Origin: Thermoplasmata archaeon
GTDB taxonomy: Archaea; Thermoplasmatota; Thermoplasmata; Sysuiplasmatales; Sysuiplasmataceae
Length of the DNA: 35,044 bases
NCBI GenBank assembly: GCA_021806165.1
Contig: JAJZXY010000019.1
Location: 1 to 35,044 of the forward strand
Direction of reading: 5' to 3'
The stretch's first letter is position 1, and each line of letters starts with the position of its first letter. The notes beneath the pieces are model-generated. The model was given only the letters and a program-made list of their open reading frames with translations, had not been told where the DNA came from and ran no database searches. The translations under genes and the position numbers were made by a program. Positions 1 to 35,044 of the stretch are shown here, in pieces.

Positions 1-123
1 GCCTCATGATCCATGACCTGGTTGAGAAACCATGTCGAGCTCACGCATTCCCTGTTCATTCTCTTCCAGATACTCAGCTATTATATCCCTGACTTCCTTA
101 TTCTCCATGCCCTGTGCTTCCAT
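1..123 (-). pseudogene. N-terminal remnant of a probable IS256/mutator-like transposase, frameshifted and cut by the window edge
   Basis: An ATG at 123 on the minus strand follows a good Shine-Dalgarno (AGGAG, about 9 bases upstream). It opens a helical acidic stretch (EVRDIIAEYLEENEQGMREL). In this frame translation stops after 39 codons at positions 4-6. In the next frame, from about position 37 downward, the sequence reads TWFLNQVMDHEA. Joined to ...GMREL this resembles the N-terminus of IS256-family transposases (helix, then W-[FL]-L-N-x-V-M-x-E-E). The join implies a loss of about two bases near 34-40. The catalytic part lies outside the window. The family assignment is by eye from a short segment. 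The alternative is a genuine 39-residue peptide. Confidence 0.5.
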
Positions 124-313
124 TCTCAAACACTCCTAATGTTCAAGAGTGAAGGTACAGGGTCTTATTGAAATTTACAGCAAAGTGTGTACACGTCCTG
201 CCACCGGTCTAAAACGGTTCGTCAGAACACTGCGTACGCTTCGTGTGTTCTATTGGCTGAAGGCATTCATGGTGCCTTATTCGCTCATGGTTGCGCCGCA
301 TGTCTGGAAACAG

Positions 314-328
314 AATAAATACTAAATA
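314..328 (+). promoter_or_regulatory. Probable TATA box of the tRNA-Tyr gene
   Basis: The A/T-rich element AATAAATACTAAATA is centred about 28 bases before the first base of the mature tRNA. That is the expected archaeal box A spacing. Confidence 0.5.
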
Positions 329-349
329 GCGATTGCATTTCGAGTTTGA

Positions 350-458
350 CCCGACTTAGCTCAGACTGGTAGAGCGGCTGACTGTAGTTGTGTTATCGGC
401 TTTGCCGATTGTAGCCGCTGAAATCAGCAGGTCCCCGGTTCAAATCCGGGAGTCGGGA
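350..458 (+). tRNA. tRNA-Tyr (GTA) with a 35-base intron at 37/38
   Basis: Acceptor 350-356 (CCCGACT) pairs with 451-457 (AGTCGGG), with discriminator A458. The D stem is GCTC/GAGC and the anticodon stem is GCTGA (377-381) with TCAGC (424-428). The anticodon is GTA at 384-386. The T arm is CCCGG-TTCAAAT-CCGGG (434-450). No CCA is encoded. C1-G72 is the archaeal tRNA-Tyr identity pair. Removing 388-422 gives the loop CTGTAGA with G37, as is usual in archaeal tRNA-Tyr. The intron has its own 6-bp hairpin (395-400/404-409). The bulge-helix-bulge around the splice sites is imperfect: the central helix CTGT/GCTG contains one U-U and one G-U. Confidence 0.93.
388..422 (+). other. tRNA-Tyr intron
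   Basis: This is the 35-base insert between G37 and A38, the canonical archaeal position. It contains the perfect stem ATCGGC-TTT-GCCGAT (395-409). Its 3' part (413-419, AGCCGCT) is exactly complementary to exon bases 373-379 (AGCGGCT), so the precursor can fold in two ways. Confidence 0.8.
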
Positions 459-502
459 TTCTACACATTCCGTTTCCATTGCGAATCAGAACACGTCGTT
501 GT

Positions 503-973
503 TCAGAGCTCTTCCTCTGGCATATCTGAAGAGGCCGCTTTCTTCATTTCTAGCCTTATCCTCGCAGCTGTCTCCTCCATCTCCTCCGGAGCCATCCTCG
601 CCCTCCTCATCCTGAAATCAAGCGAGTCACCAGGTTTTCTCGGTATGAGGTGGCAGTGCACATGGAAGATCACCTGCCCCGCATCTGCCCCCTCGTTAAC
701 TATGTAATTTACGGCTGTATACCCCATCGAGTAGAATGATCTCGAAATCAGCTTTGCGATGTCAAATATCGACGCAACAAGGTGCCCCGGAACGTCCGTC
801 ATATCCGGGATATGCGTCTTTGGCATGATCAGCGTGTGTCCGGGGACAGCGGGAAATGTATCCAGGAATGCTATGGTATGCTCATTTTCGTGGATGAGAT
901 ATGCAGGCGCGGTGCCATTTATTATCCTGCAGAACACGCACCCCTCGCCATGAACCCTTTCCCTGTCCGCCAT
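503..973 (-). CDS. HIT-family nucleotide hydrolase/transferase
   Basis: A 156-residue histidine-triad protein. This family hydrolyses or transfers nucleotidyl groups from dinucleoside polyphosphates or AMP conjugates; the natural substrate here is unknown. The catalytic triad HVHCH is at residues 104-108 and is preceded by the conserved Q-V-x-F. An N-terminal C-x2-C (residues 12 and 15) is typical of the zinc-binding HIT branch. The last 45 residues form a charged helix rich in Glu, Arg and Met. I chose the ATG at 973 over an in-frame GTG six codons upstream, because GAGGAG lies ten bases before the ATG and would overlap the GTG start. The gene is divergent from pdxT with about 100 bases between starts. 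Confidence 0.88.
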   Translation of the reverse strand: MADRERVHGEGCVFCRIINGTAPAYLIHENEHTIAFLDTFPAVPGHTLIMPKTHIPDMTDVPGHLVASIFDIAKLISRSFYSMGYTAVNYIVNEGADAGQVIFHVHCHLIPRKPGDSLDFRMRRARMAPEEMEETAARIRLEMKKAASSDMPEEEL

Positions 974-1038
974 GCCGCAAAATCTCCTCACTTCCCTTTA
1001 TGCCTTTTCCCTTCCACCGGGAGAATCTGCCGTGGGGA

Positions 1039-1050
1039 AAAAGATATTAT
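1039..1050 (+). promoter_or_regulatory. Probable TATA box of pdxT
   Basis: AAAAGATATTAT is centred about 31 bases before the ATG at 1077. This predicts a transcript with a leader of only a few bases. Confidence 0.4.
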
Positions 1051-1076
1051 TGCGGATTCATTGGCAGGCAGAAGAT

Positions 1077-1664
1077 ATGAAGGCAGGGGTAGTTGCCGTC
1101 CAGGGTGATGTTTCCGAACATATACACGCCCTCGAGAATGCAATGCATGTTTTGTCGATAAGCGGTGAAGCGATCAGGGTCAGGAAGGCAGCAGATGTCC
1201 TGTCGGTGGATTCGCTCATAATCCCTGGAGGGGAGAGTACCACGATTTCAAAGCTGCTGAAGCTCTCAGGCATGTTCGACGCAATCAGGAAGAGGGCTTC
1301 CGAGGGGATGCCGCTCATGGGCACCTGTGCAGGATGCATACTTCTTGCTAAGAAGGGTGGTGAGCAGGTGGAGAAGACATCCACTGAACTGCTCGGCCTG
1401 ATGGACATGGGCGTCGACAGGAATTATTTCGGAAGGCAGAGGGAGTCATTCGAAGCCTCCCTTTCGATAGACGGTCTGAGCCGCCCCTTCACCGGCGTTT
1501 TTATCAGGGCTCCCGCAATTGTGGAAACGTGGGGGAGGTGCAAGCCGCTGGCGGAATTCGCCGGCAGGACGGCAATGGCAAGGCAGGACAACATGCTCGC
1601 ACTCGCCTTTCACCCTGAGCTGTCGGCAGACTCCTCGCTGCATGCGATGCTGCTTAACCTCTAG
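1077..1664 (+). CDS. pdxT: Pyridoxal 5'-phosphate synthase glutaminase subunit PdxT
   Basis: A 195-residue class-I glutamine amidotransferase. It releases ammonia from glutamine for the PdxS synthase in the ribose-5-phosphate-dependent vitamin B6 pathway. The start ATG opens MKAGVVAVQGDVSEH, the standard PdxT N-terminus. GGEST is at residues 51-55, the nucleophile Cys84 is in GTCAGC, and the His179-x-Glu181 pair is in FHPEL. Upstream in-frame codons back to 972 are not family sequence and lie upstream of the predicted TSS. The partner pdxS is not in the window. The stop codon overlaps the stop of the convergent GGGP synthase gene (1661-1664). Confidence 0.95.
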   Translation: MKAGVVAVQGDVSEHIHALENAMHVLSISGEAIRVRKAADVLSVDSLIIPGGESTTISKLLKLSGMFDAIRKRASEGMPLMGTCAGCILLAKKGGEQVEKTSTELLGLMDMGVDRNYFGRQRESFEASLSIDGLSRPFTGVFIRAPAIVETWGRCKPLAEFAGRTAMARQDNMLALAFHPELSADSSLHAMLLNL

Positions 1665-2416
1665 GCCGCCCCAGTACCAGCGGCCTTTACGGCGGACACT
1701 ATTTTCTTCAGTCTGGACAGCCCCCCATTCCTCTCCACCACGGTGCCAGTAACAATGACATCGGCTCCCGACCTCACTGCAGCCACCGCGCTCTCAGGGT
1801 CGGTGATACCTCCTCCCACAATCAGCGGTATCGATATTGCCCTCCTGACCCCCCGTATCATGTCTGGAGGCACTGGAAGGTGCGCCCCGCTTCCAGCCTC
1901 CAGGTAAACAACCTTCATGCCGAAGTACTCGGCTGCAAGCGCATAAGCCGCAGCCCTCCTGAGATCCTTTCTTCCCACAACATCCGCCTCCCCCACCTCT
2001 GCCACCTTCATCCCCGGTTCAACAACAATATACCCCATGCCAATCGGCTCTATTCCGAATTCCTTGACAAGAACGGCCCCGTAGGCCTGCTCACCGGTTA
2101 TGTGCCTGGGATTCCTGGAGTTAAGCATTGACAGGAAGTACACAGCGTCGAATCTTGGACTGAGGCCCCCAGCGCTGGAAGGGAAGGAGATGACCGGTAT
2201 GCCAACCCCTGCCCTTATCTCCTCAACAGTCCTGTCGGTAATCTCAAGTCCCACTCCAGTCGAACCCCCGACCATGATCGCCGAGGTGCCGAAGGAGGCG
2301 CTCTCGGCGGCAATCCTCCCTGCCTCCTCAGGCGTCTGCTTGTCCGGATCAATGAGTGTCATGTGCAGTGCACCGTTCTCAAGCTCCTTTCTGATGTAAT
2401 CGAAAACCTTTCCCAA
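1661..2416 (-). CDS. (S)-3-O-geranylgeranylglyceryl phosphate synthase (GGGPS)
   Basis: A 251-residue TIM-barrel prenyltransferase. It joins geranylgeranyl diphosphate to sn-glycerol-1-phosphate, the first committed step of archaeal ether-lipid synthesis. Family signatures are H-x-T-L-I-D-P-D-K near residues 18-26, VGGSTGV near 50, and the phosphate-binding IVGGGI near 200 followed by GADVIVTGT. The start is TTG at 2416. A strong GGAGGT sits seven bases upstream, embedded in the end of the upstream UbiA-family gene, whose stop is three bases before this start. The two lipid genes are therefore co-transcribed and probably translationally coupled. The order of genes is the reverse of the pathway, with the second enzyme first. 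Confidence 0.93.
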   Translation of the reverse strand: MGKVFDYIRKELENGALHMTLIDPDKQTPEEAGRIAAESASFGTSAIMVGGSTGVGLEITDRTVEEIRAGVGIPVISFPSSAGGLSPRFDAVYFLSMLNSRNPRHITGEQAYGAVLVKEFGIEPIGMGYIVVEPGMKVAEVGEADVVGRKDLRRAAAYALAAEYFGMKVVYLEAGSGAHLPVPPDMIRGVRRAISIPLIVGGGITDPESAVAAVRSGADVIVTGTVVERNGGLSRLKKIVSAVKAAGTGAA

Positions 2417-2419
2417 AGT

Positions 2420-3274
2420 TCACACCTCCAGCGCGCCTACAAGGAATGCAAGCAATGCGATATACATCGCAGCCTTGGCAACCCCCTGCGCCCGGGACGC
2501 GCTCTTCCACTGGAGCGCAGCAGTGTATGCAAACACGGCGTCCGCGGCGAGCACAAACCCGAGGAAGAGGTAGCCAAACTGATGCAGTATGAATGGGAAG
2601 GGGCTTATGGCTATCGCCCCCGCGAGAGCTGTGCTGGATACCATCATGGCCTTCCCGTTTCCAAGCTGCATGGGCAGCGTCCTCCTTATACCCCTGTCGG
2701 CTTCGACATCCTGGACATCCTTGATTATCTCCCTGCCTGCAGTCGCGAGGAATGAAGTGGCAAAGAATGCCCAGATGGGTATTATGGAGCCAACTGCGGC
2801 GGCGCCGTAGAGGAACAGCGAGGCAGTAAGCCATGCGATAGTGATGTTTCCTGAAACTCCCGACTTCTTCAGCCTGAATTCATAGGAGAGCATTAGGGCA
2901 AGAGAGAGCAGAACGATCGCGATGGAGTATGTGCCAATCGGGACAGAGAGTATCACCGCAACGGCAAAAAGGAGTGCCGAAATGTTCCTTGCGCTCACCC
3001 TTTCAATACGGCCGGACGGAAGGGGCCGATCGGGATGGGCTGTCCTGTCAATATCGGCATCCAGGTAGTCATTGAGTGCATTACCGGCGCCTGTGAATGC
3101 AAAGACGACAACCATCGCAACCCCCACAGAGGGCAGGTGGTGTATGATAGACCTGCCTGTGACCACAAACGCACCGAGGAAGGCTGCAACGGATGACATT
3201 GCGCAGTTTCTGTAACGTATCAGGCCAAGGTATGCAACTACCCCGCCATCTATCGCTGCTTCCAGCTCTCCCAC
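2420..3274 (-). CDS. UbiA-family prenyltransferase, probable digeranylgeranylglyceryl phosphate synthase
   Basis: A 284-residue polytopic membrane enzyme. In archaea this branch adds the second geranylgeranyl chain to GGGP, giving the lipid core. The first Asp-rich motif is N-D-Y-x-D-x-x-x-D around residues 67-75, followed by H-P-D-R-P-L-P-S-G. The second is D-V-x-D-x-x-x-D-R-G around 185-195. About eight hydrophobic helices are visible. The start is GTG at 3274; the next Met lies inside conserved sequence. An A/T palindrome 30 bases upstream sits where the TATA box should be. Pairing with GGGP synthase in one operon supports the lipid role over menaquinone or haem prenylation. Confidence 0.9.
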   Translation of the reverse strand: MGELEAAIDGGVVAYLGLIRYRNCAMSSVAAFLGAFVVTGRSIIHHLPSVGVAMVVVFAFTGAGNALNDYLDADIDRTAHPDRPLPSGRIERVSARNISALLFAVAVILSVPIGTYSIAIVLLSLALMLSYEFRLKKSGVSGNITIAWLTASLFLYGAAAVGSIIPIWAFFATSFLATAGREIIKDVQDVEADRGIRRTLPMQLGNGKAMMVSSTALAGAIAISPFPFILHQFGYLFLGFVLAADAVFAYTAALQWKSASRAQGVAKAAMYIALLAFLVGALEV

Positions 3275-3303
3275 TTCCGATTGCCTGAATTCGGCTAACC
3301 TGT

Positions 3304-3315
3304 TTAACTAGTTAA
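3304..3315. promoter_or_regulatory. 12-bp palindrome at the core promoter of the ubiA-like/GGGPS operon
   Basis: TTAACTAGTTAA is a perfect palindrome centred about 35 bases upstream of the GTG at 3274. It occupies the TATA position for the minus-strand operon. It shares the core AACTAGTT with the longer palindrome in front of the TFS gene (27872-27889). Confidence 0.5.
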
Positions 3316-3389
3316 TTGTCGCCCCGGGGGGCAAGGGTAACCATAGGGGCATTCACAGCCGAATCCCGGTGAGGATGATGGTTACATAA

Positions 3390-3399
3390 TACTTATTTA
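3390..3399 (+). promoter_or_regulatory. Probable TATA box of the site-2 protease gene
   Basis: TACTTATTTA is centred 27 bases before the GTG at 3422. The mRNA is probably leaderless. Confidence 0.5.
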
Positions 3400-3421
3400 C
3401 TGGAGCCTTCCTAGTTTTTCC

Positions 3422-4873
3422 GTGGTTTACGGAGAACAGTCTTCCACATCATCCGCGCTGGGTGCGGAGGTGGAGAGGCTAAGGAATGTCGTCAGGAGCC
3501 AGTTCGAGATATATGATATCAGGGTCAGCTATGATGCTGTTGTCTTCTTCGTGTCATGCAACCCCGCAACCCTCGAGTCCAAATTCGACGCCGTGAGAAC
3601 GGCACTAGTGCCGGCGGACTATATCCCATTTGTACAGAAGAGGGGCGGGGAATACACCATAACCGTTGCAAAGAGGAAACCAGTCAACAAGCGCGGCATC
3701 CTCTGGAACATCTCACTGCTGGCAGCCACACTGGTCGCAACCACGATAACCGGCGCGATCCTCTGGGCAGGTTATTTCAACCTGGCCAACTGGCTTACCC
3801 TTGGCAACATATTGAACGGCATCGTCTTCTTCGTGGCCCCTGTTATGCTGATTCTTGGAACTCACGAAATGGGCCACTATGTGGTTGCCAAACGATTCAA
3901 CGTGAGCGCCTCCCTCCCATTCTTCCTTCCCTCTCTCCCACCTCTAGGCACTCTCGGCGCGTTCATATCAATAAGGGATCCGTTTCCAAACAGGAAGTCG
4001 CTCCTTGAGATAGGCATTGCCGGCCCGATCGCAGGCTTTCTTGTTACAATACCGGTTGCCTTTCTCGGCCTCATACTCACACAGATGAATCCAGTTGCAG
4101 CAGCCCCGCTTTCCCCGGGCGAGTCGGTGTTTTCAGTTCCCTACCTCTATGACATAATAATTTCAATGTTCACATTCGGAACCAACGTCAACTTCTTTCC
4201 CACTGCGTTCGCAGCGTGGGTTGGATTCTTTGCGACAGCACTGAACCTCCTACCCGCGGGGCAGCTGGACGGGGGGCATGTCGCCAGGGCATTGCTTGGA
4301 GAGCAGTCGAAGTACGTCGGCTGGGGCACAGTTGCCGCCATGCTCATCCTCTCATTCGAGTTTGAGAGCTGGATAATAATCGCGTTTCTTGTCCTGATCC
4401 TTGGCGTGAGGCATCCGCCTCCGCTCAATGATATTTCGAGGCTCAAGGTCAGCAGGAAGATGCTCGGCGCTGTGGCACTTGCAATGTTCCTTGTTTCATT
4501 CACACCCTTCCCCATCACAACAGTTCCATCCAACACCTCCTTCAACCTGACCTCAGGCACCGGAACCGTCATGATGAACAGCAGCGGTGTGCAGTACTTC
4601 ACTGTCACAGTCACCAACACGGGTAATGTTCAGGAAAGCGTCAATATCACACAGCTGCGGAGTTCCTATTTCGTTGCAACTTTCTCTCCTTCAGGCAGCA
4701 GCAATCAATTCCTGGGGTATGTATTGCTCACAGTCGATCCAGGCGGTTCGGCAGGCGCTACCGTGAAGCTGGCCGTTGTCCAGACAACCGCCGCCGGGAG
4801 CTACCTGGTGCATATTCATGGAGAGAGCAGCGGATTCTCCAGAACGCTGCCTGTCAATGTCCAGTACGGCTGA
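3422..4873 (+). CDS. Site-2-protease-like M50 metalloprotease with C-terminal exported domain
   Basis: A 483-residue intramembrane zinc protease. The zinc motif HEMGH is at residues 148-152 in a transmembrane helix. The third ligand is in the LDGGH motif (Asp283) after L-L-P-A-G-Q. A soluble N-terminal region of about 90 residues precedes the first helix. About six to eight helices follow, the last near residues 344-362. Residues about 370-483 are a Thr/Ser/Val-rich beta-sandwich-like segment (FTVTVTNTGNVQESVNIT) of the kind used as extracellular adhesion or CARDB-like domains, so the tail is probably outside the cell. The substrate is unknown. The GTG start fits the TATA spacing and gives a leaderless mRNA. 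The 3' end overlaps the convergent methyltransferase gene by 20 bases. Confidence 0.88.
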   Translation: MVYGEQSSTSSALGAEVERLRNVVRSQFEIYDIRVSYDAVVFFVSCNPATLESKFDAVRTALVPADYIPFVQKRGGEYTITVAKRKPVNKRGILWNISLLAATLVATTITGAILWAGYFNLANWLTLGNILNGIVFFVAPVMLILGTHEMGHYVVAKRFNVSASLPFFLPSLPPLGTLGAFISIRDPFPNRKSLLEIGIAGPIAGFLVTIPVAFLGLILTQMNPVAAAPLSPGESVFSVPYLYDIIISMFTFGTNVNFFPTAFAAWVGFFATALNLLPAGQLDGGHVARALLGEQSKYVGWGTVAAMLILSFEFESWIIIAFLVLILGVRHPPPLNDISRLKVSRKMLGAVALAMFLVSFTPFPITTVPSNTSFNLTSGTGTVMMNSSGVQYFTVTVTNTGNVQESVNITQLRSSYFVATFSPSGSSNQFLGYVLLTVDPGGSAGATVKLAVVQTTAAGSYLVHIHGESSGFSRTLPVNVQYG

Positions 4874-5915
4874 CACTGCCTTTCTCCATGACAATGAAAT
4901 GCCTGGTGAGCGACCTGTGCACCCTGTGAGATACCATCGACTTCAAGCGCATCTCAGATGTGGCATGGATAAGGGACGGGTCAGGCACGACTATGCCCAG
5001 GAGTCCACCAGGCTTCAGGCACTCCGAGATGGCGTCAAGCGCGCGGGAGTAGAGCGCTGCGATGCTCTCCCTGTTTGCAAACGACGAGCGCCCGTATGGG
5101 GGGTCGGTAACCACTGCGTCAAAGCTGCCAAGTGAGCCAATCTCACCCACATCAAGCCTGTGCAGTTCCCACCCCCGTTCCAGCCCTATCTGCCTCAGGT
5201 TGAGTGCAGTGCCCTCCACCATCCGGCCGTCAATATCGCTGCCCACGACATCGGCACCAAGAAGGACAGCTTCCATGGCAATACCTCCAGTGCCGCAGAA
5301 CGGGTCCAGGACCCTCTTCCCCCTCCGTGCCCCGCATATGTTGAGGAAGGCTCGTGCGAACCTGGGTGAAATGGATATGGGGGAGAAGAACTGCCTGTAC
5401 TTCGCCTGCCTTGAATCCAGCGCCCTCCTGTCAACATCAGCGCTCTTGATGGCGAGGCAGTGGCTGCCAGCCTCTGTTACAACCCTTATCTCCCTGTCAG
5501 GTTTGACAAGCTTCACCGGGCAGTGCCCTGCAAGGAGTGCGCCGAGCTCCCTCTCACTCTCAACCTTCCCACCGGGTCCGCCGGATGCAACCCTTATGCA
5601 TGCACTTTCCCCCTTGATGGAGAGGGCAAGCTGTGAAACTCCCTTCCTGAGCGCCTCCCAGCTGTCGTAGACACCATGCAGCGCTGATACGCGCATGGTG
5701 AATGCCAGGGAAGAAGCATACTCGCCTGCAGCTCCTGACCGGTTGCCTGTCCTGATGATGGCAACGCGCCTCCCTGCCACCGTGCATTCATCCCCCCTCC
5801 ATCCTGCAAATGCGTCTGCCTCCAGGGCAGGTAACTCAGGATGCTCCAGCGAGAGTTCCAGCAGCAGTGAACTGCCGGCTACGGGCGCAGCATCAGTCGC
5901 GTATGCCATCTTCAT
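4854..5915 (-). CDS. Trm11/Trm-G10-like tRNA guanosine-10 N2-methyltransferase
   Basis: A 353-residue protein with an N-terminal region that should hold the THUMP RNA-binding domain (about 1-165) and a C-terminal Rossmann methyltransferase. The SAM motif [10 protein letters not shown] is near residue 200. The catalytic DPPYG at 271-275 is the D/N-P-P-Y/F/W signature of amino-group methylation. The archaeal family makes m2G10 or m22G10 in tRNA. The start ATG at 5915 lies inside the 3' end of radA (23-base overlap), so the pair is one operon. A second ATG two codons on is an equal alternative start. The 3' end overlaps the site-2 protease gene on the other strand. Confidence 0.87.
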
Positions 5916-6858
5916 TTACAGTTATCACGCATTCTGCTTCGGGAAGACTGGGTGAATCCACCAGCCTGGCAATGCGCTTTCCGGCCTTGCTTTTCCTCAG
6001 GTAGACCCTGTAGGTGGCCGTGTGGCCGACAATATGCCCGCCGATAGGCCTTGTAGGATCGCCGAAGAATGCATCCGGTTTGGCGGCAACCTGGTTTGTG
6101 CAGAGTATGACTGCGTTGTGCAGGTCGCCGAACCTGAGCAGCGCATGCATGTGGGTGTTAAGTGCCTGCTGCCTCTCGGCAAGCGTTCCACGGCCGACGT
6201 ATTCCGCCCTGAAGTGCGCTGTAAGTGAATCGACGACAAGCATCCTTACAGGCTTTTCCTTGGCAAGCTCCGCCGCCTTCTCAACCAGCAGCATCTGGTG
6301 GGCCGAATTGTATGCCCTTGCCACATGAATCCTCTTGAGTGTCTCCACCGGGTCCAGGCCAACCGCGGAGGACATCTGCGCGATCCTTTCCGGGCGGAAA
6401 GTGTTTTCGGTGTCTATGATGACAACCTCTCCATTCAGTCCACCCCTGTCCTCAGGCATGGTCGCATTCACGGCCGCCTGGTGGCATAGCTGGGTCTTGC
6501 CGCTGCCGAATTCACCATAGACCTCCGTTATCGACTGTGTTTCGAGCCCCCCGCCTATCAGCTCGTCAAGCGCCTTGGATCCTGTGGTCAGCCGTCCGAT
6601 GCTTCTTCTCCTTTCCAGTATCTCGTCGCCAGTTTCGAAGCCGCCGATGTCGACAGCCTCCTTGGCCGAGTTGATGATCTTGGCGGCAGTCGACTCACCT
6701 ATCTCGCAAACCTCCGCCAGGTTGCGCGGCGACTCGATGGCTATTGTCATCAGGTCCGTATAGCCCGCCTCCCTAAGCTTTTCGGCCGTCGCAGGGCCGA
6801 TGCCGCTTATCTCTTCGAGCTTCTTTTCCTTGACCTGAACTGTTTTGGAACCGGACAT
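5893..6858 (-). CDS. radA: DNA repair and recombination protein RadA
   Basis: A 321-residue archaeal RecA/Rad51 recombinase that forms ATP-dependent filaments on single-stranded DNA and catalyses strand exchange. A helix-hairpin-helix domain lies at about 17-60 ([12 protein letters not shown]), and the Walker A GEFGSGKT is at 115-122. Walker B (MLVVDS), the [10 protein letters not shown] segment and the NQV/GGH region follow. An in-frame ATG exists at 6882. The TATA box TATTTAAATA (6891-6900) predicts a TSS near 6870, so that ATG would not be transcribed. I therefore place the start at 6858, preceded by GTAGAGA. The length matches the family. Confidence 0.96.
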
Positions 6859-6890
6859 TGAAATCTCTACCAACACTACCATTTTGCGTT

Positions 6891-6900
6891 TATTTAAATA
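6891..6900 (-). promoter_or_regulatory. TATA box of radA
   Basis: TATTTAAATA is a palindromic, near-ideal box A. Its position places the TSS near 6870 and decides the radA start. Confidence 0.65.
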
Positions 6901-6943
6901 CGTGTCAGGGGGAGTTGACCGGAAACGCGCATGCCGCCTTCCA

Positions 6944-8803
6944 TCATGCCTGCGCTGCCCTCTTTGTCAAATGCCTTACGTGGACCGCTTCCCCCTTTGC
7001 GGCATCAAGCATCTCAAGGGCGCTCATCGACGCCACGCCCACCGCCTCCACAGCTCCGGCGCGCATCACTATGGCCTCATCCCCCTTTCTCAAATCCTTC
7101 CCGGCCTCGAGCACTCCGGGGGCAAAGAGGTTGCCGACAAGGTCAAAGTCACCCATGTTTACGCAGTAGCCCGGCACCTCCCTGCAAATCGCCTCTGCTC
7201 CGTCCAGAGTCAGCGATATTACGCCGCGCTGCCCGGTAAGCATTCCCAGCTGCCTGTCGCCACGGAATATCCTCAGGTTGGGGTACCTGCCCGTCAGCCT
7301 GGTCCCATCAAGCAGCTTCCTCCCGCCTGGTCCGAACTGGAACGCCGCTATGTTGCCTAGCAGCATCCTCATTCTGTCCTCCCAGTGTATTCGCTCCTCC
7401 CCTGAACCCCTGCCAAGCTCATCTGTCAGCCTCGACAGCGATTCAGCCTTTCTTGTGCTGCCGCCGGACGTATCAACAAAATCCACCCCCTTGTGCGCCA
7501 GGTGTTCAGTGATAAACTCCCTCTCATCCTCCAGATGTGCCACTACACATGTATAGTTGCCCCTGGCTAGGAGTGTGTCCAGCATGTCTGTTGCGCGCTT
7601 CTTTTCCTCCATTGACCATCTGCCGGTCACCGGTATGTCATAGTGGGCTGCCGGGAACACCGTCTCCAGCTCCTCCGGCACAAGCCCCAGCGGTGATGTC
7701 ACCGTGACAGTGTGGACCTGGGACGGATTGGAGGAGGCCCTTATGGCGGAAGCAAACAGCCTGTGTGACTTGGACATGAAATAAGGCTTCCTGTTGGAGC
7801 ATGGCACCAGGAGCAGGACCTTCAGAACCGGGGGCATGTATCTGCCGGTGAACCTGTTCACGTACCTCCTGACCTCAGGTCTCCTGAGCGAATGTTCCGT
7901 GGACGCCGTTATCGTTATCCCCGCGCTGGCGGCATGCCTCTCAAAATAGCTGTGGAAATCCTCATCAGCATATCTGAGAAGCTCGGAATTCCAGGGTGAT
8001 GTGGCCCTTGCCTCCAGATACTCCCTCAGACCGCCGGACTCAATTGCATGCCTGCACCTGTTCAGCTCTGCAAGCAGCTGATACCTGTTGTGCCAGAGTG
8101 CCCTGTCCGCCTTCCGGGACATGCATGCAGGGCAGTGGCAGACGCCCTCCCCAAGCACAGACGCGTTCCAAGCGCTGCCGTCCACGAAGACCTCCCCCGC
8201 CATGGCTGACAGGTCACTTGAAGTGGAATCCACTATGTCGACTCCGCTGTATATGAGCAATGCAAGGTTCAGCGGGTTGGCAACTCCTGGAGCATACAGT
8301 GCGCTCCTCCCGCCAATAGCATCCCTGGCAGTCGAAACGGAGAGGATGAAGTCATACGGGTCCCTGGCAATCTCAGCGGCGTTGGACAGATCAACGAGCC
8401 CGGCCTTAACACCTTCCAGCTCTGCGGAAAGCTCCCCGCCCCTTCCCACAGCGACGAAAACCGGGGCCTCCCTTTCCCTCTCGTAATTCCTCCCTATCCC
8501 GCCGATGAGGGATGAGAATGGTATGAAGTTTGGCATGGTTACAAGGCGTTCCGCCGTTTCAGCGCCCCTCGGTCCGTCCACCATCTCATTCCTCGGAGCC
8601 ACAAACTGCGTCTTCTCTGTGCTTATGGCTTCCCGGGTAAGGAGCGCCTCGAACATGTTGCCGTACTCATCCCTTCCTGTCGTTTCGCAGAAGAGGACAT
8701 TCGGCAGCCTGATGGTGGCCTTTCCAAGCCTCAGTGTGGCTACCCTTGAGAGGAGGTATCCTGATTCCGGCTCAATCATTGCTGAACCATAGCCAAGAAG
8801 CAT
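6944..8803 (-). CDS. arcS: Archaeosine synthase ArcS (TgtA2), TGT-like domain plus PUA
   Basis: A 619-residue protein. ArcS converts preQ0 at tRNA position 15 into archaeosine or its precursor. A TGT-like barrel occupies about 1-260, with the zinc-type cluster C222-x-C224-x2-C227. The ArcS signature PC-x3-KPY-x2-S-x2-H starts at Pro334 ([14 protein letters not shown]) and distinguishes it from the base-exchange enzyme ArcTGT. A PUA RNA-binding domain forms the last 75 residues ([17 protein letters not shown], then [14 protein letters not shown]). ArcTGT itself is not in the window. The start is ATG at 8803; a Met eight codons on is also possible. The gene is divergent from pyrB with 88 bases between starts and may share its A/T box. 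Confidence 0.92.
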
Positions 8804-8852
8804 TAAAAGGTATCATTACGGCATCGGTGCAGGCTGCCATGAATACCCTTAT

Positions 8853-8863
8853 GATTTAATACT
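8853..8863 (+). promoter_or_regulatory. TATA box of pyrBI, possibly used in both directions
   Basis: GATTTAATACT is centred 34 bases before the pyrB ATG. Read on the other strand it is AGTATTAAATC, 55 bases ahead of the arcS ATG. It may serve both genes. Confidence 0.45.
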
Positions 8864-8891
8864 GCAAGAACATCAGCAGACCGGTTATCAG

Positions 8892-9824
8892 ATGGGCAAG
8901 CCATCATTCTCAGATTTTGTTTCAATAAGGGACTTGACGAAGAAGCAGATGTCTGAAGTTCTCGAGCGTGCAGAAGGGATGATACCTTATGCAAGCGGGG
9001 AGAAGCGAACAAGAGCCCTCGAGGGAAGGATTCTAGGAACGCTCTTCTATGAGCCCTCGACCCGGACCAGGCTGTCATTCGAGTCTGCGATGCTGCGACT
9101 TGGCGGCGCGGTGATGGGCTTTTCAACACCGATGGGCACCTCGATTGAAAAGGGGGAGAACCTGTCGGATACAATCAGGGTCACTGAGTCATACGCTGAC
9201 ATACTTGTCATAAGGCATCCGCTGGAGGGTGCTGCAAGGCTTGCCGCGGACATGAGCAGCAAGCCAGTGGTAAATGCCGGTGACGGCGCAGGCCAGCACC
9301 CGACACAAACAATACTCGACCTTTTCACCATGCTCCAGGCGAAGGAGACGCTTGAGGGGCTGAACGTTGTCATACTGGGAGACCTGAAGTTCGGCCGTAC
9401 CGTCCACTCGCTGTCCGAGGCCCTTGCGCTATTCGGTGCAAACCTTACCTTTGTCGCACCTCCCTCGCTGGAGATGCCCAGGGAGGTAATCGCCGATATT
9501 GAGTCGAAGGGCGTCAAGCCGCATTACTCATCTTCGCTGGGTGATGCTGTCAGGGAGGCGGACATTTTGTATGTGACAAGGATACAGAAGGAGCGCTTTG
9601 CCGATGCTGCAGAATATGCGAAGGTTGCAGGGACGTACAGGATAGATTCCAGGCTGCTGTCTCAGGGAAAGTCGACTCTGTCTGTTATGCATCCGCTCCC
9701 CCGCATTAGCGAGATTTCGCCGGATGTGGACTCAACACCCCATTCACTGTACTTCAGGCAGGCTGCAAACGGGATACCGGTCAGGATGGCAATACTCTCA
9801 ATGCTGCTGGGGGTGGATCCATGA
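8892..9824 (+). CDS. pyrB: Aspartate carbamoyltransferase catalytic subunit
   Basis: A 310-residue enzyme that joins carbamoyl phosphate and aspartate in the second step of pyrimidine synthesis. The carbamoyl-phosphate site STRTR is at residues 56-60. The family segments GDGAGQHPTQ and LGDLKFGRTVHSL, and the aspartate-binding HPLPR at 267-271, are all intact. The length is normal. The stop overlaps the pyrI start by four bases (ATGA), so the two subunits are translationally coupled. Confidence 0.97.
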   Translation: MGKPSFSDFVSIRDLTKKQMSEVLERAEGMIPYASGEKRTRALEGRILGTLFYEPSTRTRLSFESAMLRLGGAVMGFSTPMGTSIEKGENLSDTIRVTESYADILVIRHPLEGAARLAADMSSKPVVNAGDGAGQHPTQTILDLFTMLQAKETLEGLNVVILGDLKFGRTVHSLSEALALFGANLTFVAPPSLEMPREVIADIESKGVKPHYSSSLGDAVREADILYVTRIQKERFADAAEYAKVAGTYRIDSRLLSQGKSTLSVMHPLPRISEISPDVDSTPHSLYFRQAANGIPVRMAILSMLLGVDP

Positions 9825-10279
9825 AGGAGCTGAAGGTACAGCCAATCAGGAACGGCACAGTCATCGACCACATTGAACCTGGGGCCGCTCTCAGCGTGCT
9901 CAAGATACTGGGCGTCAATGGCGAGAATGTGAAAGGCACCGTCAGCGTGGCGATGCACGTCCGGAGCAAGAAGGATGAATGGAAGGACATTGTCAAGATA
10001 GAGGACAGGGAACTCTATTCAAACGAGGTCAACAGGATCGCACTCATCTCACCGCATGCGACAATTAACATAATCAGGGACTACAACGTTGCCGAAAAGA
10101 AGAGCGTCAAGCTTCCGGAGGTTGTAAGGGGCATAGTGCGATGCGCCAACCCCAACTGCGTGACCAACAGCAATGAGCCGGTCGAAACCAGCTTCCTGGT
10201 GGTGAGGGAAAGGCCGCTGACACTCAAGTGCCACTTCTGTGACAGGGTCCAGTCAAATGTCGAGAAATATATCATCTAG
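9821..10279 (+). CDS. pyrI: Aspartate carbamoyltransferase regulatory subunit
   Basis: A 152-residue zinc-containing subunit that binds nucleotide effectors and assembles the PyrB trimers. The N-terminal effector domain begins KELKVQPIRNGTVIDHI. The C-terminal zinc site has all four cysteines: Cys108, Cys113, Cys137 and Cys140 (CANPNC...CHFC). It follows pyrB in an ATGA overlap. The stop overlaps the stop of the convergent roadblock gene by a few bases. Confidence 0.97.
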   Translation: MKELKVQPIRNGTVIDHIEPGAALSVLKILGVNGENVKGTVSVAMHVRSKKDEWKDIVKIEDRELYSNEVNRIALISPHATINIIRDYNVAEKKSVKLPEVVRGIVRCANPNCVTNSNEPVETSFLVVRERPLTLKCHFCDRVQSNVEKYII

Positions 10280-10698
10280 TTGAGCCAGGGCGCTTCCTTC
10301 CTCAGCTTGACAGCACCTTCCTCAAGCGCCTTCAGCGCCTTTTCAGTGGAGTGTGTGTCCGAGGCAACGCCGACCAGTATGTAGTTTGAGCTTACAGGAT
10401 AGAGGAGCAGCTTGCTGCTTTCGAATGATGCCACTATGCTGTCAACCTTCCCGTCCTTCACATCATCCTTTACCGCCTCAGCGGCGCTGAAAACGATTGC
10501 AGTCATGGCAGCGAATGTTTCTTTCTTCTGCGGGCTTACCGAATCACCTGCAACCATGAGCCCGGTCCTGGAAACAATGGAACATGATGTCAGGGAGCCG
10601 TCGGCGACGAGCTTGTCGAGGATGCGTTCCTCAGTCTTCTTGTTGGCAGTCCTGCTCTCCACCAAAACGCAGTTCAACTCCTTTTTTACGCTTCCCAA
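10276..10698 (-). CDS. Roadblock/LC7-domain protein
   Basis: A 140-residue protein with one roadblock fold. After a helical N-terminus comes GSLTSCSIVSRTGLMVAGDS, then an Ala-rich helix (TAIVFSAAEAV) and the strand-helix end (LLLYPVSSNYILVGVASD). In archaea such proteins are paired with small GTPases or act in polarity and signalling, but no GTPase gene is visible here, so the role is open. The TTG at 10698 is the farthest possible start and would be almost leaderless after a TATA near 10715-10725. Internal TTG or GTG starts within the first 12 codons cannot be excluded. Confidence 0.78.
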   Translation of the reverse strand: MGSVKKELNCVLVESRTANKKTEERILDKLVADGSLTSCSIVSRTGLMVAGDSVSPQKKETFAAMTAIVFSAAEAVKDDVKDGKVDSIVASFESSKLLLYPVSSNYILVGVASDTHSTEKALKALEEGAVKLRKEAPWLN

Positions 10699-10753
10699 TC
10701 GTATAATTCCGATATAATAGTATGCGTCATGCGGCAGGGTGCCGACGCCGCAT

Positions 10754-11593
10754 TTATGCCGTTACCCTGCTGCCGCAGCGACCGCAGTATTCATCCCCGT
10801 CCTTCAGCTCCCCGCCGCAGGACCTGCAGGCGGCGGCCACCCTGCTCCCGCATTTCCTGCAGAAGCTGTCTCCATCCAGCAGCGCCGCTCCGCATGAGGC
10901 GCATTTCCTCACAGCATCAGGCAGCACCTCTGTCTCCGCAGTTTCAGCTGGGATGGACTGTATTCCAGGCCGCCCTCCTGCTCCAGCCGCAAGAACCCTG
11001 CTGGCCCTGACCGCGTGTCTCAGGGCTGCATCATAATCTCCTGCGCTGAATGCATTTCTGGCATCACCGAGCAGCCTGCCCGCCTCATCTGCCCCTGCTC
11101 CTCCAGCCTGCAGGTCCTTCTCCACGGAGCGGATTGTGAAGCTCGCCTCCGCGTAATTTCTCGGAAGCTGCCTTGGCTGCGGTGACCCCGGAGCATCCGC
11201 AGCAGCCTTCTGCTGCATCCGCGGCTCTGCCGGCGCCGAGGGTGCCGTCTGCCGCTGGATTCCCTTCGATTTGATGTCGAACAGTGTCTTGCGCGCATCC
11301 TCCGCCAGCAGCTTTGCGTTGGTGAAATGACCCAACTCCAGCTCGGCATCGGACTGTCTCACAAGGGACTCCGCGCCTGTGACATCGTACCCCTGTGCCC
11401 TGAGATTCCTCATAATTGCCTTTGATGTGACGGATGCGTTGAATGCCTGGTCCTTGGCGGCGCTGGCCGTAAGCCTCGTCTGTCGCCTCCGCATGATGCG
11501 GCCACGGGCGTAGCTCCACTCCAGGTAGCCGGCCAGAACGACAACTGCGATTAGGACCGAAACGAAGAACGCAGTCTCTGTGTCAAACGCCAC
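10754..11593 (-). CDS. Membrane-anchored protein with two C-terminal zinc ribbons
   Basis: A 279-residue protein of unknown function. One transmembrane helix (about residues 8-25) is followed by basic residues, so the rest is cytoplasmic. Two helical segments (about 45-105 and 145-205) separated by a Pro/Ala/Gln-rich linker resemble helical-repeat proteins. The last 50 residues hold two double-CxxC zinc ribbons (CASCG...CRKCG and CRSCG...CGRCG). This N-terminal anchor plus double zinc ribbon layout recurs in archaeal hypothetical proteins. The start is GTG at 11593. A TATA-like TTTTATTT lies about 35 bases upstream. It follows the roadblock gene's promoter region on the same strand but is probably a separate unit. 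Confidence 0.75.
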   Translation of the reverse strand: MAFDTETAFFVSVLIAVVVLAGYLEWSYARGRIMRRRQTRLTASAAKDQAFNASVTSKAIMRNLRAQGYDVTGAESLVRQSDAELELGHFTNAKLLAEDARKTLFDIKSKGIQRQTAPSAPAEPRMQQKAAADAPGSPQPRQLPRNYAEASFTIRSVEKDLQAGGAGADEAGRLLGDARNAFSAGDYDAALRHAVRASRVLAAGAGGRPGIQSIPAETAETEVLPDAVRKCASCGAALLDGDSFCRKCGSRVAAACRSCGGELKDGDEYCGRCGSRVTA

Positions 11594-11639
11594 TCTGATT
11601 CCCGGGCAATACTCTGCGGATACGCAAATAAAACTTACT

Positions 11640-11774
11640 GATCCATTCTCAGCAAAGGGATCCGGGGAATGGCCGACAGCGCTCTAAGCGTTTTAGTACC
11701 TTTATAGCGGTAAACTTCATCGCCATCCCGAAGGATGTCGATTAATTTGCCTGGGCACTAAAGGCAAAACCCCT
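11640..11774. other. Non-coding stretch downstream of 5S rRNA with a C(UUCG)G hairpin
   Basis: No credible ORF is present. On the minus strand, 11737-11724 reads CATCC-TTCG-GGATG, a 5-bp stem closed by a C(UUCG)G tetraloop, typical of structured RNA. An A/T element (CTATAAAG on the minus strand, near 11700) could be a promoter. The segment may be the 5S 3' trailer, a terminator or a small RNA; I cannot decide. Confidence 0.3.
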
Positions 11775-11891
11775 TGCGGGACCAAGCTTCCCGTTGGCTC
11801 GCGCACAACAGTACCACAGGGAACGTAGGTGGTCTTAACTTCTGGGATCGGACGAGACCAGGTGTGACACCACCACTTTGGCCGTCGTACC
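11775..11891 (-). rRNA. 5S ribosomal RNA (ends approximate)
   Basis: On the minus strand the 5S hallmarks appear in order: GGCC-AAAG; helix II TGGTGGT pairing with ACCACCTA; helix III/loop C CCTGGTCTCGTCCGATCCCAG followed by AAGTTAAG; loop A segment ACG; then TTCCCTGTGGTACTG...TGCGCGAG...CGGGAA of helices IV and V. This closely parallels halophile and methanogen 5S. A TATA-like ATAAATAT (11919-11926) is about 30 bases upstream. The gene stands alone, downstream of a protein operon, as in Thermoplasma-type genomes with unlinked rRNA genes. The terminal helix I is not obvious: GGTACGACGG at the 5' end does not pair well with GCTTGGTCCCGC at the 3' end. The ends are therefore estimates. Confidence 0.85.
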
Positions 11892-11918
11892 ATTCCTAAG
11901 AACCAACAAACTCATTCC

Positions 11919-11926
11919 ATATTTAT
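11919..11926 (-). promoter_or_regulatory. TATA box of the 5S rRNA gene
   Basis: ATAAATAT on the minus strand predicts a TSS near 11896, a few bases before the 5S body. Confidence 0.5.
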
Positions 11927-11957
11927 GCCTTTTGCCAACCGCTGTGGGGAGCAGCAT

Positions 11958-12698
11958 TCACAGCGCGAGCAGGACCGCGGCTGCCAGGCATGCCAGCACT
12001 ATGGATGATATGTTGTTGGACTGCTTCCCTATAATCCCTCTCCTTTCAAGCGTTGCGCCAAGTATGCTGTCTATCACCGACCCGGAAAATCCGAGGACAG
12101 CGGTGAATGGTATGGACCACAACGGCATCGTGTCGCCAAGCAGCACTATAAGGGCGTAGCCGGCTACAGCGATAAAGAGGGCGCCACCGAACGAGGCCGC
12201 CGTCCCCAGTGCCGATACCCCCCCATCTGTGCCTGGCGGGACAGGCTTCATGGTGGTTATCAGCCTGGGATGCCTGTTTATGACTCCGATCTCACTTGCT
12301 AGTGTATCGGCTGTAGCCGAACCTATCGCCACAGTGAACAGCATGGCGAAGTAGGACTGCGGCGCATATCCTGCCAGCAGCGTGCTGAGCAGTGCGACAC
12401 ATACCGCCGGCATGCTGTTGGCCACAACGTTCCTGCTGCCCCGTTCACCCCTTCTCCCCTCCTGGAGCCCCATCTTGGCCTTGTCGAGGAGCTTGAACCG
12501 CGTTGTGATGAAGGCGGCTGCCACAAATGAAAGTATCAGCAGAAGCCACGAAAGCCCGCCGAACAGGCCAATTGCGGCGCTGACTGCAAACGCTGACGCG
12601 GAGCCGCGTGCAGTAAGCATGTTCTGCCTGAACGCGGCATAGCTGAGGAGTATGCTGACGGCAGTCACGGCCAGGGCTTCCACAGGATCGGCGAGCAT
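11958..12698 (-). CDS. DUF92-family integral membrane protein
   Basis: A 246-residue polytopic membrane protein with about six helices. Family signatures are RGSRNVVANS (near 87), ATADTLASEIGV (near 130), PPGTDGGVS (near 155) and the ending GFSGSVIDSILGATLERRGI. DUF92 includes plant VTE6, a phytyl-phosphate kinase, so a role in prenyl-phosphate metabolism is a reasonable inference but unproven. The start is ATG at 12698 with GGGGTG about five bases upstream. It is last in a three-gene run with the small protein and the UPF0200 kinase. Confidence 0.85.
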   Translation of the reverse strand: MLADPVEALAVTAVSILLSYAAFRQNMLTARGSASAFAVSAAIGLFGGLSWLLLILSFVAAAFITTRFKLLDKAKMGLQEGRRGERGSRNVVANSMPAVCVALLSTLLAGYAPQSYFAMLFTVAIGSATADTLASEIGVINRHPRLITTMKPVPPGTDGGVSALGTAASFGGALFIAVAGYALIVLLGDTMPLWSIPFTAVLGFSGSVIDSILGATLERRGIIGKQSNNISSIVLACLAAAVLLAL

Positions 12699-12721
12699 GA
12701 ATGCACCCCGGGCAGGACTGG

Positions 12722-13033
12722 TTACAGCCCCTCTCCTCCGATTCTGAGCAGGCGTCCAACCTTCCTGTCACCCTCGAGTACCGAAAACAGCCTGGTGGCT
12801 GTCTGGACAGCTGTCTCCCTGTCACTGCACGGGTTGATAAGCAGCCTTCCTGTCCTGTAAAGTGTGCAGACTGAGCCATCAATGACAACGTCGACCATCA
12901 GCCCGGCCCCCCTCACCTGGTATCCCTTCCTGCCAAAAACCTTTCCGCAGTCCTCCAGAGGCAGGTTGTATATCTGCGCTGGATAGACCACGTATGAATT
13001 GCCTGTGCATGGCCTGGCAGAGAGGAAATCCAT
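12722..13033 (-). CDS. Small conserved-looking archaeal protein, possible single TBP-like repeat
   Basis: A 103-residue protein I do not firmly recognise. The pattern VVYPAQIYNLPLEDCGKVFG, then VDVVIDGSVCTLYRTGRLLI, then a helix ETAVQTATRLFSVLE resembles one half of a TATA-binding-protein fold (strands, TLYRTGRLLI strand pair, long helix). That is inference from pattern only. I chose the ATG at 13033 (GGAG nine bases upstream). A TTG at 13048, directly after the upstream stop with AGGA four bases ahead, is an alternative. It sits between the kinase and DUF92 genes with 23 bases or less between them. Confidence 0.7.
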   Translation of the reverse strand: MDFLSARPCTGNSYVVYPAQIYNLPLEDCGKVFGRKGYQVRGAGLMVDVVIDGSVCTLYRTGRLLINPCSDRETAVQTATRLFSVLEGDRKVGRLLRIGGEGL

Positions 13034-13048
13034 ATCTCCATTCTCCAA

Positions 13049-13600
13049 TCAATCCTGCGGATTGAGGAATTTCGACTCTTCAAGGAGTTCATTAATCTTT
13101 TGCCTGAGCTCCCTGATGCTGCCTTCGTTTCCGATTGCCCGGTCGGAAAGGGCTATCACATTGCCCAGACCCCACCCCAGCTCCCTTCTGTCCCTCTCTT
13201 CGAATTCGCCGGGGGTCATCGGCACATCCTCCCTGTTCCTAGACTTGAGTCTGCTGAACCTTATAGGTGCTGAGGCGTACACCGCCACCACCATGGCATC
13301 CCTGCCGAAATGACGCCTGAAATATGCCACCTCAGCTTCGCTCCGGGTGCCGTCGATGACAGTGCTGGTGCCATCTACGCGCGCAGATGTGTGCCTGGCC
13401 CATACATCGCTCCCGTGCTTCAGTCTCTCGACATTGGCCACACGGGCAATGTTCCTTCCAGTCATTTCCAGGCCATACTCCCTCACCCTTTCACGGACGA
13501 GGTCGCCCATCTGCACCACCGGTATGCCCAGAGACTTGCAGTGCTGGGCAAACTCGGTCTTACCCGCCCCGGCCATTCCCGCGATGATTAGTGCTTTCAA
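13049..13600 (-). CDS. UPF0200-type P-loop nucleotide kinase
   Basis: A 183-residue kinase related to dephospho-CoA and adenylate kinases. Walker A GMAGAGKTEF is at residues 8-17. QMGDLVRERVREYGLEMTG and VIDGTRSEAEV match the archaeal UPF0200 family, whose substrate is not settled. The lid-like region RLKSRNREDVPMT follows. The start is TTG at 13600; no other start precedes the P-loop. TATTTAAA (13631-13640) lies about 35 bases upstream. It is the first gene of the operon that ends at the 5S locus. Confidence 0.87.
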   Translation of the reverse strand: MKALIIAGMAGAGKTEFAQHCKSLGIPVVQMGDLVRERVREYGLEMTGRNIARVANVERLKHGSDVWARHTSARVDGTSTVIDGTRSEAEVAYFRRHFGRDAMVVAVYASAPIRFSRLKSRNREDVPMTPGEFEERDRRELGWGLGNVIALSDRAIGNEGSIRELRQKINELLEESKFLNPQD

Positions 13601-13699
13601 GTCGAATCAGTGGAGAGGAGATCTCACCGGTTTAAATACTATGCCGGTTGGCACCGCCGGTCTTCGTGATGCCATCCAGGTTGACTTGGGTAAACAAGG

Positions 13700-13709
13700 T
13701 TTTAATATG
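13700..13709 (+). promoter_or_regulatory. TATA box of alba
   Basis: TTTTAATATG predicts a TSS near 13730 and a leader of about 45 bases. A 7-bp inverted repeat lies between the box and the TSS. Confidence 0.5.
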
Positions 13710-13713
13710 GGCT

Positions 13714-13730
13714 GCGCGTTGGAAACGCGC
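13714..13730. promoter_or_regulatory. Inverted repeat in the alba promoter
   Basis: GCGCGTT-GGA-AACGCGC is a perfect 7-bp inverted repeat with a three-base centre. It lies immediately after the TATA box and ends at the predicted TSS, a typical repressor operator position. Confidence 0.5.
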
Positions 13731-13776
13731 CGCTATTCGCTCACACTGGAATAGTAGAAAACGGACGTGACATGAC

Positions 13777-14049
13777 ATGGCAGAGGACAACATCATTTAC
13801 ATCGGCAAGAAACCGGCAATGAACTACGTGCTTGCGGTCGTGACCCAGTTCAACAGCGCAGGCAAGGACGTGACCATTAAAGCGCGCGGGAAGTCAATCA
13901 GCAGGGCTGTGGATGTGGCGGAGATAACAAGGAACCGCTTCCTCAAGGACGCAGCTGTCAAGGATATAAGAATCTCCACCGAGATGATCAAGGAGGAGGA
14001 CGGCAGCACATCCAACGTTTCCTCGATAGAGATAGTGCTCGGCAAGTAA
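13777..14049 (+). CDS. albA: Chromatin protein Alba
   Basis: A 90-residue DNA/RNA-binding chromatin protein. The N-terminus [20 protein letters not shown] contains the Lys-Lys pair (11-12) that corresponds to the regulated DNA-contact lysines of Alba. [16 protein letters not shown] and the C-terminal strand SSIEIVLGK complete the fold. The length is typical. It is monocistronic, with its own promoter and a hairpin/T-tract terminator directly downstream. Confidence 0.96.
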
Positions 14050-14084
14050 TCAGGCCTCCCACGCATTGGTCAGCTTCCCTCACC

Positions 14085-14120
14085 CACCGGCAGTGAAGCA
14101 GGGCGCCGGTGCTTATTTTT
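14085..14120 (+). terminator. Hairpin plus T-tract terminator after alba
   Basis: CACCGGC (14085-14091) pairs perfectly with GCCGGTG (14105-14111), followed at once by CTTATTTTT. It looks like a bacterial-style intrinsic terminator; archaea mainly need the T-tract. Confidence 0.6.
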
Positions 14121-14136
14121 CCATCCTGTTCGAACC

Positions 14137-14147
14137 ATTTAACTATT
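14137..14147 (+). promoter_or_regulatory. Probable TATA box of ppdK
   Basis: CATTTAACTAT is centred about 38 bases before the ATG. It leaves a leader long enough for the AAGGTG Shine-Dalgarno. Confidence 0.4.
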
Positions 14148-14179
14148 CGTAAGCTCTACCATATTCAAGGTGCTGGTCG

Positions 14180-16855
14180 ATGGTCAAGAGAAAGATGGTT
14201 TACCTTTTTGAAGAAGGCAGTGCTGAGATGAGAAACCTCCTCGGAGGCAAGGGGTCTGGACTCGCCGAGATGACGCGTCTCGGTCTCCCTGTTCCACCAG
14301 GATTCACAATCACCACCAGCGTCTGCAACTCCTTCTACTCACTTGGAGGCAAGTTCCCGCCAGGGCTGCGAAGGAAGGTGCACGAGGCCCTCCGGTCTGT
14401 CGAGGAGAAGATGGGGCGTAAATTCGACTCGAATGAGAAACCGCTGCTGGTCTCGGTGCGTTCAGGGGCCAGGGTATCGATGCCAGGGATGATGGACACC
14501 GTCCTCAACCTCGGCCTGAACGACAGGACACTTGGCGCCATCATAGGAGAGAGCGGGAACCCACGGTGGGCGTATGACACATACAGGCGCTTTGTCCAGA
14601 TGTACGGGAACGTCGTGATGGGAGTCGAGCATGATATTTTCGAGGACATCCTCAGGGAAGTCAAGGGGCAGCGCGGCATACGCCTTGACACGGAGCTCAA
14701 CGAGGCAGAGCTGAAGGACACTGTGGAGCGATACAAGAGGAAGATAAGGGAGGTAACAGGACAGGAATTTCCTGAGAAGCCCGAACAGCAGCTCTGGAAC
14801 GCGATTGGCGCAGTCTTCACCTCATGGAATAACAGGAGGGCCATCACCTACAGGAAGCTGAACGGGATACCGGAGGACTGGGGCACAGCTGTTACTGTCC
14901 AGGCAATGGTGTTCGGCAACATGGGAGATGACTGTGCGACCGGTGTCGCCTTCACGCGCAACCCTTCCACGGGGGAGAACGTTTTCTACGGTGAGTTTCT
15001 TCCAAATGCCCAGGGGGAGGACGTGGTTGCGGGGATAAGGACTCCACAGCCAATCAACAGGGTAGCTGGGCGAGACGGCGAATCGCTTGAGGAACGCATG
15101 CCAGGGACGCACGCGGAACTCCTCGAGATAAAGAGGACGCTTGAATCACACTACAAGGACGTCCAGGACCTCGAATTCACTATCCAGAACGGCAAGCTCT
15201 ACCTGCTGCAGACCAGGAGCGGGAAGAGGACCGCCGCCGCTGCAGTTAGGATTGCAGTCGACATGGTGAATGAGGGACTTGTCACCCGCGAGGAGGGAAT
15301 ACTCTCGGTGAACCCTTCAACACTCGAACAACTCCTTCATCCTGTATTCGATGAGAGCTCGGAGAGAACAGAAGTGGGAAGGGGTCTGCCGGCCTCCCCC
15401 GGGGCAGCCACCGGAATGGTGGTGTTTGACGCTGAAAGCGCGGTGGAGAGGGCAGAGGCGGGGGAGAAGGTCGTGCTTGTGAGGAATGAGACATCCGCAG
15501 AGGACATTCACGGGATGGCCGCCGCCCAGGCAATTGTAACCGCCACCGGCGGTATGACCTCCCATGCAGCCGTGGTTGCGAGGGGAATGGGAAAGACATG
15601 CGTCGCCGGCTGCTCCGACATAGTCATAGACCATGCATCCCGCACCTTCACTGGAAAGGGGGGACTGTCAGTCAGGGAGGGCGACTTCATCAGCGTCGAC
15701 GGCACCGAGGGGGTCGTCTACTTGGGCCGCATTCAGACCAGGCAGGCGCAGATAACATCCTACTTCCGCACCTTCCTCGACTGGGCAGACGGGCTCAAGA
15801 GGCTGGGGGTCCGCGCGAACGCAGACCTGCCGGCTGATGCAAGGGTGGCGAGGGAGTTTGGTGCTACGGGGATTGGCCTCGTCAGGACCGAGCATATGTT
15901 CTTCGGTGCCGACAGGCTGCCGCACATGCGCCGCATGATACTCGCCGAAGGCGAGGAGGAGAGGAGAAGGGCGCTGGACAGCCTTCTGCCGTTTCAGAGA
16001 CAGGATTTCACTGGACTGATGAGGGAGATGAGCGGCTACCCTGTAACCATAAGGCTGCTGGACCCTCCGCTGCACGAATTCCTCCCGAAGGGGGAGGAGG
16101 AGATAAGGGCTCTTGCGGACGACATGGGCATCGACCCGGAGAGGGTCAGGTCCAGGACAGAGGCATTGAGGGAACTGAACCCGATGCTTGGACACCGGGG
16201 GTGCAGACTGGCTGTCACATATCCTGAAATCTATGAAATGCAGTGCCGTGCAATATTCGAGGCGGCATGCGATCTCAGGAAGGAGGGGGTGGCAGACCCT
16301 GTTCCGGAGGTCATGATACCGCTTATTGCAGGAAGGGAGGAATTCGACCTTCTCAGGAAGGATGTCGACAGGATAGCGTCAGAGGTATTCACGGAGCGCG
16401 GCACGGAAGTCCACTACCTTGTGGGCACCATGATAGAGCTCCCAAGGGCGGCTCTGCTTGCGGGCGACATAGCTAAGAGCGCCCAGTTCTTCTCATTCGG
16501 CACCAACGACCTGACACAGACCACACTGGGCATAAGCAGGGATGATGCGGGTCGCTTCCTGCCCGAGTACGTGGGCAAGTCACTGCTCGAGTACGACCCC
16601 TTCCAGACCATTGACGTGGAAGGTGTGGGCCAGCTGGTCAGGATTGGCATTCAGAAGGGGAGGCATGTGAACCCAGGCCTGGAAACGGGCATATGCGGCG
16701 AGCATGGAGGAGACCCGAAGAGCGTGGAGTTCTTCCACACTGCCGGTCTCGACTACGTAAGCTGCTCGCCTTACCGCGTCCCGGTAGCCCGCCTGGCCGC
16801 CGCCCAGGCCGCTGTAAGGGGAAAGGCAAAAAAGTCGGGAAAGGACCAGGACTGA
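14180..16855 (+). CDS. ppdK: Pyruvate, phosphate dikinase
   Basis: An 891-residue enzyme of normal length that interconverts pyruvate, ATP and phosphate with PEP, AMP and diphosphate, for gluconeogenesis or diphosphate-linked glycolysis. The N-terminal nucleotide-binding domain starts at YLFEEGSAEMRNLLGGKGS and includes VSVRSGARVSMPGMMDTVLN. The phosphohistidine His462 is in GGMTSHAAVVARG. The C-terminal PEP/pyruvate barrel has GTNDLTQ and catalytic Cys839 in GICGEHGG. The ATG at 14180 follows AAGGTG. The stop abuts the stop of the convergent DUF835 gene with no intervening base. Confidence 0.97.
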   Translation: MVKRKMVYLFEEGSAEMRNLLGGKGSGLAEMTRLGLPVPPGFTITTSVCNSFYSLGGKFPPGLRRKVHEALRSVEEKMGRKFDSNEKPLLVSVRSGARVSMPGMMDTVLNLGLNDRTLGAIIGESGNPRWAYDTYRRFVQMYGNVVMGVEHDIFEDILREVKGQRGIRLDTELNEAELKDTVERYKRKIREVTGQEFPEKPEQQLWNAIGAVFTSWNNRRAITYRKLNGIPEDWGTAVTVQAMVFGNMGDDCATGVAFTRNPSTGENVFYGEFLPNAQGEDVVAGIRTPQPINRVAGRDGESLEERMPGTHAELLEIKRTLESHYKDVQDLEFTIQNGKLYLLQTRSGKRTAAAAVRIAVDMVNEGLVTREEGILSVNPSTLEQLLHPVFDESSERTEVGRGLPASPGAATGMVVFDAESAVERAEAGEKVVLVRNETSAEDIHGMAAAQAIVTATGGMTSHAAVVARGMGKTCVAGCSDIVIDHASRTFTGKGGLSVREGDFISVDGTEGVVYLGRIQTRQAQITSYFRTFLDWADGLKRLGVRANADLPADARVAREFGATGIGLVRTEHMFFGADRLPHMRRMILAEGEEERRRALDSLLPFQRQDFTGLMREMSGYPVTIRLLDPPLHEFLPKGEEEIRALADDMGIDPERVRSRTEALRELNPMLGHRGCRLAVTYPEIYEMQCRAIFEAACDLRKEGVADPVPEVMIPLIAGREEFDLLRKDVDRIASEVFTERGTEVHYLVGTMIELPRAALLAGDIAKSAQFFSFGTNDLTQTTLGISRDDAGRFLPEYVGKSLLEYDPFQTIDVEGVGQLVRIGIQKGRHVNPGLETGICGEHGGDPKSVEFFHTAGLDYVSCSPYRVPVARLAAAQAAVRGKAKKSGKDQD

Positions 16856-17578
16856 CTACATAGTCAGCGTCATTTCCTTTTCAAGGAGTCTGTATTCCCT
16901 TTCGTCCACAGCGTCTGCGTCCGCGGAGATAATGAAGAAGCCGCTTGTGTAGGAGACCTGCTCCCTTACCATCTGTATGAATTTCAGCACCGGTCTGAAG
17001 TCAAACTGGGTAACAAGGTACTCGAGTCCCTCAAGCAGAACCACTCCTCCACCTCCCGGCTGCGAGAGGAATTCCCTTATCTCTGATGACAGCTTGGCAA
17101 GATTGCTTCTCACAAGGACCCTTCCCTCTCCCTCCCTTATCTCCTCCTTCTCAATCCTTGTGAGCCATACCGCATTGCACCCCGTGAGGTCAAGTCCGTA
17201 CCTTGCCGCCGCCTTGAACGGGTCAGTCCTTGTCACAGACATTCCCCTCATTCCCCTGTCAACAAGCCTGTTGAATATCGAAAATGCCTTTTCGGGCCTC
17301 TCCTCCCTGACGAGGATCGAATCGCCTTCAGTGAGATCGATACCCTTCTGGGTTGCTTCCTCCCTCACTGGCAGCAGGGCACCCGTGCTCTTCTGCAGCT
17401 CCCTCCGCCTCGACTCCACCGCCTGCCCGACCATCCCCTTCCTCGTTCTGGCAATTATTCGAAGCTCATGGGGTGAAAATGAGCTGCCGAGGAGGGAAAG
17501 GACATCGCTCCACGCCTCTGTCAGAGCCTCCTCGTAACCCTTCATGTATCCTCTGGCGTACTCTTCCCTTTCACCCAT
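16856..17578 (-). CDS. DUF835-domain protein
   Basis: A 240-residue protein. DUF835 is common in Thermoplasmata and some other Euryarchaeota and looks like a degenerate RecA/KaiC-type fold; no function is established. Residues about 85-235 carry the domain: ILVREERPEKAFSIFNRLV, GLDLTGCNAVWLTRI, VLLEGLEYLVTQFDF, FFIISADADAVDEREYRLLE. A helical N-terminus of 80 residues precedes it. The ATG at 17578 follows GAGGGTG with good spacing; a GTG three codons upstream falls in that Shine-Dalgarno. A stable inverted repeat separates it from taw2, on the same strand 65 bases upstream. Confidence 0.87.
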   Translation of the reverse strand: MGEREEYARGYMKGYEEALTEAWSDVLSLLGSSFSPHELRIIARTRKGMVGQAVESRRRELQKSTGALLPVREEATQKGIDLTEGDSILVREERPEKAFSIFNRLVDRGMRGMSVTRTDPFKAAARYGLDLTGCNAVWLTRIEKEEIREGEGRVLVRSNLAKLSSEIREFLSQPGGGGVVLLEGLEYLVTQFDFRPVLKFIQMVREQVSYTSGFFIISADADAVDEREYRLLEKEMTLTM

Positions 17579-17621
17579 TTGCAGCACCCTCGGCCACAGA
17601 CTGCCCTCCTATGCCAAAGGT

Positions 17622-17639
17622 CCGCAAAACAGTTTGCGG
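17622..17639 (-). terminator. Inverted repeat between taw2 and the DUF835 gene
   Basis: CCGCAAA (17622-17628) and TTTGCGG (17633-17639) form a 7-bp stem with a four-base loop, five bases after the taw2 stop. It could be a terminator, an RNA-processing site or an operator for the downstream gene. There is no long T-tract after it. Confidence 0.35.
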
Positions 17640-17643
17640 TCAA

Positions 17644-18660
17644 TCATTCCAGAACCTCCAAGTCCATTGCCATGTGGTCAGAGATGGCTGAAAAGCCCTT
17701 CACCCTGCGCACAGCAATCACCTTCACCCTCCCGCTGCAGTACTTTTCTGCTATGAGCCTCCTCCACTCGTCTGAGCCCCCGCGCCTCACCTCCTCATGG
17801 AAGTGTATGATCGTCCCGGGCCTGCTCATGGTGAGGGCCTTTCCAAGCCATCTCCTGGTCCCATCCAGATAGCCCATTATGATCCTGTCGCACCCTTCAA
17901 GACGAAGGTCCATGCTGTCCATGTTGTGCGCCTGGAAGAAACTGTCAGCACCGTTTGCATGCACAGTCTTCAGCAGGTAGGCGTGTGTCAGCGGATCTAT
18001 TTCGGCAGCTGCAATCAGCCTGGGACTCGAGTGGACTGCGATGGGCATGGAGAGGTGACCAATCCCTGCAAACATGTCTGCAACCAGTTCACCGTTGCAG
18101 TCCAGTGATGCCATCCGAATGCGTTCGTCATGGTTGGCCGACGAGAACATTATTTTCGCAGGGTCTATCACATAGTCGACACCATTTTCGTGGTGGATCG
18201 TCTCCCCGCCGCTTCCACAGATCAGTCTTACTGAAGGCCGCCTGTTACGGCCTCCTATGCGCCCCGTTACCCTGTAAACGCTGTCAGCCCCGAGTACGGA
18301 CGCGTATGCCCTGCCTATCTCCCCCTCCCTGCTTGTAAGGGATTCGTCCAGCTTCAGAAGCAGTGCCTTCCCGATCATCTCCCACTTGCTTGGCAGTAGA
18401 CTCTTCTCCATGTCGGTGAGAGCTGCCGCCTTCCTGATGGAGGATATCGGCATCCCAGCGCCCCTCTTACTGAATTGAGCGGCATCCACCAGCTCTCCAC
18501 CAGGCGGAAGGGCATCCGGCACTCCCGTGAGAGGTATCATCACCCACTCCCCCTCCTCCGCAATCCTGAATCCTGGGTCAATGAGTCCCATCCTTTTCAG
18601 CTGATGCACTGCGCTACCCCTCCTTTCCCTGCTGATCCGCAGCGCTGCAACCGGCGGCAT
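17644..18660 (-). CDS. taw2: Probable Taw2, tRNA(Phe) wyosine-base aminocarboxypropyltransferase
   Basis: A 338-residue class-I SAM enzyme of the Trm5/TYW2 group. The SAM motif DMFAGIGHLSMPIA lies near residue 207, followed by AAEIDPLTHAYL. Where Trm5 has the catalytic N-P-P-Y, this protein has DRIIMGYLDGTRRWL. Further on it has TIIHFHE. Both are features of TYW2/Taw2, which transfer the aminocarboxypropyl group of SAM rather than methyl. Its substrate would be yW-86/imG-14 at position 37 of tRNA(Phe). Trm5 and Taw1 are not in the window. The start ATG at 18660 is about 30 bases from an A/T box shared with the divergent secreted-protein gene. Confidence 0.82.
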   Translation of the reverse strand: MPPVAALRISRERRGSAVHQLKRMGLIDPGFRIAEEGEWVMIPLTGVPDALPPGGELVDAAQFSKRGAGMPISSIRKAAALTDMEKSLLPSKWEMIGKALLLKLDESLTSREGEIGRAYASVLGADSVYRVTGRIGGRNRRPSVRLICGSGGETIHHENGVDYVIDPAKIMFSSANHDERIRMASLDCNGELVADMFAGIGHLSMPIAVHSSPRLIAAAEIDPLTHAYLLKTVHANGADSFFQAHNMDSMDLRLEGCDRIIMGYLDGTRRWLGKALTMSRPGTIIHFHEEVRRGGSDEWRRLIAEKYCSGRVKVIAVRRVKGFSAISDHMAMDLEVLE

Positions 18661-18684
18661 TCAGGATGCAATTCCATTGACCAG

Positions 18685-18697
18685 TTTTTAATACTTA
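18685..18697. promoter_or_regulatory. Shared divergent A/T box between taw2 and a secreted-protein gene
   Basis: TTTTTAATACTTA is centred about 26 bases from the plus-strand ATG (18717) and about 31 bases from the minus-strand ATG (18660). A single box could drive both as leaderless mRNAs. Confidence 0.5.
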
Positions 18698-18716
18698 TCG
18701 GCGATCAGAAGGCACA

Positions 18717-19442
18717 ATGGGCAGGGGCGCCGTGCTGGTCATTGCAATTCTTCTCCTCCTGCCGGCCGCGATACAGCAGGCGGCAGGCACTCAGGCAAAC
18801 CAGTACTATGCAAACAGGCTTCTCGATGTGGTCAGCACTCCGCAGCTAGCGCCCGGAGGAAGGGGCACGCTGGAGCTGGCGGTCTCCAACCCTTTCAATA
18901 CCACGCTGGACAACCTCACACTCGTTCTTTCAGTCTATGCATTCTCCACAGGGGGAGGCGAGGTGCAGCTCTCCTCGATTCCAGTTTCCGAAAGGCCTGC
19001 GATTGGGGGAAGCGGGACTTCCACGCAACTGCTGGTGCCCATAATGCTCCCGCAGACATCGGTGTATTTCAACATCACGGTGAGCACAACAGCGTCCACC
19101 AGGCACGGGGACTTCTTCAATCCAGGCACGTATTTCGTGAGCACATATGCCTCCTTCACCGCCTCCGGGCAGCAGATTAAGATGGGCTCCAGGGGAGTAT
19201 TCACGGCTGCTGAATGGAGTAGCATACTTGTGCAGAGCTCTGGAGGCAACTATCTGAACTACACCTACCTGAACGGCACGCTCGGCTATCAGGGAATACT
19301 TCCTGACACCTCATTCACAGTCAGCACACCCTCCCCTGTTTACCTTCTATGGGTCGCAGCAGGGCTCTCTGCCTTCTTTGCAGCAGCCGCATTTTTCGTT
19401 TACAGAAGGGGGCAGCTGCGAGGCGGAAGGCAATCTAGATGA
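18717..19442 (+). CDS. Secreted, C-terminally membrane-anchored protein
   Basis: A 241-residue protein with no recognised family. Residues 1-24 form a signal peptide (GAVLVIAILLLLPAAIQQAAG). Residues about 40-200 are a beta-rich, Ser/Thr/Asn-rich exported domain with several N-glycosylation sequons. The opening pattern STPQLAPGGRGTLELAVSNPFNTTLDNLTLVL resembles CARDB-like or NPCBM-associated Ig-fold domains. A transmembrane helix at about 207-229 (VYLLWVAAGLSAFFAAAAFFVY) ends in a basic cytoplasmic tail. The ATG fits leaderless transcription. The last eight bases overlap the convergent reductase gene. Confidence 0.75.
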   Translation: MGRGAVLVIAILLLLPAAIQQAAGTQANQYYANRLLDVVSTPQLAPGGRGTLELAVSNPFNTTLDNLTLVLSVYAFSTGGGEVQLSSIPVSERPAIGGSGTSTQLLVPIMLPQTSVYFNITVSTTASTRHGDFFNPGTYFVSTYASFTASGQQIKMGSRGVFTAAEWSSILVQSSGGNYLNYTYLNGTLGYQGILPDTSFTVSTPSPVYLLWVAAGLSAFFAAAAFFVYRRGQLRGGRQSR

Positions 19443-20607
19443 GTGCCCGTATCAGCTGCGGTGAAAAGCGCCACAGGCCAGGCTCCCTTGAGAGCATAAG
19501 TGGCGAAAGTTCGGTGGGGAAGTCTATGTCGCCGCCTGCCATCACCTCCTTGAGGGAGCTGTTGTCAAGCACGCTGAAAAACTGATCGAGCTTCTCATCG
19601 CTCATCTGAAGGAATATCCTCCTTACAAGAGCGGCCCTGTCGAGCTCCTTCCCGACTCCCCTCTTCCACTCGCTCTCGTATCTGGAGAGGAATCTCCTGG
19701 AAAAATCACCCCTTTCGAAGGCGGACAGCGCCACGCCTGCTGCAATCCCGCCCGCCGCCATTCCCGTGAATATGCCACCGCCCGATATGGGCTTGACCTG
19801 TCCCGCTGCGTCACCAATGATCATCACACCGTCAGCAGTCAGCCTTCCCCTGTTGCCCACGGGTATCGGACCCGCTGTGATATTCAGCCTCTTCCCTGCG
19901 CCGAGCTTCTCAAGCAGCCTCTCGAAGTAGCCGCTCGCGGGCATTACACCGCCGTATGTGCCAAGGCCTATGCGGGTGAAGCTCCCTCCCGGTATCGCCC
20001 AGGCGAAAAATCCCGGCGCGACTTCCGAACCGAAGTAGAGGCTGACGGCGTCCCCTTCATCCATCCCTCCCGTTACTGCGTCCGTCTGAACACATGAGAC
20101 TATTTCCCTGAACTTCGTGAGGCCGAATGTCCTTCCCACAGTGGATGATGCACCATCGGCGCCGATGAGAAGCGTGGTGCGCACATGCTTCTCCTCCCCC
20201 CTGTACATGTAGCGCACGTCAACTCCACCGTCGTCTCTCGCTGCTCCAGTGAACGAGGCTCCCAGCAGCATCGTCACATTCCTCCTCGCCGCCCTCTCTG
20301 CAAGGTGGATGTCAAGTGCGCTCCTGTCAATCACATAACCCTTGGGTGCCTCCCCCCTGAGTGACAGCCTGTTGCCCGCAGGGGAGACGAAATCCACTGC
20401 CTTTATCGTATTGTGCCAGCTTGAAAGACCGCTCATCTCAAGCACTCTGGGGCTGACAAGGCCGGAGCACTGGACAGGCTTGCCAATCTCGAAATTCTCC
20501 TCAAGCAGCAGCACGCTCCTCTCCTCGGCAGCCTTCCAGGCAAATGCGAGCCCGGCGGGTCCGCCCCCGGCCACCACAATGTCATATTCAGGGGAAGTCG
20601 AAGTCAT
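19435..20607 (-). CDS. Geranylgeranyl reductase family FAD enzyme
   Basis: A 390-residue flavoprotein of the digeranylgeranylglycerophospholipid reductase group, which saturates the isoprenoid chains of archaeal lipids. The FAD-binding VAGGGPAGLAFAWKAA is at residues 11-26, PVQCSGLVSPR near 43-53 (C-x-G), and GDAAGQVKPISGGGI near 270. These are family features. It lies 22 bases after the R2-like gene on the same strand, so the two are probably one transcript. With GGGPS and the UbiA-type enzyme it makes three lipid-core enzymes in the window, in two separate operons. Confidence 0.92.
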   Translation of the reverse strand: MTSTSPEYDIVVAGGGPAGLAFAWKAAEERSVLLLEENFEIGKPVQCSGLVSPRVLEMSGLSSWHNTIKAVDFVSPAGNRLSLRGEAPKGYVIDRSALDIHLAERAARRNVTMLLGASFTGAARDDGGVDVRYMYRGEEKHVRTTLLIGADGASSTVGRTFGLTKFREIVSCVQTDAVTGGMDEGDAVSLYFGSEVAPGFFAWAIPGGSFTRIGLGTYGGVMPASGYFERLLEKLGAGKRLNITAGPIPVGNRGRLTADGVMIIGDAAGQVKPISGGGIFTGMAAGGIAAGVALSAFERGDFSRRFLSRYESEWKRGVGKELDRAALVRRIFLQMSDEKLDQFFSVLDNSSLKEVMAGGDIDFPTELSPLMLSREPGLWRFSPQLIRALI

Positions 20608-20629
20608 TCAGCCACCACTGCAAAATATG

Positions 20630-21658
20630 TCAGAAGACTGGAACGATCTCATCGCCGTCAACATCGCCCACGTCATCTCCGCTAATACCCAGCTCGGGTA
20701 TCTCAGGAAGCCTGATGCCGTAGCGCTTCAGGGAAGAACCCACCTTCATCACAGCGGATCGCCACGCCTCTTCCTTTTCTGATAGGAGAGGGATGCCCAG
20801 CCCGGCATCCCTTGCTATGTCCTCCATCTTTTCGTTGACCTCCACAAAATAGTGCGGAAGCTTCCAGAATGTGTTGGACTTTTCGGGAAGCTTGTATGTT
20901 ATGAGGGAGAGGAAGATGAATCCTGCCTTGATCTGCTTTGTCACCAGCCTCTTCCTCTCCTCATTCATCTTCTCCGCCCCATCTGCCATTACAAGCTGGG
21001 TGAATGCATAATGTCTCGTCTCATCGACAGCTATCTGGCGGAAAGCCTCCCTGAAGGTGGATATCTTTGTATTGCCGGACATCTGCGTGAACACCGTGGT
21101 AGCGGCAGCCTCTCCCATCATGAAAGATGTGAACAGCACATCGGTTGAATACTTGTTGTATGAATCAAGATATGCCTTCCAGTACCTGGCACCGTTATAC
21201 CATGTCCAGATAATGTTGGCCCTGGCCCTCGCCTCCAGGTCGTTCGCCGGCTTGAATTTCATGGGGAAGCCCGGGCAGAGCTTGTTGATGCACATACCGC
21301 ACACTATGTTGTGCCTGTTCTCATCAAAAGCAATTGTGTTGAGAAGGCACCTTACAGCCGTCTTCTCCTTCAGCTCATGCGCCTTTACAACGGCATATGA
21401 GAACACGGGGTTTGCATTGTCAAATGTGGAAAGGAGTGCCCACCAGTATGCCATGGCCAGTCTCTCCTTGTTGTCCAGCCCAGTCACAATCTCGTCAAGC
21501 CTGGCCCAGTCGAGCTTCTCCTCATCCCACTGCTCTCTCTTGGACCTCGAATAGAGTCTCCACTCGAGATCGTTCCTGAACTCCCAGTCCGCCGGGTATA
21601 TGTTGTTTGGCGGAAACTCGGGCAGTTCTATCTTTTCCGTCCCTTCCCTCTCTTTCAT
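20630..21658 (-). CDS. R2-like ferritin-fold di-iron protein
   Basis: A 342-residue protein with the four-helix carboxylate di-metal pattern: Asp80 (likely), Glu113-x2-His116 in DENRH, Glu183 in GEAAAT, and Glu213-x2-His216 in DETRH. The spacing parallels ribonucleotide reductase R2 and R2-like oxidases. The residue four after the first His, which is the radical Tyr in classical R2, is Cys120 here. No RNR large subunit is nearby. An oxidase, oxygenase or desaturase role is therefore more likely than ribonucleotide reduction, but the substrate is unknown. The start ATG at 21658 has GCAGGA directly upstream and a TATA-like CTTAAATAAG about 31 bases ahead. It is first in an operon with geranylgeranyl reductase and divergent from two crotonase genes. 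Confidence 0.78.
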   Translation of the reverse strand: MKEREGTEKIELPEFPPNNIYPADWEFRNDLEWRLYSRSKREQWDEEKLDWARLDEIVTGLDNKERLAMAYWWALLSTFDNANPVFSYAVVKAHELKEKTAVRCLLNTIAFDENRHNIVCGMCINKLCPGFPMKFKPANDLEARARANIIWTWYNGARYWKAYLDSYNKYSTDVLFTSFMMGEAAATTVFTQMSGNTKISTFREAFRQIAVDETRHYAFTQLVMADGAEKMNEERKRLVTKQIKAGFIFLSLITYKLPEKSNTFWKLPHYFVEVNEKMEDIARDAGLGIPLLSEKEEAWRSAVMKVGSSLKRYGIRLPEIPELGISGDDVGDVDGDEIVPVF

Positions 21659-21671
21659 TCCTGCACGGTAT

Positions 21672-21693
21672 AGTGCACTGCCACTTATTTAAG
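21672..21693 (-). promoter_or_regulatory. Promoter of the R2-like/geranylgeranyl reductase operon
   Basis: The A/T box CTTAAATAAG (minus strand, 21684-21693) predicts a TSS near 21664. An 8-bp palindrome AGTGCACT (21672-21679) lies between box and TSS and could be an operator. Confidence 0.4.
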
Positions 21694-21762
21694 GGTGGCA
21701 TGGCTGCGGCGGCATGCTATAGTGTTAGATACACGAATACCGTTCTGTTTCAGTGGTTTGCT

Positions 21763-22530
21763 ATGCCGGGTACGGTCATTGTAGAGAGGAGCGGGAGGGT
21801 TGGAATCGTCCGCCTCAACAGGCCTGAGAAGCTGAATGCTGTAAACATGGAAATGGTGGGGGACCTGATAGCCGCGCTTGACGGGCTTGCGGACGATCGG
21901 GGCATCGGGGCGGTGGTGATTACGGGCAGCGGGAAGGCATTTTCGGCCGGGGCGGATGTTGCCGAGATGCTTTCGGCTGATGTGGAGGAACTGGAGGAAG
22001 GGGGACATCTTCCGCTCTGGCGGCGTCTGGAGTCCTTCGGCAAACCTGTGATAGCCGCACTCAACGGCATTACTGCGGGTGGAGGGCTGGAACTTGCAAT
22101 GGCCTGCGATATAGCACTCGCCTCCACTGCAGCCATGATCGGACAGACCGAGATCAACCTGGGAATCATTCCGGGCGCAGGCGGGACACAGAGACTCACG
22201 CGGGCCGTAGGCAAGCAGAAGGCGATGGAGATGATACTCACCGGCAGGCTCATCACCGCATCGGAAGCAGAGGAGTGCGGGCTGGTACTCAAGGCAGTGG
22301 GACCGGAAGGACTGATGGATGAAGCAGTGCGCATAGCCGGTGCTGCAGCTTCACACCCCCAATTCCCGCTGAGGCTCGCGAAAGAGAGCGTTAACCAGTC
22401 ATTCGAAAACCACCTGCGCCAGGGGCTTGAAGTGGAGAGGAGGAATTTCCTGCTCTCAGTGTCTTCGCACGATGGCAGGGAAGGGATGAAAGCATTCGTC
22501 GAGAAGAGGAAGCCGGAGTGGGGCCGATGA
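21763..22530 (+). CDS. Enoyl-CoA hydratase (crotonase family)
   Basis: A 255-residue crotonase. Both catalytic glutamates of classical enoyl-CoA hydratase are present: Glu110 in [11 protein letters not shown] and Glu130 in [15 protein letters not shown]. The oxyanion-hole segments [12 protein letters not shown] and [10 protein letters not shown] are intact. It should hydrate 2-enoyl-CoA thioesters in beta-oxidation or a related acyl-CoA pathway. The ATG at 21763 starts the family sequence ([23 protein letters not shown]); upstream in-frame codons are not conserved-looking. The stop overlaps the next crotonase start in ATGA. Confidence 0.93.
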
Positions 22531-23282
22531 GTCTTGTGGAGAGCAGACGGAACGGCAGCATTCTCCACATTACTCTGAACAGGCCCGACAAGCTGAACGC
22601 CCTCAGCCATGAAATGAGGCTGGAGCTTGTCAGCGCACTTAAGTCTGCCAACGGGTCGAGTGACGTAAGATGCGTGTTGCTGACGGGCTCGGGCCGTGCA
22701 TTCTCTGTGGGCGCGGATGTGGAGGGCATAGCGGACGACCTTGGCGAGGATCTCGCCTCCACGTTTCATCCGATCCTGAGGGAGATACGCTTCGGCAGCA
22801 AGATATTCCTTAGCGCAGTTTCTGGCATAGCCGCAGGCGCGGGCATGAGCATTGCACTCGCTGCGGACTTAAGGTTCTGCTCTCCCTCAGCGCGCTTTGT
22901 AACCGCTTTCCACAGGATCGGTCTTGCACCGGATACAGGCCTCGCCTACCTGCTCCCAAGGCTGATGGGGGGCGGCGTTTCAATGCGCCTGCTGCTCAAG
23001 GGCGGAGAGCTCAGCGGCCGTGACGCGGCAGAAGCGGGTCTGTTCACCTCTGACGAAGACCCTGAAAGAATCGCAGCGGGGGCTGCCGCGGAGATTGCCG
23101 ACGGCCCGTTCCTGGCACACGTCGAGAGCAAGAAACTGGTTAACGCATCGCTCTTTGGAGGCATGGATGATTTCCTGAATTTGGAGGCCGAATCTCAGCA
23201 GCGGCTCGGCGAAACAGCTGATTTCGCCGAAGGACGCAGGAGTTTTGCAGAAAAACGCCCGCCTGCATTCTCAGGCAGGTGA
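22527..23282 (+). CDS. Crotonase-family protein, PaaG-like isomerase candidate
   Basis: A 251-residue crotonase-fold protein, 4-base overlap with the preceding gene. CoA and oxyanion-hole segments are kept ([27 protein letters not shown]). The first hydratase Glu is replaced (Ser in GAGMSIALA). The second region reads [18 protein letters not shown], the Asp-containing pattern of PaaG-type enoyl-CoA isomerases rather than hydratases. An isomerase acting on the substrate or product of its partner is a reasonable inference. The ATG at 22527 is preferred over the GTG three codons upstream because of the ATGA coupling. Confidence 0.88.
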
Positions 23283-23315
23283 TTCCAGGCAGCAGAGTGC
23301 TTATGGCGGCTGCTC

Positions 23316-23558
23316 TCAAATCACATTGAAGATGAAAAGAAGCGCGACAGCAGCAAGCACCGTGATTGCAATCAGTATGACTATGACCGGGTCCACACCC
23401 TTCCTGCTTACCTGCTGCTCCCTCTTCTGCTCCTCCATATCCTCTTCACTCATGGGCTCAATGCCTATCAGCCTGTCAAGTTCATCCACCCACTCGTCAA
23501 GGGCATCCTTCTTCTCAGGCTCACTGCGCTCGGCCCCGCCCGGCTGCGACGAGCTCAT
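23316..23558 (-). CDS. Small tail-anchored membrane protein
   Basis: An 80-residue protein of unknown function. Residues 1-55 are highly charged and acidic ([27 protein letters not shown]). Residues about 57-78 form a single C-terminal transmembrane helix ([20 protein letters not shown]). The shape is that of a tail-anchored protein with a cytoplasmic acidic domain. Its ATG overlaps the transaldolase stop (ATGA), so it is the fourth gene of the transketolase operon. Confidence 0.72.
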
Positions 23559-24199
23559 TTCGGAACTCTCTCCCAGTCCTTGAGGAAGCGTTCCAGCCCT
23601 ATGTCAGTCAGGGGGTGTCTGATCATCGATTTCAGCACCGGGAAGGGAAGTGTTGCTATATGGGCACCAAGCTTCGCCGCCTGAACGAGATGCACCGGGT
23701 GCCTCACGCTGGCCACGAGCACTTCTGTACGGTAGGAGTAATGTGAGTATGAGGCCACAATGTCCTCTATTATCTGCATTCCCTCGTTGCCTACATCATC
23801 CAGTCTGCCAATGAAGGGGCTGACAAAGGTCGCGCCCGCCTTTGCGGCAAGGAGCGCCTGGTTAGCCGAGAAAACAAGTGTGACGTTTGTCCTTATGGTC
23901 TCTGATGAGAGTGTCTTAGTCGCCCTCAGCCCCTCGGCGGTCATAGGCACCTTCACAACAATCCTCCTGTTGATTCTTGCGAGAGCCCTCCCCTCTTTTA
24001 CCATTCCTTCGTGGTCAGTGCTGACCACTTCCGCGCTGACAGGGCCGTCAACAATGCTGCAAACCTCCCTGAGAACGTCTTCGAACTTCCTGCCTTCCTT
24101 GGATACAAGGGACGGGTTTGTCGTCACACCATCTATTACGCCCCATCCCCATGCTTCCCTTATCTCGCCTATGTTTGCCGTATCGAGAAACAGCTTCAT
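23555..24199 (-). CDS. tal: Transaldolase / fructose-6-phosphate aldolase family (TalC-like)
   Basis: A 214-residue short transaldolase. The Schiff-base Lys83 is in VVKVPMT. The N-terminus [16 protein letters not shown] and the motifs [37 protein letters not shown] and the C-terminal [13 protein letters not shown] are standard. It transfers dihydroxyacetone units between sugar phosphates in the non-oxidative pentose phosphate pathway; some members act only as fructose-6-phosphate aldolases. Linkage to both transketolase halves favours transaldolase. The ATG shares one base with the upstream stop. Confidence 0.95.
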
Positions 24200-25158
24200 C
24201 AGTTCAGTCTCCTCTTAAGCACAAGGGCGCGTTCAGCCGCCTGGACCGCCCCTTCAGTTGACAGGCCGTACTTTACAAGCAGTTCTGCAGCTTCCCCGGA
24301 TTCACCGAATGTGTCCTGCGTGCCGACCTTCACCACAGGCACGGGATAGGCGGATGCGGCCGCGGCGCACACGGCGTCCCCGAGTCCATTGACAACACTG
24401 TGCTCCTCCGCCGTCACAATTGCCCCAGTCCTTCTGGCCATCTTCTCCACGAGCCGTGCGTCCAGCGGTTTCACTGTGCTCATGTTGACCACCGCCGCAT
24501 CCACTCCGGACAGAGAGAGTTTTTCGGCTGCACTCAGGCAGGAATAGACCAGCTGACCGCAGGCAATGAATGTTATGTCAGAACCATCCCGGACGAGTGA
24601 TCCCTCTCCCAGCCTGAATTCATTCTTCTGCTCAAGGACAGGCACATCTGATCTGCTGAACCGCATGTATGCTGGCCCGTCCATTGAGGCAAGGGCGTAG
24701 GTGGCGGCATATGTTTCAGAAGCATCAGCCGGAACGACCACTGTCATGCCGGGGAGACCGCGCATGAGACCTATGTCTTCGAGCATCTGGTGCGTCGCGC
24801 CGTCCGGACCGACGGACAGACCAGCATGACTCGCGGCAATCTTCACATTTGTGCGCGGGTAGGCAACAGACTGCCTTATCTGATTATACGTCAGGCCCGT
24901 TGCAAACACAGCGAAGGTCGATGCAAAGACCAGCTTGCCGCTCATCGCCAGCCCCGCCGCAGTCGTAACCATATTCGCCTCGGAGACGCCGCAGTTGAAG
25001 AAGCGCTCCGGATATGCCTTCCCGAACTCGCCTGTCCTGGTTGACACGGAAAGGTCCGCATCCAGGACTACAAGATCACTGTTCTTGCCGCCTATCTCGA
25101 CGAGTGCCCTGCCATACTCCTTCCTCTGGCTGGCCAGTTTAGCCTGCTGTGCGCTCAT
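24199..25158 (-). CDS. Transketolase, C-terminal (pyrimidine-binding and TKC) subunit
   Basis: A 319-residue second half of a split transketolase. It carries the cofactor-activating Glu region [20 protein letters not shown], the aromatic [11 protein letters not shown]-like segment, [17 protein letters not shown], and the C-terminal domain with [18 protein letters not shown] and GLGDAV. The ATG overlaps the upstream N-subunit stop by four bases, so the two chains are made together. Split transketolases are usual in archaea. Confidence 0.95.
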
Positions 25159-26003
25159 TTACCGACCCCCGCCCCGTCGAGCTCGGCAAGCGCCCTGACA
25201 GTCTCTTCGCTGTTAGGCGCCTTGCCGTGGAATGCAACGTTGTTTTCCATGAAAGAAACACCCTTTCCCTTGACTGTGTTCGCTATTATGGCAGTGGGCT
25301 TCCCCTTGATGCTGAGAGACTCGGTGTAGGCATCAACAATCTCCTTCATGCTGTGGCCGTCTATGACAATCACATGCCAGCCGAAGGCCCGCCACTTGTC
25401 CTCCAGGGGGCTTGTGTCGAGTATCTGCCTGGTAAACCCATCATTCTGAATGCCATTCCTGTCGACAAAAACAGTGATGTTGTCAAGCTTCCTGAACGAG
25501 GCAAACATTGCCGCCTCCCATGTCTGCCCCTCGTCATTTTCACCATCGCTCAGGAGGGCAACTATCCTTCTGTCGCTGCCGTCAAGCCTGCTCGCGAGGG
25601 AGAAGCCGTTTGCAATGGAAAGCCCCTGGCCGAGAGAGCCTGTCGAAACTTCCACACCCGGGACATCTGTATGTGCATGCCCCTGCATCCTGCTCCCCAG
25701 TTTCCGGAGAGTCATGAGTTCATCCTTGGAGAAGTAGCCTGCCTCGGCAAGGACAGAATAGTAGCAAGGAGCAGCATGTCCCTTGCTCAGTATAAACTTG
25801 TCCCTTCCAGGCCATCTGGGGTTATCCGGATCATTCTTAAGCAGCCTGAAGTAGAGCGCCGTGAGTATGTCCGCGGAAGAGAGGGAGCCACCCGGATGGC
25901 CAGAGCCGGCGGCGCTGGTAACCCTGATTATGTCCTTCCTTACCTCCCTGGCAATTCTCTCTAGCTCTTCAATGGACCGTGCCTTTGGGAGCTGTTCAAC
26001 CAA
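25155..26003 (-). CDS. Transketolase, N-terminal (thiamine diphosphate-binding) subunit
   Basis: A 282-residue first half of a split transketolase. His36 is in SGHPGGSLSSADI. The cofactor region is GSLGQGLSIANG, then SDGENDEGQTWEAAMFA and DRNGIQND; the usual first Gly of the GDG motif is Ser here. It makes ribose-5-phosphate and erythrose-4-phosphate with the C subunit and the transaldolase. The start is TTG at 26003, with GGGTGTG about ten bases upstream. TATTTAAT (26041-26048) is the probable TATA box. It is the first gene of a four-gene operon. Confidence 0.94.
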   Translation of the reverse strand: MVEQLPKARSIEELERIAREVRKDIIRVTSAAGSGHPGGSLSSADILTALYFRLLKNDPDNPRWPGRDKFILSKGHAAPCYYSVLAEAGYFSKDELMTLRKLGSRMQGHAHTDVPGVEVSTGSLGQGLSIANGFSLASRLDGSDRRIVALLSDGENDEGQTWEAAMFASFRKLDNITVFVDRNGIQNDGFTRQILDTSPLEDKWRAFGWHVIVIDGHSMKEIVDAYTESLSIKGKPTAIIANTVKGKGVSFMENNVAFHGKAPNSEETVRALAELDGAGVGK

Positions 26004-26040
26004 AGAAGTTCACACCCGAATTGAAGCGAACAGATACACG

Positions 26041-26048
26041 TATTTAAT
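26041..26048 (-). promoter_or_regulatory. TATA box of the transketolase operon
   Basis: ATTAAATA on the minus strand predicts a TSS near 26019, upstream of the TTG start and its Shine-Dalgarno. Confidence 0.45.
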
Positions 26049-26112
26049 CTTTTTAAACACTTTGCCAGTGACCATTTGCTGTTTCATAAGCAAGGCATCA
26101 GGCCGCAGGTGC

Positions 26113-26706
26113 TCATGCCATCACCGCATCGCCGTTCAGCACCATCCGGATGGCGGCTGGATATGCCTTCATCTCAGCACCGTGTACCCTGGCAGCGAGC
26201 GCCTCCGGGGTATCCCCGGGGAGAACTGGCACCCTCTCCTGGTAAACGACTGGACCTGCATCGACACCGTCCGTGACGAAATGCACCGTGCATCCGCTTT
26301 CCGTGGCACCGCTGCTCAGGACAGCTTCATGCACCCTCATGCCGTACATCCCCCTGCCGCCAAATGACGGCAACAGTGCGGGATGTATGTTTATGATGCG
26401 TCCTGAGAATCTGTCCACGGTCCTGCTGTCGAGTATCTTCAGGTAGCCTGCAAGGCATACGAGGTCCGGTGACAGCTCCACGAGCTTCCGGAACAACGCA
26501 TCGTTGTACTCTTCCTCGCCCATCTTCCTGTAGTCCAGCTCCACTGCCTGTATGCCTGCGCTTCTCGCCCTTGTAAGGGCATATGCGCCGGGTCTGCTCG
26601 AGATAACAGCCGCGATCTTAGCATCCAGCTTCCCATTATCTATCGCATCCATGATAGCCTGAAGTGTGGTGCCGCCGCCTGAGACCAGCACGCAGATTCT
26701 GTGCAT
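26113..26706 (-). CDS. purN: Phosphoribosylglycinamide formyltransferase PurN
   Basis: A 197-residue folate-dependent GAR transformylase, the third step of purine synthesis. The N-terminus RICVLVSGGGTTLQAIMDAI binds phosphoribosylglycinamide. LAGYLKILDSRTVDRFSGRIINIHPALLPSFGG contains the catalytic Asn and His, and VDAGPVV contains the catalytic Asp. The usual family sequence is SG-x-GSN; here it is SGGGTT. The gene begins eight bases after the pcn stop on the same strand, so it is probably co-transcribed with the sliding clamp. Confidence 0.95.
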   Translation of the reverse strand: MHRICVLVSGGGTTLQAIMDAIDNGKLDAKIAAVISSRPGAYALTRARSAGIQAVELDYRKMGEEEYNDALFRKLVELSPDLVCLAGYLKILDSRTVDRFSGRIINIHPALLPSFGGRGMYGMRVHEAVLSSGATESGCTVHFVTDGVDAGPVVYQERVPVLPGDTPEALAARVHGAEMKAYPAAIRMVLNGDAVMA

Positions 26707-26714
26707 GCGGCCTG

Positions 26715-27449
26715 TCAGCTCTCTACCCTCGGGGCAAGGAGATACCTGACATGTCCGTTACCGCCAGCTATTTCAAACTCAAGCTTTACAGGGTAGTTGT
26801 TGCCCAGGTTCAGTTTTACCTCGCTGCCGGATGAAATTGCTTTTGCCATATTCGAGAAATAATCCAGCGGGAAGAGGCTTCTCACCTTGCCCTTTGCCTC
26901 CAGCTGAAGCAGTTTCTCCTTCGGAAGCTTGTAGTCCACCGAATCACTGTCCCCCTCCGAGCTCATTTCAAAGGAAGTCTCGTCGGCCACGAGCGCGATA
27001 TGATCTGAAACGCTTTCCGAAGCCTTAATCCCGTAGTTGAGCTCCTCAGCCTTCAGCTTCATCGTCGTCGGCAATTCAATATTGGGCACCTTCGGGTCAG
27101 ACATTCCTGCTGTGTCGACGAGGCTCATCCTCCTCGTTACAGCCCCTATCTTGATGATGAGCTGGTTCTTGTCCTCGTTGTGCTCGAGCCTGACGCTGTC
27201 ACCCGCATGGGCCAGCTTCAGTATCTCCTTCAGTTTTTCAATATCTATTCCAAGTTCGGTCTCCTCGCCTTCGTAATTCTCGAAAGCACCCTTTCCGAGT
27301 GTGAGCTCAATCATCGCCACATGCGCCGGATCAACCGCCTTCAGTGAAATGCCGTCAGCATCGACATTGAACTTTGCCTCGTCGACAAGGGTTGAAACCA
27401 CGTCGACTATCTGCTTGAGTATGTCTGCTTTTGCGCTGGCTTTTAACAT
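26715..27449 (-). CDS. pcn: DNA polymerase sliding clamp PCNA
   Basis: A 244-residue homotrimeric clamp that tethers the replicative polymerase and other factors to DNA. The two-domain fold is clear: FNVDADGISLKAVDPAHVAMIEL at about 27-49, the interdomain loop after VDTAGMSDPKVPNIELP, and the C-terminal VRYLLAPRVES. The length is typical. The ATG follows GGAG at six bases. An inverted repeat (27455-27469) overlaps both that Shine-Dalgarno and the predicted TSS, which suggests regulation. Confidence 0.97.
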   Translation of the reverse strand: MLKASAKADILKQIVDVVSTLVDEAKFNVDADGISLKAVDPAHVAMIELTLGKGAFENYEGEETELGIDIEKLKEILKLAHAGDSVRLEHNEDKNQLIIKIGAVTRRMSLVDTAGMSDPKVPNIELPTTMKLKAEELNYGIKASESVSDHIALVADETSFEMSSEGDSDSVDYKLPKEKLLQLEAKGKVRSLFPLDYFSNMAKAISSGSEVKLNLGNNYPVKLEFEIAGGNGHVRYLLAPRVES

Positions 27450-27454
27450 CTAAA

Positions 27455-27469
27455 ACTCCAAATTGGAGT
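27455..27469. promoter_or_regulatory. Inverted repeat at the pcn TSS/Shine-Dalgarno
   Basis: ACTCCAA-A-TTGGAGT is a perfect 7-bp inverted repeat with a one-base centre. A TATA-like ATTATATTTT (27482-27491) places the TSS within it. The GGAG of the repeat is the probable Shine-Dalgarno of pcn. Confidence 0.5.
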
Positions 27470-27547
27470 AAAAAGCTTTCAAAATATAATTGTTGTGATG
27501 TCAAAGGATCCCGTGCCAGGGCAGCACCGGCGCTTTGCAGACCCGGC

Positions 27548-27853
27548 TCAGTACTCGCGCCATGAATGGCTGCACTTCGTGCATCTGTATATCCTGGTTT
27601 CAGGTTCGTCTGCGGCCCTGGTCTGCCTCAAAACCCAGTATGCCTCGTTGTTGCCGCATTTAGGGCATCTGACCTCTGTCCTTGGCAGCGTGTCGGTCCG
27701 CCCCTCCACGACGAGCATTCCCATATCCTTGTTCATTTCAGACCGTATTGTGGTCTTGGGATTCTCGGAAGCCTTCACCTCGAACCCGCACCTTCTGCAC
27801 CTGAGAAGGCCGTCCTCGGGAACCATCAGCGATTTGCACTTCGAGCAAAACAT
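27548..27853 (-). CDS. tfs: Transcription factor S (TFIIS/RPB9-like)
   Basis: A 101-residue archaeal transcript cleavage factor. The N-terminal zinc ribbon uses Cys3, Cys6, Cys19 and Cys22. The C-terminal ribbon uses Cys63, Cys66, Cys91 and Cys94. The acidic Asp82-Glu83 pair in RAADEPETR is the catalytic loop that stimulates RNA cleavage by stalled polymerase. It is upstream of pcn on the same strand with 98 bases between. The ATG at 27853 is 27 bases from the centre of an 18-bp palindrome that contains the TATA box, so the mRNA is leaderless. Confidence 0.97.
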   Translation of the reverse strand: MFCSKCKSLMVPEDGLLRCRRCGFEVKASENPKTTIRSEMNKDMGMLVVEGRTDTLPRTEVRCPKCGNNEAYWVLRQTRAADEPETRIYRCTKCSHSWREY

Positions 27854-27871
27854 TGGATCGTGCTTTTTAGA

Positions 27872-27889
27872 ATTTAAACTAGTTTAAAT
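27872..27889. promoter_or_regulatory. 18-bp perfect palindrome forming the tfs core promoter
   Basis: ATTTAAACTAGTTTAAAT is centred 27 bases upstream of the tfs ATG, exactly at the TATA position. It has the same AACTAGTT core as the palindrome at 3304-3315. Confidence 0.6.
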
Positions 27890-27919
27890 GTCTTTGCTAC
27901 ATCACGCCCCGCTCTACGC

Positions 27920-29167
27920 TCAGAGCAGCTCCCACTCACCATTCTTCCTGACCGTGGGCTGCCTTTCTGCGGTGGCGCCTCCCCGCCCTTCGCCGTCTAT
28001 TGCCTGGAATCCCGCAGCCGGCCTGCGTTTTGTCGTCCCAATGTTCTTGACATACTCCTTTCCCAGCGCCCTCTCAACCAGCCTGCGCGTGCTTTCATCC
28101 CTTATATGGTCACGCCTGACCACTGCAGGGGCTGCCCGCTGTTCAGGCACCCTGTTCCTAACCACTGGCCTTTCGACTTCCTCCTCCGCAGGATACCACC
28201 GTGGAGACGGCCTGCTCATTCCCGGTCTTCCGTATGGTGTGCGTGAAACTCCTGAGCCTGAGAGGCCTGCAATCCTCATGTTGCGCAGGTAGACGTCCTC
28301 CCAGGATCGCGGTCTTGCCTCCTGTGCGGCAATCCTCCTGTGCATAACACGCGTCGGGCGCGCTACAGCTGGAGCCACGCCTCCCTCAGGGGGAGCCCCT
28401 GCAGCCTGCAGCGCTTGGGCGCTTCCATTGGCAGAATAGGGCAGAGGGAGGAGATTTGCAAATCCTGAAGGCTGTCTTTGCCTCTGTGGCATCAGGTGGT
28501 GGAAAAACGCTGCCGGACTGGGCATGTGAAAACCCTCACGCCTCTCACCCTCCCTTCCAGATACAAGTATGTTGGTTGTAGGAGCGCCATATCTGGAAAC
28601 GTATTCCAGCTCTCTCCTGCTCTGGTCGGAGAGTATGCCTCCGACATAGGCGAAGGCTATGGTGATGAGGTAATTGCCAACTTTCAGGGAGGCAGCTGTC
28701 TTGAGCTCATCGATGAATGAACCCACATATGTCGTAGCGAAATTGACATACGGTGAAGCTATTGGAAGTCTCTCGAGACCCTGGGCGATCAGGGTGTAGG
28801 CCAGCACAGTTGCGTTTTGAAGCTTTATTGGAATGAAACCGGTCTGAAGTGCGGTGGAGATGCCAAAAAGGACCGCAACCGGGATAAGAGCAGCTATGAT
28901 TGCCCTGAATGGCGAACCCGCCCTCCTGCCACCTATGAAGCCGCCAATCATCTGTCCGACGAGGGGGAGCCAGTAGAGCATCAGCGATATCATTAGAATG
29001 TACTTGGATGCTGACCAGATGCTGTACGGCTTACCGCCCAGCAGCGGCCTCTTCCTGTTGTCCGTCTGCTTGGGCATCTGGTAGACCACGGGCTGGGAGC
29101 TCGCAACGTCTGCGGGTATCCTGTACATGTCCTCGCTGTTAAACGGCTGATCTGCATACCTCTTCAA
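27920..29167 (-). CDS. Membrane protein with long Pro/Arg/Ala-rich cytoplasmic tail
   Basis: A 415-residue protein of unknown function. After about 45 polar residues come two or three hydrophobic helices (about 52-78, 86-106) and another near 165-182 (VGNYLITIAFAYVGGIL). From about 195 to the end the sequence is low-complexity, basic and rich in Pro, Arg and Ala, with short conserved-looking helices (RRLVERALGKEYVKNIG). The tail is probably disordered and cytoplasmic. I chose the TTG at 29167 because GGTGA lies about seven bases upstream and GTAAATACT fits as TATA. The ATG at 29128 is an alternative. Confidence 0.7.
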   Translation of the reverse strand: MKRYADQPFNSEDMYRIPADVASSQPVVYQMPKQTDNRKRPLLGGKPYSIWSASKYILMISLMLYWLPLVGQMIGGFIGGRRAGSPFRAIIAALIPVAVLFGISTALQTGFIPIKLQNATVLAYTLIAQGLERLPIASPYVNFATTYVGSFIDELKTAASLKVGNYLITIAFAYVGGILSDQSRRELEYVSRYGAPTTNILVSGREGERREGFHMPSPAAFFHHLMPQRQRQPSGFANLLPLPYSANGSAQALQAAGAPPEGGVAPAVARPTRVMHRRIAAQEARPRSWEDVYLRNMRIAGLSGSGVSRTPYGRPGMSRPSPRWYPAEEEVERPVVRNRVPEQRAAPAVVRRDHIRDESTRRLVERALGKEYVKNIGTTKRRPAAGFQAIDGEGRGGATAERQPTVRKNGEWELL

Positions 29168-29256
29168 GTTTACTCACCGGTCGGACAACCGTCTGACAGT
29201 ATTTACTTCATGATATTTAATCTTGCTTTGAAGTGCTCCCTGCCGCTGCATGCGAT

Positions 29257-29266
29257 CTTTATATTT
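29257..29266 (+). promoter_or_regulatory. TATA box of the amidohydrolase gene
   Basis: CTTTATATTT is centred about 32 bases before the ATG at 29294. The predicted leader is about seven bases. Confidence 0.55.
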
Positions 29267-29293
29267 CCACCGCACCTACCATGAGCCGGGAGC

Positions 29294-30550
29294 ATGGAAC
29301 TTCTCATCCGTCACGGATTGATAGTCACACAGGACGCTGCAAGGAGGGTCATCGAGGGCGATGTCATGGTCGAAGACGGGCTGATTACCTCAGTGGGTAA
29401 GGGGGGAAGCGGCAGCGATCATGTGATCGATGCTGAGGGCGGTATCGTCATGCCCGGTCTCTTCAACACGCACACGCATGTCGGCATGACTGATTTACGC
29501 GGACTTCTGGACGACATGAACCTCGAACCATTTCTGGAAAAGACGTTCAGACTGGACAACGGCCGCACCTCCGGGGAAATACAGTCGGCGTCCATTCATG
29601 CCATCCATGAAATGCTTGCAGGCGGAACAACGAGTTTTGCAGACCTCTACTACTCCGAGGACGTCATAGCTGAAGCATGTGGGCAAACCGGGATCAGGGG
29701 ATTCCTTGCATGGGTGACTTTAGACAGGGAAATCACGACACAGAAGGGTGACCCCGTGAAAAATGCAGATGATTTCTGCAAGCGCTTTTCCAAGCCTGGA
29801 CTGGTGACGCCAATGGTTGGACTTCAGGGCGTCTACGTGTGCTCGGAGGAAACAGCAATGGCTGCGAAGTCCGTCGCCCACCGGAGGGGAAGGGGCATGC
29901 ATATGCATCTCTGTGAAACCAGGCATGAAGTCTATTCTCACGAGGCAAGGACAGGCAGAAGGCCTGTAGACTGGCTAAGCAGCATTGGGTTTCTGGACGG
30001 AAGCGCACCACTTCTCGCCGCTCACGGCGCTTGGCTGACAAGGAATGAGATGAAAACCCTTCACGCAGCAGGCGTCTCTGTCTCCAGCTGTGCGCGCTCA
30101 AACATGAAACTCGGCTCGGGCATACCTCCCGTGGAGGAGCTTCGCAGCGAAGGTGTGACAGTCTCCCTTGGTACCGACAGTGCCACGACGAGCAACAACC
30201 TTGACATGTTTGAGGAGATGCGCACCGCGTCTCTTCTTCAGAAGGTGAATAAGTGGGACGCCTCAGTGCTTCCAGCCTCCGGCGTTCTGGACATGGTAAC
30301 GCGAAATGCCGCAGGCTCTCTGGGAGTCCTGGGCACACTCGGCTCGATTGAGGAGGGGAAAAAAGCCGATATCATCCTGCTGGACAGGAGGAGTGCCAGG
30401 CTCTTCCCCCTGGGGAAGGAGAACGTCATCCAGCAAATTGTCTACAGCGCGCAGTCTTCGGATGTTACACACACCATAGTCGACGGCAGGCAGGTTTATT
30501 CCCGCGGCGGTTCAGAGGGTGCGCCGTGGAATGGCATGACGCCTTCCTGA
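29294..30550 (+). CDS. Amidohydrolase of the 5'-deoxyadenosine/methylthioadenosine/SAH deaminase group
   Basis: A 418-residue metal-dependent deaminase of the MtaD/DadD/TrzN-like branch. Metal ligands and the catalytic acid are all present: His60-x-His62 in NTHTH, His205 and Glu208 in HLCE, His244 in AAHGAWL, and Asp295 in GTDS. RSNMKLGSGIPPV and TSNNLDMFEEM are family motifs. Likely substrates are purine nucleoside by-products of SAM metabolism, by family. The usual GTDG is GTDS here. The gene is monocistronic, with its own promoter. Confidence 0.9.
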   Translation: MELLIRHGLIVTQDAARRVIEGDVMVEDGLITSVGKGGSGSDHVIDAEGGIVMPGLFNTHTHVGMTDLRGLLDDMNLEPFLEKTFRLDNGRTSGEIQSASIHAIHEMLAGGTTSFADLYYSEDVIAEACGQTGIRGFLAWVTLDREITTQKGDPVKNADDFCKRFSKPGLVTPMVGLQGVYVCSEETAMAAKSVAHRRGRGMHMHLCETRHEVYSHEARTGRRPVDWLSSIGFLDGSAPLLAAHGAWLTRNEMKTLHAAGVSVSSCARSNMKLGSGIPPVEELRSEGVTVSLGTDSATTSNNLDMFEEMRTASLLQKVNKWDASVLPASGVLDMVTRNAAGSLGVLGTLGSIEEGKKADIILLDRRSARLFPLGKENVIQQIVYSAQSSDVTHTIVDGRQVYSRGGSEGAPWNGMTPS

Positions 30551-30578
30551 GGTCAAATGTCTGGATTCGTGTGCCATC

Positions 30579-30590
30579 TTATTATATACT
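30579..30590 (+). promoter_or_regulatory. TATA box of the small HTH-like gene
   Basis: TTATTATATACT predicts a TSS near 30611, leaving a leader that contains GGAGG at 30621-30625. Confidence 0.5.
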
Positions 30591-30634
30591 GAATTGCAGT
30601 AATCAACCATGAGAATGTCAGGAGGTTGCGGTCT

Positions 30635-30949
30635 GTGGTGAACGGAAGGGTGTGGCTGACAGCCCCCTTCAGGATCAGAATCATCAGCGAGGGCATTGAA
30701 AAGGCCGAAGGAATCAACCGCCTGGCGAGGATAATCGGGTACAGATCGAGGATACACCCGGCATGGCCGTTGCGCCAGATTCTGGTCGGCAAGCAGCCGT
30801 TTCCTGGCGACAGACTTGTGAAACTTGCCGAATTCACGGGCCATGATGTGGCGGAAGTAATGAAGCATTCAGTGCCGACCGCCAGGCTCGCCAATGAAAA
30901 CAACGAAACCGCTCTCAAGAGATATGGTTTCAACGCGTATTCAAATTGA
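30635..30949 (+). CDS. Small possible HTH DNA-binding protein
   Basis: A 104-residue protein that I do not firmly recognise. The order helix (SEGIEKAEGINRLARIIGY), basic loop (RSRIHPAWPLRQILVGKQP), helix (GDRLVKLAEFTGHDVAEVM) resembles a Cro/XRE-type helix-turn-helix. That is inference. The GTG at 30635 is nine bases after a strong GGAGG. A TTG at 30626 would abut that site, and a GTG at 30638 is also possible. TATA box and Shine-Dalgarno support a real gene. It lies between the amidohydrolase and the large binding-protein gene; regulating either is possible but untested. Confidence 0.68.
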   Translation: MVNGRVWLTAPFRIRIISEGIEKAEGINRLARIIGYRSRIHPAWPLRQILVGKQPFPGDRLVKLAEFTGHDVAEVMKHSVPTARLANENNETALKRYGFNAYSN

Positions 30950-31060
30950 GTCCGACGCTTGCAGTGAACTTTCTTTTGCGGCTCCTGTGGCTGGAGGCAG
31001 ATGCGCAGGATAGTGCTCCCGTCAGCGGATCCTGCATGAATATCAAATCGGATAACAGTT

Positions 31061-31074
31061 TGCTATATATAGCA
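31061..31074. promoter_or_regulatory. 14-bp palindromic TATA element of the binding-protein gene
   Basis: TGCTATATATAGCA is a perfect palindrome centred 53 bases before the ATG at 31120. It predicts a TSS near 31093 and a leader of about 27 bases. Confidence 0.5.
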
Positions 31075-31119
31075 CCGTCAGAATACATTCTCTAAATCGC
31101 CCAACTGTGGTGTTAAATA

Positions 31120-34008
31120 ATGACAGGTAGTATAGAACAGAAAGGCGGTAGCCCCGGTGGTATGGGTGAACCTTCGGCACCTCCAAGTGCCGGGGGCAAT
31201 CCGAGTACCAAGTGGTTTGTAGTAATCATCGTCCTATTGGTGGTGATTGCTGGTCTCGCTGTCGTCATAGTGACGCAGCCAAAGGGGACAACAACCACCA
31301 TAACCCCTACAACGGGTCCAACCGCAGGAACAACTGCTAGTGCCACGATTTCGACCGCGACTGCGAACATAGGTGCTCAGGTCAACTATACCGTCACCGC
31401 CAATGGTCCATTCCAGCAGATGACCATTAACTGGGGAGACGGCTATGTTCAGACAGTTCCCTATAGCGGTTCCAACACGGTAGCCGTGTCGCACAGCTAC
31501 CGTTTCCCTGGAACCTACGCGGTCTACTACGTTGTGAATTTTAATGCTACTAGCTCTACAAACAACGCGAACGCGCTTAACCCAGTCACCATTGGCTACC
31601 CGAACCAGCAGGTTAAGACGGCTGTGGAGCAATTTGTGGCATATGCTTCTTATGAACTGGACATCGCTCTCAGTTCAGCTCCGACGCTGACCAACCCGTT
31701 CTACGCGTTTGCGCCAGGGTCTGATGCAGTGTTCAATGTCAGTGCTGCCATACCCGGTGGTAACTTCGAATACGGGGTTGTGTCGCAGAGCGTCCTTGTT
31801 TATCAGGGCGCACAGGTAGTGCAGAACATCAACATTCCCTATGCTGGCAACGTCTCAGATGGGGCACAGTCGGTGAACATACTTAACACCGCCTCCGCAT
31901 ACTACACTATAGCTGTTGCAACCTATACGGCTCCGTTCAATGGCACTGGGATGCCAATTTCATCCCCGACGAACTACACCTTCACCTACTACGATGTGCC
32001 CAGCTTCACGAACGTCAGCCTGGCCAGCAGCTCCGCTGCTTCAGGCCAGCTGATAAGGTATGAGCTTGAAACGGGCGGCTTCAAGACACTCGACCCTGCA
32101 ATTGAATATGACACTGTCAGCAATGAAATTGTCATGAACACGTACCTGTCCCTCTTTGGATACAACCAGTCCGGTTCGTCACCCAGCAACGCGTTCATAC
32201 CCATACTCGCAAAGAACCTGCCCACGCAGGCAAACGGCGAGGTCAACTCCAACACCTACTACTACAACATAACGGCACAGAACGGAGGCACGCAGATGGT
32301 GAAGGTTCTTCCCAACGAGAACTACACAATATACATCAACAACAACAGCAAGTGGCAGGACGGAACACCAGTTACTGCTTACGATGTGTATTACTCGATT
32401 ATAAGGAACCTCTTGTTCGTTGCCGGTTCACCGGGAACACCCGGGTGGATTCAGGCACAGTTCCTGCTGCCGGGCAATTTCTACGCCAGCAATACATTCT
32501 ACAACATCACCACCAACATGACATACAACAATGCGACCAACAGCCTCACACTGCACCTGCAGTCACCTGTGGCTCCGGGTCTCTTCTATGAGACATTCGG
32601 TCAGTCAGCCGGTGCCAACTGGGCGAGCGCCTCATGGCTCATAGCCCATGGATCTGGTATCCACCCGTGGAATGCAGCCGGATTTGCTGCTTACCAGCAG
32701 GAAGGCAACCAGGGCAGCTACAACACATATGTGCAGTACAACGTATTCGCCGATGGTCCATACATGGTGAGTTACAGTGTTCCTGGCCAGCAGATTGTTC
32801 TGGTCGCCAACCCGAACTTCGTTGCACCGAACCCCTACTTCCCAGCACCGACCATCAAAACCATATTCATAAAGTGGATTGGGCAGTCTTCCACATCGTA
32901 CCTCAACCTGAAGGCAGGCTCAGCACAGTTTGCCTCAATACCCACAAGCCAGTGGAACCTTGTGGAGCAGCTGCAGGCACAGCACACAGTGGACTACTTC
33001 GGTTTCCCGACGCTGAGTATATTCTGGTTCAACTTCAACGCCCTGGTCAACCTGACGATGCTCTCGGCAGTTGACAAGGCCGCCAACCTGCCCGCGGTGC
33101 TGTTTGACAGCCTTGCAGCAAGGCAGGCCTTCGCGTACGCGTTCCAGTACGACCAGTTCATAAACCAGCAGATAGGCAACGCAGTCTACAATGTGACATT
33201 CGCCTCGAAGTATGCAGGAATGCTACCGGCTGGAATGCTCTATGAGCAGTCCATATCGGCGCTTAACGCATCGGGTGTCACAAACGGTGTGCCTTACTTC
33301 AACCTGGCGCATGCCCGCTCAATCTGGGCAGGGTTTGTGAACAGCAGTATGGGGGCAGCGATGGGCATCACATGGAATGCAGCCAAGGGAGTAGATGAGT
33401 ACAACGGGGCTGTCCTGAATGTGCCTATATTCATATTCAGTGCAGATCCAGTGTCGCTCGCGGGTGCCACCAGTTGGGTCAGCTACCTGCAGCAGGTCAT
33501 ACCCGGCTTCCAGTCGACAGTTCTCCCGACCTCATTCCCGACACTGATTGGTAACATGGTGCAGGGGCAGAACCCGATGCCAGTCTACGAGCTTGGCTGG
33601 GCTCCCGACTACCCGTACCCGACAGACTACCTCGGACCTATGGCACTGCCTGTCAACTCAAGCACATATCCGGGACCTAACGACATGACACCATACTGGT
33701 TCGACGGCAACGCATCCAACCCGCTCATGGGACAGCCCCAGATGGTTTCCCAGGCACACAACCTCACATCGATGGTTAACAACTACTTCAACGGAACAGA
33801 GGCATCCAATGCCACATACATTGAGCAGCAGTTCCACTCGATGAACCAGATGCTCATCAACATGACCTTCTATGTCTACGCTTGGCAGGCCTACGGGTTC
33901 TGGGTCTACAATTCCACTGTGGACAAAGCATCCCTGCAGGCCTGGCAGGTATCGACACTGACGGGAATGTCTGGTGACCTGCTCTACAACTACGTGAAGT
34001 ACGTGTAG
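31120..34008 (+). CDS. Membrane-anchored PKD plus family-5 solute-binding protein
   Basis: A 962-residue cell-surface protein. Residues 1-31 are a Gly/Pro/Ser-rich cytoplasmic tail. Residues 33-51 are an N-terminal anchor helix with no lipobox Cys. A Thr-rich linker follows. Residues about 75-142 are a PKD domain (INWGDG at 103-108, SHSYRFPGTY). Residues about 150-300 are a second beta-rich segment. From about 310 to the end is an SBP_bac_5 peptide/nickel-type binding domain, starting GGFKTLDPAIEYDTVSNEIV and including the typical WAPDYPYPTDYLGP region. Many N-x-S/T sequons indicate glycosylation. ABC permease and ATPase genes are not in the window. A T-rich tract follows the stop. Confidence 0.9.
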   Translation: MTGSIEQKGGSPGGMGEPSAPPSAGGNPSTKWFVVIIVLLVVIAGLAVVIVTQPKGTTTTITPTTGPTAGTTASATISTATANIGAQVNYTVTANGPFQQMTINWGDGYVQTVPYSGSNTVAVSHSYRFPGTYAVYYVVNFNATSSTNNANALNPVTIGYPNQQVKTAVEQFVAYASYELDIALSSAPTLTNPFYAFAPGSDAVFNVSAAIPGGNFEYGVVSQSVLVYQGAQVVQNINIPYAGNVSDGAQSVNILNTASAYYTIAVATYTAPFNGTGMPISSPTNYTFTYYDVPSFTNVSLASSSAASGQLIRYELETGGFKTLDPAIEYDTVSNEIVMNTYLSLFGYNQSGSSPSNAFIPILAKNLPTQANGEVNSNTYYYNITAQNGGTQMVKVLPNENYTIYINNNSKWQDGTPVTAYDVYYSIIRNLLFVAGSPGTPGWIQAQFLLPGNFYASNTFYNITTNMTYNNATNSLTLHLQSPVAPGLFYETFGQSAGANWASASWLIAHGSGIHPWNAAGFAAYQQEGNQGSYNTYVQYNVFADGPYMVSYSVPGQQIVLVANPNFVAPNPYFPAPTIKTIFIKWIGQSSTSYLNLKAGSAQFASIPTSQWNLVEQLQAQHTVDYFGFPTLSIFWFNFNALVNLTMLSAVDKAANLPAVLFDSLAARQAFAYAFQYDQFINQQIGNAVYNVTFASKYAGMLPAGMLYEQSISALNASGVTNGVPYFNLAHARSIWAGFVNSSMGAAMGITWNAAKGVDEYNGAVLNVPIFIFSADPVSLAGATSWVSYLQQVIPGFQSTVLPTSFPTLIGNMVQGQNPMPVYELGWAPDYPYPTDYLGPMALPVNSSTYPGPNDMTPYWFDGNASNPLMGQPQMVSQAHNLTSMVNNYFNGTEASNATYIEQQFHSMNQMLINMTFYVYAWQAYGFWVYNSTVDKASLQAWQVSTLTGMSGDLLYNYVKYV

Positions 34009-34036
34009 GCGGGCTCGGCGAACCAAACACCTTAAA

Positions 34037-34068
34037 CCTCTTAATTTTCATTTTGTTTTTTTGTTTCC
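34037..34068 (+). terminator. T-rich terminator after the binding-protein gene
   Basis: A run of T-rich clusters (AATTTTCATTTTGTTTTTTTG) lies 30-60 bases after the stop. That is the usual archaeal termination signal. No hairpin is evident. Confidence 0.55.
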
Positions 34069-34076
34069 TTCTATGA

Positions 34077-35044
34077 ATGCAGGTGCAACGTACAAACGTT
34101 CATGATTTCGCATGTCCATCGAATGCATCAGGTATTGGGATGCCGCCGTCGAGGGATTATACCGATTATGGTAAGGTCTACTTCAGGCCTGAAATGAAGA
34201 ACTGCCCCATCTGTGTCTCGATGCTCAAGCGGAGCCATGCTGCCTGGAGCTTGGGGGTGCAGACGATGAAGGTTAACATCCACGCAACAAGCTATCCGTA
34301 CCGCTGTTCCAGTATGGATTGCGGCGGCATGTCCAAATCTGCAGAGGCGGAGGCGCTAAGCCTCCCGTTCAGGACATATGCGCTCGATGTTGTCGTCGAG
34401 AATGGTTGCCTCAGGCACAACGGGAAGAGAAGCATAGCTGAAATACACAGGGAACTCCGTTCGGCCGGAATAGAGATATGCGGGAGGGAGTGCTATGAGC
34501 TCCCGCACGTGTTCGAGGAGCTCCTAGCAGTCAGGCCGGTCGAGCTCGACCCTGACTTCTACGACGCAGTCGTTCAGAACGGCGGGATTGTTCTTGCAAT
34601 TGACGGCGTCCAGCCGGAGAGGGGCAACAGCACCCTCTACGTGCTGCAGGATGTGCTTACGGGGAAGGTGCTCTATGCCGATTACCTCGAAAACAGCATA
34701 TCTGAAAATGTGTCGAAGCTCATAGACGCAGTCAGGGATAAACTGAAGAAGGCAGGACTGGACATAGTCGCAGTGATAAGCGACCACCAGCACAGCACAA
34801 GGCTGGCGGTCGCCGGCTCCCTTACGTGCGTCCCACCAGTTCTGCCATTTCCATGTGCTCAGGAACGCATGTCTTCCAGTCACCGACATGGACAGGCAGC
34901 TGAAGAAGGAGGTGAGGAAGAGGATAAGGGGAATAGAGCCGGTGGAGCGGGCGCTGTCGCGAAGGGATGACGCATCCGCAAGGGAGGCGGCTAACGCATG
35001 CCTCCTCCTCAGGAGCCTCCTGATATGTCCCGGCACCATCTCAC
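34077..35044 (+). pseudogene. DDE-type transposase, frameshifted and cut by the window edge
   Basis: The N-terminal zinc-ribbon-like region has CPIC and CSSMDC, followed by a helical region and a catalytic core. The first catalytic Asp is in GGIVLAIDGVQPERGNSTLYVL and the second in VISDHQHSTRLAV. Translation in the opening frame degenerates after ...SLTCVP. The next frame continues the family sequence from 34834 as HQFCHFHVLRNACLP and stays open to the window end. Restoring one lost CA in a CACA run at 34833-34837 rejoins the frames exactly. The third catalytic residue should lie beyond the window. The exact IS family is not certain. The start is ATG at 34077, or ATG at 34140. Confidence 0.8.

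Follow-up and report, generated by a model that had tools for sequence, protein, structure and literature searches.

An R2-like di-metal protein encoded beside Paa-type crotonases in Sysuiplasmatales archaea: a candidate arylacetyl-CoA mono-oxygenase

Introduction

To our knowledge, the enzymes that epoxidise a CoA-bound ring are PaaABCE and BoxB. Both are presented in this role in the accessible text of PMC4498308, where the benzoyl-CoA 2,3-epoxidase BoxB is described as a di-iron enzyme acting on a CoA thioester, with the crotonase BoxC as its partner. A 2026 survey of the phenylacetate pathway used a context filter that required PaaABCDE and, in the available part of its text, gives archaeal cases in Halobacteria only (PMC13186573); archaeal clusters built around the R2-like protein described here would therefore be missed. 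No description of this protein family was found in our searches of the open-access literature, and the accessible portions of PMC7820114 (on phenol growth of Saccharolobus), PMC9613470 and PMC6515984 contain nothing on it. The accessible text of PMC5134839 lists SSO2017-2018 as an enoyl-CoA hydratase and a 1,2-phenylacetyl-CoA epoxidase-like protein with a possible role in benzoate metabolism; loci such as L123 in our set would correspond to these genes.

Here we analyse a 35,044 nt stretch of archaeal DNA (the window) in which the R2-like protein is encoded opposite two crotonases. Like PaaABC(D)E, the 1,2-phenylacetyl-CoA epoxidase, it has a predicted ferritin-like di-metal fold, and the neighbours of its family are PaaG-, PaaF-, PaaK- and PaaI-like genes, thiolase and hydroxyacyl-CoA dehydrogenase, to which Variovorax adds PaaN, PaaZ-C and a PaaE/MmoC/BenC-like reductase. 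However, it falls outside PF05138 and the PaaA/PaaC profiles, has one subunit in place of PaaA, B and C, and possesses both an invariant cysteine four residues past the first ligand histidine and a conserved acidic C terminal tail. BoxB resembles the function proposed below, as a di-iron CoA-thioester epoxidase with a crotonase partner, but the R2-like protein is shorter, has other partners and lacks a match to the BoxB profile.

Organisation of the locus

All four open reading frames of the arrangement given in the preliminary description were confirmed, with the R2-like gene co-oriented with that of a geranylgeranyl-reductase (GGR)-superfamily flavoprotein and divergent from the two crotonase genes (Table 1). 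The GGR-family gene begins 22 bp downstream of the R2-like gene on the same strand, and the crotonase genes overlap by 13 bp. Crotonase 1 is taken from its ATG start at 21763, although a longer alternative from a TTG at 21607 is likewise open. Judging from the coordinates, the divergent intergenic region is the probable shared promoter region of the R2-like and crotonase 1 genes.

Table 1. Features of the locus, in positions of the window
Feature	Coordinates	Strand	Size and basis
Geranylgeranyl-reductase (GGR)-superfamily flavoprotein	19435..20607	-	390 aa; TIGR02032 194.2 bits
R2-like di-metal protein, proposed oxygenase component	20630..21658	-	342 aa; ORF list, alignment, AlphaFold model
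Divergent intergenic region between R2-like gene and crotonase 1 ATG	21659..21762	.	104 bp; coordinates
Crotonase 1, PaaF-type 2-enoyl-CoA hydratase	21763..22530	+	PF00378 match; GGGLE, GQTE
Crotonase 2, PaaG-type isomerase	22518..23282	+	PF00378 match, motif GLAPDTG, solved relatives

Characteristics of the R2-like protein

The full di-metal ligand set reported for this protein is present (D80, E113, H116, E183, E213 and H216), as is C120 at the radical tyrosine position. This position, four residues after the first ligand histidine, is presumably that of the radical tyrosine in the R2 subunit of ribonucleotide reductase (RNR), and of a phenylalanine in class Ic. In an alignment of 103 distinct relatives, drawn from 119 hits with a query coverage of 85% or more, E113, H116, C120, E183, E213 and H216 are invariant, whilst position 80 is aspartate in 100 sequences and glutamate in three. 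The acidic C terminal tail is also conserved, ending in IVPVF; it is missing at loci L153 and L154.

Comparisons with profiles of described families gave scores of 27.9 bits for PF00268 (cut-off 33.6), 19.7 bits for AurF PF11583 (cut-off 29.6) and 17.9 bits for the NCBIfam R2lox model, far under its cut-off of 194. The R2lox model is also matched by 16 of 29 family members, and weak similarity to the AurF profile is found in 25 of them. There was no match at E 0.1 between the window protein and PF05138, TIGR02156, TIGR02158 or the BoxB model TIGR03225, and neither PF05138 nor the PaaA/PaaC profiles are listed for any of the 29 members. A phmmer search of the PDB sequences with the single protein returned nothing at E 1; using a profile of the family, the nearest solved protein was R2lox (best E 2.1e-5). 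In the resulting weak alignment, the cross-link valine of R2lox, three residues after the first ligand, corresponds to Asn83 in the window protein and to alanine, threonine or glycine in the other rows printed. We take Val72 to be the cross-linking residue of R2lox, in line with the titles of papers on it.

An AlphaFold model of the protein (pLDDT 88.0, pTM 0.90) had no Foldseek match at E <=0.001. Using VIA-align, the fold matched those of R2lox, VlmB, ADO, PaaC and sMMO with Z values of 15.4-17.5; the top ranks are tied between a Kitasatospora ADO-active protein (17.5), R2lox (up to 17.2), VlmB (17.0) and others, and this ranking was left out of the choice of function. Ligand conservation and the model together indicate a predicted ferritin-like di-metal oxygenase fold, in which a helix bundle bears a pair of (E/D)..ExxH-type sites. 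The similarities to AurF and to the fold of VlmB recall the N-oxygenases, but the AurF score is below its cut-off and an amine-oxidation context was not seen.

A midpoint-rooted tree was constructed from 56 of the 119 hits, leaving out most actinobacterial rows, identical rows and a number of loci that are fragments or duplicates (L001, L012, L014, L082, L083 and L094-L105). The window clade lies among the archaeal copies; since support for the fork that it shares with the Sulfolobales-type copies is low (88/79), long branches meet and the root is a midpoint one, no donor of the gene is named.

The two crotonases

Both crotonases exceed the PF00378 cut-off. The first carries the two glutamates, in GGGLE and GQTE, that we take to be catalytic in a hydratase. 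The second lacks both, having instead the motif GLAPDTG, and its best solved relatives are 6sl9, 6slb, 3hrx, 2ej5, 6sla and 4fzw_C; we assume 2ej5 and 6sla to be PaaG, whilst the PDB sequence search names 4fzw_C as 1,2-epoxyphenylacetyl-CoA isomerase and gives 6sl9 and 6slb the sequence of 3hrx. In the accessible text of PMC4498308, 3HRX is listed under PaaG. Hence the motif and the solved relatives identify the PaaG-type isomerase of a Paa hybrid pathway, although at 182.6 bits crotonase 2 does not reach the cut-off of 345 for the PaaG equivalog TIGR02280. As PaaG also carries out simple enoyl-CoA isomerisation (PMC4498308, accessible text), a gene of this type is no proof of an epoxide.

Distribution and gene neighbourhoods

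Seven of the eight genomes searched from the window's order have the R2-like gene, and all seven have it together with PaaF-type and PaaG-type genes, the Asp motif of the latter falling off the stretch in one case (L087). The GGR-family gene adjoins it in six, and in the seventh its first residues are found at a contig end. Neighbourhood conservation, a check suggested in the preliminary description, holds within the order; for the phylum as a whole the system is atypical, the sole match in a sample of 389 Thermoplasmatota genomes being the window's own. All eight genomes of the order lack PF05138 (PaaA/PaaC) and any match to the PaaK model TIGR02155, and IOR_alpha, considered as a possible feed into the pathway, is under its cut-off in each; no PaaE-like reductase or MaoC partner was identified near the window. 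Hydroxyacyl-CoA dehydrogenases, a thiolase and DUF35 pair and a general aldehyde dehydrogenase are encoded elsewhere in the window's genome.

In the Thermoproteota class, 29 of 229 genomes have the R2-like gene, and the surrounding stretches were read in all 29. A PaaG-type crotonase is present in 22, with the Asp checked in each, and absent from the stretch read in the other seven; in 18 of the 29, a PaaK-like ligase, DUF35, a thiolase and PaaF-type and PaaG-type genes occur together. Six genomes have a second copy (L005, L009, L118, L125, L127 and L165) with no PaaG, PaaK, DUF35 or thiolase nearby, providing an internal contrast to the clustered copies; an ALDH-like hit lies at L127. HpaB- and HpaD-like genes also occur at the Pyrobaculum locus L016 and at L115 and L169. 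These aside, the R2-like protein is the sole oxygenase candidate recognised in the archaeal and Variovorax stretches, among the part of the open reading frames covered by eye and by named queries.

Three Variovorax plasmids (L158, L160 and L161) have MaoC/PaaZ-C, a crotonase with the same Asp motif, an OB-fold protein, a thiolase and a PaaK-like ligase near the R2-like gene, with a reductase directly downstream that matches the BenC, MmoC and PaaE models, all under their cut-offs. An indolepyruvate ferredoxin oxidoreductase (IOR)-family gene and amino-acid-type transporters are also found there, and PaaN is present at L160 and L161, PaaN_2 scoring 624.7 against a cut-off of 578.75. In Vitreoscilla, the R2-like gene shares one cluster with a complete paaABCDE and hpa genes, next to a PaaE/MmoC/BenC-like flavo-2Fe-2S reductase. 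Four of seven Myxococcota/Pseudomonadota loci examined (L019, L030, L033 and L046) have an adjoining crotonase that carries the Asp but neither Glu, and the remaining three (L045, L052 and L079) have a dehydrogenase and a thiolase instead. With the queries used, actinobacterial copies had no paa neighbours within ~6 kb. A phage collection searched with a Variovorax copy gave no match, nor did PHROGs searched with the window protein at E 0.1; plasmid copies are annotated 'hypothetical protein'.

Proposed function and alternatives

These neighbourhoods suggest, with what we regard as moderate confidence, that the R2-like protein is a two-component di-iron arylacetyl-CoA ring mono-oxygenase, an epoxidase with PaaABCE-like action outside the PaaABCE profiles. 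The phenylacetate-degradation comparison made in the preliminary description was thus the correct lead, Paa-type neighbours being found in the order, in Thermoproteota and in Variovorax, and crotonase 2 being closest to PaaG structures. Arylacetyl-CoA would be formed from an aryl-acetic acid or aryl-pyruvate, probably by the PaaK-like ligase that accompanies the R2-like gene in Thermoproteota, Variovorax and Vulcanimicrobiota; as searches of the window's order yielded no PaaK-like gene, another route would be used there. The di-iron site would be reduced by a partner, putatively the flavo-2Fe-2S protein in Variovorax and Vitreoscilla; the archaeal candidate is the window's GGR-family flavoprotein, which may be a redox partner or a C=C reductase. 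The reduced site would transfer a single oxygen atom from O2 to the ring to form an epoxide, and the PaaG-type crotonase, to judge from its relatives and conserved Asp, would convert the epoxide to an oxepin. Hydrolysis and aldehyde oxidation would open the ring (putatively by MaoC/PaaZ-C and PaaN in Variovorax), and the PaaF-type hydratase, hydroxyacyl-CoA dehydrogenase and thiolase/DUF35, whose genes are present, would perform the beta-oxidation end steps. A single subunit of the R2 lineage would fill the role of PaaABC(D)E, and the candidate natural substrates are phenylacetyl-CoA, hydroxyphenylacetyl-CoA and indoleacetyl-CoA.

More tentatively, such a single-subunit CoA-arene epoxidase might have arisen from the R2 lineage apart from the PaaA/BoxB lineage and be common to archaea, Actinomycetota, Myxococcota and Betaproteobacteria, with the invariant cysteine catalytic (as redox gate, metal ligand or thiyl), the C terminal tail docking the reductase or PaaG partner, and the window's lineage using a GGR-type flavoprotein as reductase. 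If the main proposal is true, there would be a second, simpler di-iron enzyme for CoA-bound ring epoxidation, contributing to a complete aromatic catabolism of Sulfolobales, Pyrobaculum and Sysuiplasma-type archaea, and the cysteine at the radical tyrosine site would offer a new handle on the choice of the R2 fold between radical storage and oxygenation.

The same clusters might instead contain an oxygenase that hydroxylates the ring or side chain of a related CoA thioester, such as hydroxyphenylacetyl-CoA or indoleacetyl-CoA, the product joining the Paa-type lower pathway. Consistent with this are the Vitreoscilla cluster, where the R2-like gene accompanies a full paaABCDE set and hpa genes, the archaeal HpaB/HpaD-like genes, and the IOR-family gene and transporters in Variovorax; nevertheless, we consider it fairly unlikely, as the PaaG-type isomerase of archaea and bacteria, and PaaN and MaoC/PaaZ-C in Variovorax, are enzymes of the epoxide/oxepin route. 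Less probable by far is the pathway envisaged in the preliminary description, which would oxidise prenyl or lipid/acyl-CoA chains with the GGR as partner. The co-oriented, adjacent reductase gene conserved in the order speaks for it, as does the use of crotonases in fatty-acid beta-oxidation. However, besides the flavoprotein of this locus, the window's genome has three further GGR-family copies over the TIGR02032 cut-off of 158.8 bits, two of them with higher scores (242 and 241 bits, compared with 195) and one adjoining, as read by eye, a polyprenyl-synthase-like gene. Where loci of other orders were scanned using this reductase as the query, no GGR was near the R2-like gene, and the partners seen elsewhere, which are PaaK-, PaaN- and PaaZ-C-like, belong to aromatic pathways.

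It is very improbable that the protein is an oxidase of the R2lox kind, binding a long-chain lipid and forming a cross-link within itself outside any pathway. Among solved families R2lox comes closest in the profile search and is one of the best, if tied, folds, and alkane oxidation is reported for an R2lox from Geobacillus (PMC10867098, accessible text), but the R2lox score, the asparagine at the cross-link position and a gene context that speaks for a pathway all argue against it. That the protein is a class I RNR small subunit has next to no probability, and this identity was rejected, upholding an earlier doubt. The weak PF00268 match, six-ligand set, ligand spacing and fold, as well as the acidic tail, resemble RNR R2; yet the match is below cut-off, cysteine replaces the radical tyrosine in 103/103 relatives, and PF02867 yields one gene in the window's genome, which exceeds the cut-offs of two B12-dependent RNR models but not that of NrdE_NrdA. 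This NrdJ, on another contig, is the sole RNR large-subunit gene found, no class I large subunit having been detected in the genome (95.9% complete). The Sulfolobus NrdB-like SSO2498, said in the accessible text of PMC5134839 to carry a phenylalanine at the tyrosine site and to group with R2lox, was rejected as a family member on both counts.

Co-occurrence with PaaA/PaaC-like genes

Simple replacement of PaaABCE by the R2-like protein would lead to mutual exclusion with PF05138 in Thermoproteota. This was rejected, as all ten PF05138-positive genomes fall among the 29 R2-positive ones; hence the R2-like protein cannot be regarded simply as a stand-in for PaaABCE in organisms lacking the latter. 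In a mixed set of 44 R2-positive genomes, PF05138 is likewise over cut-off in 24, of which 18 are actinobacterial, one is archaeal and five belong to Myxococcota/Pseudomonadota and give weak hits (E from about 1e-13 to 1e-6). Given this co-occurrence in many genomes, the R2-like enzyme may take a different arylacetyl-CoA. The Saccharolobus-type PF05138 protein scanned scores higher against BoxB (105 bits) than PaaA (96 bits), and its locus is distinct from that of the R2-like gene; in Metallosphaera yellowstonensis (L126), such a PF05138 pair adjoins a thiolase-DUF35-PaaK-dehydrogenase group.

The R2-like locus and its conservation

The genome carrying the window, which lies inside contig C2, is 1.88 Mb in size and 95.9% complete; among public genomes its near relatives are MAGs of Thermoplasmata, one of which bears the name 'Candidatus Sysuiplasma superficiale'. 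All four ORFs of the layout previously proposed were confirmed at their positions: the R2-like gene and that of a geranylgeranyl-reductase-family flavoprotein (GGR) are divergent from two overlapping crotonase genes, with 104 bp between the pairs. Past the crotonases, on the minus strand at 23555-26003, are transaldolase-like and split transketolase-like genes; at two related loci (L002 and L003) these are separated from the crotonases, as read by eye, by inserted genes for an NRAMP-like transporter and a PadR-like regulator.

Features of the window, from an ORF reading, and of two related loci
Feature	Location	Strand	Remark
R2-like ORF	window 20630-21658	-
Geranylgeranyl-reductase-family ORF	window 19435-20607	-
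Crotonase 1 ORF	window 21763-22530	+	overlaps crotonase 2
Crotonase 2 ORF	window 22518-23282	+	overlaps crotonase 1
Second-subfamily R2-like gene	L153 (G005) 6871-7839		Glu at ligand 1, tail absent
Second-subfamily R2-like gene	L154 (G006) 5542-6510		same gene as L018

Seven of the eight genomes searched in the window's order have the R2-like gene, split across two contigs in G002; the eighth is 69% complete. PaaF- and PaaG-type crotonases adjoin it in all seven, and GGR does so in six, the seventh having a GGR start fragment at a contig end (G006:C211). Neither the PaaA/PaaC profile PF05138 nor the PaaK model TIGR02155 matched in any of the eight. Since a 389-genome sample of the phylum contained the R2-like gene in the window's own genome only (E 1e-30), it was probably acquired by the order; conservation of the neighbourhood across Thermoplasmatota, raised in the preliminary description, holds for the R2-positive genomes of the order and not for the phylum sample.

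A role as a ribonucleotide reductase (RNR) subunit was considered and rejected. The R2-like gene is the sole match to PF00268 in its genome, below the cut-off, and the single gene matching the large subunit profile PF02867 is on contig C20. This gene exceeds the cut-offs of two B12-dependent RNR models (1241.9 against 859, and 575 against 400) and falls under that of NrdE_NrdA (230.8 against 341).

A pathway on prenyl or lipid chains had been offered as a possible reading and is not supported: four GG-red-SF genes of the genome are over the cut-off (242, 241, 195 and 194 bits, the third being in the window) and, given the three others, the window's copy is an extra paralog that says little about lipids. 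As it starts 22 bp after the R2-like gene, in an adjacency kept through the order and not found in the loci scanned outside it, GGR is a candidate for a redox partner specific to this lineage, or for an enoyl reductase.

The R2-like family and its crotonases

Searching 84,980 species genomes found 168 R2-like relatives, the best 80 of which were taken as loci; these 80 span Thermoplasmata, Sulfolobales, Thermoproteales, Actinomycetota, Myxococcota, Pseudomonadota and Eremiobacterota/Vulcanimicrobiota. In all 103 distinct copies, drawn from 119 hits with a query coverage of 85% or more, E113, H116, C120, E183, E213 and H216 are invariant, as are R158, W160, T177 and S178; the residue at position 80 is Asp in 100 copies and Glu in the other three. 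Fifteen rows from later-fetched loci, some of them genes already counted, have the same residues. A conserved C-terminal tail, acidic and aromatic (..EED-IIPVF and variants) and similar to that of R2, is present in most archaeal and bacterial rows aligned. The Glu80 copies are a second type (L057, L089 and L090, the last two occupying the genome places of L154 and L153), and the tail is absent from L018, L057, L153 and L154. Two genomes of the order carry this shorter subfamily, with Glu at ligand 1 and no PVF tail, and so does another archaeon (L057); in L153 it is followed, by eye, by a heme-copper-oxidase-like gene.

No curated family claims the window's protein, matches to PF00268, Rubrerythrin, AurF and R2lox all being below cut-off. 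Its AlphaFold model is confident (pLDDT 88.0, pTM 0.90), and its fold is similar to those of a Kitasatospora ADO-active protein, VlmB, R2lox, ADO, PaaC and sMMO (Z 15.4-17.5).

Crotonase 1 retains both catalytic Glu of the hydratases; crotonase 2 lacks both, and its motif GLAPDTG aligns with GLVPDSG of structure 3hrx. Among solved structures, crotonase 2 is closest to the 3hrx group, 2ej5 and 4fzw_C; the name given to 4fzw_C is 1,2-epoxyphenylacetyl-CoA isomerase. Typing of 70 crotonase hits, duplicates and non-linked genes included, placed the R2-linked archaeal crotonases in the same two types, and at four loci with a lone adjoining crotonase (L019, L030, L033 and L046) it always has the motif Asp and lacks both Glu. 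In the Paa pathway, as described in PMC4498308, PaaG acts after the epoxidase.

Gene neighbourhoods in other lineages

Of 229 genomes in the class to which Metallosphaera javensis belongs (Thermoproteota), 29 have the R2-like gene, and the surrounding stretches were read in all 29 (with flanks of at most about 10 kb, less at contig ends). A PaaG-type crotonase is present in 22, always with the Asp, and 18 combine PaaK-like ligase, DUF35, thiolase, PaaF- and PaaG-type genes; a PaaI-like thioesterase or hydroxyacyl-CoA dehydrogenase is often added. No PaaG was found in the stretches of G010, G011, G013, G057, G058, G059 and G257; contig ends are close by on at least one side in G011, G013, G057 and G059. 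The ligase and PaaI-like protein scanned are relatives and not equivalogs, as both score below cut-off (405 against 646 bits for PaaK; 98.4 against 118.9). HpaB- and HpaD-like genes also occur at L016 (Pyrobaculum oguniense; HpaD over cut-off, HpaB below), L115 and L169.

Six genomes have a second copy (L005, L009, L118, L125, L127 and L165) at another place that lacks these neighbours. Of those in Metallosphaera-type genomes, L005, L009 and L118 lie, by eye, among ParA/MinD-like ATPase genes with no phenylacetate gene seen close by, and for L125 queries likewise detected no phenylacetate gene. Also by eye, an AbrB/PhoU-like putative regulator adjoins the R2-like gene in Sulfolobales-type loci L110, L113, L116, L121 and L013 (no NCBIfam match for the L113 protein), and a CitE/HpcH-like lyase gene is in the stretches of L010, L015 and L119.

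On Variovorax plasmids (L158, L160 and the unannotated L161, where genes were identified by similarity), MaoC/PaaZ-C, enoyl-CoA hydratase, OB-fold, thiolase and AMP ligase genes precede the R2-like gene, whose product the L158 and L160 annotations call 'hypothetical protein', with PaaN additionally in L160 and L161 and a CoA transferase in L160. Downstream are a 2Fe-2S flavoreductase, an ABC transporter (confirmed for L158 and L160 only) and an indolepyruvate ferredoxin oxidoreductase-family gene. The PaaN_2 match is over cut-off, the reductase is below it for BenC, MmoC and PaaE (155, 141 and 97 bits), and the crotonases bear the Asp motif as AVLDSGG. The oxidoreductase-family gene, together with an Lrp-type regulator in the L158 and L160 clusters, hints at an amino-acid-derived aryl- or indole-acetyl-CoA substrate in Variovorax.

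Vitreoscilla filiformis pVF1 carries paaIKABCDE, pcaF and paaZ, then one opposite-strand hydrolase gene, then the R2-like gene with its own reductase, and hpa genes a few genes further on. Elsewhere, a MaoC-like gene occurs at L029 (Vulcanimicrobiota) together with a ligase that shares 57% identity with the Variovorax one, L065 has a PaaI-like gene, and Pseudomonadota loci L045, L052 and L079 have a dehydrogenase and thiolase with no crotonase match nearby. The queries used found no such context for Actinomycetota copies.

Proposed function

The comparison with phenylacetate degradation, originally drawn from the pairing of a di-iron oxygenase with crotonase-fold enzymes, is strengthened by the Paa-type neighbours in Thermoproteota and Variovorax. 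Archaeal and bacterial gene context, the adjoining reductase in Betaproteobacteria, ligand conservation and fold together suggest that the R2-like protein would be a two-component di-iron arylacetyl-CoA ring mono-oxygenase. That it is an oxygenase, as against a structural or storage protein, is very likely; ring epoxidation of an arylacetyl-CoA is, on balance, the probable reaction. For the organism of the window, phenylacetyl-CoA itself is a doubtful substrate, given its lack of PaaK and the retention of both systems in Vitreoscilla. Searches of open-access papers turned up no description of the family or its gene arrangement; the pathway is known, and the oxygenase is a new variant.

Coexistence with PaaA/PaaC-like genes

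Mutual exclusion of R2-like and PF05138 genes was expected in Thermoproteota, and failed: PF05138 matched in 10 of the 229 genomes, all R2-positive. Two di-iron systems thus coexist in the same genomes. In Metallosphaera yellowstonensis (L126) such a pair adjoins thiolase-DUF35-PaaK-dehydrogenase. One protein of the Saccharolobus-type pair L123, at a locus separate from the R2-like gene, scored 105.4 bits for BoxB and 96.3 for PaaA, both far below cut-offs; beside it are a PaaX-like regulator (219.7 against 264.6) and, by eye, an AMP ligase. PF05138 also matched at E < 1e-60 in 14 of 44 R2-positive genomes tested, all 14 actinobacterial. The PaaA/PaaC- or BoxB-like pairs of L123 and L124 (Saccharolobus/Sulfolobus type), each with a crotonase and AMP ligase and, in L123, the PaaX-like repressor, may represent, in Sulfolobales, an epoxidase locus for benzoyl-CoA or an aryl-CoA.
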